Notes under the pieces: model-generated
Told to the model about the DNA's origin: nothing
What the model saw: the letters and a program-made list of their open reading frames with translations, nothing else
The model's database searches: none
Position numbers and translations under genes: made by a program
Shown: positions 1-64,000 of the stretch, in pieces
Position numbering within the stretch: the first letter of the stretch is position 1
How the letters are laid out: each line of letters starts with the position of its first letter
Origin: Eubacteriaceae bacterium
GTDB lineage: Bacteria > Bacillota > Clostridia > Eubacteriales > Anaerofustaceae
NCBI GenBank assembly: GCA_009782875.1
Contig: WRIE01000006.1
Location: 1-64,000 of the forward strand
DNA: 64,000 nucleotides
Direction of reading: 5' to 3'

Positions 1-443
1 CGCATTCACAGCAAGCGAGAAAGGCTATGATGCGGGGAAAAAAAATATCAGGGGCGAAAGTGCGCTTGGCGGTTGACATTCTTGGGATTCCCCATGGCGT
101 ACATGCCGCGACAGCAGATTTTACTGACAGGGATGGGGCTATAGAGCTGGCTGTAATTAATGCAGGCAAATATGAAAGCGTCGAGACTGTTTTAGCTGGC
201 AGCGCTTATACTGGAGAGAGCTTTGCTGAAGCAATTAAAGGGCTGATTGACGCGAAAGTCGAAGTTGTCAAGCGCAACGAGGCCCATATGTTCATTGTCC
301 TTCCCAAAAGATGGATTGTTGAAAGATCATTCGGATGGGCTGATAATTGCCGGAGGCTGTGGAAGGTTTGCGAAAGGCATTTGAGCACATTTTGTCAAAT
401 GTTTGTATTGTCATTTATTTCAGTTCTTTTGAGGAGATACTAA
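1..443 (+). mobile_element. IS5-family transposase, 3' part, cut by window edge
   Basis: The reading frame encodes the C-terminal half of an IS5-type DDE transposase: the central strand region KVRLAVDILG, an aspartate-rich stretch, and the terminal catalytic-glutamate helix VERSFGWADNCRRLWK. The 5' end lies outside the window. The conserved GYDAGKK motif just upstream is in a different frame: reading from about position 23 gives GYDAGKK, which then meets a run of eight A (38-45), and the rest of the protein continues in another frame. This is either decay, or slippage of the kind known in two-ORF IS5 subgroups (IS427-like). The right inverted repeat cannot be defined because the left end is absent. 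Confidence 0.75.
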
Positions 444-689
444 ACATCCTCTAAGGCAGGCAAAGCTATGGGCTTAGGCGGCACAAGTTTTTGGGCGTTC
501 ACACTTTGCATGCTTGCATAGATAACGCAAAAAAAAGGCAGTCCTAAGTGCTGCATCTTGACATTTGGGACAAGCCTCCAGCATAAATATCCATAGAAAG
601 TTGCTACAATAAAAAGAAGCCAGGCAGCGCAATGCCTAGACTTCGTCCGCAAGCTTGCGGGCAGCGCCTGGGATCCCCTAAGATTTGAG

Positions 690-1141
690 TTGGGCCAGTT
701 TAAATCAAGATCAGGTTCAGAAAGCCGCGCTTATGCTATCAGTTTGTGGGCGGCTTTTTCTGTGTAAGGATGGGAGCAGCATGGGAAGCCTTCTGGAAGC
801 GGCAAGGACAAGAATCATTGAAACAAAAATTATCGAGCATGCTCCTCAACCGCATAGTGTCTGGGCTCGGAAGGCATTGACTGGGACAAAAAGCGCAGGA
901 ATAACTTTGCGGGAAGGGCAGATGCCCGGTAGCTGTTGATGCGTTTCCGGGCAACACCAAGGACGAGGCTACAGTAATGGGCATGATCGATGGGATGCAG
1001 GAAAAATACGGCAATGGGCAGAGAGTAAAACTCGCACAAGGCACTGTCATCAACTTGGGATGGCACTTTTGCGAGGAGAAAATCGAGGCGGAAAAGACCG
1101 TTGACGGCTGCTACATCATATTCACAGACGTGGCGGGATGA
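690..1141 (+). pseudogene. IS1634-type transposase remnant
   Basis: Short stretches in different plus-strand frames resemble an IS1634-family transposase. The best is near 927-990, DAFPGNTKDEATV, which matches the family's 'PLAxDxFPGNT' segment. It is followed to 1141 by EEKIEAEKTVDGCYIIF, which resembles the later 'EEEAxxDGxYxIxTN' segment, and then a stop. No frame is open across the unit and the spacing between the blocks is far shorter than in an intact gene, so large deletions are present. Nothing else recognisable occurs between 444 and 690 or between 1142 and 1427. Confidence 0.5.
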
Positions 1142-1427
1142 ATTGATAGGGTCACGTACGGCCAAGGGTGAATAGCCCTTTGGTTGTTCTTTTGAGTAGC
1201 CGGGAAAGGCGAATCCCCAAACTACTCGTTTTTTTTCTCTTTTATATGCCGAATTTAATAGCCACATCCTGCGCATATAATTCAGTATCAAAAGCGCCAA
1301 ATTGAATTTACACTCTAGTTTGGCGATTAACGCTCCATCCCTGCTTATTGCTTGGCCTTTCGCATATCGAACTCTTGGTTAATATTTTTGAGCGAAGAAG
1401 CCCATAGCTCGTTGTCGCTGTGGTTTA

Positions 1428-1967
1428 AAATCTCGATGCTTCCTCCCTGTATCTCCCTTTTGATTCCAGGCGGCTCTCGATATCGCCCTCCACAACCAAG
1501 CAGCTTTGCCTGAGCCGGTCGAGGACATCAGCGTCTGGACCCCATTTCCCGCGGCTCTCTAGCTCTAGCAGCCTCCGGCTCATCTCTTCGAGCGCGTAGG
1601 GGTTCACTGACATCAGCCACTCAGTGATCTTGTCGAGGTATTCATCCTCAAAGCACTCCAAAAGAACTTGGGCTTCAATGATGTTTTGTGTCAAGCAAAT
1701 AATATCTAATGCGCCATCGTATCCGCGTTCCATTAGGCTCTCGCGCTAGAACTCGTTAAGGATGCTCGCCTCTATGTTTTCTTTGAGGTCGATGTCCAGC
1801 GCTTTGGTCTTTAGCGCCTTCCCCACTTCGCTCACAGATTGGTACTGGCGAATCTCCGCCCGCTGAGTTGCTTTGCAAGCAGCCGAAACCGCCTTGGACC
1901 TGTGTGGGGAAGCCGCATGCAAGGGAATTGAGCCTTCTTGATTGGGCGACATTGACTGAGAGCTCAA
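1428..1967 (-). pseudogene. CobN/BchH-type chelatase C-terminal remnant
   Basis: The 1428-1733 part encodes MERGYDGALDI followed by NPYALEEMSRRLLELESRG and a terminal VVEGDIE. This fits the C-terminal tail of cobaltochelatase CobN and magnesium-chelatase H subunits ('HGYxGAxEI ... NPxALxxMxxRLLExxxRGxW ... VEGxIE'). Upstream sequence to about 1967 (SEVGKALKTKALDID) may be the preceding helix but is separated by a stop codon, and the roughly 1000 N-terminal residues are missing. If correct, it is a relic of a metal-insertion gene for cobalamin-type tetrapyrroles. The assignment rests on motif spacing only. Confidence 0.45.
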
Positions 1968-2205
1968 CTTTTTTAACTTGATCGAACGGGGAATTGTCGA
2001 GAGATTTGCAGAACGCTTTAACTGTGACTTGACTGTTTTGGAAAGTAGCGGGCATTGGTTTCATTCAGAACGACAACTCACTTTTCTTTACAGAGGGATA
2101 GAAAGGAACATCAATTCTGTATAATCATTAGCAGCAGCGGACACTTTCTGGGGACAGCTATGGTTAATCTGGACATAACAACACAGCAGAAAGCTAAGGC
2201 AATGG

Positions 2206-2550
2206 CAACTCTATAGAAAGACAGACAACAAAATCGGCTTTGAAGCGGCAAGTATTGGCGCCGCCTTTCATTTTATTGGAGTCTCGGCAATTCCAATTTT
2301 TTTAATGAAAGGCGAGCCATTGTATAGCTTTTCTACTGCCTTGCCCGCATGCCAGCGGCTTTTTATAGAAAAACAAGCCAAGGTGCCTGATAAGGCGGCT
2401 TGGCTAGCCTGGGCGCATGCACTCGCTTCGGGATTCTTTGGCGAAAAACGCCATAACAAAGCAAGCTCTACAATCTGGAACGGCGTTATGGCAACGGCCA
2501 GCTGCCTCTTGATTTCCATTGCTACTTATCTCGGCAATGCGGCTGTATGA
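2206..2550 (+). pseudogene. Unidentified membrane-protein remnant
   Basis: An open frame beginning upstream of any start codon (about 2206) continues through the only ATG at 2305 to a stop at 2548-2550. It has two hydrophobic segments, one near FHFIGVSAIPIFLM and one at the C-terminus (SCLLISIATYLG), separated by a polar stretch. The family is not recognised. Lack of a start or ribosome-binding site suggests the tail of a decayed membrane protein. It could also be chance. Confidence 0.2.
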
Positions 2551-2655
2551 TTTCTATGGGATCTTCTTCATCGATGCGAAAAACAATCCGATTCTTCTTA
2601 CCAATCAAATAATTCCAATTTAAGGCAGCCAGCAAAAACACCGCCAAACTTTCCG

Positions 2656-3399
2656 CTAAATCCCATAAATCGCTGGGTCAAAGACAACCGGCATAACCCT
2701 CTTGTGCGAGCTGCTATTGTGGTAGCGCTCTATCACCAGCTTGTCTTCAGGGCTCGCCTGGCCGGTCAGCAGATAACCATCGATCGCCTTATATGTGACC
2801 CCCATATCGGCCTCATCAGTCTGCCCTTCAAACAAGCCTGCTGACGGGGGTTTGGAAAACAGGAAATCCGGCGCGCCCAAATGCGCAAGGAATTCGTAAA
2901 CTTCGGTGGCTGTCAAGTCTGCAATAGGGTTGAAATCACTCGCGCCATCCCCCCATTTTGTAAAATACCCCATATAAATCTCGCTTCTGTTGCCTGTGCC
3001 TGCCACAAGCCTGCCTTCGCTTTGGGCAATGGTATACAACGTCGCCATGCGCAGCCTTGGCAGCAAGTTTGACAGGGCAGTTTCCGTAGCATCTGCCTGG
3101 TCGCTGATCGCTCCGGCAAGGGCATCCCTCGCAGCGGCTAAATCGACAGTCCTGTACTCTATGCCAAATTGGGCTGCTAAAGCTGTCGCGTCATCCAAAT
3201 CGGACCCATAGCTGCGGGTTGTCCCGCAAGGAAGCATCAGCGAGAGTGTGTTCTCACATGCCATCTTGCACAGTATCCCCACAAGCGCACAGTCTTTTCC
3301 GCCGCTGTTGCCAAAAATTATGCCTTTTGCTCCAGCTGAATTTAGAACTTTGGAAATAAAATCCACTCTTTGTTTTGTTTCAAGCACATAATCCCTCAA
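2656..3399 (-). CDS. nadE: NH3-dependent NAD+ synthetase
   Basis: This enzyme adenylates nicotinic acid adenine dinucleotide with ATP and amidates it with ammonia, the last step of NAD+ synthesis in the cytoplasm. The 247-residue protein has the N-type ATP-pyrophosphatase loop FGNSGGKDCA near residue 30 (SGGxD; many relatives have serine after the aspartate, here cysteine). It also has the family signatures GTGNRSEIYMGYFTKWGDGA and KPPSAGLFEGQTDE. The length matches ammonia-dependent enzymes without a glutaminase domain. It is 16 bases downstream of the large NADH-oxidoreductase subunit gene and is presumably co-transcribed with it, linking NAD supply to an NADH-using complex. Confidence 0.93.
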   Translation of the reverse strand: MRDYVLETKQRVDFISKVLNSAGAKGIIFGNSGGKDCALVGILCKMACENTLSLMLPCGTTRSYGSDLDDATALAAQFGIEYRTVDLAAARDALAGAISDQADATETALSNLLPRLRMATLYTIAQSEGRLVAGTGNRSEIYMGYFTKWGDGASDFNPIADLTATEVYEFLAHLGAPDFLFSKPPSAGLFEGQTDEADMGVTYKAIDGYLLTGQASPEDKLVIERYHNSSSHKRVMPVVFDPAIYGI

Positions 3400-3415
3400 A
3401 ATAGCCTTATACCTC

Positions 3416-6400
3416 TCAAATTGATTTTAGCCTATCACTGAAGCGGTTGAAAATAGCGTTTGTGTTATACATCACCCCAGAATGCTCTATTGCTTCCAAT
3501 TTCTGAGACGGGGGCGGGCTTGGTGGAAGCCCCGGAATGCTTGCATCCAAATTGTCGATCAACCCTTGGATGGTTTGCAAGTTGCTGTATTTGCAAGCTG
3601 GCTCGAAAACTTTCGCCAATGCCTTGGTTTGGCCCACTGTGTTTGTATAAGTGCCATCAGTTTCCCCAAACGCTGCCAGTGGAAGGACAAGCTGGGCTTT
3701 TTTTGTTGTTTCTGTCTCAAACACATCCCCAACGCATAGAAATGCCACTGAAGAGAAGTCAACCCATCCCGGATCTTCACCTAAGATCACCAAGCCCTTG
3801 ATTGTGCCGTTTTTGAGCGCTCCCTCCAAACAATAGCCATAGCCGATGCCCAAATCAGCAAGCCCTTGGCTGTTTGCATTTGGTTTTAGCTGGATAACCT
3901 CCGCATTGCCTGCAAGCGCAGTTTTTGCCAACAGAGATTCTGCCTTGGCGCCGAGGAAACCTTGCTCGAATACTGCCACTGGGCGTTTTGCTCCAGCTAG
4001 ATAACCGTCCAAGCTGCCGGAGGCTACTAACTCCTCCAGGCTGCTTGCCTCTAGATAATCGACTGCCACACCTTCAAGCTTTTCCCCATTGATCTGGATG
4101 AGCTTTGCGCCATCCAAAGCGCTTCTGCGGATTTTAAATCCTGCAACTGTGTGGGAGGACATAATATCTGACGAGGCGAGGATTATCAAATCCGCATTTT
4201 CAAGGCGCTCAAAACCGCAAGTAGAGGCATCGCCCGCTACGCCGCTCACTCTCCTGTTGAAAGAGTAGGCGCTAATGCCAAGGCGCCTGGCATATTCTTT
4301 TGCCAATGACAATTCCTCATTAGACAACCTGTCAGAGAGGGCAATTGCCGCAGCGCCAGTCCCATGGGAGGCGATGACTGCCTCCATCCTGCAACTGGCA
4401 TATTTAAGGGCATCGCCCCACCCAACCTTCTGTTTGTTAAATAGGGGGTATTCGAGCCTTGGGCGCATTGTAGTTTCGGTAAAGCCAAAACGCCCTTTGC
4501 CGCAAAGCTCGCTGCCCTCTGCGGGCATGATTCTTGCCAGCATGCCGCCTTTGTATTCCAGCTGGACTTGGCATCCTACAGAGCAAAAAGAGCAGACCGA
4601 GTTTTCTTTGTCCAAAACAAGGGGCACTTGCTTGGTCCCTTGGGCCCTGTCAACCAGAGCGCCTGTCGGGCACAGGGCTGCGCAGGCGCCGCATGATATA
4701 CATCCGCTGGCGCCATCCAATTCCCCAAAAGCAGGGGCGGCTTGGCTGTCAAACCCTCTGCCCGCAATGCCGAGGGCGCATGCCCCCACAAGTTCTTCGC
4801 AAGCCCGGGAGCAAAGCCCGCATAATATGCATTTTGCTGGATCTGCCTGGATGAATGGATGGCCAAAGTCGCCGCTGCGTTTGGCTTTCTGCCCGGCGTA
4901 TTGGTCTGTGCTGCAACCTAACAGCCATGCCAAGTTGGCCAACTTGCATGAGAAATAATCAGCGCAGCCGCACTCAAGGCAGCGGGAAGCTTCTGCAACC
5001 GCCTCTTCCTCGTTGTAGCCATTGTTTATTTCCCTGAAATCCCTGCGCCTTTGCGACGGGCTAAGATGCCTCATTTCGACTCTAGGGCTCTTCCCGAAAG
5101 AGGAGTAGAAATCCTCTTCGGGGTTTGTCTTTGACAGAGGGATGTTTGGCTGTTGGCATATGCCCGCTGATAGGAATGCGTCAACAGCCAAAACCGCCTG
5201 CTGGGCATGCCCAATAGCAGCAACTGCGATACCTGCCCCATCATTGATGACATCCCCGATTGCATACACCCCTTCAAGGCTTGTCCTAAATGAGGATGTG
5301 TCAGCTATGACTGTCCCCCATCTGGTCAATTCGATGCCACCTATTCCGGATGTGTCTGCCGATTGGCCGATAGCCATAATCACTGAGTCGACATCCAGGT
5401 TTTCTTCTGCCCCTTCAATGGGCTGTGGCGAGCGGCGCCCGCTAGCGTCAGGCTCTCCAAGCTCCATTTTTTGCAGGCGGATCCTCGACACCTTCCCACT
5501 TGCCCCGATGATTTCAATAGGGTTGGACAAAAACCGGAAGATTACCCCTTCCTCTTCGGCTTCTTTTATCTCTATCTCGCTTGCAGGCATCTCATCCCTG
5601 CTCCTGCGGTATAAGACACTGACCTCTTTAGCGCCTAGCCTGACAGCAGTCCTGGCAGCATCCATTGCTGTGTTGCCGCCTCCCACAATAGCTGTCTTTA
5701 CACCGATGGGCGGGGCTTGGCCCATTGCGACTGCGCGCAGGAAATCGATGCCGCCATTAACACCTTCCAAATCCTCCCCGCTGCATCCAAGCTTTGAGCT
5801 CTTCCATGCGCCGATTGCGATGATAACAGCGTTGTAGGAGCCTCTTAATGATTCAAAGGCTATATCGCCTCCAATTCTCGTGTTATTGAAAAAACGCGCC
5901 CCCATTTTAGAGATAGCGGCAACTTCAATGTCGAGTATGTCTTTGGGCAGCCTATACGCTGGAATCCCGTATCGGAGCATCCCCCCCATCTGCGGCATGG
6001 CATCGTATATGTCTACGCTATGCCCCATCTTTCTTAAAAAGCTTGCTGCAGACAACCCGCCGGGCCCGCCGCCGATGATAGCGACCGATTTGCCGGTTTC
6101 TTGCTCCGGCACAGGCTCTGCTTGCCCCAAAAACATATCTGTGGCAAAGTATTTGAGCCCTGATATATTAATGGGCTCGTCCACGCTTTGCCTCCTGCAA
6201 GCGTCCTCGCAAGGATGCGGGCAGATGCGCCCGATACTGGAAGGCAGCGGGAGCTTTTCTTTTATCAGCTTTGATGCTTCGCTGTATTCCCTGTTTGCAA
6301 CCAAGCCGACATATCCTTGGCAATCTGTGCCAGCAGGGCACTCCAGCATGCAGGGAGCGCGGCAATCGCCCTCATGGTCAGAGAAAAGCAGCTCAATCGC

Positions 6401-6661
6401 GGCTTTTCTTGCGCCTTCAACCCTTGGGGAGCATGTGCTGATTTCCATTCCTTCTTCCACTTGGGTAGAACAGGCGCGCATAAGGCGGGCATAGTTTTCG
6501 ACCTCGACAACACACACCCCACATGCCCCAAAAGCCTTGATGCGCTCGTTATGGCACAGGTTTGGCACGAAAATGCCTTGGCTTAACGCTGCTTGAAGTA
6601 TCGTTTGGCCGGATGCAGCTTCAATGGGCTGGCTGTCAATTGTTATATTCACAACAGGCAT
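3416..6661 (-). CDS. Fused NuoG/GltD/FdhA-like Fe-S flavoprotein subunit
   Basis: A 1081-residue electron-transfer protein. Domains in order: an N-terminal plant-type [2Fe-2S] domain (about 1-80, cysteines in LCHNERIKAFGACGVC); a cysteine-rich NuoG/GltD linker (about 95-165); an NfnB/GltD-type FAD-NAD(P)H domain with GGGPGGLSAASF near 198 and GGGNTAMDAARTA near 328; a CxxCxxxC pair of [4Fe-4S] motifs (about 610-670); then a [4Fe-4S]-molybdopterin-type domain starting at CSFCSVGC near 692. That last domain has only about 390 residues, much shorter than catalytic formate dehydrogenases, so it may be non-catalytic as in complex I NuoG. It sits 19 bases after the NuoF-like gene. The likely role is cytoplasmic NADH electron bifurcation or confurcation. 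The acceptor is unknown. Confidence 0.85.
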   Translation of the reverse strand: MPVVNITIDSQPIEAASGQTILQAALSQGIFVPNLCHNERIKAFGACGVCVVEVENYARLMRACSTQVEEGMEISTCSPRVEGARKAAIELLFSDHEGDCRAPCMLECPAGTDCQGYVGLVANREYSEASKLIKEKLPLPSSIGRICPHPCEDACRRQSVDEPINISGLKYFATDMFLGQAEPVPEQETGKSVAIIGGGPGGLSAASFLRKMGHSVDIYDAMPQMGGMLRYGIPAYRLPKDILDIEVAAISKMGARFFNNTRIGGDIAFESLRGSYNAVIIAIGAWKSSKLGCSGEDLEGVNGGIDFLRAVAMGQAPPIGVKTAIVGGGNTAMDAARTAVRLGAKEVSVLYRRSRDEMPASEIEIKEAEEEGVIFRFLSNPIEIIGASGKVSRIRLQKMELGEPDASGRRSPQPIEGAEENLDVDSVIMAIGQSADTSGIGGIELTRWGTVIADTSSFRTSLEGVYAIGDVINDGAGIAVAAIGHAQQAVLAVDAFLSAGICQQPNIPLSKTNPEEDFYSSFGKSPRVEMRHLSPSQRRRDFREINNGYNEEEAVAEASRCLECGCADYFSCKLANLAWLLGCSTDQYAGQKAKRSGDFGHPFIQADPAKCILCGLCSRACEELVGACALGIAGRGFDSQAAPAFGELDGASGCISCGACAALCPTGALVDRAQGTKQVPLVLDKENSVCSFCSVGCQVQLEYKGGMLARIMPAEGSELCGKGRFGFTETTMRPRLEYPLFNKQKVGWGDALKYASCRMEAVIASHGTGAAAIALSDRLSNEELSLAKEYARRLGISAYSFNRRVSGVAGDASTCGFERLENADLIILASSDIMSSHTVAGFKIRRSALDGAKLIQINGEKLEGVAVDYLEASSLEELVASGSLDGYLAGAKRPVAVFEQGFLGAKAESLLAKTALAGNAEVIQLKPNANSQGLADLGIGYGYCLEGALKNGTIKGLVILGEDPGWVDFSSVAFLCVGDVFETETTKKAQLVLPLAAFGETDGTYTNTVGQTKALAKVFEPACKYSNLQTIQGLIDNLDASIPGLPPSPPPSQKLEAIEHSGVMYNTNAIFNRFSDRLKSI

Positions 6662-6680
6662 GCTACTGGCTCCTTTCTAG

Positions 6681-8420
6681 TTAGTTGGCAAGCACAGCGC
6701 CAAAATTGCACACACGCAAACAATTGGAGCACCTTGTGCAGGCGCTGGAATCAATCTTATGGGTCTCTTGGGGCTCTCCAGAAATTGCGTTGACTGGGCA
6801 GCCTGTTTTGCAGACAGAGCAGCCTGTGCATGCGCCAGGGTCTATGGAATATGACACCAGCGCCCTGCAATGCTTGGCTGGGCACTTCTTGTCCTCGATA
6901 TGGGCTTCATACTCGTCCCTGAAATACCTTATCGTTGTCAACACAGGATTTGGGGCGCTCTTGCCCAACTCGCATAGAGAGCCTTCCTTGACTTGGGTTG
7001 CGAGGCTTTCAAGCAAGCCTAGATCCTCCATTTGACCTTCGCCCGCGACGATGCGCTCAAGGATTTCCAGCATCCGCTTGGTTCCTATCCTGCAATGGAC
7101 ACATTTCCCACATGACTCATTGCAGGTAAATTCCAAGAAAAACCTTGCGATGTCAACCATACAAGTGCTCTCATCCATGACAACCATGCCTCCGGAGCCC
7201 ATTATAGCCCCGGTTTGCTGCAAAGACTTGTAATCAATCGGCGTGTCAAACAACTCCCTCGGGATGCACCCTCCGCTTGGCCCGCCCATCTGCACCGCTT
7301 TGACTCCAGCGCCCCCATCACCGATATTGAAAACCAAGTCGTGGATCGTCATGCCCATTGGCACTTCCACCAACCCGCTGTTTTTGATCTTGCCGGTGAG
7401 CGCAAACACTTTAGTGCCCCTGCTTGTCTGCAAGCCGTGCTTCGCGAAAGCTCTAGCACCATTGTTGATAATCCATGGGACATTCGCAAATGTCTCCACA
7501 TTATTTATATTGGTAGGCAGTTGCCAAAGACCGCTAGCTGCCGGGTATGGCGGCCTTTGGCGCGGCATTCCCCTCTCCCCTTCAAGGGAGGCTATCAGTG
7601 CAGTCTCCTCGCCGCAAACAAAAGCCCCTGCCCCTTCTTTTATCTCCAAATCAAAGGAGAACTCTGTCCCATAGATACTGCTGCCAAGAAAACCTCCTGC
7701 ATACGCGTCTGATATGGCTTTCTTGAGGCGTTTTATTGCCAGCGGATATTCTGCGCGGCAATAGACAATCCCAATGCTTGCCCCAATGGCATAGGCAGCG
7801 ATCACCATTCCTTCGATGACGGCATGGGGATCCCCCTCTAGTATCGCCCTATCCATAAAAGCCCCTGGGTCCCCTTCATCTGCGTTGCAGATTAGATACT
7901 TCTGCCTGCCAGGGGCGTCGCGGGCTGCTTTCCATTTAAACCATGTGGGAAAACCTGCCCCTCCCCTTCCCGCCAATCCGGAGATTTCCATCTGGCTAAT
8001 CACATCTTCGCTTGAATACCCGGACAGGCATTTTTTTAATGCGCTGTAACCTGAAACAGCGATATATTCATCAATTTCCTCAGGATTTATACTCCCTGCG
8101 TTGCGCAACACAATCCTTGTCTGTTTCGCCAAAAAATCATGGCCTTCCTGGGGCATAAGGAAAAATGAGGCCCTGTTCTCTTCCCCGATAGCCATTTTCG
8201 CTATCTCTTTGGCTGTCCTCTCATTCACCTTGGCAAAGGTAGTCTTGTTGCCTGAATCGTCTATGAGGTCGACAATAGGCTCAAAGTAGCAAGAACCGAT
8301 GCATCCGGCTATCGACAGTTGGGCGCTGGCGTGCCCTTCCAACCCGGCTTTGAGGGAATCGTACACTGGACCGGCACCCGCAGCTATTCCGCAGCTGCCC
8401 ATTCCAACAACAACACGCAT
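6681..8420 (-). CDS. NuoF/HydB-like NADH-binding flavoprotein
   Basis: A 579-residue NADH dehydrogenase subunit. An N-terminal thioredoxin-like [2Fe-2S] domain (MGSCGIAAGAG, then GCIGSCY) precedes the FMN/NADH core with GRGGAGFPTWFKW, NADEGDPGAFMDR and GEETALIASLEG. The [4Fe-4S] motif ESCGKCVHCRIGTKRM follows, and two C-terminal ferredoxin-type clusters (CTGCSVCKTGC, CTRCSNCLRVC) complete it. This architecture is that of the HydB/HndC subunit of bifurcating complexes. It is separated by 3 bases from the NuoE-like gene and by 19 bases from the fused large subunit. The genes around it in this window encode no [FeFe]-hydrogenase H-cluster domain or full formate dehydrogenase, so any catalytic partner lies elsewhere. 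Confidence 0.92.
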   Translation of the reverse strand: MRVVVGMGSCGIAAGAGPVYDSLKAGLEGHASAQLSIAGCIGSCYFEPIVDLIDDSGNKTTFAKVNERTAKEIAKMAIGEENRASFFLMPQEGHDFLAKQTRIVLRNAGSINPEEIDEYIAVSGYSALKKCLSGYSSEDVISQMEISGLAGRGGAGFPTWFKWKAARDAPGRQKYLICNADEGDPGAFMDRAILEGDPHAVIEGMVIAAYAIGASIGIVYCRAEYPLAIKRLKKAISDAYAGGFLGSSIYGTEFSFDLEIKEGAGAFVCGEETALIASLEGERGMPRQRPPYPAASGLWQLPTNINNVETFANVPWIINNGARAFAKHGLQTSRGTKVFALTGKIKNSGLVEVPMGMTIHDLVFNIGDGGAGVKAVQMGGPSGGCIPRELFDTPIDYKSLQQTGAIMGSGGMVVMDESTCMVDIARFFLEFTCNESCGKCVHCRIGTKRMLEILERIVAGEGQMEDLGLLESLATQVKEGSLCELGKSAPNPVLTTIRYFRDEYEAHIEDKKCPAKHCRALVSYSIDPGACTGCSVCKTGCPVNAISGEPQETHKIDSSACTRCSNCLRVCNFGAVLAN

Positions 8421-8423
8421 GGC

Positions 8424-8930
8424 TCACTCCCTCAAGCTTCCGCTGGCTACCCCGCCAAGGATTTTTTTTGTTTTCTCTGCGTTCAAAGAGCCATATGCGA
8501 CTCCGTCGACCATCATAACTGGGGAAAGGCTGCAACAACCCAAACATGCGACGCTTTCGAGGGAAAACATGCCATCGGCGGTCACGCCGTTTTCTGAAAG
8601 CGGTCTATTTGACGATTCGAAAAAAGCGTTGGCGGCATCTTCAATTATGCTTGCGCCATTGACATGGCATGCGGTGCCTTTGCAATGGAGTATTTGGTGT
8701 TTGCCGGGCTCCTCAAGTTTAAACTGGGAGTAAAATGTGGCTACACCAATTATCTTTGCTGTCTTGATGCCGGTTTTCTCTGCGATTGCCCAAATTGCGC
8801 TCTTAGGCAAATATCCATAGATCTCTTGTGTTTTTTGGAGAATGCCGATCAAAGAGCCTTTCGCTGGTCCTTGCCCTCCGAGCATGTGGCCAAAGCGGGA
8901 ATCAAGGTTTTCATCAATATTTATGACCAT
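8424..8930 (-). CDS. NuoE/HydC-like [2Fe-2S] thioredoxin-fold subunit
   Basis: A 168-residue small subunit that passes electrons from the FMN of the NuoF-like partner. The N-terminal helical part (LIGILQKTQEIYGYLP) is followed by the thioredoxin-like [2Fe-2S] domain with ligands in HCKGTACHVNG and ACLGCCSLSPVMMVDG. Length and motif spacing match NuoE/HydC. It is the first gene of the minus-strand operon NuoE-NuoF-NuoG/GltD-nadE. Any promoter should lie above 8930. Confidence 0.92.
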   Translation of the reverse strand: MVINIDENLDSRFGHMLGGQGPAKGSLIGILQKTQEIYGYLPKSAIWAIAEKTGIKTAKIIGVATFYSQFKLEEPGKHQILHCKGTACHVNGASIIEDAANAFFESSNRPLSENGVTADGMFSLESVACLGCCSLSPVMMVDGVAYGSLNAEKTKKILGGVASGSLRE

Positions 8931-9533
8931 CCTGGTTTTCCTTTCTGATAACTAGTTTACCAAAGGGTGAGCCCATTTCAAAGCAGCGAGGAGCAAGGTG
9001 CCTGGAGCAAATTTTGGATATTTTATATTTCATGCAGAAAATTGGCGAGCACACAAAGGATGCCTTGATGCCGCTTTAGCATTAAGGCTAATTGCATGCA
9101 AATATTGGTGGGCAAGATGGCGAAACCGTCGGATATTCTATCATTTTTGCGGATTATGGTGGAATTTGGCGCATATCATGAATATATGGTTTTATGTTTA
9201 TGGAGGCCAGCAAGCGGCGAAGCAATCTTTATCTTTAAATATAGGGAGGGAGAATAATTAATCGTAAACTGCTCGGAATTTATACCCTTTCTCATTTTTG
9301 TGTTGATTTTGATTGTTTTCATGGCATACAATTCAGGGCGAGCCTCAGACTATTGATGGCGAAAAGACGAGCAGGGGAAAGGGGAAATGAATGTGGCTAA
9401 ATTGAACGGGATTGCAGATAGGAGCCCCTATAGATATCCTCATTGCCATTTATCAAAGATTGTTCAATAATATTAGTGAAGCCTAGTTTTATTATTTGGT
9501 TAATAGATAGGCAATAGGAAGTGGGCAGGATTA
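8931..9533 (+). other. Intergenic region between divergent transcription units
   Basis: About 600 AT-rich bases upstream of the NADH-oxidoreductase operon (minus) and the decayed Rpn gene (plus). Open frames here (for example 8998-9261, plus) have no ribosome-binding site and encode cysteine/tryptophan-rich sequence that resembles nothing known. I see no RNA gene. The operon promoter presumably lies here. Confidence 0.5.
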
Positions 9534-10513
9534 GTGCAATATTATAATAATATAATTGTCCCAGAGATTTTGCCGCCATCAGAAGATGGCGTGTTTAAGA
9601 CATTGCTTACACACCCAGAAGCCAAGCCAGTCTTGCGAGATGTCGTCGAGAGCTACCTACGGTTTCCAGTTGTTAACGTTGAAGTTAAGAATACAGAACT
9701 GCCAATTTCAAATATCAACGAAAAACACGAGCGGTTCGATGTGAATTGCACAATTGATGATGGTAGCCAGCTCGACCTGGAAATGCAGGCTGAAGCCATG
9801 AAAGGTGACAGTTTTCCCACAAACCACCAGATCATTAAAAGCAGGTCAATATACTATCTTACTGACCTTCACTCAAGCCAGGACGGCCGCAGTGTGCTAC
9901 GACAAGTTGTTGCGAAGCTACCAGATGACTTTGTGCGGGTACACTGTGTTTCAAGAACGCAAAGGTTTCGTTAGCCGGTTTAGTTTCCGTGAAGAAGATG
10001 GATATGAGCTCGCAGACGACGTGGGGATTATATTCGTTGAGCTGACTAAACTGAGTGGCATAGTCTAAGAAACCAGTCGATTTGATGACAGGGGAGGAGC
10101 TTTGGAGCGTGTTTTTCGCCCACGCTTCTGATTCGAAATATGTGGAATTGATAAGCAAGATGATTGCTGCAAGGAAGGAGATCAAGATGGCGGATGAGTT
10201 GCTACGGTCAATCAGCCAAGACGAAGTCGAGCGCGCACATTTCCGTTCTCGCCGCATGTTCCTGATGGATAGGCAACATGACCTTCTTGTTGCTCGGGAC
10301 GAGGGGCGTGATGAGGGGTTCAAGGAGGGGCGCGAGGAAGGGCGCGAGGAAGGGCGCGAGGAGGGGCGCGAGGAAGGGCGCGAAGAGGGGCGCGAGGAGA
10401 AGGAAAGGGAGGTTGTCAAGAACGCTTTGGGCATGAATATGCCTGTCGACGATATTGTTCATCTTACTGGCTTAACCCTCGAAGAAATTGAAAGATTGCG
10501 CGACACAGACTAA
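9534..10513 (+). pseudogene. Rpn/PDDEXK_2-family nuclease-transposase, two frameshifts
   Basis: Three successive plus-strand frames join into one Rpn-type (PD-(D/E)XK, PF12784-like) protein of about 325 residues. Frame 1 carries DGVFKTLLTHPEAKPVL, NTELPISN, RFDV and DLEMQ (nuclease core). After a slip near 9895, frame 2 carries YDKLLRSYQMTLCGYTVF and GIIFVELTKLSGIV. After a single-base insertion near 10063, frame 3 carries PVDLMTGEELWSVFFAHA, the RSRRMF region and a repetitive C-terminus. The family is linked to recombination-promoting nucleases and is often multicopy. Both breaks are small indels, so the gene is recently inactivated or miscalled. Confidence 0.8.
10328..10399 (+). repeat. Six 12-bp tandem repeats encoding GREE
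   Basis: Six consecutive 12-base units of the form gggcgcgaggaa/g run in frame in the C-terminal region of the Rpn-family pseudogene and encode Gly-Arg-Glu-Glu repeats. Such charged repeats are common at the C-terminus of this family. The units differ only at synonymous positions. Confidence 0.9.
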
Positions 10514-10542
10514 AATATGCTAAACTCAGAGAACGAATTATT

Positions 10543-12017
10543 AACCGTGTAAGTGTCAATAATGCCTGATAAAGGCAATTAAAGGAGATTGACAAATGGC
10601 ACGGTTAAATGAGCAAGACAAAGCGCTAGCAAGATCAATACTTGAGCAATGCAGCACAGTGGCTGACGTGACTTCAAAGCTGAAGGAGCTTTTTGCAGGG
10701 ACTATAGAATTGATGCTGGAGGCTGAGCTCGACGAGCACCTCGGCTATGAGAAAAACAGCATAGAGGGAAAGAACAGCGGCAATTCGCGCAACGGCTACG
10801 GCAAGAAGACGATATCAAGCGAATGGGGCGACAGCGAAATCGATATGCCGCGCGACCGCAACGGCACATTCGAGCCAGCGGCAGTAGCGAAGAGGCAGAC
10901 GCGCACAGACGACATTGAGGCCAGGATACTGGCCATGTACTCCAAAGGGATGTCAACAAGGGACATTGAGGACCATTTGCGAGACATATATGGGGTGGAG
11001 GCGTCAGCGAGCCTAGTGAGCCGAATAACAGACAAGATAATGCCCGAGGTCGCCGAATGGCAGGCGCGCCCCTTGTCCAGTGTCTACCCTATAGTCTACT
11101 TTGACGGGATATATTATAAAGTGAAAAAGGACGGCAAAGTCGTCAACAAGTGCGTGTACAGCGTGCTTGGCATAGACATGGACGGCATGAAAGACATTCT
11201 GGGCATTTGGATTGGCGAGGCCGAGAGCGCGCCATTCTGGGCCACGATATTCAACGAGCTGAGGAACCGGGGGGTGGAGGACATCCTCATAGCTTGCCAC
11301 GACAACCTTTCCGGCTTTGGCAACGCCATCTCCAGCGTGTTCCCTAAAACCGTGAGCCAGCTTTGCATAATCCACATGGTCCGCAACTCGACGAAATATG
11401 TCTCATACAAGGATTTGAGGCCGCTCATGGCCGATTTGAAAAAAGTTTATGGAGCCGCAAGCGAAGAAGAGGCTTTGTATGCCTTGGACGATTTCAATGA
11501 AAAATGGGGAAGCAAATACCCGCAGATATACAAGATGTGGGAAGAAAACTGGGATGATTTGTCGGAATACTTCAAATATCCAAAAGAAGTACGGACTGTA
11601 ATATATACCACGAACGCAGTGGAGGGGTTCCACAGGATGCTAAGGAAGTTCACGAAGACCAAAACGAATTTCCCGACAGACGACTCGCTAAGGAAATCGA
11701 TATACCTGTCAGTGAAAGAGATCGGCAAAAAATGGACTATGCCCATCCGCGATTGGGGCATGATTATTGGGCAATTAATGATATTCCATGAGGAGCGGGC
11801 CAAAGGGGCTGCGGCTGTATAGCAAGCACAAACAGGCGGCGGCTGTATACAAGCATGCAAGATGGGCATAATGGGTCTAGGAAAATTCGATGGAAGCCTA
11901 CGCCTTCCATCCCTGCCTCAAAGGGAGCCTACCCCGCCAAGGTCAAGGACACCGCCCCCACCAAGGGAACATCCCCACCAAGGTCAAGGGCACTTACACG
12001 GTTCTGTACACACTCCC
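10543..12017 (+). mobile_element. IS256-family insertion element
   Basis: The element holds one intact transposase gene. A 13-base sequence at 10543-10555 (aaccgtgtaagtg) is the exact reverse complement of 11991-12003. The right end continues outward to about 12017 with the longer IS256-type terminus (gtacacactccc). The outer half on the left does not match it, so the left terminus is eroded or replaced, which would immobilise this copy. The 3' interior (11900-11990) has short imperfect repeats around 'ccaaggtcaagg'. No target-site duplication could be identified. Confidence 0.75.
10596..11822 (+). CDS. IS256-family (Mutator-type) transposase
   Basis: A 408-residue DDE transposase, full length for the family. 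Visible landmarks are the N-terminal AELDEHLGYEK and NSRNGYGKKTI segment, RDIEDHLRDIYGVEASASLV (DNA-binding), and the catalytic-core strands YFDGIYYKVK (first Asp) and ACHDNLSGF (second Asp). YTTNAVEGFHRMLRKFTKTK carries the third acidic residue. The start is set by GGAGAT seven bases upstream of ATG 10596. It is surrounded by pseudogenes. The frame is fully open, so it may still make protein even though the left terminus looks damaged. Confidence 0.93.
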   Translation: MARLNEQDKALARSILEQCSTVADVTSKLKELFAGTIELMLEAELDEHLGYEKNSIEGKNSGNSRNGYGKKTISSEWGDSEIDMPRDRNGTFEPAAVAKRQTRTDDIEARILAMYSKGMSTRDIEDHLRDIYGVEASASLVSRITDKIMPEVAEWQARPLSSVYPIVYFDGIYYKVKKDGKVVNKCVYSVLGIDMDGMKDILGIWIGEAESAPFWATIFNELRNRGVEDILIACHDNLSGFGNAISSVFPKTVSQLCIIHMVRNSTKYVSYKDLRPLMADLKKVYGAASEEEALYALDDFNEKWGSKYPQIYKMWEENWDDLSEYFKYPKEVRTVIYTTNAVEGFHRMLRKFTKTKTNFPTDDSLRKSIYLSVKEIGKKWTMPIRDWGMIIGQLMIFHEERAKGAAAV

Positions 12018-12661
12018 TAAACTCACAACTAGATAACATTTCACGGATCCCGGTTTTCAATCCTTGGCTTCCTTGTCCCTCCTCGGCAAGCGCACAAACC
12101 TTTCCTTTTTCAAGATGCCGCTAATCGTTGTCAGCACATGTTGATTTCATCCCTTGTCTCTTGCTCCAAAGCAATCGGCTTCATGCCGAAGGCAACTGGC
12201 TTGGAAAAAGGGTCGGTCTCCAGGCTTTCCTACAGACAGTGTTTATCGAATATCCAAATTTCTTTCAGCGGCTGGTAAACGGTCGACAAATATGCCTTCA
12301 TAGCATCGTATTGCTTGTGCAGTGGCTTTGGCGTGGTAGAACATTTCTGGAGTTATATTCAGGTCGTTTTCCATAATGAATTACTTTTTCACATGCTTTA
12401 TTATATTGCAGAACTCATTCTTTAAACCAAAAGCCAATCTTGGGTTTTGGTGACGAAAAAAGCATTATGCTGTTTTTCTGTGATATATAACTCCACTACA
12501 ACCCTATCACTATGATTTTTAGCCCTAACACAAAAAAAAACAGCCTATATTGGCAACAACAATGTTTTTCTAGTGTGCCAGAAGGCCGTTTTAGCGTTTT
12601 TTATTGACAATGAAGATCAATGATATTGTTTCGCAACAGCGCCGCCCTAGTTTTTTTGCGC
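12018..12661 (-). other. Gene-poor interval with possible minus-strand coding scraps
   Basis: No intact gene. A minus-strand frame from 12376 (MENDLNITPEMFYHAK...) stays open for about 43 codons. Another minus-strand piece (PFSKPVAFGMKPIALEQ) lies below it in a different frame. They could be parts of one decayed gene that I do not recognise. The remainder (12380-12660) is AT-rich and without clear signals. Confidence 0.3.
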
Positions 12662-12781
12662 TTAAAACCCAAAAATCGTCCATCCAAAGTCTTTAAGTAT
12701 AGTTGACCTTAATGGCTCTTGCAGTTCCCAGTCCTTGTCTTGCAACAATTCTTCAACGAGCTCATCGATTGTAAAATCCAT
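12662..12781 (-). CDS. 39-residue ORF following the UroD-family gene
   Basis: Twelve bases after the UroD-family stop codon, a short frame begins at ATG 12779-12781 behind GGAGG and encodes 39 residues (starts MDFTIDELVEELLQDKDW, ends WTIFGF). Good spacing and the operon position argue that it is translated. It may be a truncated N-terminus of a larger downstream gene lost by deletion. I do not recognise the family. Confidence 0.4.
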   Translation of the reverse strand: MDFTIDELVEELLQDKDWELQEPLRSTILKDFGWTIFGF

Positions 12782-12793
12782 AAATAAGCCTCC

Positions 12794-13951
12794 TTATTTT
12801 CTGCCATATTCATGGGCAAAATTATATACTTCTATTAAAGTTTGACTAATATCGCCTCGTGAAGCCCAGTTTTTATTAGCTCCAAACATAAAACCGCCGC
12901 CAGAAGCGCATTCGTCAATGACCTTTTTCGCAAAATCTACGTTTTTGTCTAATGGCAACAGCCTAGTGTTCTGCAGCTTGGCGCCACCTATCATCACTTG
13001 ATGGTGCCCAATAGCGTTGTAGACCTTAAAGAAGTCATCGTCATCAATCACCATGACAACTGAATCCTTTGGCAGATCCAAGAAGCTCTCGATAAACGGC
13101 ATCCAGCGCCCTTCTAGAAGCTTGTACAATTTGTTGCCTGATTTAGAAATGTTTGTGACTATCTCTTTATAGATTGGGAAGAAGAACTTCTCATATTGTT
13201 TTGGGTTAAGGTAACATGGGATATGGGGCATATAAGAGGCGAAACGTTCTGTTAGCTCAACATTTTCAAAACGCTCTGAGCGCTGCTGGTAAATCACGTT
13301 GATAGTGTCCATAAATTCCTCTGGATACCTTCTTAGATCCGCCAATGTGCCTTGGAAGCCACGCAAGCGATCGAAAACATAGTCAGCTGGATGAGTAAAG
13401 CGAGGCAATCCCGCAGGCAGGGGCAAAAACCCAAATTCAGCAAAAACTTTTTCAGACACCTTGTTGTAATGCCCTGTAATCCTGCTTGCTGCTTCCTCCG
13501 CAATAATTTTTAGTTTCTTTATTGCCATCTCTTTGTCGCCTTCAAAAAGTGGAGGGAACTTTCTTGGCAGCAGTGTATCCTTGACAAATTTATTAATGTC
13601 ATTAATTAGTAGCGGATACTCTTCTGCCTTCATTGTCGGTCGCTGCAAATGCTGCAAGTGCATTCCGTCATCGCATAAAAAAGTTTCGGTCAACCAGTCC
13701 AATGCTTCATATGTATTGGGCACTCCAGTGTATGTGATGTTTCCTACATCAAGATGCATGTTGCTTAGCAGGTTTCTGAAAACAAATTCAGTGTTCTTTT
13801 CGTCATACTCAGCTTCTTTGAACGTCATGCCAGCATAATGCAAGATGGCGTTTCCGTTAATGCTTACATTCGGGATATACTCCGTTTCAATGTGGTTGCA
13901 TGCTTTAAGCAAGTTTTGGCGTTGCAGTTCCTGTTTTTCTGTTAATGCCAT
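12794..13951 (-). CDS. Uroporphyrinogen decarboxylase (UroD)-family protein
   Basis: A 385-residue protein of the UroD/MtaA superfamily. In anaerobes, divergent members act with corrinoid proteins in methyl transfer or O-demethylation rather than in haem synthesis. Features include FTHPADYVFDRLRGFQGT, the core helix region KFFFPIYKEIVTNISKSGNK, and a C-terminal block with VMIGGAKLQNTRLLP and DECASGGGFMFGANKNW, which resembles the family's end-of-barrel 'GG.....' segment. It is preceded by GGAGAG before ATG 13951. No methyltransferase or corrinoid protein is adjacent. Only a 39-residue ORF follows, so the original cluster appears lost. Substrate unknown. Confidence 0.75.
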   Translation of the reverse strand: MALTEKQELQRQNLLKACNHIETEYIPNVSINGNAILHYAGMTFKEAEYDEKNTEFVFRNLLSNMHLDVGNITYTGVPNTYEALDWLTETFLCDDGMHLQHLQRPTMKAEEYPLLINDINKFVKDTLLPRKFPPLFEGDKEMAIKKLKIIAEEAASRITGHYNKVSEKVFAEFGFLPLPAGLPRFTHPADYVFDRLRGFQGTLADLRRYPEEFMDTINVIYQQRSERFENVELTERFASYMPHIPCYLNPKQYEKFFFPIYKEIVTNISKSGNKLYKLLEGRWMPFIESFLDLPKDSVVMVIDDDDFFKVYNAIGHHQVMIGGAKLQNTRLLPLDKNVDFAKKVIDECASGGGFMFGANKNWASRGDISQTLIEVYNFAHEYGRK

Positions 13952-14429
13952 AGCTTTTCTCTCTCCTTCGTCCGATTTTTTATCTATGTAAAAGACCAGC
14001 GATACGGGTGTGGCTGCCCTTGTCTTCTACAGCTTTAAAGCTTAATCCGCCAACATGGCGTTTACGTGAGGATTTAGGTGGTTGTCATTTTGTCTGAAAT
14101 TGAATAATTGCCATCTTGCCCACAATCCTACCACATTTTTTTGCCATTTGAAAGAATTATCTTAGAGGAATGCCTTCGTTTCCAGACGTAAAGCGGTCTG
14201 CAATGCCTATTTGCCCACGGAGCATTTCGAGAGGGCTAACACAGGAGCAAAGAAGGTGATAATGCTTTTGCAGCCAGTTGATATTGCGGGCGCACTCTTG
14301 GATCTGTGACTGGCAAAAGCGTGTGGGCTCCCGCAGACCGCGCTGCTCACGGCTAAGGGTGAAGTTTGGGTCTAAAGCCTTGGCTAAGGCAGCGCGCTAT
14401 CCGCTCGGCGCCATTGACATCTGTCTTGC
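13952..14429 (+). other. Intergenic / decayed region
   Basis: About 480 bases between the UroD-family gene and the first recombinase pseudogene. From about 14270 the sequence becomes GC-rich like the recombinase block, and probably contains its unreadable N-terminal part. No RNA gene seen. Confidence 0.4.
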
Positions 14430-15185
14430 AATTGGGCACGTTCTTGATGTGGCGGCATTGTTGCGCGCCAATTCCTGCTCTGCCTCCAGGAGCTGGGGGT
14501 GCGCGTTTTTGTCCCGGACGTGCCATTCCACCACTCCGGCCATGTTCCGTACAGCTTCAGCCGCCAAGAGCTGGATGCGCTGTTTGCAGCGGCGGACTCC
14601 CTGGCTTCTTTGAGGAGGGACGGCAAAAAGGCGGCTATCCAGCTCGCAGCCTGCCTCCGTGTGCTGCATGGCTGTGGGCTGAGGTCGGGAGAGGCCCTGG
14701 AGCTCAAGGTTGGCGACATTGGCTTTGCCAATGGCGTGGTTGCGCAAAAGGGAAAAAAGACAGGATTGCCCCGATGCACCCCTCAATGGCGGAAATTCTA
14801 GAAGTGTACGCTTGCCGCCTTGGCAGCAAGGACCCTGGGAGCTATCTCTTTGAGGGCAGGGGCAAAAAACCGCGCAGCCAAACATGGGCATACAGCTGGT
14901 TCAGGCGGGCTCTTTCCGAGGCGGGTACCGTTTATGAGAAAGAGAAAGGGGAGCGCGCCGGTCCGTGCCCCTGCAGCATGAGGCACACATTCATCCAAAT
15001 GGCGTACATGCAGTATTCGGGGGCGTCAGCGCAACCGTTTGAGAGCGTCATGCCATTTTTGCCGGCATATGCAGGGCATGTTGACATAAAAGGGACCGAC
15101 CGCTATTTCGGGTTCGACCCCAGCCTGCATGAAGAGGACAACGGGCGCATTGACACCTTGATGGACGCTATGATGGGGGGGTGGC
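14430..15185 (+). pseudogene. Tyrosine recombinase/integrase, frameshifted (first of pair)
   Basis: GC-rich coding remnant of a XerC/D-like recombinase. The N-terminal part reads FLLCLQELGVRVF and SFSRQELDALFAAAD. Box I is CGLRSGEALELKVGD (catalytic Arg). After a frame change near 14755 the sequence continues GSYLFEGRGKK, SMRHTF (His-x-x-Arg region) and YAGHVDIKGTDRYF (His and nucleophile Tyr). The residues needed for catalysis are present but in different frames. It is directly followed by a second recombinase, the tandem layout typical of multi-recombinase transposable units. Confidence 0.75.
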
Positions 15186-16148
15186 ATGAAAAAAACACGG
15201 ATGCTGCCATTGGTCGAGTCTTTCCTCTACACCTACCTCCCCGTGGAGAAAGGGCGGAGCGGGAACACTGTGCTGTCGTACTCTTACGCTTTCCAGCTCC
15301 TGTTCGAGTTCATGGGCTAACGCTGGGCAAAGAAACTGGAGCGATAGAGCTCGGCGACTTCAAGGAGGACACGCTGCGGATTTTCCTCGCCTCGCTTGAG
15401 AGCGGGAGGGCAAGCAGCGTTTCAACCAGGAACCAGCGCTTGTCGGCTTTGAGGGCGTTCTCCTCATACTTGGAGAGGCGGCGCTATGCTGTGTCACACG
15501 CGCACAGGCTTTCAGCCAAGTCCGCTGAGGTGGAAAAGGCGCCGGAGGCTGCCTTCGCCTATTTCACACAAGAAGAAATCAAGGCAATCCTGGCGCTCCC
15601 TTTCCCTCCCTCAAGCTTGGGGCAGCGACAAAGGGTGCAGGGGCGCGCTGTGCGGCAAGGGCGGAAAAGTGAGGGTTGTGCGGATTTCGCCGGTCTGCGC
15701 CTCATTGTTCGGGAAATATATGGCAAGCCGGGGCTTGGACAAGGCAGGGTCTGGGGCGCGCCACCTATTTTCAAGCCAGACGCGCGAGCACATGTCCCCA
15801 TCATGCGTCACTGCAGTTGTCGCCAAGTATGTGGGGCAAGCGAGAAAAGCCCATCCTTCGCTCTTTCCTGAAAAGAGCTACAGCCCGCACTCATTCCGCC
15901 ATTCCGTTGCCAGCCACATGCTTGCGGCTAATGTGTCGCTGCCAACCATCAAAAATTTCTTGGGGCACGAGTCAATACAGAGCACTATGGTCTACACGAG
16001 AGTCACGGTGGAGGAAATCGACGAGGCATTGGCTGGGTGCTGGAGGATGGTGCCAGATGAGGTTGAGTTGGCAGAAGGCCCGGAAGCGAAGAAGGAAAGC
16101 GACTTGGTGTGGAGAGCAAAACAAATGCATAAAATGTTATCTGAGTAA
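15186..16148 (+). pseudogene. Tyrosine recombinase/integrase, frameshifted (second of pair)
   Basis: Starts at ATG 15186 (MKKTRMLPLVESFLYTYL, the N-terminal SAM-like domain), meets a stop near 15321, continues in another frame (FKEDTLRIFLASLESG, STRNQRLSALRAF), loses part of the catalytic domain near 15600 including box I, then resumes as KVRVVRISPVCASLFGKY. The C-terminal domain is intact: SYSPHSFRHSVASHM, GHESIQSTMVYTRV (His-Arg, His, Tyr). At least two frame changes and one deletion make it inactive. Confidence 0.78.
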
Positions 16149-16200
16149 AAAACAAGAATAACGGGCGCTATGCGCAGGTTTCCTTCCATCTGCATGGATA

Positions 16201-16481
16201 ATCTTGTCTGCTTGGATAAGGGATATTGAGGTGTTCTTCAAGGAGTGCAAGAACACATTCGGGTCGAAAAAAATCATGCTCAGGACGAAATGCGGAATAA
16301 GGAGGCGCTGGCTGATAACAGCGCTCGCCCACAATTTTTCTGCATCAGAGGGAGGCTCGTTTTTGGAGGGGCGGGCTGGGTTTATCAAAATGAATTTGAA
16401 AATAGAAGTGATATGCTCTATGAACTGGCATACACCCTCACAAAAGATGAATTTATAGAGTTCTTTGGTAAAATTGCGTAG
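16201..16481 (+). pseudogene. IS4-like transposase C-terminal scrap
   Basis: The sequence DIEVFFKECKNTFGS matches the catalytic-glutamate helix region of IS4/IS231-like transposases. The end of the protein (MLYELAYTLTKDEFIEFF) lies in a second frame, so at least one frameshift is present. No upstream part and no terminal repeats were found. Confidence 0.5.
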
Positions 16482-16673
16482 TTTGCAATTCTAGATGTTC
16501 ATTTGCAATTACAGTAAGAATTAAAACGGATCATATAACGCGTTCTTTGCAATATTTCCGGCAATATATGGCAAAAATGCGTCATTGCCTATAGTGGGCG
16601 GCACAAAACCATTGGTTAGAATTTCTTTCAAATGCCAATTATTTTAGTATCCAAGGAGGCTTATCTGTTATGA

Positions 16674-16702
16674 TTGACAATGAGCCAGCAAATACTTATA
16701 CT
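16674..16702 (+). promoter_or_regulatory. Consensus sigma-A promoter
   Basis: TTGACA at 16674-16679, exactly 17 bases, then TATACT at 16697-16702. This is a near-perfect housekeeping promoter. It reads into the small ORF at 16744 and then the MFS gene at 16978. Confidence 0.8.
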
Positions 16703-16743
16703 TCCCTAGTGAGATTATCTTTGCCTTTATGGAGGTGGAATTA

Positions 16744-16938
16744 ATGGTATGCCACAACCATGAGATTCCACAGCGAACCCAAGGCCAGCCTTTTTTTTCA
16801 TCATTCGTCGAATCGTTCGCAACTAAACATATGTTTCCTTTATTGCATTCATCTCAGGATGTGCCTCCCAAAATATTTCCCAGAAACTCTAGTGAACTCA
16901 CGTGTGCATGGCCTTGGCAGGGGCATAACGGTAATTAG
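16744..16938 (+). CDS. 64-residue leader ORF upstream of MFS gene
   Basis: Begins at ATG 16744 behind a strong GGAGGTGG, about 40 bases after a consensus promoter, and encodes 64 residues (starts MVCHNHEIPQRTQGQ). The family is not recognised. Composition (Pro, His, Ser and Phe rich) is not that of a membrane or typical folded protein. It may be a leader peptide or the 5' stub of a decayed gene. The MFS gene follows 39 bases later. Confidence 0.35.
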   Translation: MVCHNHEIPQRTQGQPFFSSFVESFATKHMFPLLHSSQDVPPKIFPRNSSELTCAWPWQGHNGN

Positions 16939-16977
16939 CCAGGAACAAAATAAGAATAGAATGGAGATAATGAGTTA

Positions 16978-18228
16978 GTGGAAGAAACAAAAATGACACA
17001 AGAAGAGCCTGCCAAATCTACCATCTGGAACAGGAATTTTATTTGTATATTTGTGGCACAGGCATTTTTATCCCTCGCATCACAAACAACAGGCATCCTG
17101 ATAGCCAGGTATGCAACTGATGTGCTTGGAGTCAGCATTGTGGTAATGGGCAGCCTTGTGGGATTGAACCTAGGGGTGGCTCTGGCAATGCGCCCAATAT
17201 CAGGTCCGCTGCAAGTTAAGCTGAATAAACGAAATCTTCTGGTTGCAGTTTTCATTACTGCCGCAACCGCAAACCTCGGCTTCGCGATGTTTAACACGAC
17301 CTCCGCATTTGTCGCCTTGCGGGTGGTCCAAGGTGTGCAATTTGCCTTTCAGGGATCACTAACCATGACATTGGCGGTTGATAGCCTCCCGCAGGAAAGA
17401 ATGGCATCCGGCCTCGCGATGTATACACTCGGCGGGACTGTCTCTCAGATGATAGCTCCAAATTTTGGATTGTGGCTGAGAGATTTAGGTCCAAAGCTAG
17501 TCGAAGGCCCGCAAGGCACGGTTTTGGGGTATAAGCTCGCTTTCTTCTTCGCCGCAGGCATACTGGCACTTGGCATCATCCCCGTCCTGTTGTACAAATA
17601 TACAAAGGCTGAAGGGAGCATATCCAACACCGGGGTATGGTATAAGAACATCATTTCACTCCATGCGCTGCCTATGACAATGATTATTGTCTTATCAGGC
17701 CTTTCAAGCGCAGGATACAGGCAATTTCTCGATCCTTTTTCAGCCGAAAGGGGCATCAAAAACATCGGCCTGTTCTCCACTACCACAGCATTAGTGTTGT
17801 TGGTTGCAAGACCGATGGTCGGCAGGATAATTGAGCGGATTGGTATGAGAAAAATCTTCCCAATGGCGATGTCCGTCACTTTGGCTTCACTTTTGGTTAT
17901 CTCCACAAGCAATACGCTTCCTATGGTTCTTCTTGGAGCAGCCCTTGCGTCGCTATCTAATGCGTTTACTGGCCCTGGGATGCAAAGCATGTGCCTCCAG
18001 AGTGAAACTCGAGCCAGGCGCGCCGTCGCCAGCAACACGATTTATGCGGGAAATGACCTCTCTGGCTATATTGGGCCCCTCTTGGCAGGAATCGTAGCTC
18101 AGCAATCCAGCTATTCCACGGCGATCATGTCAGGAACCATACCTTGTGTATTGTCAGTTATATGCTTCTTCCTAATCCAGCCGGGTTACCAACGCAGACA
18201 AAACGAGTTAAGCCAGCAAACCGAATAG
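16978..18228 (+). CDS. Major facilitator superfamily transporter
   Basis: A 416-residue, twelve-segment MFS permease of the inner membrane. The start is GTG 16978 with GGAGATAATG upstream (ATG 16993 is an alternative). Hydrophobic helices alternate along the whole chain, with the central loop near residues 195-215 (LLYKYTKAEGSISNTG). An MFS motif-A-like loop, MRPISGPLQVKLNKRN, follows helix 2, and its C-half equivalent is ARPMVGRIIERIGMRKIF. GMQSMCLQSETRARRAVASN matches the drug/sugar-efflux type loop before helix 11. The substrate is unknown. The unit is monocistronic, with a terminator downstream. Confidence 0.85.
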   Translation: MEETKMTQEEPAKSTIWNRNFICIFVAQAFLSLASQTTGILIARYATDVLGVSIVVMGSLVGLNLGVALAMRPISGPLQVKLNKRNLLVAVFITAATANLGFAMFNTTSAFVALRVVQGVQFAFQGSLTMTLAVDSLPQERMASGLAMYTLGGTVSQMIAPNFGLWLRDLGPKLVEGPQGTVLGYKLAFFFAAGILALGIIPVLLYKYTKAEGSISNTGVWYKNIISLHALPMTMIIVLSGLSSAGYRQFLDPFSAERGIKNIGLFSTTTALVLLVARPMVGRIIERIGMRKIFPMAMSVTLASLLVISTSNTLPMVLLGAALASLSNAFTGPGMQSMCLQSETRARRAVASNTIYAGNDLSGYIGPLLAGIVAQQSSYSTAIMSGTIPCVLSVICFFLIQPGYQRRQNELSQQTE

Positions 18229-18357
18229 TAAAAAAAAAGAAATCCATGCCAATTTTATTGTAATAAATTGCATAGAATTAATCACTAATCGCTATATTGC
18301 GCATACACCACTCTAAGGCAATTTGAAAGCCACAGCGTTGGCTCCTAATGAATAAAG

Positions 18358-18394
18358 AAAAACCATGGATGATTATGTGTCCATGGTTTTTTTT
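18358..18394 (+). terminator. Rho-independent terminator of MFS gene
   Basis: An 11-base perfect stem (aaaaccatgga / tccatggtttt) with a short loop followed by a T run, about 130 bases after the MFS stop codon. Confidence 0.8.
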
Positions 18395-18864
18395 GAATAA
18401 TACTCTTGGAGATGGAATCAAAGTTGAGGCAATGGTTTTGGTATTGCCCTGAATGCTTCTTTGACAGAAAGCTTCAGCTGGTTGTTATATAGTTTTTTTC
18501 GTCCATGTAATAACCATCTGCCTTGCTGGCATATGTCGTGCCATTGCTTCGAAGATGCGGTTCTTCGAGTTGCTTCGGCTGGTTGCCAGTCGGGATATAA
18601 TATGCATTATTATCAATTTGTGTCGACATTATTTAATTGCTGTCAGCTTTTTTTCTTTTCAGGCAGATGCTATCGCTTGCCGCCTATCACTGGTTGTTAC
18701 TGCCTTATGGTGCACAACACTGTTTGTTGGTGCGTTATGCCGTTTTGGGCTGTAGGTTTAGTAAGTTTATTGCCAAACAAGGCAATCAAAGTGACAAGTA
18801 TACAAACAGGCAACAATTTATCAAGGCCAACCTTAACCCTAGCTTGTTGCATACATAAATCAAG
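18395..18864 (+). other. Intergenic region, no gene seen
   Basis: Roughly 470 bases between the MFS terminator and the 3' end of the GH3-family gene. Small open frames on the plus strand have no ribosome-binding site and no recognisable sequence. Confidence 0.5.
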
Positions 18865-21231
18865 CTAATCAGTTTGTAATAGCCTGTCCTTATAAAGGCC
18901 TGCCAGCTTGTCTGCTCGCTTAGCTATAGAGCGCCAACGCCAAGGCAGGGCAGATTTTGCAAGGGCGACTAAATCCGAGCTGCCCATTCCGTAATAAAGC
19001 GCTCCAGGCAAATACCCCTCCAAACCCGAATAAGGCTCGCCGAAGTGTTTTGCAAGCATTTCCAGAGTCTTTTCTGTCTTAGGGTTGCCATATGGCAGGC
19101 GGTCGAACCCATTGCCGCCAAGCGACGCCTCCAAACTGCCTAAAGACATCCCTTCTATATACCCTTGCCTGCTGCTGTCAATGGGGCTCGTGAAAAACTC
19201 CCGAAACTCGATATTAGGAAAGATCGGCGCCCTGCTTGATGGATGGGCATATGTAGGCACACGGCTTGCTGGCACTCCTGGGACAAATGGGGAATCAGCA
19301 AGCACAACCCTGGTTTCGGTGTGGATTATTCTATCGGGAGACACCGCAAAGCTTATGGCATATGTTGAAGAGTAATGGGCATATGCGTCCTTCTTTGCCT
19401 CAAAGTGCATGAAATCATCCTTTGACAGGCGAAACGTTGCAATCTTTGATTCATTAGGGCCTAAAAAAATCTTGGCGAATCGCCGCAGCTCAATATCAGG
19501 CTTAAAGACTCTTTTACCCATATCGCATATATAAAGCTGGACAACTTGGGCGCTGTGGATCTGCGAATTGTTTGTCACTCTAATTGATGCTTCAATGTTT
19601 GCGCTATCCCCTACAGGGCTTACCGACATGCCGGAGTACTCAAACGATGCATAGCTAAGCCCATGGCCAAACCAGTACCTGGGTGAGACACCTGCAGTAT
19701 AGCTGTATTTGTATGCGCTATATATGCTTTCTTGGTACCTGGCTTGGCTTTGGCCGAGCCCAAGGTAATGGTGGGATGGGAAATTCTCGGATTCAACAGG
19801 CATAGTTTTTGAAAGCTTCCCTGTGAAATCTCCTTCCCCAAAACAAAGCTGGGCAATAGCCGCATCCCCCCCTTGGCCACTGCAAGGATCATACACTACT
19901 GCATCTACGCCCTCATGCCAGGCTAATGGCACAGGAGAGGGGGACCGGAGCACTAAAACCACCTTGTCTGCACACTGGGCGGCTTTTTCCAGTAATTGCC
20001 CCAATTGGCCTCCATAGCTGGGGAAAATGTCCTTTTGCCCTTGGTTCATGAGGGCGTTTGCAAAAACAAAGCTGTAATCGCTTCGCCCTTCCAAGCCTTC
20101 CTGGTTGATCTCAGAGAAGTTTGCAAATTGGGATTCGATTGAGCCCAATGGCGCCCCTTGGACCTTGTTGCGGCCTTCTGTCTGCAGGCAGGCATCAAAT
20201 TCACTGCACCCAAACAAATTTATCTTTGAGCCCTTTGGGGCAGGCAAACAGTTATTGTTGTTTTCCAAGAGAATGATGGACTCTTTTGCCCGCTTGATAT
20301 GCGCGTCCTCTGATATGTCCGATTGCATTTGCAAAGGGCGCAAATCCACCAGCTTGTTATTGCATTCAAGCAATTGGGCAACAATACTGTCAATAAGTGT
20401 CTCAGAGAGCATTCCGCTGCTGCAAGCGTCTTGGAGCCTTTGGCTGCTGGATTTGGCAAGCAGTGTCATTTCCGGCAAACACCCGTTTTCAACTGACAAA
20501 ACAGGGCTTGTTCCAGAAAACCATGGGGATAGGAACATACCGTCAAAACCATTTTTCTCCAGAATATCCTTCCCTTCTTGGATCCAAGGATTGGAGATTT
20601 GGTTAACGCCATTGAGATTCCCAGCTGCGATGAGAATGCCCATTGGCTTGGTTTGCATAGCAACCTTGTACAAAGGAGTGAAGTAGTTCTCAATAAAATT
20701 GCGCTTATCCACTATGTAGTTAAAAAATGAACGCGCCTCTTCCCTATCCTCAATGCCCAAAGAAGCGATGACAACGCCAATCCCGCTTGAAGATATGCCG
20801 TTTATGAAACTTGCGCATAATTGGATGTTCAGTTGCGGATCTTCAGAGTAAACAAAAGCCGACCTGGCGCTGGCAAGGGATCGGCTGGGATTTGGGCCTG
20901 AAACAACCAGCACATCTATATCAAGCTTGCATGCGTCATTTGCGACTTCTTTGCCTACTTCAAACGCAGCCTCAGGATCCCATGTGCAGCCTAGGGCGTA
21001 TGCGCTGGGGAAAAGCACAGCAGACAAGCTCATGGACGCCTCTGCGTTAGACAGGCAATGGTCGCCAATCCCGCTCTGTGCATATGCAAACTTGATTGGC
21101 AATACATCATCGACATCCAAAGCGCTGGCGCTCCATAAATTCTCGCCGCAAATAAAGGCGCATTTTTGCTCCAGTGTCAAGTTGTCAATAACATCTTTGA
21201 TGTCAATCCGCATTCTGCTAAGCTTGGCCAA
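18865..21231 (-). CDS. GH3-fold protein lacking catalytic residues
   Basis: A 788-residue protein with the GH3 beta-glucosidase layout: N-terminal TIM-barrel domain (about 1-300), alpha/beta sandwich (about 310-520, SPVPLAWHEGVDAVVYDP then GKLSKTMP), and a fibronectin-III-like domain (about 540-640, YWFGHGLSYASFEYS, RRFAKIFLGPNES). The conserved nucleophile motif SDW reads SPW at residues 235-237, and the substrate-binding KHF(A)xN motif is replaced by SLGIED near 157-162. Both losses predict no glycosidase activity. The likely start is TTG 21231 behind GAGGG (ATG at 21213 is possible). No signal peptide. It stands alone, so the role could be binding or regulation. Confidence 0.85.
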   Translation of the reverse strand: MAKLSRMRIDIKDVIDNLTLEQKCAFICGENLWSASALDVDDVLPIKFAYAQSGIGDHCLSNAEASMSLSAVLFPSAYALGCTWDPEAAFEVGKEVANDACKLDIDVLVVSGPNPSRSLASARSAFVYSEDPQLNIQLCASFINGISSSGIGVVIASLGIEDREEARSFFNYIVDKRNFIENYFTPLYKVAMQTKPMGILIAAGNLNGVNQISNPWIQEGKDILEKNGFDGMFLSPWFSGTSPVLSVENGCLPEMTLLAKSSSQRLQDACSSGMLSETLIDSIVAQLLECNNKLVDLRPLQMQSDISEDAHIKRAKESIILLENNNNCLPAPKGSKINLFGCSEFDACLQTEGRNKVQGAPLGSIESQFANFSEINQEGLEGRSDYSFVFANALMNQGQKDIFPSYGGQLGQLLEKAAQCADKVVLVLRSPSPVPLAWHEGVDAVVYDPCSGQGGDAAIAQLCFGEGDFTGKLSKTMPVESENFPSHHYLGLGQSQARYQESIYSAYKYSYTAGVSPRYWFGHGLSYASFEYSGMSVSPVGDSANIEASIRVTNNSQIHSAQVVQLYICDMGKRVFKPDIELRRFAKIFLGPNESKIATFRLSKDDFMHFEAKKDAYAHYSSTYAISFAVSPDRIIHTETRVVLADSPFVPGVPASRVPTYAHPSSRAPIFPNIEFREFFTSPIDSSRQGYIEGMSLGSLEASLGGNGFDRLPYGNPKTEKTLEMLAKHFGEPYSGLEGYLPGALYYGMGSSDLVALAKSALPWRWRSIAKRADKLAGLYKDRLLQTD

Positions 21232-21705
21232 TGGAATCCCTCACAGTATTTTTTTTTGTTTTGTCTAGTTTCTATACCGAATATAGGCAATACCCGCATC
21301 TAAACTATAATATGCTTAATAAGGAATTGGTAGAAATATACACTATATTCTAGACTATATTATACAGCCAAAACCGTTGTTTTTAGCACATCAAAACAAA
21401 ATAAATTATATTTATTTTGTTTTGATGTGAATTGATGTCTCGACAGTGATGGCTGGGGACGCATTCTTGCCTGCATGTTGACAAGCTATAGCAGCCAAAT
21501 TAGTTCTTTTGGCGCAATGCAGCTTAATTATTGAAAGGGGTATGAAGCATATGTGTAGCCTTCACGCAAAAAACCAGCAGGAAATGTGAACTAACATGCA
21601 CTGCTTGCTTCATAGCGCAAATCCAGCCAAGGATAGGCGCTGCAGCTACTTTGTTATTTCTATTAAACCACAAAGAGTATAATATTGATATGTTGACTTG
21701 CACAA
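21232..21705 (+). other. Intergenic region upstream of GH3 gene
   Basis: AT-rich, with a 43-base palindrome (listed separately) about 155 bases upstream of the GH3 start. Otherwise I see no gene or RNA. Confidence 0.5.
21387..21429. repeat. Perfect 19-bp inverted repeat, 5-base loop
   Basis: Arms 21387-21405 and 21411-21429 are exact reverse complements (left arm cacatcaaaacaaaataaa) around a ttata centre. No T tract follows on either side beyond the arm itself and GC content is very low, so it is a poor terminator. It could be an operator for the GH3 gene or the footprint of a mobile element. Confidence 0.85.
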
Positions 21706-21712
21706 GAAAAAA

Positions 21713-21733
21713 AGCGCGCATCATAGGCGCGCC
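21713..21733 (-). terminator. Terminator of yacL
   Basis: On the minus strand, a GC stem (gcgcgc on both sides of a seven-base loop) is followed by a run of T, just below the yacL stop codon. Confidence 0.75.
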
Positions 21734-21747
21734 ATTCCAAATCCAAG

Positions 21748-22887
21748 TCAATGGGCGACAGGTTTCGCGAACACCATTCTCCCGGCTGATGTCTGCAATA
21801 CACTTGTGACTACAACATGGGCATTTTTGCCGATCAGGAACCTGCCTCCCTCAACAACAATCATTGTGCCGTCATCGAGGTAAGCCACACCTTGGTTGTG
21901 CTCCTTGCCTTCCTTGATAATCTGGACCGGCATTTCTTCACCAGGCAAAACTATGCTTTTTACAGCATTTGTCAAGTCGTTGGTGTTCAGCACATCTACG
22001 CCTTGGAGCTCTGCTATTTTGTTCAAGTTATAGTCGTTCGTGACGATTTTGCCTTTCATTTCCTGGGTGAGCTTTAGCAGTTTTGTGTCCACCTCAGAGA
22101 TTTCTGGGTAATTTTTCTCGCTAATGATAATTTCAATAGAAATCAGCTCTTTCTGGATTTTATTGAGGATGTCAAGGCCTCTCCTGCCCCTGTTGCGTTT
22201 CAAGCTGTCGGAAGAGTCGGCAATAAACTGGAGCTCCTCCAATACAAAAGTTGGAATAACTACAGGGCCCTCAAGAAACCCTGTGCGCAATATGTCAAAA
22301 ATACGCCCGTCGATAATGACGCTTGTGTCAAGGATTTTTGGAATGTTGGCTTGCTGCCTCGACCTTTGCCTAGCGCGCGGGAGGGTAGTGTTTCCTTCAT
22401 CCCTCTTGTCCCTGGCGAAATTTAAAAGCGTCCTTAACAATGCGTCTATATCTGCAAACTTTTGGTTGCATAAGAGCAAACCTATATAGACAACTCCGCT
22501 GTAAACAACCACTGTGACTAATGTAGCCAACCATGTTTGCAAATTTAGCTTGTACAAAGGAGAAGTGATCATTGCGGCAAGGACTAATGATACTATAATT
22601 GCTATAATATTCGCAATTATTTGTTGGAGCGGAATCCGCCTCAGGTTCTTAACCCACTTGTCAGTGACTGATGCGAAACTATTAACCATCATCGGTATAA
22701 AAATGAGAAAAATGAGTCCAAAAATAAAACCACTAACAGTCCTGAGTGTGTAATGGGCTGCCAATCCAGAAAACTCGATTCCAAAGAACTTGAATGACGG
22801 CGTTCCTGTGCCGGAAATAAAGGCAAACAACTGGAAGCCTGCCAAGAAACCAGCGGCAAACGAGATCAATCTAATAAGCTTTTTCAT
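21748..22887 (-). CDS. yacL: PIN-TRAM membrane protein, YacL type
   Basis: A 379-residue protein with four N-terminal membrane segments (about 1-135), then a PIN-type nuclease domain ([45 protein letters not shown] carrying the acidic residues), and a C-terminal TRAM RNA-binding domain ([16 protein letters not shown]). This is the conserved Firmicute YacL architecture. The cellular substrate is not established. ATG 22887 has GGAGAG upstream. It is 122 bases after tsaD on the same strand and may be a separate unit. Confidence 0.93.
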
Positions 22888-23009
22888 TGCTCTCCTTTCT
22901 TGGATTTTTTTTCGATTTAAGGCCGAAGAGCCTCTGCCATGTCGACATTATAACAAAAATGTCTTCAGTAAAAAAATGAAATTTCTAATGTTATTTCAAT
23001 CAGAAGCCC

Positions 23010-24008
23010 TTATAACCCCAGAGACGGCGCAGCATTCAAAGACAAATCGCTAAAGCGGCCATCCAAAAAAATCTGGTATGCTTGGGCGGCAATCATCCCT
23101 GCGTTGTCAGAGCAGAGCATTGGGGGCGGTATTGTCAGGGCAAGCCCTGCTTTGGCGCATTCTAAGCTAAACAACTCCCTAACAAGGCTGTTTGAAGCAA
23201 CCCCTCCGCACACAGCAATATGGCTAGATCCTATTGAACCTGCGGCAGCCAAAGTTTTTGTCACTAGGGTTTGCGCTATCGAAAGCCTTAGTGAGGCGGC
23301 GACATCTGCTTTGTTTATTTCCAGGCCTTTCATTGACATGGAGTTCAAATAATTGAGCACGCTGCTTTTGACCCCAGAGAAGCTGAAATTGTAGTTGCCC
23401 TCGATAGAAAGCGCTTTAGGCAGATTGATAGCTGTGCTATCCCCGCCGTCTGCCAGCAAGTCTAGCTTAGGCCCCCCGGGGTAGCCCAAACCCAGGGAAC
23501 GGGCTATTTTATCAAAAGCTTCCCCTGCCGCGTCATCAAGTGTTTGCCCCATTACCTCAAATTCAAGGGCGCTTTTGACATTCACAATGCTTGTATGCCC
23601 TCCCGAGGCAATCAGGCAAACGAAAGGCGGGATTGCCCCGCACAAATAGTTTGCTGCGATATGCCCCGCAAGATGGTTGACACCGATGAATTTTGTATTG
23701 GTGCCAAAAGCAAGGGATTTTGCGTAGCTCAAACCGACAAGAAGAGCGCCCACCAAGCCAGGCCCATAAGTCACAGCCACCGCGTCGACATCGCCAAGGC
23801 GGGTATCCGCTTCAGCCAAAGCATTGTCGATCACCCCAGGCAGAGCCTCAATGTGGCTTCTTGAGGCTATCTCGGGCACTACGCCGCCATAGGGCTGGTG
23901 GATATCGACTTGGCTTGCGACAATGTTTGACTTTAGCCCGCCGTCGATCAAAACAGCTGCGCTTGTCTCGTCGCAAGATGTTTCTATGGCAAGTATTCTA
24001 ATCGCCAT
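23010..24008 (-). CDS. tsaD: tRNA A37 threonylcarbamoyltransferase TsaD
   Basis: Catalytic subunit that transfers threonylcarbamoyl from TC-AMP to A37 of ANN-decoding tRNAs, acting with TsaB and TsaE. 332 residues from ATG 24008 (AAGGAG upstream); a longer in-frame extension to 24107 is antisense-like and has no family match. Motifs: ILAIETSCDETSAAVL (N-terminal ASKHA fold), HLAGHIAANYL (metal-binding His pair), ASGGHTSIV, and ICGGVASN-like AVCGGVASNSL. It overlaps the end of the DUF1461 gene by 11 bases, implying translational coupling in the operon. Confidence 0.96.
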   Translation of the reverse strand: MAIRILAIETSCDETSAAVLIDGGLKSNIVASQVDIHQPYGGVVPEIASRSHIEALPGVIDNALAEADTRLGDVDAVAVTYGPGLVGALLVGLSYAKSLAFGTNTKFIGVNHLAGHIAANYLCGAIPPFVCLIASGGHTSIVNVKSALEFEVMGQTLDDAAGEAFDKIARSLGLGYPGGPKLDLLADGGDSTAINLPKALSIEGNYNFSFSGVKSSVLNYLNSMSMKGLEINKADVAASLRLSIAQTLVTKTLAAAGSIGSSHIAVCGGVASNSLVRELFSLECAKAGLALTIPPPMLCSDNAGMIAAQAYQIFLDGRFSDLSLNAAPSLGL

Positions 24009-24693
24009 TGGCCAGCTCCTTTTTTTTCCGTTTTTGGAGCATACATGCTGCGAAGATCGAAATCCCCAACAATATAATTGCAATGCATATGCCGGCTTGG
24101 GCTGCAAAGTTCATAAAAAACTCCTCAGTGAGGATTCTTATGAGCATTGAATTTGACGGGAACATCCATAAATCGTTGTCAAAGAGGATCTCATGGAAAA
24201 CAGTGAATACCAAATCAAAGTCCATGGCTGCCATTGTTGCGATTGCGGCAATGCCAGCGAGGTTGGCAAGGCAACAAGCTAAAACATTGGCAATCGCGTG
24301 CCTGTTGTCTAGCATGTAGAATGCGGTAAAGAGCGCAAAGAAAGCCACAGCAAGGCTAAAGCGGACAGATGAAAACCGGCCAAACAAATCGGCGACTTCA
24401 TCCATGTGGAATAGCTCTTGCTCCCCAAACGTCTCCACAGATTGGCCATTGACCACCATATGGCTTGACAACCCGCCTTTGCCTGACAAAAGGTTTTGGA
24501 CCTCATGGGCAAAATCCATAAGACCGTCTTGTGAGACGCCAGTCTGGGCAGAGATGCCCTGCTTTTCGAATTGTTTTTGGTAAAACGAGTCACCCATGGC
24601 AATTGCCTCAATGACAGTGAATCCAATCACCAAGAAAATGCAGGGGGCGGCGATCAAGAAAAAGAGCGCGTTTGCAATCTTGTTTTTTCTCAT
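23998..24693 (-). CDS. TIGR01906/DUF1461-family membrane protein
   Basis: A 231-residue integral membrane protein with an N-terminal helix (ALFFLIAAPCIFLVIGFTV), an extracytoplasmic stretch with a predicted binding loop (DEVADLFGRFSSVRF), and three further helices. This pattern, with HEILFDNDLWMFPS before the last helix, is that of the TIGR01906 family, whose role is unknown. It lies between rimI and tsaD, a recurrent position in Clostridia, and its end overlaps tsaD. Confidence 0.8.
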   Translation of the reverse strand: MRKNKIANALFFLIAAPCIFLVIGFTVIEAIAMGDSFYQKQFEKQGISAQTGVSQDGLMDFAHEVQNLLSGKGGLSSHMVVNGQSVETFGEQELFHMDEVADLFGRFSSVRFSLAVAFFALFTAFYMLDNRHAIANVLACCLANLAGIAAIATMAAMDFDLVFTVFHEILFDNDLWMFPSNSMLIRILTEEFFMNFAAQAGICIAIILLGISIFAACMLQKRKKKELANGD

Positions 24694-24719
24694 TGTGTTT
24701 CAACCTTGTTAAAAAGATT

Positions 24720-25172
24720 CTACCGCTTCCACATAATAATGGCGTCCTCGAGGTTGTTCATGTAATAGTTTTTACGCTTTCCAGTTTCCACAAAACCTAG
24801 CTTTTTGTAAAGATTGATAGCTGCTTGGTTTGACTCGCGCACCTCCAGTGTCACTGCGTTGTAGCCGGATTCTGATAATTGCGACAGCATTTTCTTCATT
24901 AATTTTTCTCCAAGGCCGATCCTGCGCCAATTTGGGGCCACAGCCAAACTTGTGATATGGGCCTCCTCGTACATTAACATTGAAGCCGCAAACCCTACTA
25001 GCTCTGCCTCGCCATCCTCAAACAGCTCTGCGGCAAGAACCAATGTCCTAGGGCTCTCAATTTCGTGGGCGAATGTGAGTTTGTGCCATGGGTCATCAAA
25101 CGACGCCACCTCAATGGAATATAGTTCTTCTAAATCTTCCAATCCCGCTAATCTAATCTTGATGCAATCCAT
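24720..25172 (-). CDS. rimI: Ribosomal protein S18-alanine N-acetyltransferase-type GNAT
   Basis: A GNAT acetyltransferase of about 150 residues. It has the acetyl-CoA-binding segment SLAVAPNWRRIGLGEKLMKK (R/Q-x-x-G-x-G/A), VTLEVRESNQAAINLYKKLG and the C-terminal KNYYMNNLEDAIIMWKR, all typical of RimI. Location inside the tsa operon supports RimI, since tsaB-rimI-tsaD clusters are common. The start at 25172 (MDCIKIRLA) fits the family; an in-frame ATG 15 bases upstream is possible. Confidence 0.9.
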   Translation of the reverse strand: MDCIKIRLAGLEDLEELYSIEVASFDDPWHKLTFAHEIESPRTLVLAAELFEDGEAELVGFAASMLMYEEAHITSLAVAPNWRRIGLGEKLMKKMLSQLSESGYNAVTLEVRESNQAAINLYKKLGFVETGKRKNYYMNNLEDAIIMWKR

Positions 25173-25319
25173 TGCCGCCGCTGCCAAAACCCTATAAAAC
25201 CCACAATGCTATGTGTTTGGCATGCTCCTATCCTTTTGTTTTCATCTCGTGTCTGCGGGATGCTTTGTTTGCTTCACAAGAGTTTTATATCTTGCAGCTG
25301 GCTGTAAACGCCTTCCAAT

Positions 25320-26009
25320 TTAAAAATTCGCTTTAAAACCCAATGGCGCTACATAACTGGGGACAAATGCTTTGTAATCCAAAATACCGCTTCCCGCTTC
25401 TTGACGCCCTGACGAGCAAGCCAAGGCTATTGCCGAAGCCCTTGGAAAAAACAACTCCTGGGGCGCAGCCACAACTTGGACATCAGGTGTTTTGCTTATC
25501 AACTCCATATGCCTGCTTGCCCCGTCCCCCGCCACAAGGGCTGCTTGCCCTGGGCTTAGGAGGTCCAAGGCAGCATTGATATCCAGCTTTTCGTCTTTTG
25601 TCTGTCTTTCAACTGCGCCGCAAGAAAGGAGAAACAGCGCCGAGTACACATTTTCAGCTTGGGCGTCAGACAGGCAAAGGGCTTGGCCAGAAAACATCCT
25701 GTTAGAGAAAGCAATAGCAAACAATGAGGATACTGGCATAATGCCAATGCCAAGGGAATGGGCAAGGCCCTTTGCTATTGATGCAGCAATCCTGGTCCCG
25801 GTAAAAGAGCCTGGGCCTGTCCCGCATGCAATCAGATCTATATCCCCAAGGCCGATGCCCATCAAGGCTGTTAGACTCTCAAGCTGGCAAAGCAATGTTT
25901 GGGAGTGCATCTGGGAATAGTCGACAAAAGACTCACCTAAGAGGCGCCCGTCTTTGGCAATGGCGACGCTTGAGGGTTTTGATGACGCTTCAATGGACAA
26001 GACTATCAT
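25320..26009 (-). CDS. tsaB: t6A biosynthesis protein TsaB
   Basis: ASKHA-fold partner that dimerises with TsaD and is needed for t6A formation. 229 residues with the N-terminal VLSIEASSKPSSVAI and the hallmark IACGTGPGSFTGTRIAASIAKGLA. The C-terminal half is diverged, as usual. It follows tsaE with a 20-base gap. A 147-base gap separates it from rimI. Confidence 0.94.
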   Translation of the reverse strand: MIVLSIEASSKPSSVAIAKDGRLLGESFVDYSQMHSQTLLCQLESLTALMGIGLGDIDLIACGTGPGSFTGTRIAASIAKGLAHSLGIGIMPVSSLFAIAFSNRMFSGQALCLSDAQAENVYSALFLLSCGAVERQTKDEKLDINAALDLLSPGQAALVAGDGASRHMELISKTPDVQVVAAPQELFFPRASAIALACSSGRQEAGSGILDYKAFVPSYVAPLGFKANF

Positions 26010-26029
26010 TGCTGCCTCCTTGTTTATCT

Positions 26030-26524
26030 TTAGCCAAATCGGGCTATTTCATTTGCCTTTTGGGCGAGTTTAGCCATAAAGCTGCAGTCTCCCGACTTTA
26101 TCGTGACATTCCTTGTGGTGTCAGATGCCACGGAGAGTGAAATGAAAATGTCGTCTTCAGAGAAAATCCCCATCACATTCTCAGACCACTCAACAGCTAT
26201 GTACCTGGCATTCTCCAAAGTGTCGAAACCTGAAAAGAGCAGCTCGCTCTCGTCTTGCAGCCTGTATGCATCGATATGGCAAGCAAAAAAACCCTCATCA
26301 AACTCATATGTGTTTATTATGCTGTATGTGGGGGAACGAAAACCGTCAAAACGGCCGATTGACTCAAAAAAATGTCTTAAAAAAGCAGTTTTGCCGCTGC
26401 CCATTGCGCCAGCCAGCGCGATCTTGGACCCTGTCGGGGCAATGGAAGCTATTGTCTGCGCTAAAATCTGCATTTGCTCCATTCCAAGGTTTGTGAATAC
26501 GAGCTTGCCAGGATTATCCCCCAT
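26030..26524 (-). CDS. tsaE: t6A biosynthesis ATPase TsaE
   Basis: Small P-loop ATPase that drives turnover of the TsaB-TsaD complex. 164 residues with Walker A LAGAMGSGKTAF near 40, RSPTYSIINTYE (switch-like), the HIDAYRL motif and IAVEWSENV typical of the family. Its start overlaps the 3' end of the nitroreductase gene by 11 bases. Confidence 0.94.
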   Translation of the reverse strand: MGDNPGKLVFTNLGMEQMQILAQTIASIAPTGSKIALAGAMGSGKTAFLRHFFESIGRFDGFRSPTYSIINTYEFDEGFFACHIDAYRLQDESELLFSGFDTLENARYIAVEWSENVMGIFSEDDIFISLSVASDTTRNVTIKSGDCSFMAKLAQKANEIARFG

Positions 26525-27293
26525 TCGCTTGCCTCGAGTCTGCAGCGTTGCCCATCACCCTGAATGTCCACACATCGTTTGACTTGAACCATTTGCCGAC
26601 TCCTGCCCCTATCTCGAAATGGACGAGGGATATACCCAAATCTATCGAGTTGGAGGCTTTGTTTTTTAAAAGCTTCGCCCATAGCCTTCCCTCCTTGGAG
26701 TAAGTATAAGTGACCGGCATGCTGTTGGCAGAAGACGGGGCAAGCATTGCCGCAGCAATGCCTTTTTGCACCCATTCAGGGGGCGGGGTTTCTGCTGTGA
26801 GGATATCCTCTGGTTTCTTTTTGCGTGTCTTGATTGCTTTTGAAAGCAATGTTTCTTTTGTTGTCAGGGATTTCGGCGCATAGCCGACAACAATCAAGCA
26901 AACGAGCACATTGCCGTCCTCTAAACCAATAAGGTTCTGGGCAAGCTTTTTGTTATAGCTTCCTGACACCCAGCAAGTCGCCAAGCCGCGCATAGTAGCC
27001 TCAAGGACAAGCAACTCTCCGTAGTACCCCGCTTTGCACCCAAGATCCTTGTCAGTGGCTTTTCCCATGATCGCTATATAGTTGATCACATCCGTCAACA
27101 ACCCGTAGCTTGAGGAGCGTTTAGCAAAAAGGCTCTCCTCCATTTCAATTAGCGCAATATCCAACCCGGATTCTCGGTTGTAGCTTTCTATTAACTTGAT
27201 CAGGGAATCAGCGTCTTTCTTTTTCAAGGGGAGCCTATGGTATACCCTCCTTGAAACTCTACGCTCTATCGCCTCGTTTAAATAGTGTTGCAT
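26514..27293 (-). CDS. Nitroreductase-family flavoprotein
   Basis: A 259-residue protein of the FMN-dependent nitroreductase superfamily, two-lobed type. N-terminal RRVSRRVYHRLPL (FMN phosphate-binding arginines), a mid region YYGELLVLEATMRGLATCWV, and APSSANSMPVTYT with LGISLVHFEIGAGVGKWF in the second lobe. Substrate unknown. The first 35 bases overlap the preceding amidohydrolase gene and its end overlaps tsaE, so it is embedded in the t6A operon by position, not by known function. Confidence 0.82.
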   Translation of the reverse strand: MQHYLNEAIERRVSRRVYHRLPLKKKDADSLIKLIESYNRESGLDIALIEMEESLFAKRSSSYGLLTDVINYIAIMGKATDKDLGCKAGYYGELLVLEATMRGLATCWVSGSYNKKLAQNLIGLEDGNVLVCLIVVGYAPKSLTTKETLLSKAIKTRKKKPEDILTAETPPPEWVQKGIAAAMLAPSSANSMPVTYTYSKEGRLWAKLLKNKASNSIDLGISLVHFEIGAGVGKWFKSNDVWTFRVMGNAADSRQANGG

Positions 27294-28107
27294 TTTTTGA
27301 TAGCTCAGTTTCTTGAATATTCAGCACGCGAAGCGCGTTTTGGTAAAAGATCATGTCGAGCGCTTGCTGGCCAAGCCCTAAGGACTTGATATAAGCAGCT
27401 TCCACTTCTGGCCGGGCGCCCCATGGGGCATCCGAGCCAAAGAGTATTTTGCCAGGCCCGTGGTTTTTTACAATCCGCTCAAACTGCTCCGGGGGCATCA
27501 CAGCTGCTGCCATTGACGTGTCAAAATAGACATTTGGCAACCCAACCAAGTAGCGCTCAACATCGTCGAAACACAGCATACCTCCCATATGTGCGCCAAT
27601 TACTGCCAGCTTGGGGAACTTGGAAGAAATAGTTGCCAGCATTTTTGGCGTACAGTGGACCATGTTTGGAGACAGCGGATCAACACCTGCATGGAAAAGC
27701 ACAGGCAGCCCGGCTTGTTCTATCTTTTCGTACAACTTCATTGCTTCAAGGCTATCGGCAAAAAACTCTTGGTAGTCTGGATGCAGTTTGACCCCAGACA
27801 ATCCCATTTGCCTGAACGATCCAATGATGGCATCGATGCCTTCGTCATTTGGGTGGACTGAGCCGAAGCACTTGGCAACACCAGATACTGCGCTGGCGGC
27901 AAACTCGTTGACCTTTTTGTGTTGACCGGTTTTGACTGCGATGTGCATAATAACATGCATTTTGACACCATTGGCTGCCATAAGCTGCATCAATCCACTG
28001 GTTGTGCCGTTGTTAGTCGGCGTATAGCCGGATATGGCAGAGAGCTTGTCCATTGTATGGCTTGCCAGGGCATCGGGAAAAGCATGTGTGTGGAAATCAA
28101 TCAACAT
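27259..28107 (-). CDS. Amidohydrolase-family (PF04909-type) metal-dependent hydrolase
   Basis: A 282-residue TIM-barrel hydrolase. Metal-binding motifs: IDFHTHAFP at the N-terminus (HxH), KLHPDYQEF, VLFHAGVDPLS, VIGAHMGG (His) and ILFGSDAPWG (Asp). This set is that of amidohydrolase_2 proteins, which include decarboxylases and lactonases; the substrate cannot be read from sequence. It is the first gene of the minus-strand run that leads into tsaE-tsaB-rimI-tsaD. Confidence 0.85.
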   Translation of the reverse strand: MLIDFHTHAFPDALASHTMDKLSAISGYTPTNNGTTSGLMQLMAANGVKMHVIMHIAVKTGQHKKVNEFAASAVSGVAKCFGSVHPNDEGIDAIIGSFRQMGLSGVKLHPDYQEFFADSLEAMKLYEKIEQAGLPVLFHAGVDPLSPNMVHCTPKMLATISSKFPKLAVIGAHMGGMLCFDDVERYLVGLPNVYFDTSMAAAVMPPEQFERIVKNHGPGKILFGSDAPWGARPEVEAAYIKSLGLGQQALDMIFYQNALRVLNIQETELSKNATLFKRGDRA

Positions 28108-28337
28108 AATAATCGTTTGCTCCTGCAGTATTTTTGCCCAAGAGCGGCAAAGAAAACTGTGAATTGATTTTTGGCAAAGTTATGTGGAGAGCGCCACGAA
28201 ATTGTTTCTTGCATATTATAACGCATGGTTTCCAGCTTATCAACAATATCGCTTTGCCCTTTGTCATATAGGCAAAATCATTTACATATGTATCTAGTAA
28301 GAGGACATGCCACAATAGCGCTTCAATGGAGGTATAT

Positions 28338-28742
28338 ATGCCAGACAAAATAACTGTAAAGGAAAAGGCGTTGGCTATTAAAAACTACGCTGCGCTCTCT
28401 GCCCAACACTGCGAACTGATAATAGCCCTCATGGGCTTGGCCAAGTTACATAAGAAAGCGGTCAGCAACAATATGGAAACCCAACGCCAACAATACCGGG
28501 AAATACGCAACAATGCTGACCTGCTTTACAAAAAACGCATATCCGAGGACAAAACCGCCCGCACTGATATGATGCTTCTAAGGAACATTCTCGTAGACTA
28601 TAACCGTGTTTGCCTTGAGGCTATCGAAACCCTGTCCTCCCTGATCAAAGACGATTCGTTGCGTCAGCTTCATCCCTTCCTTAAGCATATGCTCACTGAG
28701 CAAAAATTGTTTTTAGAAGAAACATATGGATTTAATTTTTAA
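28338..28742 (+). CDS. Small all-helical hypothetical protein
   Basis: 134 residues from ATG 28338, chosen over ATG 28326 because GGAGGT ends five bases upstream. The sequence is strongly helical and charged (KALAIKNYAALSAQHCELII, LRNILVDYNRVCLEAIETLS) and ends in a His/Glu-containing helix (HPFLKHMLTEQKLFLEE). The shape suggests a four-helix bundle reminiscent of ferritin-like or DUF2935 proteins, but that is only an impression. Monocistronic, between the divergent t6A operon and prfA. Confidence 0.7.
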   Translation: MPDKITVKEKALAIKNYAALSAQHCELIIALMGLAKLHKKAVSNNMETQRQQYREIRNNADLLYKKRISEDKTARTDMMLLRNILVDYNRVCLEAIETLSSLIKDDSLRQLHPFLKHMLTEQKLFLEETYGFNF

Positions 28743-28869
28743 CACTCGCTACTTTTTTTGCCCTGCATACATTCTATTATCCTGGCAACCCTAAACAAAA
28801 CTGCATTGGAGCGCCACAACACTTTGATTTTTTGGGCAGCTCCCTATATAATTGGCTTGAGGTTCACAA

Positions 28870-29937
28870 ATGCTTGAAAAATTAGAAGCAATAAAGATTA
28901 AATTCGAACAATTAAACCAAGAGGTGTCTGACCCCTCTGTGGTGTCAAACCAGCAACGTTATGCCAAGGTCTCAAAAGAGCGCGCATCAATCGAGCCGAT
29001 TGTCGAAAAGTATGCCGAATATGTTGATGTTGTTGGGCAAATCGAAGACAACAGGCTTCTCCTTGACGATACGTTGGAAGCCGAGTTCAGGGAGATGGTG
29101 CAAGACGATCTAGACGATTTGGCTCTAAAAAAAGCAGATATTGAGGATGCCCTAAGAGTGCTGTTATTGCCAAGAGACCCAAATGACGATAAAAACGTGA
29201 TCGTAGAGATCCGCGCAGGGGTTGGCGGCGACGAAGCAGCTTTATTTGCAGGCGACTTGCTGAGGATGTATCTGCGGTATGCAGAGCGCAAGAGATGGAA
29301 AGTAGAGCTGCTTGCCACAAACGAAATCGGCATTGGCGGATACAAAGAAGCTGTTTTCCTGATTGCAGGCAGCGGGGCGTATTCCAGGCTCAAATATGAG
29401 TCGGGGACCCACAGGGTCCAGAGGGTTCCCCTGACAGAGTCATCAGGGCGCATTCACACATCTGCTTCTACAGTGGCTGTGCTGCCAGAGGCAGAAGACG
29501 TGGAGGTGGAAATCAACCAAAACGATATCAGGGTTGATGTATTCCGGTCGTCAGGCAACGGCGGGCAGTCTGTCAATACAACAGACTCTGCAGTCAGGAT
29601 CACACATATGCCAACCGGGATAGTGATTTCGTGCCAAGACGAGAAATCCCAGCTGAAAAACAAAGAAAAAGCGATGAAGATCCTCAAAGCAAAGCTGTTT
29701 GAGCTGGAACAAAAGAAACAGGATGACTTGATTGCCAAAGACCGCAAAAGCCAAGTTGGATCAGGCGACAGGAGCGGCAGGGTCCGCACCTACAACTTCC
29801 CACAAGGCAGGGTCACAGACCACAGGGTGAATATCACTCTATATAAGCTGGATGAGTTTATGGATGGCGCCATCGAAGAAATGATTGACGCGCTGGCGAC
29901 TGCAGACCAAGCAGAGAAAATCGCAATGGTCGAGTAA
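28870..29937 (+). CDS. prfA: Peptide chain release factor 1
   Basis: Class I release factor that recognises UAA/UAG and triggers peptidyl-tRNA hydrolysis. 355 residues, normal length. The catalytic GGQ loop lies in [17 protein letters not shown] (methylation target Gln), preceded by the conserved block [20 protein letters not shown]. The C-terminal [20 protein letters not shown] matches RF1. The usual partner prmC is not adjacent. A terminator follows 35 bases later. Confidence 0.97.
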
Positions 29938-29972
29938 GCCACTGCAAGCAAATACTGGATTTTGATTATCAC

Positions 29973-30007
29973 AACCGCAATTTTAGGGATCTTGATTGCG
30001 GTTTTTT
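29973..30007 (+). terminator. Terminator of prfA
   Basis: An eight-base stem aaccgcaa / ttgcggtt followed by a T run, 35 bases after the prfA stop. Confidence 0.85.
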
Positions 30008-30025
30008 CCAATTGCCCTACTATGC

Positions 30026-30050
30026 GAAAAGCTGGCCTGGAAGGCCAGCT
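30026..30050 (-). terminator. Terminator of the amidoligase-like gene
   Basis: On the minus strand an agctggcc / ggccagct stem with a short loop is followed by TTTT, about 50 bases past the stop codon at 30101. A second GC-rich hairpin lies at about 30058-30083. Confidence 0.6.
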
Positions 30051-30100
30051 AAGTGGAAGCTGCCAGCGCTCTTAAGCGCGGCAGCAAAAACTTGAAAAAA

Positions 30101-30823
30101 CTAAACTACTATGGCAGAATGCGCTGTCTCTAGCAGCGGGTTCTTGTCGCCCCATCTGTAGACAGACTCAAATGCGTTGTAGACATACTCGATTTGCTCC
30201 CAAGACAATTTTAGGGAGCGGAATTCTACCAAATCGGGCTTCAAGAAGTTAATTGATGTGTACTTGCCCCATATCTCATTTTGGTACGCCAAGTAATCTT
30301 CATAGCTCATAATCGAGCCGTCAGGAGTCATTTTTATCAACTCGGAGAATGATACTTTGTACTTATTGTGGTCGAAAAAGTCTTGGTTATAGCCGCCATC
30401 AGCCATCAAGTCAAAAAAGAGCTTCTTTTCTTCATCATTTGCTAAGAAAGTCGCGTGCAGCCCGCATTTGTCGCTAAACACGAAGTCATCATAAAAATCG
30501 AGGATCTCGCAAATCTTTAAAAATAACGGCTTAAGCTCCTCTTTTGTCATGGGAAGCAGGACTATCTCAACATTGAAGTCGCTGGAAATTGTAATGTCTG
30601 GCACAAATTTGCCCTTGTCGCCAACAACGTTTACCATTTTTTCCAACCCAGTTTTTATGTATCGGCTGCTCTCTTTCGAGTAGTTGATGCCGAACTCGAT
30701 CTCCAAACCGCAGCCTCTTAAATTGTAGAAGCTCTTGAGGTTGTCGTCTCCCATCCTTAGTATACGGCGGAATTCGCGCTCGTCTTTTAAGCGCCTTTTT
30801 CTAAGGGATCTTTCATTGTCCAT
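30101..30823 (-). CDS. Amidoligase-like (glutamine-synthetase/GCS-fold) protein
   Basis: 240 residues from ATG 30823, which has AGGTGA five bases upstream (an in-frame ATG at 30853 lacks a site). The sequence shows the amidoligase (PF12224-like) signatures: GCGLEIEFG (metal-binding glutamates), FNVEIVLLPMTKEEL (second acidic strand), DKCGLHATF (CGxHxxx strand) and a late VEFRSLKLSW. Such enzymes, related to gamma-glutamyl-cysteine ligase, are predicted to form amide bonds on small molecules or peptides. No transferase, peptidase or peptide-substrate gene is adjacent, so the target is unknown. Charged N-terminal helix (ERSLRKRRLKDEREFRR). Confidence 0.65.
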   Translation of the reverse strand: MDNERSLRKRRLKDEREFRRILRMGDDNLKSFYNLRGCGLEIEFGINYSKESSRYIKTGLEKMVNVVGDKGKFVPDITISSDFNVEIVLLPMTKEELKPLFLKICEILDFYDDFVFSDKCGLHATFLANDEEKKLFFDLMADGGYNQDFFDHNKYKVSFSELIKMTPDGSIMSYEDYLAYQNEIWGKYTSINFLKPDLVEFRSLKLSWEQIEYVYNAFESVYRWGDKNPLLETAHSAIVV

Positions 30824-31924
30824 ATGTTCACCTGATTTCACTTGAAATGACATAACTCTAACGTTGCAGTGCTAAAAAAGAAAATAGAAAGTGCTGCTTG
30901 GCTCTCCAAAAAAGCAACAAAGTGTTGCGAAAATGGGATATGTAGATTGTAGTTCAGTTTTTTTTATAATTTTAGCAAAGTCAAATCGATTTTGTCAATT
31001 AAGATTTCATTAAGGGGGTTTCGCTGATTATTCATGCTTGAGACAACAATTTTGTTATATTTTTTAATCCTTTTTAATTTCGAAAGGAGTCAATAGCATG
31101 AAAATATTGTCAAAAAATCAAGATCAAAGTACGAGTATATCGAAATGTCCCATAATTGCGACTTTGTTACAAATGTTTAGAATTTATTGTTATGCCCTCA
31201 AAGCATCATATTTAAAATAAAGCTTCTAAAAAGTTGCCTGTGCAAATAAATTCACCAAGGCGCGCTTATTGCAGGCATCTATCCTTCTTAATTCTTGAGC
31301 GCGAACAATATATCAATTTAACGCCTCTTTTTATTGGTATACAGATATCAGACATGCCTTAAAGAATTGCGTTTCATTGTGTTGCATGGGGCGTATGAAG
31401 AAAGCCTGCAAACCATTAATATATAAATGTCTGCCATTTGGACAATAGCAAATATGTCGATCCAGCAGCAATGTGTTCCCCTGACGATAATGGCAGTGAA
31501 GAGCGGCTTTTCAGCCATTTTTAATATTTTATATTCGAATCTACAAAAATATCAAGAATATTAAAATTGCAGAGCGATTTTAATCAACAGGGATTTACAG
31601 CTTGGCATGCCTGTTTATCCACATTTAGCAATAATTCTAAAATTCAATAGAAGTTTTCATATTAATTTGCAATGCTTATACTTGCCAGTTGTAGGCATAA
31701 TAAAGGCAACAAATATGAATGACAAACAGCCTTTCTATCAGGAAATGCCTTATATAAGCGCTCCTTGCTTGAGCCCATAACAAGTGCGTCCAATTTTTTT
31801 CAAATCCCATTCGCTATGCAAATTTCACAAAATGAATATCCTGGATGAATGAAACTGTATTGTACGGGCATACTTGTCCTAGCAGCAAGAAGCAATCAAA
31901 AAAACTGGAATGCCTGATGGTTGC
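30824..31924 (+). other. Gene-poor AT-rich interval
   Basis: About 1.1 kb with no gene of normal size on either strand; only the 40-residue frame at 31098-31220 has a convincing ribosome-binding site. One DnaA-box-like nonamer (ttatccaca, 31615-31623) occurs singly. No rRNA, tRNA or known structured RNA was recognised. Confidence 0.5.
31098..31220 (+). CDS. Possible 40-residue peptide gene
   Basis: AAGGAG lies nine bases upstream of ATG 31098, in an otherwise gene-free region, with an AT-rich promoter-like stretch (TTGAGA ... TATATT) above it. It encodes 40 residues: a polar N-terminus (MKILSKNQDQSTSISK) then a hydrophobic, Cys- and Tyr-containing tail (PIIATLLQMFRIYCYALK). No family recognised. 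It could be a secreted or membrane peptide, or the start of a decayed gene. Confidence 0.35.
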   Translation: MKILSKNQDQSTSISKCPIIATLLQMFRIYCYALKASYLK

Positions 31925-32014
31925 CCAGCAATAAAATTGTTCATCAAGTATCTAAACTATGGTACTAAAGATAACTGCTAAAATGGGGCCTATGTCAATG
32001 GGCCCCTTCTTTTT
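31925..32014 (+). promoter_or_regulatory. Structured element copy A (unit plus hairpin)
   Basis: A roughly 60-base conserved lead-in (agcaata..attgtt..agtatc..ggtac.aaagat.actgctaaa) is followed by a seven-base stem 31985-31991 / 32000-32006 (ggggcct / gggcccc), an eight-base loop and a T-rich tail. The same arrangement recurs at 32179-32268 with compensatory stem changes. It resembles a small transcribed element ending in a terminator. Function unknown. Confidence 0.6.
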
Positions 32015-32178
32015 AATGGAGCTGGCATAACTGAAACAAAACAACCAGAAGACAGGCCTTCTCTGGCGTATATTACATTAATTAGCAAAAAAAATACGAA
32101 TGGATGCGAGAAACAAGGGTATGCTATTATCAGCAGCAAAAAACAATGAAGCATATGGAATCCCATTAAGGAGACCGA

Positions 32179-32268
32179 GCAATATAATTGTTTGCCCAAA
32201 GTATCTTTTCATACAAGGTACCAAAGATTACTGCTAAACAGGAGCTCATGCAAATGGGCTCCATTTTT
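32179..32268 (+). promoter_or_regulatory. Structured element copy B, just before rlmD
   Basis: Second copy of the element at 31925-32014. Stem 32241-32247 / 32256-32262 (ggagctc / gggctcc), loop atgcaaat, then attttt. Base three of the 5' arm is A here and G in copy A, and its partner is T here and C in copy A, so pairing is conserved. It ends 17 bases before the rlmD start, so it could control rlmD. Confidence 0.6.
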
Positions 32269-32285
32269 GTGTTATACTTCGTTTT

Positions 32286-33656
32286 ATGGACGTTCAAAAG
32301 AAAAGTATTATTGAAGTAGACATCATTGAAGATATCTCAATGGAAAAAAGCATGGCAATGGTTGGCGGCAACAGGCTGATTATAAACGGTGGGCACGCAG
32401 GCCAAAGAGCTATGGTAAAATTGCACAAGCTAAAACCTGGCAGATGGGAAGGCCAATTCCTGCAAGCCACACGCAACCCAAGCTTTATTGTGGAGCCTGT
32501 TTGTGCGCACTACAGCAAATGCGGGGGATGCAACATGCTTGATATTGAATACTCCAAGCAACTGGAGCTCAAAGAATCGTATGTGAGAAACCTCCTAGAC
32601 AAAGCGAAAATTGCCACAGAGCTGTTCTCTGGCATCACCCCCTCCCCCTCCCAAATTGCTTACAGGAACAAAATGGAATTCTCGTTTGGGGATGAGGCAA
32701 AAGACGGCCCTTTGGAACTGGGCCTCCATGCAAAGGGCAGGCGCCATGACATCGCGGGCATCAGCTATTGCCACCTTGCCCATTGCGATATCTCAGCTCT
32801 GCTGTTAGCCGCAAAGTCATATTTTAGCCGGATAGGCGCCAGTTTTTATAACGCCTACTCACGCAAAGGCTGGCTTCGCCATTTAGTGCTGCGTCGCTCT
32901 GAGGCAACTGGGGATATCTTGGTATTGCTTGTAACCACGAGCCAAGGGGATCTCGACAAAGAAGGTTTTTGCCAAGCATTGTTAGAGGAAAGCTTGGCAG
33001 GCCAAATCTGCGGCATCATGCATCTGACAAACGATTCTTTTTCAGATGCTGTTTTAAGCCAAAACGAAGAGCTGCTATATGGCCAAAGCCACTACATGGA
33101 CAAATTGCTTGGAATAAGCTTCAAGATCAGCCCATTCTCTTTTTTCCAAACCAATACCAAAGGCGCAGAGTCGCTATGCAAGATTGTCTTGGAAATGCTG
33201 CAGGAGGTTGACGGCTTGAGCGGCGAGATCTATGACCTATACTGTGGAGTCGGAACATTCTCATTGGCGGCAGCAAAGGCTGCAGGGCAAGTAGTTGGTG
33301 TGGAAATCTCGCAGCAAGCGGTAGAGTCAGCAATAGAAAATGCAATGATTAACAAAATCGGCAATTGCAAATTTATTTGCGGCGATGTATTTGAGAACCT
33401 TGGAAACCTTCCTATTAACTCGGGAGTTGTAATTGCAGACCCTCCAAGGGCAGGGTTGGGGCCAAAAGCGCTATCTTCCCTTATCGGGCTTGCGCCCCGG
33501 GCAATTGTATATGTCAGCTGCAAACCCCAGACAATGGCTAGGGAGCTGCCGGCTTTTGTCGAAGCAGGCTATAAGATTGCCCGCATTGCGCCATTGGACA
33601 TGTTTCCAAACACCCAGCATGTGGAAACAGCCGTTTTGTTGGCCCATAACTGTTAG
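32286..33656 (+). CDS. rlmD: 23S rRNA (uracil-C5)-methyltransferase RlmD
   Basis: A 456-residue SAM-dependent RNA m5U methyltransferase of the RumA/TrmA family. An N-terminal TRAM domain (about 1-60) is followed by the [4Fe-4S] motif CAHYSKCGGCNM (about 78-90). The SAM motif is YDLYCGVGTFSLAAAKAA, with VIADPPRAGL and the catalytic YVSCKPQTMAREL (Cys) near the C-terminus. Firmicute RlmCD-type enzymes can modify one or two 23S sites; which one cannot be told here. No clear ribosome-binding site; a TATACT box only seven bases before ATG 32286 raises the possibility of a leaderless transcript. Confidence 0.9.
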   Translation: MDVQKKSIIEVDIIEDISMEKSMAMVGGNRLIINGGHAGQRAMVKLHKLKPGRWEGQFLQATRNPSFIVEPVCAHYSKCGGCNMLDIEYSKQLELKESYVRNLLDKAKIATELFSGITPSPSQIAYRNKMEFSFGDEAKDGPLELGLHAKGRRHDIAGISYCHLAHCDISALLLAAKSYFSRIGASFYNAYSRKGWLRHLVLRRSEATGDILVLLVTTSQGDLDKEGFCQALLEESLAGQICGIMHLTNDSFSDAVLSQNEELLYGQSHYMDKLLGISFKISPFSFFQTNTKGAESLCKIVLEMLQEVDGLSGEIYDLYCGVGTFSLAAAKAAGQVVGVEISQQAVESAIENAMINKIGNCKFICGDVFENLGNLPINSGVVIADPPRAGLGPKALSSLIGLAPRAIVYVSCKPQTMARELPAFVEAGYKIARIAPLDMFPNTQHVETAVLLAHNC

Positions 33657-33674
33657 CTAATTAGGTGGCATGGC

Positions 33675-33923
33675 ATGGAATACTTCACATATATGCTCGA
33701 GTGCTCTGATGGAACCATATATACAGGCTGGACTATAAACCTAAACAAACGGCTTGCTGCACACAACGCAGGCAAGGCATCTAGATATACCCGCTCAAGG
33801 CTGCCTGCAAAGCTGTTGTATTTTGAGCGCTACACCGAGCCGTCAGCTGCCAGAAAGAGGGAAGTGGAAATTAAAAAACTTACTCGCGCTCAAAAAAAAG
33901 CATTAGCAAACACAAAGGAATAA
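33675..33923 (+). CDS. GIY-YIG domain protein (UPF0213/YazA type)
   Basis: 82 residues, a single GIY-YIG nuclease-like domain: YFTYMLECSDGTIYTGWT (GIY...YIG analogue, here TYM...YTG), NLNKRLAAHNAGKASRYTRSR and YFERYTEPSAARKREVEIKK (catalytic Glu). Family function is unclear, possibly DNA processing. AGGTGG precedes ATG 33675, 18 bases after rlmD. An IS1595-type element begins immediately after the stop codon. Confidence 0.9.
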   Translation: MEYFTYMLECSDGTIYTGWTINLNKRLAAHNAGKASRYTRSRLPAKLLYFERYTEPSAARKREVEIKKLTRAQKKALANTKE

Positions 33924-33976
33924 TTTAGCCTGGGTATCTAATTAACTAAGGTTGATTATACATTTATAATAACTAT

Positions 33977-36209
33977 ATGAAAGCATATCCAACAACATTT
34001 GAAGAGCTGATAAATACTTTTCCAACAGAACAGCACTGCATTGACTATTTATACAAATTACGATTTCCGGATGGATTCAAATGCCCTAAGTGCGACAATG
34101 GAAACTCGTGGCTTATTCTGGGCAAACTCCATGAATGCACTAAATGCCACTATCAAATGTCGATTAATGCTGGAACGATCTTCCAAAGCTCATAAAAAGC
34201 CTAAAAAACGTGGTTTATTGCAATTTGGCGAGTTTCAACGCAAAAAAACGGGGCAAGCGCAAAAGGCTTGCAAAATGTGCTGAACCTTAGCAGCTACCAA
34301 ACAGCTTGGCTAATGCTGCATAAAATCCGCAAAGCAATGGCATTCGAAAACCGCTACAAACTAGGCGGCATTGTCGAAGTCGACGAGAGCTATATTGGAA
34401 GTGGAGAAAAGTACGGCAAGAGGGGAAGGGGCGCTAAAAACAAAATACTAGTGCTTTGTAAAGTGGATAACTGGAGCAAAACTGCATCGATGAAACCAAC
34501 AATTTTGCTCCTTAAATATGTAATTACGCCTGATTATCCAATAACATCCGTCGGATAAAGCCTTCTAAACCGGATTCTTGCATCTTCTGGAGTAAACTGC
34601 CAATTTACAGGCTTGTTTTCAGCGTTTCTTTTTGCCTCCCATTCTTTTATATGTTCATTTAGTTCATCTTGACCAGGTATTCTATTGTTGCCCAAGCTCT
34701 GCATTGAGAGCACGCCCAGCTCGCATTCAGCGATGTTTAGCCAGCTTCCATGCACTGGTGTATAGACAAACCTTATTTTGTCTGTTAAACAGCTTGCTAT
34801 GCTTGGCTTGAACAGCGCATAAAAAGCGTCATGTGTATGTGTGGAATAATTGTCACAGACAACCGTAATCCCGTCTGCGTCCGTATACTGCTCCTCTGCC
34901 AGCTTTTTCAACAGCAAAGCGAAATCTTTCCCGGTATGCCGGCTGCGCGCTTCCACGCGCCTCCATCCTGCAAGAGGCTCCGCCATCATAAAAATACTGG
35001 CCGTTTCGCGCCTCACGTCTTCTGAGTCTATTTTTATGGCCTTTCCCTTTGCCTCTATCTCCCCGTCTGGGCCGATTATCGCTGGTGTGGCTGCTATACG
35101 CGCCCGGACTTCGCCAAGAAGCTGGACAGGTTTCTCGTCTATGCTCACAACTGGAACCATTTTGTCGTGCTTTTTTTCATATGTCTTCAAGACAGTTTCC
35201 ATATTGCACAAGGGTCGGCTATACTGGTTATGCACCAATATTTGTCTAAATGCGGCTTGACTTCATTGCTGTCAAGCATTTCGCCTATTGCGCTGTGGGA
35301 TATTGCAACTATATACCCATTTTCAATGCAGTGCCCAGCCAGGAGCCTTAGCGTCCATCTTGCCCTGCCTTCCGGCGCAGGGCTGGTATCACCTTAGCCT
35401 CGAACTCTCCGTCAATCTTGGCGACAAAAGAGTCTGTGAGCCTGGTTTTCCGTTTTAGGGCACGATCCAGCCCGTCTTCTGAATAAGCCTTCCTTACAGC
35501 GTTCACTGTTGTTTGAGACACTGCCAACTCTTCAGATACGCTTCTAACGGTTGCGCCAGCATGGGATTTAAGCAGGATCCCCGCGTGCGTTGACTTGCGG
35601 GCTGAATGGACTCCAGAGCTCACAATTTGGTTTGACTCGTTTATTTCTGAATTGTTTAGTTGAACGGAATATTTGTAAGTAGGCATTGTATTCTCCTGGA
35701 ATTACTTGCCCGCATTGTATATGCTTACAAAATTATTTCATACAATTTTTGCTACAGCTTACCACTTTCAAAGCACTAGGAAGAATTAGAATCAACGCAA
35801 TCAACGCAATCCAGATGCATCCGGCGATTCCCTCCATAGTTTTGTACAAGGCAATATTGAAATTGGCTCGAAAATCATAACTGATGGATGGGCAGGATAC
35901 TCGTTTGCCCAAGGACAGAGGTATGATCATCAAGTCGTTATGCAAAAGGAATATAAGAAAGAAAATGAGGAAGATAGGGCTCTTCCCAACGTGCACCTAG
36001 TAATGTCTTTGGCAAAACGCTGGTTATTGGGAACACATCAGGGGGCAGTAAGCGAAAAGCATATGCATTCCTATTTAGATGAATTCGTATTTCGATTCAA
36101 TAGAAGGAAGTCAAGAGACGGGGGATTGCTCTTCTATAGGCTACTAGAGAATGCCATGCATGTCCCTCATACACCATACAACGAATTTATACAAAAGAAC
36201 AATTCTTGA
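33977..36209 (+). pseudogene. IS1595-family transposase, split and frameshifted
   Basis: The 5' part (33977-34486) has the zinc ribbon FKCPKCDNGNSW and ECTKCHYQMSINAGTIF, a slip near 34195-34208, then WFIAIWRVSTQKNGAS, LQNVLNLSSYQTAWLM and VDESYIGSGEKYGKRGRG (first catalytic Asp). The 3' part (35776-36209) continues at LGRIRINAI, slips, then has SFVQGNIEIGSKIITDGWAG, LPNVHLVMSLAKRWLLGTHQ and a final FRFNRRKSRDGG. The two halves join cleanly around TA-LGRIRIN when the inner insertion is removed. Confidence 0.85.
34487..35775 (-). mobile_element. IS630-family element (nested), transposase frameshifted
   Basis: Minus-strand transposase in three frames. 35686-35348 gives the helix-turn-helix part (THAGILLKSHAGATVRSVSE, TTVNAVRKAYSEDGLDRAL). 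A middle frame gives GRARWTLRLLAGHCIENGYI and KYWCI. 35238-34534 gives the DDE core (VVSIDEKPVQLLGEV, VCDNYSTHTHDAFYAL, YTPVHGSWLNIAECELGVLS). Two frameshifts inactivate it. Ends are inferred from the interrupted IS1595 gene; exact terminal repeats were not resolved. Confidence 0.78.
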
Positions 36210-36469
36210 CTACTGCACTAGCGAATTGGATACCCAGGTAATTTTATTGTACGGAGTCTCACTGATACAATATTAAGGTATTTATTTCCAGTAAAATATG
36301 CCAATGCTTCATCAAAAAGACATTGAAAATGTGAACTATTTACCCGGTTTTCTCATTAACAGCATATCATTTATGCTTTAATCCAATTCCAATGAAAATT
36401 ATAAAAACACAACAATTCCACCAGTTTAAGTGTTATACTTGCTACGAAAGTGTAAATGAGATTATGTAG

Positions 36470-37573
36470 ATGATTAAACTTGATTATGAAGACCGACTAA
36501 ATGTTTCTGAATGGAGCAAGCTGCTGTACAGGCAAGTCATTTACTGGATTGTGCTTGTTTTAGTTGGCGAACTTATCCAGTATGCGAATAAGTCGAGCCA
36601 GCCTGTACCAACTACAGAGTTTTCTTTGCTGTCGTCTATTGTTTTTATACCAACTGCGACACAAGTGGGTATTTTCTTGGTTTCGGTGCTTGCTACTAAC
36701 TACTTCATCAAGAGAGACAACCCCTTTATGCAGTCGTTGTCATTGTGCACAGGCATATGTTTTTTGTGTTTTGCAATCACATGTTTTTTTCACGAAGACA
36801 ACTACTCCATGTACGCAGTGTACTCATTCCCGTTATTGGGGGCATTGTTTTTCGTAGATAAAAAACCTCTCTTATATAGCTTCTGCCTTTCCTTTTGCCT
36901 GTACTTGGTATTCGCATTTGCAATTGAGCCCAAACCAGGTGAAACAGTCCAGCTAGCATCCCAAACAGTGCCTGTTATTTATCTGGTCTGCTGTTTTATT
37001 GTAGCGAATGGCTTGCTGCGCTCGCAGTCCACGCTTTTGCAAAATATCGTTACACAAGACGAGCAGCTCAAACGAGACTCATTCACGAAGCTATTCAACC
37101 ACACTGCTTTTTATGAGCATATGGAAGAATTGATTCTTAGCAATATGCAAGACAAAGTCCCATTTTCGCTAGTATTATGTGATCTTGATAATCTGAAGAT
37201 AATAAATGATTCCTTTGGGCATGAAGTTGGCGACAAGGTTATCCTCGCTTTCGCCGAAACCCTCCAAACTTATGTAAAGGAAGACGGGTATGCTTTCCGG
37301 AATGGCGGAGACGAATTTGCGATATTAATCAAAAAAGATGCCCAAGAAACCAGCAAGCTGTGTCTTGAGATCAAACAGATATTTGAGAAGAAAGCAGCGA
37401 CTTTGCACAACGAAGGAAAATTCACATTCAGCGCAGGTTTATGCGAGTATTCCCACAAGTACTTCTATGGGAGCAAAGAATTCTTTAAAGCGTGCGACGC
37501 AGCGCTATATTCAGCAAAGAAAACCCGAAATACAATAAAGGTCTGGCGAAGGACTGTAGTTAAAGAGGCATAA
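36470..37573 (+). CDS. Membrane diguanylate cyclase (GGDEF)
   Basis: A 367-residue protein with about six N-terminal membrane helices (roughly 18-190) and a C-terminal GGDEF domain. The catalytic motif is FRNGGDEFAIL, and the upstream metal/substrate residues are in VLCDLDNLKIINDSFGHEVGD. It should make cyclic-di-GMP from two GTP at the inner face of the membrane. The RxxD inhibitory site normally five residues before GGDEF is absent (KEDG in that place), so product inhibition is unlikely. The gene has its own TATACT-type promoter around 36428 and no strong ribosome-binding site. Monocistronic. Confidence 0.92.
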   Translation: MIKLDYEDRLNVSEWSKLLYRQVIYWIVLVLVGELIQYANKSSQPVPTTEFSLLSSIVFIPTATQVGIFLVSVLATNYFIKRDNPFMQSLSLCTGICFLCFAITCFFHEDNYSMYAVYSFPLLGALFFVDKKPLLYSFCLSFCLYLVFAFAIEPKPGETVQLASQTVPVIYLVCCFIVANGLLRSQSTLLQNIVTQDEQLKRDSFTKLFNHTAFYEHMEELILSNMQDKVPFSLVLCDLDNLKIINDSFGHEVGDKVILAFAETLQTYVKEDGYAFRNGGDEFAILIKKDAQETSKLCLEIKQIFEKKAATLHNEGKFTFSAGLCEYSHKYFYGSKEFFKACDAALYSAKKTRNTIKVWRRTVVKEA

Positions 37574-37581
37574 AAAAGCTC

Positions 37582-37610
37582 TTGACAACTTTGTCTGCTT
37601 GTGCTAGAGT
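37582..37610 (+). promoter_or_regulatory. Promoter of tRNA-Ala
   Basis: TTGACA (37582-37587), 17 bases, TAGAGT (37605-37610), 15 bases before the mature tRNA. Confidence 0.8.
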
Positions 37611-37625
37611 AAAAAAGCAATTTGT

Positions 37626-37698
<73 letters not shown>

Positions 37699-38091
37699 CT
37701 TTTTTTATGGCTTATTTTATGGCTTAAATACGCAGTTTAGCGTTTCTGGGTGTCCAGGCGCCTAACCAAGAAAACCACACTTACTAATTTTTTACTACAC
37801 ACTTTAAAAAAGCCCCCGTTTTGGAGGTTTTTGTGTTGCTGCTTTACAGCAAAAAAACGCCCCCGCATGGGACACTTTGCCGGCGTCGATGGCTAGAGGT
37901 GTGCGGGGTTCTGTTGGGTATATTGTACTCTTTGACTCATTTTTGAAACGTGCTATAAAGAAAACGCACCGACACGGAGCCTGGTGGTTTTGTCTTTGTT
38001 TGCTATAATTTGGCGAGTATAATATATTCGCGCATGCCCAATGGCTGGATCCTTTCCCAAGTTCGTATCTATTCGGAAGGGGGTGATAGCC
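37699..38091 (+). other. Intergenic region with promoter-like leader
   Basis: Downstream of the tRNA. From about 38001 (extended -10 TGCTATAAT, then TATAAT at 38018) the sequence matches the layout of the leader before the small gene at 42616: -10 box, gcatgc, ggatcc and a purine-rich site before ATG. Otherwise no gene. Confidence 0.5.
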
Positions 38092-38181
38092 ATGATGAAG
38101 CTTCGTGATATCCTGACACATAAAAACAAAAACCTCCCTAGGAGCCTGGTGGTTCTTTTTTATGCCTATCTAACTAAATAG
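38092..38181 (+). pseudogene. Truncated small-peptide gene related to 42616 locus
   Basis: GGGGGTGATAGCC precedes ATG 38092, almost as in the 42616 gene. The encoded 29 residues begin MMKLRDILTHKN, similar to the other copies' M-x-L-x-E-x-L start, but the hydrophobic segment is missing: after KNKN the sequence runs through a hairpin (aacctcc / ggtggtt) with a T tail that resembles a terminator. It is most likely a deletion derivative. Confidence 0.4.
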
Positions 38182-38191
38182 CAAATGCGCA

Positions 38192-38472
38192 TCAACCGCC
38201 GTCCCCGTACGGCTGGAAACCAAAAGGCGTCTCAAACCCGTGCTTCCAACCGCTTAACGAGCCAAGGTCGCAAACGTTGCAGTAGTCCAACTCGACTCCA
38301 CGCAAGACACGCCTCCTTCGTTGGTCGGTTCAGACAGCGTTTTTGCCATTGCGGCAGTGTCGCCGAAATACTTGATGGTCTCGGTTTTGACCTTGTCTCC
38401 AACCCTTTTGAATTCCCTAAGGGACCAGTACTCGTTTGTCTTAGTTGACTTGGATATATGCCATGCAACCAA
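38192..38472 (-). pseudogene. Transposase N-terminal scrap joined to rhodanese-like scrap
   Basis: Upper part (38472 to about 38295): WHISKSTKTNEYWSLREF, GDKVKTETIKYFGDT resembles the N-terminus of IS1634-type transposases. Lower part (about 38287-38192), in another frame: DYCNVCDLGSLSGWKHGF then ETPFGFQP, nearly identical to the tail of the rhodanese-like remnant at 42934-43200. Both are incomplete, so this is a patchwork of decayed genes. Confidence 0.4.
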
Positions 38473-38810
38473 AATCCTATTTTCGTATTTATAACTCTAT
38501 TATATCATATATATCTTATAAATTTAATTATATCGACATAATAACTGATATAAAGCACTATATTTTTGAAATCAAATTTGGGTTGCATTTTGGGCAAGAA
38601 AAAAAGGCTTAAATAGCCACTTTTTCGCATTTTTTGTAGTGTCTTGTACTAAACCACCGTTAGGCATATAAACCTCTTTGATTTTTTTACAACCATTGCG
38701 CTGGCAGTAATGCAAATTAAAAACGCCGTTTGTTATACTGGAATTAAATTCCTAAGTGCTATAATTAATCCCATCCCACAATAGGAGTGATAAAACGAAT
38801 AAAAAAAAAA
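38473..38810 (+). other. Leader of the lipoprotein gene, now cut off by an IS
   Basis: AT-rich. An extended -10 box TGCTATAAT is at 38757-38765 and a possible GGAG site is at 38784-38787 shortly before the A tract at 38801-38810, where the IS1595-type element has inserted. These signals most likely belonged to the lipoprotein gene now beginning at 39905. Confidence 0.5.
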
Positions 38811-39888
38811 GGTGATAGTCGGAAATAGTGTTGATTTTAGATGTCAAGCAGCCCGATAGATTCGACTTCCGCGTTGGTTGCGGAGGAGCCATCGCATGCA
38901 GTCACTAAACCGAATATCTTATCGACAGCGTCTTCAGCATTTCCAAACACATACGAAAAAAGCGAGCAATACCGGTTCAAGAATTTTGTTGCAACGCCGC
39001 AGGCAGCCAAGAGCCTCCTCTTGATGGCGCTATGCAGCGCATTCACTTTATTTGTCCGGTTGACATGGGCGACTGTGCAATCATCCTCAAAAACATTGTA
39101 GTTTTTGTTCCCGTCACAAAGTATGACTGTGTCCTCCACAATCCTGGGCCCAAAAACTTCCACAAGCTCATCCTTGCTGGGGGCAGCGCGGTTGACAGAC
39201 AAAGCCATCGCTTCCCCTTCCGAATTCACGCTTGTGCAAACACATATTTGCTCGTCGGACAAGCCGCGCTTGCTGGCTTTAGCCCCATGCTTCCTCGGCC
39301 CCCTGTGGTAATCTTCCGGGATCTTTGTGCCTTTCATGCTTTCCAGCACATATGTCTCGTCAGCTTCGCTCACGCCTTCCAGCAGGAACAAAGACTCTTG
39401 CAAGTGCTTCTCCACACAGTTCAATATTTTGTGCCTCATATAGAAAACAGTCTCGTGGTGCAGCTCCAGGCTCAAAGCTGTGTTGTCTATCGAAACGCCA
39501 TCCACTGTATCGCGAATCACTTGCTTCCATACACTCGGGGAGCTGTGCGAGTTGGATATTGCCGACCCGGTTGTTTCTGTGAACGTTTTATCGCAGTTGT
39601 TGCAAATGTAAGCTTGCTTCCCGCGCCTTTTCCCGTTGCGTACTATAGTTTGAGACCCGCAGTGGGGGCAGGTTTTCGGCTGGCTGGATTTTTCAGAATC
39701 AGCCTTTACCTTCACTTCTGTCAGTTTTTCGAAAGCCTCTTCAAAGTATCCTTCAGGCAATTCTTTCACCAAGCTGATTATCTCTTTAAGTGTTATTCCC
39801 ATTTTGCTAGCCATATCCTTATTCAAATATTCTGACAATATTATCTCAAATTCTCCAGAGTAAATCAATACTCTTTCCGACTATCACC
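38811..39888 (-). mobile_element. Intact IS1595-family element with 8-bp A-tract duplication
   Basis: Inverted repeats: left 38811- (ggtgatagtcggaaatagtg) and right ending at 39888, matching over about 25 bases with two or three mismatches. Both sides are flanked by AAAAAAAA (38803-38810 and 39889-39896), the 8-bp target duplication expected for the family. The element is 1078 bp with one complete transposase gene and may be mobile. Confidence 0.88.
38837..39868 (-). CDS. IS1595-family transposase
   Basis: 343 residues. N-terminal zinc ribbon CPHCGSQTIVRNG ... YICNNCDKTF (CxxC pairs) and helix-turn-helix (SIDNTALSLELHHETVFYMR). The catalytic core includes GVSEADETYVLES (first Asp), CDGNKNYNVFEDD (second Asp), and HVNRTNKVNALHSAIKRRLL with the late asparagine/glutamate-type residues of the IS1595 (ISXO2-like) family. 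The frame is open throughout and the gene nearly fills the element. Confidence 0.88.
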   Translation of the reverse strand: MIYSGEFEIILSEYLNKDMASKMGITLKEIISLVKELPEGYFEEAFEKLTEVKVKADSEKSSQPKTCPHCGSQTIVRNGKRRGKQAYICNNCDKTFTETTGSAISNSHSSPSVWKQVIRDTVDGVSIDNTALSLELHHETVFYMRHKILNCVEKHLQESLFLLEGVSEADETYVLESMKGTKIPEDYHRGPRKHGAKASKRGLSDEQICVCTSVNSEGEAMALSVNRAAPSKDELVEVFGPRIVEDTVILCDGNKNYNVFEDDCTVAHVNRTNKVNALHSAIKRRLLAACGVATKFLNRYCSLFSYVFGNAEDAVDKIFGLVTACDGSSATNAEVESIGLLDI

Positions 39889-39904
39889 AAAAAAAATTGC
39901 TATA

Positions 39905-40942
39905 GTGCTGTTCCTTGTGTTGGTTATCGCTGGTTGTGGCAAAGCAGATGAGCCAACACCTTCTCCCCAGTTCGGGAGCCATGGCGAACTGCAAGCAGTC
40001 GTCGAGAGTGTCTTGACGTACATCCCCCAACAAAACCGACCAAGAATTTGGCTTAAGAACTTACACATAAGTGGATATAAAAGAGCTATCCATAAAGCCA
40101 TTGTGCTTGACCAAGTTGAGGTTGAAAAACTTCTGGCCATTTTGCATCTGGACAAATGGGAGTTGAACGGCCTTGTCGCCGAAGACAAAGGTTATATCAA
40201 TTATCCTGAAGGTTTCACTTCAAGAATAGAGATCGAGGCTGCTGGACTTGCATCTGACTTTTGCATATCTGTATGTTATGAAACAGGAACCGCTGTTGTT
40301 TCTAAGATGCTTGGTGGCGTTACATCCACTGGAAAAACCTCGTTCGGCAATTACAAAGTCCCCACTCAAACAATCAAATGCTTGCTCAATTTCGAGCGGG
40401 ATATCATTACTGCTTATGCGCCATCCCTTTTGGACGGGAACGAAGAGAGCAGCAAAGCGCCTATCCATGAACTAGCTGGCTTTGATGACTTGCAAGCCAT
40501 TGGAGAGGACATTTTAAGGTTTGCGCCTGAGATGCGGCTGCCAAGGGTGTTCATAAGACGCCAGGGCGGATCTTATCCTCTTTCGCAAGAAGAAATTGGG
40601 AAGCTGCTCACTATCCTTTCACTTGCTAGCTGGGAGCCAGCTGGTGATGTGCAAGATTGCTTTTCTTACCCAGAAAATCTTGAATTCCCGGATTTTGCGC
40701 TTAACCCCGACCGGGAAATCAACTTCGATGAAGAAGGCTTGATTGTCCCCATTCCAGAGCAGTCTGATTTCAGTATTGAATTCTATTATGGGGAAAAAGC
40801 GGCAGTGATAAGATTGGACAACGATTCCGAAGATCCCAAAACCCAGTATGCACGTATGTTGATCTGCAGCGTTCCGGACAGTGTTATAGTCGCTCTGCGC
40901 GAATTCGAGGCTGAGCTGATAGAAACGCGCAACAATCCATGA
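39905..40942 (+). CDS. Lipoprotein with two homologous domains, 5' end disrupted by IS
   Basis: From GTG 39905 the protein begins with a hydrophobic stretch ending in the lipobox VIAGC (Cys 11), then about 330 residues. The mature part is an internal duplication: LQAVVESVLTYIPQQNRPRI ... LLAILHLDKWE ... SDFCISVCYETGTAVV in the first half corresponds to LQAIGEDILRFAPEMRLPRV ... LLTILSLASWE ... SDFSIEFYYGEKAAVI in the second. The basic N-terminus of the signal peptide and the GGAG/promoter signals lie across the IS element upstream. The function of the repeat domain is not recognised; it is probably an exported, membrane-anchored protein. Confidence 0.7.
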   Translation: MLFLVLVIAGCGKADEPTPSPQFGSHGELQAVVESVLTYIPQQNRPRIWLKNLHISGYKRAIHKAIVLDQVEVEKLLAILHLDKWELNGLVAEDKGYINYPEGFTSRIEIEAAGLASDFCISVCYETGTAVVSKMLGGVTSTGKTSFGNYKVPTQTIKCLLNFERDIITAYAPSLLDGNEESSKAPIHELAGFDDLQAIGEDILRFAPEMRLPRVFIRRQGGSYPLSQEEIGKLLTILSLASWEPAGDVQDCFSYPENLEFPDFALNPDREINFDEEGLIVPIPEQSDFSIEFYYGEKAAVIRLDNDSEDPKTQYARMLICSVPDSVIVALREFEAELIETRNNP

Positions 40943-40944
40943 TG

Positions 40945-42045
40945 TCTCAAACCAGCGGCAGTACCGTTTCCCATAGCAGCCACGGCTCCTGCCCGAGCAC
41001 CCATAGCGCGAAACCGGCAAACCCGTACTCGTAGGCAGCCCTGTCAATCCAGTAGCACAGCGAGTCGATGTCCTAGTACAAAAGCACGGAAAAGCCGTCA
41101 TCGTCGCCCAGGTACAGCCTAGCCACCCAGGTGTTTATGTCCTTTAGCCTTATAACAGCCTTGTGGTCGCCTGGGCACGCCAAAGGCAGGAGGTCTTTAT
41201 TGTAGCTGATATATCCTCCAAGCGGGTGTCGCGCTCCTCGATGTCCGCCAGGATCCGGAAAGTTCCAAACTCATTCTCCCAAGCCACATTGCTGCGTGCA
41301 AGCCGCCCGTACTCGATTGGCGCGCCGCCGGGCGCCACGACCTCGAAGCACTCCGCCGGCTCGTACTGCCAAGCGTCGCCCACGCGAAGCAAATCCTACA
41401 TGATGGGGCAGTCGGACTGGTAGCCGCACCTTCCAGAGCCCTGGCTAGATATATTCGCCGTGAAGCGCAGGGTGTTGTTTGCGCCGCAATAAACCCTCAC
41501 CCTAGAGCCCCGCTTTCTCATCGCTATCGTGTAGAGAGTGGGGTTTTCCCTTAGCGAGCCTGCAGGCGTGTTTGAGTAGCTGGACTCGTATGAGCCTAGC
41601 AGGCTGCTCCCCTGCCACAGCTCCAGGCATTGTGGGCCATGTTGATGCACAGCCACAGGCTGCCCAGCAATATCCGCCGCGCCCGCGAGAGCCTGCGGGA
41701 AAGGCGATAGTCGCCCTCATGTGCATGTCGCCGAAGCCCTCGTGCTCAAGCCGAATCTCCCCGGATCCCTCAAGCTGGCTGTTAGGCCTGCCAAGCCACC
41801 CTTCTTGCCACACACCCCAAGTCTCGGGCAAAGGCTGCTTCCAGTACAGCGTGAGCATCCCGTCGCGCCAATCCCTCGTACCAGACCAGCCGCGCTGTCA
41901 GGCGGGCGGAGGAGGGCTTCCGTTGTGAGCCGGAAGCCGTTCCACGCAACCACATTCGCCCCGTTCACGTCGACAAACGGGCGCGGGGCGCTAGTAACCG
42001 CATTTGCGCCATATCTCTTGATCACGGCACCCCATTCAGCTTTTT
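40945..42045 (-). pseudogene. GC-rich GH18-type glycosidase pseudogene
   Basis: Minus-strand fragments in several frames. Nearest the 3' end, DIDSLCYWIDRAAYEYGF then AGFALWVLGQEPW is the C-terminal strand/helix of GH18-type domains (YaaH-like spore-coat or chitinase families). Above it: WQYEPAECFEVVAPGGAP, ENEFGTFRILADIEERDT, and NTPAGSLRENPTLYTIAMRK with VRVYCGANNTLRF, which read like an attached carbohydrate-binding domain. Stops and frame changes (for example near 41075 and 41398) exclude a working gene. GC content is clearly higher than in the flanks, suggesting acquired DNA. Confidence 0.5.
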
Positions 42046-42048
42046 TGC

Positions 42049-42147
42049 ATGGCAGGCACGAAGAGCGGGCTAGCATGCGAAGCGCTAGAGGAGATTGGCT
42101 ACCAGAACGTGTGCGACCTCGGTTCCATAAGCGGCTGGAGTATATGA
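42049..42147 (+). pseudogene. Rhodanese C-terminal scrap
   Basis: Starting at the active-site-like Cys codon 42046, the frame reads C-MAGTKSGLACEALEEIGYQ then NVCDLGSISGW and stops. This matches the rhodanese active-site loop (CxxGxxS) and final strand/helix (EExGYxNVxDLGGIxGW). The N-terminal two-thirds are absent; sequence to the left belongs to the GH18-type pseudogene on the other strand. Confidence 0.55.
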
Positions 42148-42254
42148 CGCCAACGGTTTCCAGCCATCTAAAGTTGATGCATAATGCCCTTTATTTGCCA
42201 AACTTGTCAAAATAATTATCAAACCTAGCAACATAGTTTATAGCAAATGAAAAA

Positions 42255-42276
42255 GCCAGGCGTTTGAGCGCCTGGC
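42255..42276 (-). terminator. Terminator of minus-strand small gene
   Basis: Stem gccaggcg / cgcctggc region with short loop; on the minus strand it is followed by TTTTT. It ends the transcript of the decayed small-peptide gene at 42366-42458. Confidence 0.75.
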
Positions 42277-42280
42277 ACAT

Positions 42281-42306
42281 GCAAGCCTTCGGGCAAACGA
42301 CTGGAT
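42281..42306. repeat. Left arm of a 26-bp inverted repeat
   Basis: Matches the reverse complement of 42772-42797 at 25 of 26 positions. Each arm sits just before a terminator hairpin, so the two divergent transcripts would carry the same 3' tail. Confidence 0.9.
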
Positions 42307-42365
42307 CCCAAAATCTATTGAAATTTAGAGCCAGTGATAAGCTGTCACACGTGAATAGAGGCAGC

Positions 42366-42458
42366 TTACTTTCTTTTTTCTGCTAGTATGATTGCCATGA
42401 TTTGGGCAACCTACGCGCACAGAAAAATTATAATTCTCAGAGCCTCGTATAGCTTCAT
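42366..42458 (-). pseudogene. Small membrane-peptide gene with in-frame amber codon
   Basis: From ATG 42458 the minus strand encodes MKLYEALRIIIFLCA, TAG (42411-42413), then VAQIMAIILAEKRK and TAA. Aligned without gaps to the intact 42616 product, the amber codon falls on a leucine, so a single TTG-to-TAG change can explain it. A hairpin (42339-42367, aagctg/cagctt) covers the end of the gene as in the intact copy. The distance from the GGGGGAGG site to the ATG is longer than in the intact copy (a T8 run lies between). Confidence 0.55.
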
Positions 42459-42593
42459 GGCTATGGCAAAAAAAACCTCCCCCATTTCGTGATAGCGATG
42501 TCGTATAGGGATGTTTGCTTTTATTTTCGGCAATTTGTAATGTATAATAATGGCATGCAAGTACTTAGGTAATTTTTGCAAGTGGTCTGGGAT

Positions 42594-42608
42594 CCCCCGG
42601 AAAGGGGG
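42594..42608 (+). promoter_or_regulatory. Hairpin sequestering the ribosome-binding site
   Basis: CCCCC (42594-42598), loop ggaaa, GGGGG (42604-42608). The 3' arm is the ribosome-binding site (GGGGGTG) of the small gene at 42616, so translation should be blocked unless the stem opens. The upstream -10 box TATAAT is at 42543-42548. Confidence 0.6.
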
Positions 42609-42615
42609 TGAGGCC

Positions 42616-42726
42616 ATGACTTTGTTTGAGCTTTTGAGCGTTCTAGTACGCTTCGGAAACTTGGTTTTGAACATTGTGAAATTTGTTTTTGACCGAAACA
42701 AAGAAGCAAAAAATAAAGCCGCCTAG
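42616..42726 (+). CDS. Small hydrophobic peptide, type I toxin-like
   Basis: 36 residues: a short MTLFELL start, one predicted membrane helix (VLVRFGNLVLNIVKFVF) and a charged tail (DRNKEAKNKAA). Size, layout and the M-T-x-x-E-x-L start resemble the putative holin-like / BsrG-TxpA-Fst class of type I toxins, which damage the membrane when not silenced by an antisense RNA. Supporting signs are a ribosome-binding site locked in a hairpin, a 3' hairpin overlapping the stop codon (42715-42742) and a strong terminator. A second, inactivated copy lies divergently at 42366-42458. No database comparison was possible. Confidence 0.6.
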   Translation: MTLFELLSVLVRFGNLVLNIVKFVFDRNKEAKNKAA

Positions 42727-42771
42727 TTGAGGTTACGGCTTTATCTTCTGTACAGCTCCCGTTGGGGGAGT

Positions 42772-42797
42772 ATCCAGTCGCTTGCCCGAAGGCTTGC
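42772..42797. repeat. Right arm of a 26-bp inverted repeat
   Basis: Reverse complement of 42281-42306 with one mismatch; lies in the 3' untranslated part of the 42616 transcript directly before its terminator. Confidence 0.9.
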
Positions 42798-42801
42798 GTT
42801 T

Positions 42802-42829
42802 GCTGGGTGTTAGCAGCACCCAGCCTTTT
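42802..42829 (+). terminator. Terminator of the 42616 small gene
   Basis: Perfect eight-base stem gctgggtg / cacccagc with a seven-base loop, followed by cTTTT. On the opposite strand a TATAAT-like box lies just outside (about 42835-42845), a possible start for an antisense RNA. Confidence 0.85.
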
Positions 42830-42933
42830 CGTATATATTATATACTATGGTGGTAAAAATTATGATGATTATGATGAAAATTATTATCATTTAAAGACTG
42901 GACATTTTAGTTAGGGAAGAACCGCTTCGCTTT

Positions 42934-43200
42934 TTATGGAGCCGAGGGTTTTGGCTTTGCCGCTGTCTTGAAGGGGAATAAAGCTTCATAAACATAATTT
43001 TCTGATGGCTGGAAGCCAAAAGGCGTAGCGAATCCGTGCTTCCAGCAACCTATGGAGCCGAGATCCAATAAGTTGCAGTATCTCATTTCTTCCAGCGCTT
43101 CGCTTTTCTGCCCCGTCATGCAAAACCGATAGATTGAGGTGTTCTTGTATCCTTGCTGCGGGGCATATGTCTATGATAGACAACAATGCTGGGTTTACTC
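42934..43200 (-). pseudogene. Rhodanese-like gene remnant
   Basis: The minus-strand frame ending at 42934 reads C-MTGQKSEALEEMRYCNLLD then LGSIGCWKHGF and ATPFGFQPSENY: a rhodanese active-site loop (CxTGxxS) and C-terminal part. Sequence above 43119 carries further scraps in other frames (LLSIIDICPAARIQEHL, resembling 'xxIDVRxxxEY...H') so the N-terminal half is frameshifted. Its tail is shared with the scrap at 38192-38287. Confidence 0.5.
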
Positions 43201-43314
43201 GTGTTTTGCTGGAAGAAATCAAGCCTAGGCTCCGAGAACGATAGAGCAGTTGAAAACGAAAAACTAACGGGCATATTGATGTAAATTTTTATGTCCGATA
43301 TTATGGAGGCGAAT

Positions 43315-43725
43315 ATGGGCGCAAAAGTTGCTAGTTTGACAGTCTTTCCCAGCAAAAGTGAAGAAATCAACATTGGCCGAATAAACCTAGTTTCAGGCTC
43401 CGGGATTGTTGGCGACTACCACCAAGGCACAGAAAAACAGGTGAGCATCCTCGATCTGGGGGCAAGGAAAGAGAACAGCCCCGGTTTCTGCCACAAGCGC
43501 TACAAGGAGAATATACTTGTCCAAGAATTGCCTTTCCTTGAAGGAGGCGATTTGTTGGCAGTGGGCAGTTCTGTGCTCCGAATCGAGGCAAAGCCTTGTT
43601 TTGACGAATGCCCCCTCTATTCCGGGTCACTCACATGCTCCTTGAGAGGCAGGGCATTCTTTGCCAACATCGAAAAGAGCGGCATTGTGGAAATTGGCGA
43701 TGATGTTTTGTTGGAGGATTCCTAA
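43315..43725 (+). CDS. MOSC-domain protein
   Basis: 136 residues from ATG 43315, preferred because GGAGG ends seven bases upstream (an in-frame ATG at 43291 lacks one). Motifs of stand-alone MOSC proteins: GIVGDYHQGTEKQVSIL, CHKRYKENILVQELPFLEGG and the cysteine region KPCFDECPLYSG. MOSC domains bind sulfur or molybdenum-cofactor sulfur in moco-sulfurase-type enzymes; these short forms have no settled substrate. No other molybdenum-cofactor genes are adjacent. Confidence 0.85.
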   Translation: MGAKVASLTVFPSKSEEINIGRINLVSGSGIVGDYHQGTEKQVSILDLGARKENSPGFCHKRYKENILVQELPFLEGGDLLAVGSSVLRIEAKPCFDECPLYSGSLTCSLRGRAFFANIEKSGIVEIGDDVLLEDS

Positions 43726-44023
43726 CTGAGAAAGAGCTTACCCAAGTAGCTGCTGAAAAGGAATGCGGACTCGAAGAAATTTCAGCTTGGCAGCCACTTG
43801 AAGTGTGGCGTCCAGCTATCTTCGACGAGAGATATTTGAACTGTCTGTGCTCTTGTTGGTTTGCTTGAAATCCAAGAAAAAGATAAAGACTCATGATGAA
43901 AAATCAAACTCTACCCTATACATCAAAAAACAAGAGGGCAATTCAAGAAGCTTGCGAAAAGCGGGAACTTGCCACAAATAAAAAAACCACGCTATTCAGC
44001 AAGGTTTAGCTTGTTTTCGTAGG
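43726..44023 (+). other. Region after MOSC gene with a 47-residue open scrap
   Basis: A plus-strand frame overlapping the MOSC stop reads TEKELTQVAAEKECGLEEIS then AWQPLEVWRPAIFDERYLN and stops near 43869. It has no start codon and is probably a remnant; not identified. The rest holds nothing recognisable. Confidence 0.3.
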
Positions 44024-44096
44024 CACGCCCGGGAGGACTCGAACCTCCGGCACATGGTTTAGGAAACCATTGCTCTATCCTCTGAGCTACGGGCGC
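44024..44096 (-). tRNA. tRNA-Arg (CCT)
   Basis: Minus-strand cloverleaf of 73 bases: acceptor gcgcccg / cgggcgt (terminal G-U), D arm tagctcagaggatagagc, anticodon stem atggt/accat with loop ttcctaa (anticodon CCT), T arm ggaggttcgagtcctcc. CCA not encoded. Confidence 0.95.
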
Positions 44097-44251
44097 ATGA
44101 GCGCATTTTACCACATGCGTTTAGAATATGCAACAATGTTACAGCGTTAATGGCAAAAAACGTGTAAACAACTCAGTTTGTGTAATATAATCTTAGTGCA
44201 TTTAGTGCACTTGCATAGTTGAATGGGAATAATCTCTTAAGGAGCAAAAAA

Positions 44252-44848
44252 ATGCCAAAGTTTATCGGTTCTCTTTCACGGCGCGTCGAACAAACTAAAG
44301 ACAACGCAGTAAATAAGGGAAAAATCTTTGCAGAAAGCGCAAAACTTTCCCAAAGCATTCGTGATGCAGAGAAATCCCTCAAAGAAGCAAAAGTTTCCTT
44401 TGCAGACTTCTATTTAGAAAAATACAAAACAAACCCGACAGATGATTTCGCTGAATATATTGAAGCAATTATTGGAATCCAAAATACAATCACTGAGCTA
44501 AGCCAAAAACGCGAGGCTTTACGGGAAACGCAAGCCTGCGCCCACTGTGGGGCCAAAATCCCCGCGATGGGGAAGTTTTGCCCTGAATGTGGAAAAACAG
44601 CCACATTCGGCAGATCGAGCGAAACCTCGCTGATATGCCCTAAATGCGGCAGAAGCACAAACCCAGAGCTTGCCTACTGCACATTTTGCGAGCAAGATCT
44701 GGCCAGCGTGGATTCTATTGACAAAGAAATCAAAAAGATTGAAGAAATGCCAGCTGACAATTTAAGGCTGTGTAAAGCATGCTACCAGCTATTAAGTGAC
44801 GAAAGCGAAATTTGCCCGAATTGCTCTACTGACAATGCTTTAAAGTAA
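44252..44848 (+). CDS. Zinc-ribbon protein with N-terminal coiled coil
   Basis: 198 residues from ATG 44252 (AAGGAG eight bases upstream). The N-terminal 85 residues form a charged helix (RVEQTKDNAVNKGKIFAESA). Then come three CxxC-CxxC zinc ribbons: CAHCGAKIPAMGKFCPECG, CPKCGRSTNPELAYCTFCE and CKACYQLLSDESEICPNC. This is the layout of the 'zinc ribbon domain-containing protein' group common in Firmicutes, of unknown role. No membrane segment. Confidence 0.8.
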   Translation: MPKFIGSLSRRVEQTKDNAVNKGKIFAESAKLSQSIRDAEKSLKEAKVSFADFYLEKYKTNPTDDFAEYIEAIIGIQNTITELSQKREALRETQACAHCGAKIPAMGKFCPECGKTATFGRSSETSLICPKCGRSTNPELAYCTFCEQDLASVDSIDKEIKKIEEMPADNLRLCKACYQLLSDESEICPNCSTDNALK

Positions 44849-44877
44849 AATGGTCGCTTAACACTTAACAGTAGTGG

Positions 44878-45378
44878 CTAATTAAAATAGTCGATAGCTT
44901 TAGTCTTCTCAAGCAGACGGTATGCAAAGGAGCCTGTGGTGGCGCCAAAGATGTTTAGCACGACTTCTGCGATGGCCGAATATGCTGCCACAATTGAATT
45001 CCTATAAATTGCTAGCTCAGCAAGATAGTACCCGCCGACATTTACAACACCGCTTGCCACAAAAGCAAATATCAAAGAAGATCTGTTCTTTCTGCTTGCT
45101 AGGCTTCCAAGAGTGATTGCCTGAAAATACCTGATAACCAAAGTGAAGGGAGCCCACAGGGCAAACCCGCCTAACAAGTCGCTTAGCGCCATACCTATCC
45201 CGACCGCTGCTGCTCCATAATGACCGGGCATCAAGAATGCAACTAATACAACCATAGCAGCGCCAAGATGGACATAACAATTTGTAAAAGGCACTATGAA
45301 CCCCACACGTGTAGTAATAATCGTTACGGCGGCGAGCAATGCGCAAAGCGCTAGGCGGACTGCCTTGTTTTTTTTCAA
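44878..45378 (-). CDS. ECF transporter S component
   Basis: 166 residues with five to six membrane helices. It is a substrate-capture subunit of an energy-coupling-factor importer: KKNKAVRLALCALLAAVTII, FTNCYVHLGAAMVVLVAFLM and GIGMALSDLLGGFALWAPFT resemble the QueT/PdxU/HmpT-type S components. The ligand (a vitamin or its precursor) cannot be read from sequence, and the shared EcfA/EcfT genes are not in the window. Confidence 0.8.
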   Translation of the reverse strand: MKKNKAVRLALCALLAAVTIITTRVGFIVPFTNCYVHLGAAMVVLVAFLMPGHYGAAAVGIGMALSDLLGGFALWAPFTLVIRYFQAITLGSLASRKNRSSLIFAFVASGVVNVGGYYLAELAIYRNSIVAAYSAIAEVVLNIFGATTGSFAYRLLEKTKAIDYFN

Positions 45379-45798
45379 ATAGTTATGCCTGCTTTCTTCA
45401 AATTCCGATTAATTGTGATCAGCTTGTACAATATGCTATATGTGCGTATGCAATACAATAATATACCGATTTTACTTTTTGGGCAAGCAGCTTTTGAAGG
45501 GAATCCACTGTTAATAGAGTATAATTATAATTAAGAATGTAATTAATAAAGTTATAAATAGCAGTATATTTTGGCTCTATGGTTATGAGCACTAAAATAC
45601 AGGCTAAGCAATATCACCTCATTTCTATAAAATATGCTGAAAGAAGGTGATAAAATGTAACTAACTGGCAGCATTTTGCCCGGCTTGGCAAAAATCTGTT
45701 TTCCTAGGCGGGACATGCCCAAGGATTTGTAGAATGTCGTGCTCTGCTTAAATTTTAATTAAAGAGACGATACATATAGACAAAAAGCGAGATACCCT
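45379..45798 (+). other. Intergenic region between divergent ECF S and recD2 genes
   Basis: AT-rich, 420 bases. A hairpin with arms attttgcc / ggcaaaat lies near 45672-45696. A GGTGATAAAATG start is followed at once by TAA (about 45645-45661), so no gene. Nothing matched a known riboswitch by eye. Confidence 0.5.
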
Positions 45799-48012
45799 AT
45801 GGAAAAAGTTAGCGGCACAATAACAAGAGTAGTTTTCAACAACCCAGACAACCATTACTCTGTAATTGCATTGGACACAGAATTCGGCTCCCTTGTTGCC
45901 AATGGGACAATGTATGCTATCAACGAAGGAGAATCCGTTACGCTCGAAGGCGATTTCCAAGAGCATCCAAAGTACGGAAAGCAGTTCAAGTTCACTTCAT
46001 TTTTCGTTGAGCAGCCAACAGATTTGTATGCGGTCCAGCGATTGCTTGAAAGCCGGCTGATAGATGGCGTCGGCGAGGTAAAAGCTGTAGAGATAATTAA
46101 AATGTTTGGGGATGAAACCATCGACGTGATCGAAAAAAGGCCCCATGAGCTCACAATGGTTCGCGGGATTGGCTTGTCTACAGCAATGCGCATCCATGAA
46201 TCATATATGCAAACGGAGTCGGAGCGGGCTACAGTCATGGTTTTGACTAAATATGGGATCACAACAGCATTGGCAATCAAGCTCCATAACAAATACAGCT
46301 CCAATGCTATCAGCATAGTCGAAATGAACCCCTACCAGCTTATATCGGATGTTGAGGGCATCGGTTTTTCTAGGGCTGACGAGATTGCAGCAAAAGTGGG
46401 GGTAGACCCAGTTTCACCCATGAGGGTTTGGGCAGCCTTGACCCATGCTGCAAAAGCATATTCCCAAGCAGGCCATTGCTACTGCATCGACACATTCCTT
46501 GTCAACAATGCAGTGGCGCTTACACGAAACGAGATAAGCCGGAAGGCTATTGAAGAGCAGTTGGCTTTAATGATAGAATCTGGCGAATTCACCGCTGAGA
46601 ACGGATGGGACGGGAGAAGGGTCTACTTGCCGTATTATTATTACTGCGAGCAGCTTGCAGCAAATAAAATCTCCCAACTTGCCAAAAGAAAAAGCGATTT
46701 GGTTTTAGACATCCACGAGATGATAAACATGTATGAAAAGGCAGACAACATCACCCTAGAGGCGAAACAAAGGGAGGCCATCGCGATATCCGTCTCGCAC
46801 AAGGTCAGCATTATCACTGGCGGGCCTGGCACAGGCAAGACAACCATTATCAAAGGGATCATTTTCGTATTGAAACTCCTTGGCGCAACCTTTATCCTTG
46901 GCGCGCCAACGGGTAGGGCAGCTAAAAAAATCCACCAATCTACCGGAAACGATGCCAAAACAATCCACAGGATGCTTGAGTATGAGTACTCTGCCATTGA
47001 TGGAGGGGATGAAGGGCTGAGCTTCAAGCGATGCGCTAGCAACCCCTTGGAGCAAAGCACAGTTATTATTGATGAGGCAAGCATGCTTGACGCTTCAATT
47101 TTTGCCCACCTGATGAGCGCTATTGACACAAAAATTACCAGCTTGGTTATTGTTGGCGACAAAGACCAGCTGCCCTCAATTGGCGCCGGCAATGTGCTGG
47201 GTGACTTGATATCCAGCGGCTGCCTGCCAGTTGTCTACCTAGACCGCGTATATAGGCAATCAGAAGAGAGCATGATCATAGAAAATGCCCACCGCATCAA
47301 CAATGGGGAGATGCCCTCAATAAAGAGAGACGGGGATTTCGTTTTTGTTGAAGCAAAGGCTGCTGCTGATATATCAAAAGCAATGGGTACTTTCCTTTCA
47401 GCAAAAGACACAGCTCTCTATGAAACAATTGATTGGGATGCAACCCAAGTAATTTCTCCAATCAAGAGGGGCGAGGCTGGCACTGCCGCATTGAACCAAA
47501 AAATACAACTGATACTTAACCCGCCCTCTGATGGCAAGAATGAGATGGAGCTTTTTAGCACTGTTTTCAGAGAAGGCGACAAAATAATGCAGACGAAAAA
47601 TAATTATTCGATAGAATGGGAAGACACCACCACCAAAATCAAAGGCTCGGGCATATTCAATGGCGAAATTGGGACTATTGAGTATATAGACAACGAGAAT
47701 GCGCTTTGCGTGGTATTATTTGACGAAAGGCGCGTTGAAATCAGCCGCGCAGACATGAACACCATAACCCATGCTTACGCGATAACAGTCCACAAAAGCC
47801 AAGGCAGCGAATTTGAAACTGTCGTGTTGGCATTGATGCCAACAATACCTAGTTTCATGACTAGAAACCTGCTGTACACTGCTGTCACTAGGGCAAAAGA
47901 AAGAGTAGTGATTATTGGGGACCCGTATACCTTGAAGGGGATGGTTTCAAACAACTCTTCTATGAAGAGGATGAGCGCTTTGAATGAAAAGATATCTGCG
48001 CTTGGTGATTAA
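45799..48012 (+). CDS. recD2: ATP-dependent RecD-like DNA helicase RecD2
   Basis: A 737-residue SF1B 5'-3' helicase acting in DNA repair without RecBC. Order: N-terminal OB-like region, helix-hairpin-helix motifs (DGVGEVKAVEIIKMFG; VRGIGLSTAMRIHESYM), Walker A IITGGPGTGKTTIIKG near 340, Walker B IIDEASMLDASIF, motif GDKDQLPSIGAG, and C-terminal ITVHKSQGSEFETVV with TAVTRAKERVVII. Length is normal for Firmicute RecD2. It is followed 18 bases later by hpf. Confidence 0.95.
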   Translation: MEKVSGTITRVVFNNPDNHYSVIALDTEFGSLVANGTMYAINEGESVTLEGDFQEHPKYGKQFKFTSFFVEQPTDLYAVQRLLESRLIDGVGEVKAVEIIKMFGDETIDVIEKRPHELTMVRGIGLSTAMRIHESYMQTESERATVMVLTKYGITTALAIKLHNKYSSNAISIVEMNPYQLISDVEGIGFSRADEIAAKVGVDPVSPMRVWAALTHAAKAYSQAGHCYCIDTFLVNNAVALTRNEISRKAIEEQLALMIESGEFTAENGWDGRRVYLPYYYYCEQLAANKISQLAKRKSDLVLDIHEMINMYEKADNITLEAKQREAIAISVSHKVSIITGGPGTGKTTIIKGIIFVLKLLGATFILGAPTGRAAKKIHQSTGNDAKTIHRMLEYEYSAIDGGDEGLSFKRCASNPLEQSTVIIDEASMLDASIFAHLMSAIDTKITSLVIVGDKDQLPSIGAGNVLGDLISSGCLPVVYLDRVYRQSEESMIIENAHRINNGEMPSIKRDGDFVFVEAKAAADISKAMGTFLSAKDTALYETIDWDATQVISPIKRGEAGTAALNQKIQLILNPPSDGKNEMELFSTVFREGDKIMQTKNNYSIEWEDTTTKIKGSGIFNGEIGTIEYIDNENALCVVLFDERRVEISRADMNTITHAYAITVHKSQGSEFETVVLALMPTIPSFMTRNLLYTAVTRAKERVVIIGDPYTLKGMVSNNSSMKRMSALNEKISALGD

Positions 48013-48030
48013 ATTGAAAGGAGCACTTTA

Positions 48031-48549
48031 ATGAACTTAGTAATTAGTTCAAAAAACTACAATATTAGCGGATTTATCAAAAGCGAACTTGAGCAAAAAA
48101 TTGACAAGTTTGCAAAGTATTTGACAGAGGATGCATCCGTTACCGTATTATTGAAAGGAGAAAAGAACCAACTAAAGAAAGTTGAAATTACGATCCGCAT
48201 GAGAAATAATGTCTTGAGGAGCGAAGTTGGCGATTTCGACATCCGCACCGCCATTGACAAGAGTTTGGACAAAATCGAAAGGCAACTTATAAAACACAAA
48301 GAAAAACTAATAGAAAAAGTGCCGGATTCAATACGCTACGATTCTGACAGGATTGACGAAAGTTCTTATTCCAGAATCGTCAGAAACAAAACTTTCTCTT
48401 TGCGCCCGATGAACCCTGAAGAGGCATGCTTCCAGCTAGAGCTGCTAGAGCACTCTTTTTACGTGTTTTTAAATGAAGCGACAAACAAAGTAAGTGTAGT
48501 TTACAAGCGCAATGATGGAGATTACGGGTTAATTGAGCCAGAAAAGTAA
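48031..48549 (+). CDS. hpf: Ribosome hibernation promoting factor, long form
   Basis: 172 residues. N-terminal S30AE domain (VISSKNYNISGFIKSELEQK, RNNVLRSEVGDFDIRTAIDK) that occupies the decoding centre, linker, and the C-terminal dimerisation domain (VRNKTFSLRPMNPEEACFQL, SVVYKRNDGDYGLIEPE) that pairs 70S particles into 100S dimers. This long form is usual in Firmicutes. AAAGGAG precedes ATG 48031. Confidence 0.95.
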   Translation: MNLVISSKNYNISGFIKSELEQKIDKFAKYLTEDASVTVLLKGEKNQLKKVEITIRMRNNVLRSEVGDFDIRTAIDKSLDKIERQLIKHKEKLIEKVPDSIRYDSDRIDESSYSRIVRNKTFSLRPMNPEEACFQLELLEHSFYVFLNEATNKVSVVYKRNDGDYGLIEPEK

Positions 48550-48636
48550 TAATTTTTGCAAGTTTTCCGTATTGTGCTATAATAAAAAGCAAGATGTTTT
48601 ATATAATCTAGAAAATTTGCATGCAAAGGATGGATT

Positions 48637-51600
48637 TTGCCAATGTTATTGTTAGCGTTTTTTGCAGCCGGGCTTATATGGGGCTTCTTGCGCAAAGGTA
48701 GCTTTGCCAATATACCCAATGCTAAGATAAGGTGTTGGCCATTGTTTATCACTTCAGCACTCTTGTTTTCTGCAACTGTTTTCGGCTTGGCATCTGATAT
48801 CACTCTCATTGTAGAAAACATATACATTATAACACTTTTAGCTTACTGCTCCCTGCTCTTAGCGATCTTGATCAATCTCAGGGGGTTAAACATATGGATG
48901 TTCCTGTTGTTAAGCGGCGTGCTTATCAACTTCACTGTAGTATTCCTGAACAACGGGCTCATGCCTTATTCCCGATCAGCCCTGGAGATTGCAGGACTGC
49001 CTATTAAAAACATCCAAACAGCCCCAAATTCCTACTTGTCTGATCCGACAACCAGGCTTGCTTATCTGGGATGGGTTATTCCTATACCCTTCCCTTTCCT
49101 TCCCGAAGTTGTCTCGCCTGGCATTGTGCTGTTGGGCCTTGGCCTTGCCGGCACAGCCAAAAACTTGCTCCTCGGAATAAGCTATGATAATATCGAAGAT
49201 TCTGATGAAGAGTTTATAGACATCGGCTTTGATGAATATGGCGATGACGATGCGCTTGATACCGACACATTGGCTTTGCTTGAAAAGGGCGATGATAACC
49301 AAGCCGATGGCCAAGCCCTTAAAAAACCAGGTTTCTCGTTTAGAGAGGCCTTCAAGTTCAAATGGAGAGGCAAAGCCAAGAACGAAATGGAAGAAGTTCC
49401 TGCCTTGCCCGACTCCGAAACGGGACAAGGTTATGAGAATTCGCTTAATTACATCCCTTCTGATGAAGATGTTGAAGACATCACTATGACGACTGGCGGC
49501 TTTTTCGCCTTTGACAAGGACAGTGCGACTTATGAGGAAGAAGAAGGTTTCTGGATAGAAGGCTCTGAAGAGATTTATGAGCAAATCCCTGCCCTCGAAG
49601 TTGAGCCAGAGCTTCTTGAAGACGACAATTCTTCTTACGCGGAGTTTTTGCTCCAAGACGAAGCAGCAAACAGCTCCGGGAAAAATGAGGAGTATTGGCC
49701 GGATGATGATATAGGCAGTGTAACAGGCGCAAATGACACCCAGCAACAGTTGGAAATAGGCGAACCCTTGCTTGGCTCTGATGATTCAATGTACGATGAA
49801 AGCCAAGCGACCAGGGTATACAGCCTTGATTTGCCAGCGATGCTGGAAATTGAAAATGATTCGGCTGGGACACCTGGGCAAAGCGCCAATCCCACTACCC
49901 AATTCAACATGGGCAGCCCGAAAATTGAGTACAGGGCAACGAGCCAATCAAAGCCAATATTTGGATTGCCACATGGAGCATTTTATTCTGAAGAGCAAAT
50001 GCCCAGCCAAAACGAGGCTGCCCCAGAGGAAGAAAAACAAGTTGGCGAGTTGGCCAATGCTATCGATATTGTTGCAGAACAAACCGCTGCCGAAGAACCT
50101 CTCCTGGCGGAGGGCTGGGTTGCAGAAGATAGCCTGCAAGAAACGGTCCCCGATATGGATTTGTTGCTGGTGGACAAAACTCACGAAGACGGGGGCCTTG
50201 AGGATGTTGATGGCAGCTTGGCTATTGGCGAATCAGAGATAGTTGATATTGAAGCCATAGTTGATATTGAGTCTATCGCAGCCTTCGAACCTATGCTATT
50301 GGATAATTCAATTGCCGGAGAGGAAGCTGCTCTTGATGATAGCGAGATGCTGGCAAATGTCGCTGATGACGCGCAACAAGGCGATCTAGCCCCATTCCTT
50401 CCAGAAGAAAGCCAAGAAGATGGTTCCCCAGAGTACAATGTAGTTATAGAAAACATTATTGGCCAGGGCGATTTGGCCAGCGCTGATGAGCAAACTATTG
50501 GCCTAGGCGCTTCCAGTGCAGGCGAAGACATTGCCGACAGCTCATATGGGCAAAGCTTGCTTGAGCGCATTGATGAGAGGACTCTCCCCCAGGAAAGATC
50601 CCAATTGATAAGCGACCTTGCATCCCAACAAACCCAGGAGCAAACCGAGGAAGATATCAAAATTGCACATACAGCAAACGCAGATGATAGTGATATAGTT
50701 GCCGGGCAGGAAAGTGGAAAACCATCGGCTGATGGAGCCAAAAGCGAGCCTTTGAACCTCCATATTGAATCTATTGACTCTTACAGCCTTGGGGCAAGAC
50801 AAGAAAAAGCTAGCGAGATGACCCCATTTAGCCATAGCTTCGAATTCGTGCCCTCTGAGGAGACCGGAAGCGACACCTATGCAGAAAACGATCCTGACGA
50901 TGAAACGCCAAGCTCTGAAGGCGTATTCACCGCCAAGACCAGGGCACAGCGTCTCCAAGACCAGGAACAGCTCGATACATCAAACTCGAAAGTTGTTAAA
51001 AACCCTGCCCCTTCAAGTTTTGAAAGCCTTATGGCAAGCAAGTACCCGCAACCAAGCAGCACCCCGCCTCCGGCGCCAGAAATCAATTCTTTTGCAAAAA
51101 TGGCGGCAGAGCAAAAACTAGAGCAAAGCAATGCAAACTCTATTAGCTTTGAGATGGGAACCCCGAGCCAAAACGAAGAGGCGATTGAGATTGAGGAAGA
51201 AACCGTTGAAGCTGCAAATACTGGTCTTAATGATGAAATTGTTGAAGAGCAGGCAGCTGACCAATCCTTTGACATCGAGACTGAGAAAGAGCAAGAGGAC
51301 ATAGAGTTTGTAGGCGAGAACATGGACCATGGCGATCCAATGGAAACCTCAAGCCCATTCATAATCGTAAAAGGCCGTATTGTAGAAAACCCATATTACA
51401 AGTTCAGGCGTGGATCAAGGGATATACCAAAAGAGAATTCCAACTCATTCCAAAAGACAGTTCCCCAAATCGGGAACCGCAACCCGTCTTTGAGGGCTCC
51501 TGTAAAGCCGAACTTCAGCTCGACCAAATACGGCTCCGCCTCCGCTGCACAAGAATCCCCATCCTCTTTTGACAAGTTGAAAAGGGACCTTGCCCAACAA

Positions 51601-51714
51601 CAGTTGGAACAACGGGAGCAGAAAACTGAAAACACCGTTATGGCGGAAAGGGATATACGGCTAGGCAATGTGCAGATAAAAATATTCAAACAGAACCCTA
51701 ACAGCCGCGACTAG
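48637..51714 (+). CDS. Giant acidic DUF5317-type membrane protein
   Basis: A 1025-residue protein. Residues 1-180 contain about five membrane helices and resemble DUF5317 (RKGSFANIPNAKIRCWPLF, VFLNNGLMPYSRSAL, TRLAYLGWVIPIPFPFLPEV, SPGIVLLGLGLAG). Residues about 185-915 are almost free of predicted structure and very acidic (long runs rich in Glu, Asp, Ala and Ser). The last 110 residues turn basic and Gln-rich (ENPYYKFRRGSRDIPKENSN, FDKLKRDLAQQQLEQREQK). DUF5317 proteins are normally under 250 residues. The start is TTG 48637 behind AAAGGA (ATG 48643 is possible). Function unknown. Confidence 0.75.
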   Translation: MPMLLLAFFAAGLIWGFLRKGSFANIPNAKIRCWPLFITSALLFSATVFGLASDITLIVENIYIITLLAYCSLLLAILINLRGLNIWMFLLLSGVLINFTVVFLNNGLMPYSRSALEIAGLPIKNIQTAPNSYLSDPTTRLAYLGWVIPIPFPFLPEVVSPGIVLLGLGLAGTAKNLLLGISYDNIEDSDEEFIDIGFDEYGDDDALDTDTLALLEKGDDNQADGQALKKPGFSFREAFKFKWRGKAKNEMEEVPALPDSETGQGYENSLNYIPSDEDVEDITMTTGGFFAFDKDSATYEEEEGFWIEGSEEIYEQIPALEVEPELLEDDNSSYAEFLLQDEAANSSGKNEEYWPDDDIGSVTGANDTQQQLEIGEPLLGSDDSMYDESQATRVYSLDLPAMLEIENDSAGTPGQSANPTTQFNMGSPKIEYRATSQSKPIFGLPHGAFYSEEQMPSQNEAAPEEEKQVGELANAIDIVAEQTAAEEPLLAEGWVAEDSLQETVPDMDLLLVDKTHEDGGLEDVDGSLAIGESEIVDIEAIVDIESIAAFEPMLLDNSIAGEEAALDDSEMLANVADDAQQGDLAPFLPEESQEDGSPEYNVVIENIIGQGDLASADEQTIGLGASSAGEDIADSSYGQSLLERIDERTLPQERSQLISDLASQQTQEQTEEDIKIAHTANADDSDIVAGQESGKPSADGAKSEPLNLHIESIDSYSLGARQEKASEMTPFSHSFEFVPSEETGSDTYAENDPDDETPSSEGVFTAKTRAQRLQDQEQLDTSNSKVVKNPAPSSFESLMASKYPQPSSTPPPAPEINSFAKMAAEQKLEQSNANSISFEMGTPSQNEEAIEIEEETVEAANTGLNDEIVEEQAADQSFDIETEKEQEDIEFVGENMDHGDPMETSSPFIIVKGRIVENPYYKFRRGSRDIPKENSNSFQKTVPQIGNRNPSLRAPVKPNFSSTKYGSASAAQESPSSFDKLKRDLAQQQLEQREQKTENTVMAERDIRLGNVQIKIFKQNPNSRD

Positions 51715-51718
51715 GAAC

Positions 51719-51748
51719 AAAAAAGCGCTTAAAAAGCGCTTTTTTTTC
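51719..51748 (+). terminator. Terminator of the DUF5317-type gene
   Basis: aaaagcgctt / aagcgctttt stem with an A loop and a long T run, five bases after the stop codon. It sits between convergent genes and may act in both directions. Confidence 0.85.
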
Positions 51749-52510
51749 CTAGAGCCCCGCTAGCTTGTGCATAAGGATCCCGCCTGCAACAGCGACATTT
51801 AATGATTCGCAATCTCCAATAATTTTCACAGCAACAATTTCTGCGCATAAGCTGCGTGTCTCGAGACGCATTCCCTGTCCTTCATTGCCTACAACCAGCA
51901 CTAGCTTGTCCATAGCCGCCAAGTGGGCAAAACCTGTTTGTCCATCCATATCAGAACCAACTAGAGTATACTTTTCATCCATCAACTTTCCCAAAACCGG
52001 CTCTTGATAGCCTTCCCTTGCCAATTTGATTGAAAACAAGCTGGCTGCGCTTGCGCCGACTGCCTTGGGCGAATAAAAATCCGCAGAATCCCAAGAGGCT
52101 ACAACAGCACCAAACCCGAAGCAGACTGCGCTTCTTGCCAATGCGCCGACATTCTCTGGTTGCTGCACCCCGTCCAAGTACAATATCCGGCTTTCTCCAA
52201 ACACACCGCCAATCGGACAGCTCCGCGTTTCGAAAACACCAAGGATCCCCTGGGGGGCCTTGTGCAGGCTTATCGACTTAAAAACCTGGTCGCTCATAAC
52301 AAGCGGGGTTTCAGGCCAAACCGCTTCGTTTTTTTCAATATAGGAGCTTGAGGCCGCGAGAAAGCGCACACTTCCCCCTGCCGACAAAGCGCTCCTTATA
52401 CTTTTTTCTCCTTCAACAACAAAGAGGGACTGCTCGTCCCTACCCTTCTTGCCCTTTAAAGACACAACAAGCTTCACATAGCTATTTGAGCGTGATGTTA
52501 TCTGAAGCAT
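51749..52510 (-). CDS. TrmH/SpoU-family RNA 2'-O-methyltransferase
   Basis: 253 residues from ATG 52510 (AAGGAAAG upstream); a longer in-frame extension to 52639 is not family-like. An N-terminal substrate-binding domain (ITSRSNSYVKLVVSLKGKKG, FVVEGEKSIRSAL) is followed by the knotted SPOUT domain: ILYLDGVQQPENVGALARSA (motif 1), VLVVGNEGQGM (motif 2) and IIGDCESLNVAVAGGILMHK (motif 3). It probably methylates a ribose in 23S rRNA or tRNA. The exact target cannot be told. Confidence 0.9.
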   Translation of the reverse strand: MLQITSRSNSYVKLVVSLKGKKGRDEQSLFVVEGEKSIRSALSAGGSVRFLAASSSYIEKNEAVWPETPLVMSDQVFKSISLHKAPQGILGVFETRSCPIGGVFGESRILYLDGVQQPENVGALARSAVCFGFGAVVASWDSADFYSPKAVGASAASLFSIKLAREGYQEPVLGKLMDEKYTLVGSDMDGQTGFAHLAAMDKLVLVVGNEGQGMRLETRSLCAEIVAVKIIGDCESLNVAVAGGILMHKLAGL

Positions 52511-52741
52511 ACTATCTTTCCTTGCCCCCGGCTGTTTTTTGCCTTGCATCTTGGAATAATTATGACAGACGCGCATCGACTGGTCAACTGCGAATCCCAA
52601 CTTCTTTTGTAGCCATGCGTGGCACATTGCAGCTGTCATTTGCCTCGAGCTATGTATAGGGCTTACATGGTGTTATAATCTTTATAGCCAGGGCTGGGGC
52701 AACCCTGCCGTGCAGAAGGATCGTAAATTGAGAGGAGAATC

Positions 52742-52804
52742 GTGGCTTGCTCCACACTAGCGAGAGCTATTGAAATCAGCCACACATTTTTCAATGAGAA
52801 ATAA
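52742..52804 (+). CDS. Possible 20-residue leader ORF
   Basis: GTG 52742 follows a strong GAGAGGAG and encodes 20 residues ending at TAA 52802-52804, overlapping the ATG (52794) of the next gene. The next gene has no ribosome-binding site of its own, so coupled re-initiation is plausible. An extended -10 box (TGtTATAAT, 52671-52679) and a hairpin (cagggc...ccctg, about 52690-52707) lie upstream. Confidence 0.35.
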   Translation: MACSTLARAIEISHTFFNEK

Positions 52805-54410
52805 ACCTTTTCTAAGAAAACTTATAATGGCGCTAGCCTCCATTGTTCTGGTTGCCAGCCTAGGGTTATGCGCATATCTTGCAATGCCGTATATTTCAAT
52901 GAAAAAAATCACCAAAATCGGTTTCAAAAATTTTGAGCAAGGCTTCTTTCAATGCAAATATTCATCCACCAGCAATGGCATGGGTTTCATCATAGCCGCA
53001 GACCTTGACCACGACAAAGCGGAGCTTTCCATTCTTGTAAGAGAGCTGAAAATGAGGGGATACGGCGTGTTTGTCTTCGACTTTCCGTCCCAAGGGTCAA
53101 CCAAGGGGCAAATCCCCTTTGGATACAAAGAGACTCCCTTCCTTGCGGAGCAATTCTATCTTGCGATGGTTATCTACTCCCAAAGAGAGAATATACCAAA
53201 ACAAGCTATACATATCATAGGGTTCGGGGACGGCGCACGGGCAGCCCTCGAAGCATCGACCATCGTCCCGTTGAACCCGAAGAACATGACACTAGTCTCG
53301 CCTAATATCAAATTGTCGTCAAAACGCGACTTCGATGTGTTGAATTATAGCAATGACGCTTCCATCGGATGGATAAAAGACCTCAATCTGGGATCCCCTG
53401 GCTTGGATATCAATATCGTAACCACAAAGCTCAACTCCAGTTCCTCCGTCAGGGACAACCAAGACCTTGTAGGCGCGCTCAATCGGCAGCCGTCCAGGCA
53501 ATTGCCAGAGGGCGCTGCACAGAACAAGACATCAATGTGGCAAGCAGGGTTCGTTCCCAATATTTTCGCGATGTCTAGCGGATTTGTTGTAGACGCTATT
53601 TTGGAAGCCTCGATCGGCCAACATATTTCTACTCTGTCAAGGTTCAAACTGCTGGCACAATTTGCCGCATTAATCAGTTTTACTATAGTCATGCGAATGA
53701 GCACTTTCTTTATAGAAAAGCCGATGTACTCTTCGCCAATACCAGAGCGCAAAAGATCAGCAGGTATTCTAAAAATGAAGCTTGCAATGCATTTTCCCAG
53801 CCTGGTAGTCACGGGAGTCCTATTGGCATTGTTTTACGTGGCGCCAATACCTTTTCCAAGCAATATAATACTGCCGGTGTTTATTGGGGCAAGCTACGGC
53901 ATTGTTATGCTTGTCATGTACAGGCTCACTACTTTTGCAAATAATCTGGGAACATCATTCGCTGCCAAAGACGGACCTGGCAAAAAACGCCATGTGACTT
54001 TGGCAATAGCGGCGTGTTTTATTTTTGTGATGGCATGGAAAGGATTCTCCCCTTCAACCTTATTGCCTTATTTATGGAAAACAATTTGGTATGTAATTTT
54101 AGTGCTGCTATATATGCCTTTGTTTTTTATAGATGAGAAAGAGCGCAGGATGTTTGCTGACAACCCAAAATTCTGCTATATGCTTTTCCTTACCAATATC
54201 CTTCCCTTCCTTGTCATGCCTTTGATTTGCGTGGCTGTAGGCTTGATAAATGGCGTGTTCGCTGTTTTAAGCATGTTTTTAAGCTTATTGGTGTCAATGT
54301 CAGTTGAGTTTTTGTTCAGGCCAATTGGCTCTTCATCATTCTCCTGCGCATTCACCAAGTCTTGCATGTTCGTCTTCCTGTCCTTTTCAAACATGACTTT
54401 GTTCTTCTAA
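52794..54410 (+). CDS. Membrane protein with degenerate alpha/beta-hydrolase domain
   Basis: 538 residues. One N-terminal membrane helix (about 8-31) and an extracytoplasmic domain (about 60-250) with the alpha/beta-hydrolase pattern: FIIAADLDHDKAELSILVRE, GYGVFVFDFPSQGSTKGQ and the nucleophile-elbow strand IHIIGFGDGARAALEAS. The elbow normally reads G-x-S/C/D-x-G; here residue 145 at that position is Gly, so no hydrolase nucleophile. A C-terminal bundle of about seven helices (roughly 290-530) follows. The family is not otherwise recognised. It may be a binding or scaffold membrane protein. Confidence 0.65.
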   Translation: MRNKPFLRKLIMALASIVLVASLGLCAYLAMPYISMKKITKIGFKNFEQGFFQCKYSSTSNGMGFIIAADLDHDKAELSILVRELKMRGYGVFVFDFPSQGSTKGQIPFGYKETPFLAEQFYLAMVIYSQRENIPKQAIHIIGFGDGARAALEASTIVPLNPKNMTLVSPNIKLSSKRDFDVLNYSNDASIGWIKDLNLGSPGLDINIVTTKLNSSSSVRDNQDLVGALNRQPSRQLPEGAAQNKTSMWQAGFVPNIFAMSSGFVVDAILEASIGQHISTLSRFKLLAQFAALISFTIVMRMSTFFIEKPMYSSPIPERKRSAGILKMKLAMHFPSLVVTGVLLALFYVAPIPFPSNIILPVFIGASYGIVMLVMYRLTTFANNLGTSFAAKDGPGKKRHVTLAIAACFIFVMAWKGFSPSTLLPYLWKTIWYVILVLLYMPLFFIDEKERRMFADNPKFCYMLFLTNILPFLVMPLICVAVGLINGVFAVLSMFLSLLVSMSVEFLFRPIGSSSFSCAFTKSCMFVFLSFSNMTLFF

Positions 54411-54443
54411 TAGCGGTTTTTATCGCCTGGATAAAAAATATAG

Positions 54444-54472
54444 CCTGCAGATTCTTCTGGAATATCTGCAGG
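54444..54472. terminator. Bidirectional terminator between convergent genes
   Basis: Perfect nine-base stem cctgcagat / atctgcagg with an 11-base loop; AT-rich sequence with short T or A runs lies on both sides. Confidence 0.65.
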
Positions 54473-54477
54473 TTATG

Positions 54478-55170
54478 TTATGCTGCCAGCTTGCTTTTGA
54501 TTTTCTCTATTGTTTCATATTTTGCGTTTTGCAACTCCCTAAATGCGCTAAAAGCAAAAAAAGCGGCAAGCCCAAAGGGGATTAAAGAAAAACGCGCTGT
54601 TGCCATCCAAACACCATAGGCGGCTATTGTCGCTGATAAGATAAAACTCGCCTTGGTAACCATGCCTACAGCTTTAAGCCTCCCCCGTTTTGCAGACAAG
54701 GTTGTTTCAAGCGCCCTTGCGAAATCTAAAGGGTATGCTGGCAACATGTTCAGCACAAACAGCAGCTGGTTGTAAAACACCACAAACTCTTTTAGAGGTA
54801 TGTACATATGCTTTGAAGCGGCATTGACTCCTATTGCAATCGCCAAGTTTGCTATAGGCCCAGATAAATGCAGCCAATACATGCCGGCGATATTTATAGG
54901 CACTCCCTCCCGCTTGAACGTGAAACCAAACATTCCCGGCTCCAAAGCAGTCTTGACACCCAGAATATGGGCTGCTAAGGCATGGGCTGCTTCATGGGCT
55001 CCAAGTGACAATGCAAAGACTGCCACCTCAAAAATCCCCCGCCGGATAACCAAAGCAATTGCAAAAATGGCAAAAAACACATTTTTTACAGAAAGCTTTT
55101 GTCGCAGGTTGCCACCGCTTTTATCCTTAGTACGCCTCGCCAAGCAAACCAAAGGGATCCACCGCCTCAT
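54478..55170 (-). CDS. M50 site-2 protease, SpoIVFB-like
   Basis: About 230 residues, intramembrane zinc protease. The helix VAVFALSLGAHEAAHALAAH carries the HExxH metal site, and FVLNMLPAYPLDFARALET supplies the third ligand in the N-x-x-P-x-x-P-x-D motif (the usual DGGR is DFAR). Six hydrophobic segments in all. In Bacillus SpoIVFB activates pro-sigma-K in the mother cell and is held by SpoIVFA, whose homologue is the gene just upstream. ATG 55170 (GAGGT upstream) overlaps that gene by 44 bases; other starts are possible. Confidence 0.78.
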   Translation of the reverse strand: MRRWIPLVCLARRTKDKSGGNLRQKLSVKNVFFAIFAIALVIRRGIFEVAVFALSLGAHEAAHALAAHILGVKTALEPGMFGFTFKREGVPINIAGMYWLHLSGPIANLAIAIGVNAASKHMYIPLKEFVVFYNQLLFVLNMLPAYPLDFARALETTLSAKRGRLKAVGMVTKASFILSATIAAYGVWMATARFSLIPFGLAAFFAFSAFRELQNAKYETIEKIKSKLAA

Positions 55171-55828
55171 TGTTGACCCATACCTCAAAACCGAGTATTG
55201 GCGAATCTTCCCGCAAAATCCCAATAATCTGATTGTCAGACAGGCTATCGCCTTCTTTTACGAACACTGCGGCCAGATTGTCATAGACAATTTTTGTGCT
55301 GTTGTTGTAAACAGTGACTAGCCTAAGTGTGCCATCCCCATTCCTAATTATCGCAAACACCCTCGAGTTGCCCGAGCAAGAAACATTCCCAGACGGGCTG
55401 CCCTCGATTATAATGCCCACAGGTTTGACTACCAAGTTGAAAACGGGATGTACATCATCGATAAAACCCCTGTAAAGCTTCCCATCCTCAATTGGGGGAT
55501 ATAGCCTGGTAGGGGCCGGCGCGTTCACAGGCAGTTCCTTGCCAGTCAAGCTGTACACTGCATTTGTAAAAAAAGAGACGACAGAATCGGCGCTTTCAGA
55601 GAAGTCTGCCTCGTAGCGCACCAGCCCTGTGAGAGTTTCAACAGCCCGTTGTGCCAATTTGGCGCTTGACGACTTCAACCCGAAGACCGCCAACAAGATG
55701 CAAACGCAAATGACGGCGTTTGTCAAGCTCCTATCCCCCCCGCCGCTGGAGCGGGATGAGCCAACCTGGTAGCTTCTGCGTGACCCTGTGTCCTTTCTTA
55801 TCCTCAATTCGTTTCTGCCGTAACTCAT
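55127..55828 (-). CDS. SpoIVFA-like protein with degenerate LytM (M23) domain
   Basis: 233 residues: a basic cytoplasmic N-terminus (RNELRIRKDTGSRRSYQVGS), one membrane helix (NAVICVCILLAVFG), a linker, and a C-terminal LytM-like domain. The M23 signature strand that should read HFEVW reads LGFEVWVNNEAVDPFGLLG, so the catalytic histidine is missing, as in SpoIVFA itself. The domain therefore probably binds rather than cuts. It is directly upstream of and overlapping the M50 protease gene, as in the spoIVFA-spoIVFB operon. Confidence 0.78.
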   Translation of the reverse strand: MSYGRNELRIRKDTGSRRSYQVGSSRSSGGGDRSLTNAVICVCILLAVFGLKSSSAKLAQRAVETLTGLVRYEADFSESADSVVSFFTNAVYSLTGKELPVNAPAPTRLYPPIEDGKLYRGFIDDVHPVFNLVVKPVGIIIEGSPSGNVSCSGNSRVFAIIRNGDGTLRLVTVYNNSTKIVYDNLAAVFVKEGDSLSDNQIIGILREDSPILGFEVWVNNEAVDPFGLLGEAY

Positions 55829-56153
55829 AACACCTCCAAAACTCGCTTGGTAATATTATGCTTAGAGGCAAGATTATATTATTTCCACAAGATTAATCTT
55901 GTCTAATGTACAACCTAGCCGGAATGAATTTCCATATGTAAACGATTCTCAATATAAGTGCTGATAAAAAGTGTAACTGTTTTAAAAAGACAGTTCACAC
56001 CTTGACCCTACTTTTGAAAAAATCAACTCAAAATTATTCTATTAAAATAAGGTATGCTATAATAATTATGGCAATATGTATAAACACAGGCTACAGGTTA
56101 AATTTTATGTGATATTTTTCATTTGCTAATTGAAAATTTAATAGGAGGGTGAG
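55829..56153 (+). promoter_or_regulatory. Divergent promoter region, rny and spoIVFA-like
   Basis: 325 AT-rich bases. An extended -10 box TGCTATAAT at 56055-56063 points toward rny; no clear -35. Nothing else seen. Confidence 0.5.
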
Positions 56154-57692
56154 ATGATTTGGTATTATATCTTTTTTCTTGCGTTAGGCCTAGCTGCTGG
56201 AATACCGGCGGGATATTATATAAAACAAAGAATAAACCAAAAAAAAGTCGAGGATGCAAGTGCCACTGCCGCTAGAATCATCGAAGAGGCTACCAGGGAA
56301 GGCGAATCTTTAAAAAAAGAAAAACTGATGGAAGCTAAAGACGAGATCTACAACACAAAAAAAGAGTTGGACAAAGAAATAAGGGACAGGCGCAACGAAG
56401 TAACTCAACTTGAGAAAAGGCTACACTTAAGAGAAGAAGTCATCGACAAGAAAACAGAGTCAATTGAAAGGCGTGACGAGCAGTCCGCAAGGAAGTACAG
56501 GGAACTCGAGCTTAGGGAAGAGAATATTCAAAAAATCCAGTTGCAACAAATGACTGAACTAGAGAGAATCTCAAAATTGACTTTTGAAGAAGCTAGGCAG
56601 CTGCTGCTCGATGAGGTTGACAAGCAAATTTCAAGAGAAACAGCGCTGCTTATTAAAAATAAAGAAGCCCAAGCCAAGGACGAGGCAGATAAAAACGCAA
56701 GAGAAATCGTTTCTTATGCCATTCAAAGATGCGCAGCCGACCACGTGTCCGAGAGCACAGTGACAGTCGTCAACTTGCCCAGTGATGAGATGAAAGGCCG
56801 CATTATCGGCCGCGAAGGCCGCAATATCAGGACAATAGAAACAATGACAGGGGTCGATTTAATAATTGACGACACACCAGAAGCGGTTATCCTTTCGGGA
56901 TTTGACCCAGTCAGGAGAGAAATCGCAAGAATCGCATTGGAGAGGCTCATTGTAGATGGAAGGATCCACCCAGCGAGGATAGAGGAAATTATTAAAAAGG
57001 CTGAAAACGAAATTGAAGCGAAGATACGCGAAATGGGCGACCAAGCCATCTTCGAGGTCAATGTCATGAGAATCCATCCAGAGCTGGTCAAACTGATAGG
57101 AAGGCTCAACTATAGAACCAGTTATGGGCAAAACGTCCTCAAGCATTCAATCGAGGTTGCCCAGCTCGCTGGCATTATGGCAGACGAAATCGGCGCAAAT
57201 GCTGTAATAGCGCGCCGCGCAGGGATTTTGCACGACATTGGCAAAGGCATTGACCACGAGGTTGAAGGACCACATGTGCAGATCGGCATTGAGCTATTAA
57301 AGAAATATAAAGAGTCGCATGAAGTAATACACGCAGTAGAGGCGCACCACAACGATGTTGAGCCTCAAACATTGGAAGCTATCTTGGTCCAAGCTGCAGA
57401 CGCCATTTCAGCCGCAAGGCCAGGCGCGCGCAGGGAAACCCTTGAGAGTTACACAAAACGCCTGGAGAAGCTCGAAAGCCTTGTCAATGCCTTTGAAGAA
57501 GTCGACAAGTGTTATGCTATCCAAGCTGGCCGTGAGATCCGCATAATGGTCAAGCCGGGTGAAGTCGATGATTTCCAACTTGTCCACATTGCTCGCAAAA
57601 TTGCAAAACAGATTGAAAACAACCTGGATTATCCAGGCCAGATAAAGGTAAATATGATCCGCGAGACACGCGCAGTGGAATATGCCAAGTAG
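56154..57692 (+). CDS. rny: Ribonuclease Y
   Basis: 512 residues, membrane-anchored endoribonuclease that starts bulk mRNA decay. An N-terminal helix ([19 protein letters not shown]) is followed by a long coiled coil (about 25-180), a KH domain ([16 protein letters not shown]) and an HD domain with [19 protein letters not shown] (metal His-Asp). Length is normal. GGAGGGTG precedes ATG 56154. It is followed by ymdB and spoVS, the gene order of Bacillus subtilis. Confidence 0.97.
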
Positions 57693-57743
57693 TCATTATC
57701 CACTGCCTTTTTCCAGTTATTTGAAAGGGTATGGCAACCACTC

Positions 57744-58526
57744 ATGAGAATCCTTGCACTGGGCGACATTTTTGGCAGACCCGGCAGAAACCTTATTAAG
57801 AAACACATTAAAGCCTTGGCTAATGAGCACAAGGCTGATTTTGTCATAGCAAACATTGAAAACGCCTCTTCCGGGTCAGGCCTGACACAAGCAAATTTCA
57901 CCGAGCTCGAGGGGTTGCCCACCATAAATGCCTACACCAGCGGAAACCATATCTGGGATAGGAAAGAAATCTACAACTTTATACAAAACACCGACAAACT
58001 GCTTCGGCCAGCAAACTACCCAGAGCCATGCCCAGGCAAAGGATATTTTATTTATCGGCTAAAACACTTAAGAATTTGTGTAATAAACCTTTCTGGCAAT
58101 GTATATCTGAACCAACTCGACAATCCTTTTGACTGCTTCGACAAAATCTATGAAAAAATACAAAACACTTGTGATATCATCTGCATAGATTTTCACGCAG
58201 AAGCAACTAGTGAAAAAATAGCATTCGCATATTACGCGGACGGTAGGGCAAACGTTGTCTTTGGGACACATACCCATGTGCAAACCGCTGATGAGCGCAT
58301 CCTTGACAAAGGCTGCGGCTATATCACAGACATAGGAATGTGTGGACCATATGACGGGGTTATAGGTGTTGACAAAGACATTATCATCAAAAACTTTTTA
58401 ACCCAACGGCGTTCCCATTTTGAAGTCGCAGCAGGCAGGACCCAAGCCAATGGAGCTATTTTCACCATTGACGAAAGCACTTTGAAATGCACCGGCATCG
58501 AAAGGGTTCGCAAGATATACGATTGA
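57744..58526 (+). CDS. ymdB: YmdB-type metallophosphoesterase
   Basis: 260 residues of the TIGR00282 family, a calcineurin-like phosphodiesterase acting on 2',3'-cyclic nucleotides in Bacillus. Metal motifs: LGDIFGRPGRNL, VIANIENASSGSGLT, TSGNHIWDRKEI, ICIDFHAEATSEKIAFAY and VVFGTHTHVQTADERI. It lies 51 bases after rny, consistent with the known Rny-YmdB genetic pairing in Firmicutes. Confidence 0.95.
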   Translation: MRILALGDIFGRPGRNLIKKHIKALANEHKADFVIANIENASSGSGLTQANFTELEGLPTINAYTSGNHIWDRKEIYNFIQNTDKLLRPANYPEPCPGKGYFIYRLKHLRICVINLSGNVYLNQLDNPFDCFDKIYEKIQNTCDIICIDFHAEATSEKIAFAYYADGRANVVFGTHTHVQTADERILDKGCGYITDIGMCGPYDGVIGVDKDIIIKNFLTQRRSHFEVAAGRTQANGAIFTIDESTLKCTGIERVRKIYD

Positions 58527-58549
58527 TTTCACTGCAGGAGGTAATCATT

Positions 58550-58810
58550 ATGGAAATACTAAAAGTATCCTCTTCATCTAACCCAAATTCTGTAGCCGGA
58601 GCGCTAGCAGGGGTTATTAGAGACAATGATTGTGCTGAGGTTCAGGCAATAGGAGCGGGCGCGCTCAACCAAGCAATCAAAGCAATAGCGATCGCCAGAG
58701 GCTATGTCGCCCCGGGAGGCTATGACTTGGTATGCATTCCCGCATTCACAGAAGTTGAAATCAATGGCAGCGAGCGTACAGGCATCAAACTGATCGTAAA
58801 ATCCAGATAA
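58550..58810 (+). CDS. spoVS: Stage V sporulation protein S
   Basis: 86 residues from ATG 58550 behind GGAGG; small Alba-like fold protein: LKVSSSSNPNSVAGALAGVI, VQAIGAGALNQAIKAIAIAR and PGGYDLVCIPAFTEVEING. It promotes progression of sporulation in Bacillus. Highly conserved in endospore formers, it supports the view that this organism sporulates or descends from one that did. Confidence 0.96.
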   Translation: MEILKVSSSSNPNSVAGALAGVIRDNDCAEVQAIGAGALNQAIKAIAIARGYVAPGGYDLVCIPAFTEVEINGSERTGIKLIVKSR

Positions 58811-58833
58811 CGCTTTGTACATGGAACTTTAAA

Positions 58834-58859
58834 AGCCGGGCAAAACGCCTGGTTTTTTT
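58834..58859 (+). terminator. Terminator after spoVS
   Basis: Stem gccgggc / gcctggt with one G-U pair and a T run, 24 bases beyond spoVS. Confidence 0.8.
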
Positions 58860-59011
58860 GTTTGTTTTAACTGCTTTTATGGACAAGATATGCTAATCTT
58901 GGATTAGGCAATAGAAGGGCAAACCTTTTTGGAATACTGCCCGAAGCTGTGCAACGAGTTTGCTCAATTTTGGATAACAGCAATCATAATAGCTGGCATG
59001 AGGTATTAAAA

Positions 59012-60175
59012 TTGAAAAGTGTAGCAATATTGGGCTCCACCGGGTCTGTGGGCACACAAGCCATCGAGGTAGCCATCAATCTAGGAATGAGGGTATCGGC
59101 TATATCAGCTAATGAAAACCTCGACTTGCTCGAGCAGCAAATTAACCGGCTAAAGCCGGAAATCGCCTGCCTGGCAAACAGCCAAAAAGCCAAAGCCCTA
59201 GCCCAAAGGATAGGACCCGGGATCAAGACCAAGATAACCAGCGGACAAGCGGGCCTGGTAGAGGCGGCAATCGGCTCAAGCGCAGAAATTGTCCTTGTGG
59301 CAACCTCAGGCACCCATGCCCTTGAAGCATTGCATGCGGCTATAAAAGCTTCAAAAACAATCGCGCTGGCTAACAAGGAAGCGCTAGTTTCTGCTGGATC
59401 GATAATTATAGCAGAGGCAAAACGCTCTGGCTCGCAAATAATCCCTGTTGACAGCGAGCACAGCGCCATATACCAATGTCTCGAAGGCTCAAATGGCGAA
59501 TTCGAGAAGATCCTGTTGACATGCTCTGGAGGGCCATTCAAGAATCTTTCTAAAGAAGAGCTTGCCATGGTAGACAGCAAACAAGCACTAATGCATCCCA
59601 CTTGGTCTATGGGCAAAAAGATCACCATTGACTCGTCCACTTTGATGAACAAAGGCTTTGAAGTCATAGAGGCAAGTTGGCTCTTTTGCGCCCCTCCCGA
59701 GAAAATACAAGTGCTTATCCATCCCCAGTCAATTGTACATTCCGCTGTCGAGTTTGCCGATGGCATTGCGATAGCGCAAATGGGAGTCCCCGACATGAGG
59801 GGGCCAATCCAATATGCCCTCGCTGAGAAAAAACGAGTCAAAGGCCTATGCGGATCCCTTTCATGGCCAGGGTTGCAATTGACATTTGACGAGCCTGACC
59901 TAGAGCGTTTCCCCTGCTTGGCTCTAGCTTACGAAGCCCTTGTCCATGGCGGTTCCATGGCGCTTGCCCTGACAAGCGCAAACGACTTGGCAGTGGACGC
60001 TTTTTTGGAAGGGCGTATAGGGTATTACGACATCTATGATGTAAATGCGCAAACCTGCGTTAAAGAGCAGATTGCAGACCCTGCATCGATTGCCCAAGTA
60101 ATTGAGCTGGAAAAAAGCGCGAAAGCCCGCGCAAAGGGGATAATCGACGCTATTGCCAGCAAAAGGGGGCGATGA
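59012..60175 (+). CDS. dxr: 1-deoxy-D-xylulose 5-phosphate reductoisomerase
   Basis: MEP-pathway enzyme that converts DXP to MEP with NADPH. 387 residues from TTG 59012 (GAGGT eight bases upstream); the longer open frame to 58949 is not family-like. Motifs: SVAILGSTGSVGTQAIEV (NADPH), VATSGTHALEAL, LANKEALVSAG, PVDSEHSAIYQCL (metal/substrate) and LIHPQSIVHSAVEF. The usual neighbours cdsA and rseP are absent; rsmG follows. Confidence 0.96.
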   Translation: MKSVAILGSTGSVGTQAIEVAINLGMRVSAISANENLDLLEQQINRLKPEIACLANSQKAKALAQRIGPGIKTKITSGQAGLVEAAIGSSAEIVLVATSGTHALEALHAAIKASKTIALANKEALVSAGSIIIAEAKRSGSQIIPVDSEHSAIYQCLEGSNGEFEKILLTCSGGPFKNLSKEELAMVDSKQALMHPTWSMGKKITIDSSTLMNKGFEVIEASWLFCAPPEKIQVLIHPQSIVHSAVEFADGIAIAQMGVPDMRGPIQYALAEKKRVKGLCGSLSWPGLQLTFDEPDLERFPCLALAYEALVHGGSMALALTSANDLAVDAFLEGRIGYYDIYDVNAQTCVKEQIADPASIAQVIELEKSAKARAKGIIDAIASKRGR

Positions 60176-60205
60176 TCCATCTACACCAACTATCTTCTTG
60201 AAGGC

Positions 60206-60895
60206 TTGGAGAAAGCGAGCATAGATATTGGCGAGAGCAAATCCTTTAAGGCCGAACTGGCTTTGGAGTATATGCGTTTAGTCTTGGCAAAGAACCAGAA
60301 AATGAACTTGACATCTATTACTGACCCGCTGGAATTTATAGAAAAGCATATCATCGACTCCTTGGTTGCCCTTGATTATGCCAGAGGAGACATTTCTTTG
60401 ATTGATGTTGGCACGGGGGCGGGATTTCCCGGTGTCATCCTAAAAATCGCCAATCCATCCCTCAAGCTTGCCCTCCTTGAAGCGACCAAGAAAAAACTTG
60501 CGGCAGTCGCCTCAATGGCTGGCCAGCTGGGTATTGGGCCAATAGATTTTTATCCTATGCGGGCAGAAGAGGCAGCCCAGATGAAGGGCATGAGAGAAAA
60601 ATATGATGTAGCTATTGCCAGAGCTGTTGCCCGGCTTCCCGCGCATCTAGAATACTTGGCAGGTTTTGTGAAGGTTGGAGGCCAGCTAGTGGCTATGAAA
60701 TCGGGGCAGATTGACGCGGAGATACTCTCGGCAAAAAATGCGGCTAAAACACTTGGTTTTGGCAATATCGAGCTAGCCGAGGCTGCCCTCCCATATTCAG
60801 GGGCATCACGAAAGCTGGCTGTCTATACAAAACATGCGCCAACGGACCGCCAATTCCCCAGGCACAACTCACTGATCTCAAACTCTCCACTCTAA
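60206..60895 (+). CDS. rsmG: 16S rRNA m7G527 methyltransferase RsmG
   Basis: SAM-dependent methyltransferase (GidB) acting on G527 of 16S rRNA. 229 residues from TTG 60206: NQKMNLTSITDPLEFIEKHI (family N-terminal block), LIDVGTGAGFPGVILKI (SAM motif), FYPMRAEEAAQ and ARAVARLPAHLEY. Upstream, the same frame stays coding-like back to YTNYLLEGLEKA but ends at the dxr stop. ATG 60172, which overlaps that stop as ATGA, is in the wrong frame by one base. Either a one-base insertion near 60176-60181 or an assembly error hides the true start. Confidence 0.88.
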   Translation: MEKASIDIGESKSFKAELALEYMRLVLAKNQKMNLTSITDPLEFIEKHIIDSLVALDYARGDISLIDVGTGAGFPGVILKIANPSLKLALLEATKKKLAAVASMAGQLGIGPIDFYPMRAEEAAQMKGMREKYDVAIARAVARLPAHLEYLAGFVKVGGQLVAMKSGQIDAEILSAKNAAKTLGFGNIELAEAALPYSGASRKLAVYTKHAPTDRQFPRHNSLISNSPL

Positions 60896-60929
60896 AGCCA
60901 TGGAGCCACATGACGTTGGGCATCCTTTG

Positions 60930-61667
60930 GGCAGTCGCAATCAGTCAATAAGCCTTGGCGATGCTGAAATATTAAAAGGTGTAAGCTTGTCTGTCGGCAA
61001 AAAGAATTTATTAGTGTGATAGGACCTAACGGCAGCTGGAAGAGCACTTTGCTCAAATGTGTGTACTGGGTGCTTCGCCCTACACACGTGGTGGTATATT
61101 TGAACGGCAAAGCGCTGGCAGAGTATCCTCTGAAAGAGTCTGCAAAAGAGATGGCGGTATTGTCCCAACATGCAAGCGTCGTTTTTGATTTTACTGTCCT
61201 GGAAATAGTGTTAATGGGGCGCTCACCACATAATCGCGCTCTGGAGCGTGACAACGCTGAGGATTACAACATCGCTTGCAATGCGTTGGGCACTGTTGGC
61301 CTAAACGGATTCGAGAACCGCCTGTGCGCTACCCTTTCCGGCGGCGAGCGTCAGCGCGTGATGCTTGCCCAAGCTCTCGCGCAGCAAACGCCATGCCTTA
61401 TTTTGGACGAGCCAACAAACCATCTGGATGTCAAATATCAACTGCAGGTAATGAGCATCATCAAAAGCCTTGACCTTGCAGTGATTGCCGCTGTGCACGA
61501 TCTGAATATCGCAGCTATGTATTGAGACAAGCTATACGTGATTTGCGAAGGGAAAATAGTGGCTGAAGGTGCTGACTCCAGAGCTGATACACGATGTTTA
61601 TGGAGTGGATGCGCAGGTAATAAATGACGGCTCTGGCTATCTTTATATCGCGTTCACAAGAATATGA
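60930..61667 (+). pseudogene. FecE/BtuD-type ABC transporter ATPase, decayed
   Basis: Joined frames give an iron-chelate/haem/B12-type ATPase: GDAEILKGVSLSVG, a slip near 61000, then FISVIGPNGSWKSTLLKC (Walker A with Trp replacing the first Gly of GKST), signature LSGGERQRVMLAQALAQQ, Walker B CLILDEPTNHLDVKYQL, and HDLNIAAMY followed by an in-frame TGA (61523-61525), then DKLYVICEGKIVAEG and the C-terminal INDGSGYLYIAFTRI. Stops, frame changes and a damaged Walker A show it is inactive. The permease and binding protein are not present. Confidence 0.85.
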
Positions 61668-61686
61668 AAGAAGCGGAGGTATGGAT

Positions 61687-62028
61687 GTGAAAAGGATAGC
61701 CATGCTTAACTGCCTGAAAGCAAACGAGGTTTGCAGCGGAGCAAGCTGTATGAGCGCATTCAATTACAGGAAAGCTTCATTTATGGATTATGGAGATGAA
61801 GAGCAGCACTTGACAGCATTTATGCGATGTGGCGGATGTGATCTGGAGCCTGCAAACTACAAAGGCATGATGCAAAAAATCGAGCGGATTATCCAGGAGG
61901 AAACGGAAGTAGCGCATGTTGGAATTTGTACAATAACTCACGAAACCAAGCTAGAATGCGAGAACATCGCAAAAATCATCTCTATGTTCGAGGACAAAGG
62001 AATCATTGTTGTCCGCGGGACACATTAG
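61687..62028 (+). CDS. CGGC-domain protein
   Basis: 113 residues, start GTG 61687 (GGAGG seven bases upstream; ATG 61681 lies too close to that site). The conserved cysteines are in LNCLKANEVCSGASCMSAF, the name-giving AFMRCGGCDLEP and VGICTITHETKLEC. The fold is a predicted metal-binding domain of unknown function, often found near metal transport or corrinoid genes. It may have been coupled to the decayed ABC transporter just upstream. Confidence 0.8.
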   Translation: MKRIAMLNCLKANEVCSGASCMSAFNYRKASFMDYGDEEQHLTAFMRCGGCDLEPANYKGMMQKIERIIQEETEVAHVGICTITHETKLECENIAKIISMFEDKGIIVVRGTH

Positions 62029-62434
62029 CATAGCAACCCAGCTCGAAAGTGCCATAGCGGCATTCTAGCCAATTTGCCATTATTAGACCTGAACAAAGCT
62101 TAAATTTCGATATAAATGCAATCGAATTCAGCCTTCCCCGGAGGGCTTTTTTAGTTTGCGTTGAACGATCTAAACATGCGGAAAAGAATTGGGTAGCTGC
62201 TTTTGCTTTGTCATGGCGCTTAGTTCGCTTCAGCACATGGGAAAATACCATTTGGCATTATAAATGTTTTCTTATAACTGTTGATTAGGAAACCTTATTT
62301 TCTTGAGTACTTGTAATAATTATGCTATTCTTAAAAAACTATATGGGGCAAACAACCTGGACTCACTCCTTGCCTCTTTTTTCCAATTTTAAGCAAAAGC
62401 GCCAAAATTTTTATTTGAGAGGATACCCTGTGCC
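62029..62434 (+). other. Intergenic region upstream of glnS
   Basis: About 400 bases. A possible promoter lies around 62303-62333 (TTGAGT ... TATTCT). No gene or structured RNA recognised. Confidence 0.45.
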
Positions 62435-64000
62435 ATGTCCAGCAATTTTATTTTTAACGAAATCGATAAAGACATCGAAAACGGAATTTATTTGGCTGAT
62501 GAGATCAAGACTCGTTTCCCCCCCGAGCCAAACGGCTACTTGCATGTTGGCCACGCAAAAGCGCTCTACATCAATTTTGCAGTGAAAGAAAAGTACAATG
62601 CGACAACCTACTTGCGCTATGACGACACCAACCCAGCAAAGGAAGACATTGAGTACACGGAGGCGATCCAAGAAGATATCGCATGGCTTGGATTCAAGTG
62701 GGACCAGCTGCTCTTTGCATCAGACTATTTCGAGACAATGTACGAGCATGCGATTGAGCTGATCAACAAAGGGCTTGCTTTTATTGATGACCAGACAAGC
62801 GAAGAGATCCGCAGCAGCAGAGGCTCCCTGGTTGAGAAGGGCACGGAAAGCCCTTGGCGCAACAGGAGCATTGAAGACAATTTGAAGCTCTTTAGAGAGA
62901 TGAGGGAAGGCAAACATGAGGCGGGCTCCCGTGTCCTTAGGGCAAAGATTGACATGTCTTCCCCAAATATGAACATGAGAGACCCAGTGCTTTACAGGAT
63001 CCTCTTTGAGAGCCATCCACACACCAATGACGAATGGTGCATATACCCAATGTATGATTATGCGCACCCCATAGAAGATGCAATTGAAAAAATCACCCAT
63101 TCCCTGTGCTCGATGGAATATGAAGACCATCGGCCTTTGTATGATTGGGTGCTTGACAATATTGACGCCTATAAAGAAAAACGGCCCAGGCAGATTGAGT
63201 TTGCCAGGCTAGCAATAAAAGGCGCATTGACAAGCAAACGAAACTTGAAGAAGCTGGTTGACAATAACATTGTGGATGGATGGGACGATCCAAGGCTGTA
63301 CACTCTCCGGGGCCTTAGAAGGAGGGGGGTCAGCGCCCAAGCTATAAGGAACTTCTGCGCCGCAGTCGGGGTCGCCAAAGCAAATTCAGAGATTCCACGG
63401 GAACAGTTGGACTACTATGTCCGCGAAGACTTGGGCAAAACTGCAAAGAGGATTATGGCTGTTGTCAATCCGCTGAAGCTCACCGTGACAAATTACCCTG
63501 AAGGGCAAATCGAGATCCTCGATGTGCCCAACGACACATCAGACCCGGATTCTGAAACCAGGCAGGTTGCATTTGGTCGAGACTTGTACATTGAGGCTGA
63601 CGATTTTGAACAAAACCCGCCAAAAGGCTACCACAGGCTATATCCCGGAAACGAAGTGCGTTTGATGGGAGCGTATTTTGTAAAATGCACCGGCGCCGTT
63701 GTTGATGCTGATGGCAATGTGCTCGAAGTTTTGTGTGAGTATGACCCGGAAACCAAATCCGGAAGCGGCTTTACAGCAAGAAAGGTTAAAGGCACAATAC
63801 ACTGGGTCGAATCGACCACTGCCCTCCCAATAGAGACCCGCCAACTCGGCGAGCTTTTAGATCCTGAGAAACCTTCTGGGGATGTGCTCGAGAGGCTGAA
63901 CAGCAGCTCCTTGGAACGCCTTGACTCCTTTGCCGAAAAATCCCTCGAGGCTGCCAATCCGTCAGACACGTTCCAGTTTGTGCGCTTGGGCTATTACTGC
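62435..64000 (+). CDS. glnS: Glutaminyl-tRNA synthetase (5' part, runs off window)
   Basis: Class I aminoacyl-tRNA synthetase that charges tRNA-Gln. 522 codons are present, open to the window edge, from ATG 62435 (GAGAGGAT upstream). The HIGH-type motif is PPEPNGYLHVGHAKAL; YLRYDDTNPAKEDIEYTEAI and the KMSKS equivalent LTSKRNLKKLV follow, with the catalytic-domain end WDDPRLYTLRGLRRRG between. The C-terminal anticodon-binding beta-barrels begin near residue 340. The presence of GlnRS means the organism need not rely on the GatCAB route for Gln-tRNA. Confidence 0.96.
   Translation, partial: MSSNFIFNEIDKDIENGIYLADEIKTRFPPEPNGYLHVGHAKALYINFAVKEKYNATTYLRYDDTNPAKEDIEYTEAIQEDIAWLGFKWDQLLFASDYFETMYEHAIELINKGLAFIDDQTSEEIRSSRGSLVEKGTESPWRNRSIEDNLKLFREMREGKHEAGSRVLRAKIDMSSPNMNMRDPVLYRILFESHPHTNDEWCIYPMYDYAHPIEDAIEKITHSLCSMEYEDHRPLYDWVLDNIDAYKEKRPRQIEFARLAIKGALTSKRNLKKLVDNNIVDGWDDPRLYTLRGLRRRGVSAQAIRNFCAAVGVAKANSEIPREQLDYYVREDLGKTAKRIMAVVNPLKLTVTNYPEGQIEILDVPNDTSDPDSETRQVAFGRDLYIEADDFEQNPPKGYHRLYPGNEVRLMGAYFVKCTGAVVDADGNVLEVLCEYDPETKSGSGFTARKVKGTIHWVESTTALPIETRQLGELLDPEKPSGDVLERLNSSSLERLDSFAEKSLEAANPSDTFQFVRLGYYC

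Follow-up and report, generated by a model that had tools for sequence, protein, structure and literature searches.

A tandem duplication of a terminator-bearing, predicted noncoding unit upstream of rlmD in a Eubacteriaceae genome

Introduction

Tandem paralogous small RNA genes of bacteria are adjacent homologous noncoding units that lie on one strand and carry their own terminators. Two units located upstream of rlmD in an assembly of a Eubacteriaceae bacterium (GCA_009782875.1), and analyzed here within a window of 64,000 nucleotides (contig WRIE01000006.1, positions 1 to 64,000), resemble this general kind in adjacency, strand and possession of their own terminators, but match no known family and have only a candidate promoter. 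Both copies share with intrinsic (Rho-independent) terminators a G+C-rich stem of nine pairs, a four-base loop and a T-run; in contrast to ordinary intrinsic terminators, they carry about 100 conserved bases 5' of the terminator and are arranged in tandem.

Two further systems invite comparison. Tandem riboswitches have been reviewed (PMC9481103), and the units are like them in that two structured units, each with a terminator, stand serially 5' of a gene; they differ in that no antiterminator, no ligand class and no cross-species gene association was found. T-box leaders (RF00230) likewise place a structured RNA before a terminator, and the GGTAC of the units recalls part of the T-box by eye, but here there is no Rfam match and GGTAC sits in a small hairpin.

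Results

Two similar plus-strand blocks, with the following features, lie in the intergenic stretch that separates rlmD from a minus-strand gene (30101-30853).

31881..32012, plus strand: unit 1 (132 nt), possible junction and intrinsic terminator, delimited by alignment to unit 2
32132..32268, plus strand: unit 2 (137 nt), architecture as in unit 1, delimited by alignment to unit 1
31961-31982, plus strand: lead-in GGTACYAAAGATWACTGCTAAA, copy 1, from a pattern search of the genome itself
32217-32238, plus strand: lead-in GGTACYAAAGATWACTGCTAAA, copy 2, from the same search
32286..33656, plus strand: rlmD, 23S rRNA uracil-5-methyltransferase family (Pfam PF05958, E 2.6e-26)

In the full-length alignment (31881-32012 against 32132-32268) 100 of 128 aligned bases are identical (~78%), and the tandem duplication is real. 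The first-pass annotation had described two copies with a common lead-in and T-rich tails, all of which are present in the sequence, and had correctly placed the end of the second tail 17 bases 5' of the rlmD ATG (32286). The copies are spaced 256 bases apart, not about 254, and the repeat, though genuine, is larger than had been noted, with starts at 31881 and 32132 that lie about 80 bases further 5'. Its middle and core blocks are more similar than in all 500 shuffles, while shuffle tests gave no between-copy similarity above chance in the 34 bases 5' of AGCAG and none 3' of the terminators (32013-32096 against 32269-32360). The edges of the repeat thus coincide with a possible closing stem, AGCAG/CTGCT, on the 5' side and with the terminator on the 3' side. 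A third, degenerate copy considered at 31111-31247 was not significant, as 45 of 500 shuffles were equally good.

A possible small gene also lies in this intergenic stretch (31053-31220): an open frame of 40 aa at 31098, with no PHROGs match, is preceded by a good ribosome-binding site, GAAAGGAG, and, 5' of that, by TGTTATATT, which resembles an extended -10 box.

Translated, the lead-in gives GTKD(N/Y)C-stop in either copy, and the units could instead be a duplicated small protein gene with a terminator behind each copy, a reading we consider quite improbable. Copy 2 has a 45-aa open frame (32100-32237) ending GTKDYC-stop, and the frame of copy 1 ends GTKDNC-stop but is broken; if the break is read through, the peptides are 44% identical. 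The net gaps between the copies are not multiples of three, the 5' part has no excess of third-position changes (counted by eye), neither ATG has a ribosome-binding site, and no relative was found in 60 other genomes (best E 0.125), Pfam, NCBIfam or PHROGs. The same intergenic stretch contains several unrelated open frames of similar size. With the frame not preserved in both copies and no coding-like excess of substitutions in the 5' part, a small protein gene was dropped as the main reading.

In both copies the final stem-loop is G+C-rich, has at least 5 pairs and runs into a stretch of T, as is characteristic of intrinsic terminators.

31985..32006, plus strand: intrinsic terminator 1, 9 pairs, loop GTCA, tail TTCTTTTT (fold z -3.97)
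32241..32262, plus strand: intrinsic terminator 2, 9 pairs, loop GCAA, tail ATTTTT (fold z -4.93)

The stem-loops are GGGGCCTAT-GTCA-ATGGGCCCC and GGAGCTCAT-GCAA-ATGGGCTCC, with nine pairs and a four-base loop in place of the seven-base stem and eight-base loop reported earlier, and both fold better than all 200 dinucleotide shuffles (z -4.0 and -4.9). Three of the nine stem pairs differ between the copies and pairing is kept in all three: G-C is replaced by A-T, with a change on both sides, and C-G by T-G and T-G by C-G, with one side changed each. The G-C/A-T double change of the first-pass annotation is therefore real, but it is not the only differing pair, and the G-T wobble that each copy possesses is not at the last pair. 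When four random transitions were placed in the stem, 16% of sets kept all pairs, compared with 0.8% for random changes of any base type. Because pairing survives that share of random transition sets, covariation, which had been put forward as an argument for a selected RNA structure, is weak evidence here; the sole compensatory pair sits in the terminator stem, and outside it changes at paired sites are almost absent, leaving hardly anything to covary. The stem changes support selection for a hairpin such as any terminator needs, and no more. The view of the copies as paralogous transcription-related elements is supported, with predicted terminator hairpins that were kept through divergence.

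Outside the terminator, a sequence-only fold of the alignment has a stem P1 that closes a P2 arm (with a short inner stem) and a P5 hairpin, and full-length folds of the single copies give this three-way layout in both units.

31881..31885, plus strand: P1 5' strand AGCAG, unit 1 (consensus and full-length folds; invariant, no covariation)
31975..31979, plus strand: P1 3' strand CTGCT, unit 1 (consensus and full-length folds)
32132..32136, plus strand: P1 5' strand AGCAG, unit 2 (consensus and full-length folds)
32231..32235, plus strand: P1 3' strand CTGCT, unit 2 (consensus and full-length folds)
31891..31941, plus strand: P2 arm, unit 1, AGCAAT (31891-31896) with ATTGTT (31936-31941) (consensus fold)
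32142..32192, plus strand: P2 arm, unit 2, AACAAT (32142-32147) with ATTGTT (32187-32192) (consensus fold)
31948..31965, plus strand: P5 hairpin, unit 1, GTATC (31948-31952) with GGTAC (31961-31965) (consensus fold)
32201..32221, plus strand: P5 hairpin, unit 2, GTATC (32201-32205) with GGTAC (32217-32221) (consensus fold)

Nearly all junction pairs sit in columns that are invariant between these two sequences; P2 contains one consistent change (G-U to A-U), and the two-copy comparison gave no secure compensatory change outside the terminators. Paired sites differ between the copies at 7 of 66 positions and unpaired sites at 25 of 86. With the terminator removed, the alignment scores better in folding than any of 300 column shuffles (z -5.8), a value that is likely overstated, as single-base column shuffling ignores dinucleotides and the alignment took in a non-homologous 5' stretch. 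Compared with dinucleotide shuffles, the units without their terminators gave z -2.5 for copy 1 and z -0.85 for copy 2; the latter is no more stable than its shuffles, and its fold does not form P1. A compensatory C-G to T-A change in a hairpin just 5' of each unit was dropped, that stretch not being similar beyond chance. A three-way junction in both units is plausible on these folding predictions.

Such a fold could also belong to two attenuators in series before rlmD, either tandem orphan riboswitches or protein-binding leaders, in which the junction would control each terminator. The common junction-like fold, with conserved unpaired segments beside P1, the start of the terminator 5 bases after P1, the tandem arrangement on the strand of rlmD and the result of the column shuffles (with the reservation given above) are in line with this arrangement. 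Against it, the best pairings between the 5' terminator arm and upstream sequence fall at different places in each copy, so that no antiterminator is conserved between them, and outside the terminators there is a single consistent change and nothing securely compensatory. Holding the 3' arm of the terminator open costs about 15 kcal/mol in copy 1 and 12 kcal/mol in copy 2.

The following sites were considered as possible promoters.

31654..31682, plus strand: candidate promoter 5' of unit 1, TTTTCA-17-TATACT (pattern match only)
32270..32278, plus strand: extended -10-like TGTTATACT between terminator 2 and rlmD (pattern match only)

The first is the best-scoring promoter site in 31500-32290; promoter matches in the region are about as many as in shuffled sequence on average. 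Pattern scans detected no convincing promoter and no strong extended -10 site directly 5' of either unit, the latter being a further point for attenuators; internal TA(A/T)AAT words at 31932 and 32183, considered as the start of an RNA of about 70 bases, were no better than chance. The 17 bases between terminator 2 and the rlmD ATG contain no Shine-Dalgarno sequence, in contrast to the AAGGAG-type sites found at many genes of the window, and this, together with the promoter-like TGTTATACT 3' of terminator 2, speaks against attenuators. The word TGTTATACT recurs with its start 39 bases before a GGDEF gene at 36470. The arrangement suggests that the rlmD transcript may be separate and nearly leaderless; a leaderless rlmD is not secure, because TGnTATA(A/C)T followed by 7 bases and ATG matches 7 genomic sites, compared with 3 for the control with the pattern reversed. 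The earlier proposal that terminator read-through controls rlmD is not supported, given the missing conserved antiterminator and Shine-Dalgarno sequence and the presence of TGTTATACT after terminator 2.

The rlmD gene itself has matches to rlmD-like genes in 40 of the 41 genomes searched and orthologues in relatives at about 40-47% identity. The element is absent 5' of rlmD in 13 of 13 inspected relatives, which counts further against its proposed control of the gene, and a literature search turned up no structured RNA linked to this gene. A short distance 3' of rlmD and a GIY-YIG gene, positions 33977-35686 contain fragments of an IS1595-type transposase and a DDE_3 transposase that has a helix-turn-helix frame beside it.

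Within its own genome the lead-in occurs at two places only, even with 3 mismatches allowed (reversed-pattern control 0), so the units are two adjacent copies and not repeats dispersed at random places. A covariance model built from both copies, for which a few copy 2 bases were altered, mostly trimmed, to permit alignment, scores 121 and 102 bits on the two real copies. The covariance-model search suggested earlier, extended to the organism's own and related genomes, recovered these copies and yielded no further homologue: nothing else exceeded 34 bits in draws of 120, 67, 391 and 398 genomes, which overlap and reach up to phylum level. Matches of 19-34 bits in other genomes were rejected as chance, those inspected closely lying in AT-rich or protein-coding DNA; two were inside genes for a histidine kinase and a CorC-like membrane protein (named by eye from the frames). 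Pattern scans of GTDB contigs and IMG/VR gave scattered chance matches only, and blastn against plasmids and phages gave no match. Rfam at gathering thresholds identified two tRNAs only in the whole window, and at E up to 10 the best match was BTnc060 at chance level (28.7 bits against a cut-off of 228.9). In line with the earlier statement that the element is neither a T-box nor another familiar riboswitch, no Rfam family matches it. Within everything searched, the element is apparently restricted to this genome.

Two other repeats were seen in the window. A 74-base repeat is present in two copies of 77% identity (38211-38284 and 43007-43080), and short open frames on its minus strand contain GWKHGFxTPFGFQP; a tandem 12-base repeat (CGCGAGGAAGGG-like) occupies 10295-10426, a region of overlapping open frames.

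The absence of the element from relatives, together with the transposase genes nearby (33977-35686), would fit what is left of a small mobile element, or else an ancient segmental duplication, in either case serving at most to end transcription. This origin appears distinctly unlikely: the genome has only two copies, the terminators have stayed intact in copies that are 78% identical, and paired positions are more conserved than unpaired positions.

Discussion

The two copies are homologous, both end in strong terminators and both are able to fold alike. The best reading, to which we give about an even chance, is a tandem pair of predicted, lineage-specific small RNA genes whose terminators are constitutive. 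Tandem duplication of a transcribed noncoding unit of about 135 nt would have given two copies, each closed by a constitutive intrinsic terminator of its own; two paralogous small RNAs, separately transcribed from start sites of their own, would be the likeliest products, and rlmD would be transcribed apart, from a putative promoter of its own just 3' of terminator 2.

This reading is supported because homology does not extend beyond the unit and stops at the terminators, because both terminators are strong and without a competing fold, because paired sites differ less than unpaired sites, and because the element has no rlmD association in relatives. It is weakened because no convincing promoter stands directly 5' of each copy and because copy 2, once stripped of its terminator, does not exceed shuffles in stability. 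Constitutive terminators of separate transcripts are favored because there is no conserved antiterminator, terminator opening is costly, TGTTATACT follows terminator 2 and rlmD has no ribosome-binding site; both are predicted to be ordinary, strong terminators.

Attenuators in the rlmD leader we regard as doubtful. Beyond the points above, no Rfam match exceeded chance even at E 10 and no relative was found, and the steady association with related genes across species that marks riboswitches was not seen in 13 rlmD upstream regions, with no homologue detected. Regulation of rlmD by the units is unsupported, and a new tandem class of riboswitch or RNA leader that senses an rRNA-modification or methyl-donor signal and controls rlmD via serial terminators is very improbable.

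Tandem attenuators, if true, would constitute a new RNA that regulates an rRNA methylase. The evidence at present favors the more modest reading as small RNAs, under which the units would be a lineage-specific pair in a little-studied bacterial lineage, a finding of modest interest.
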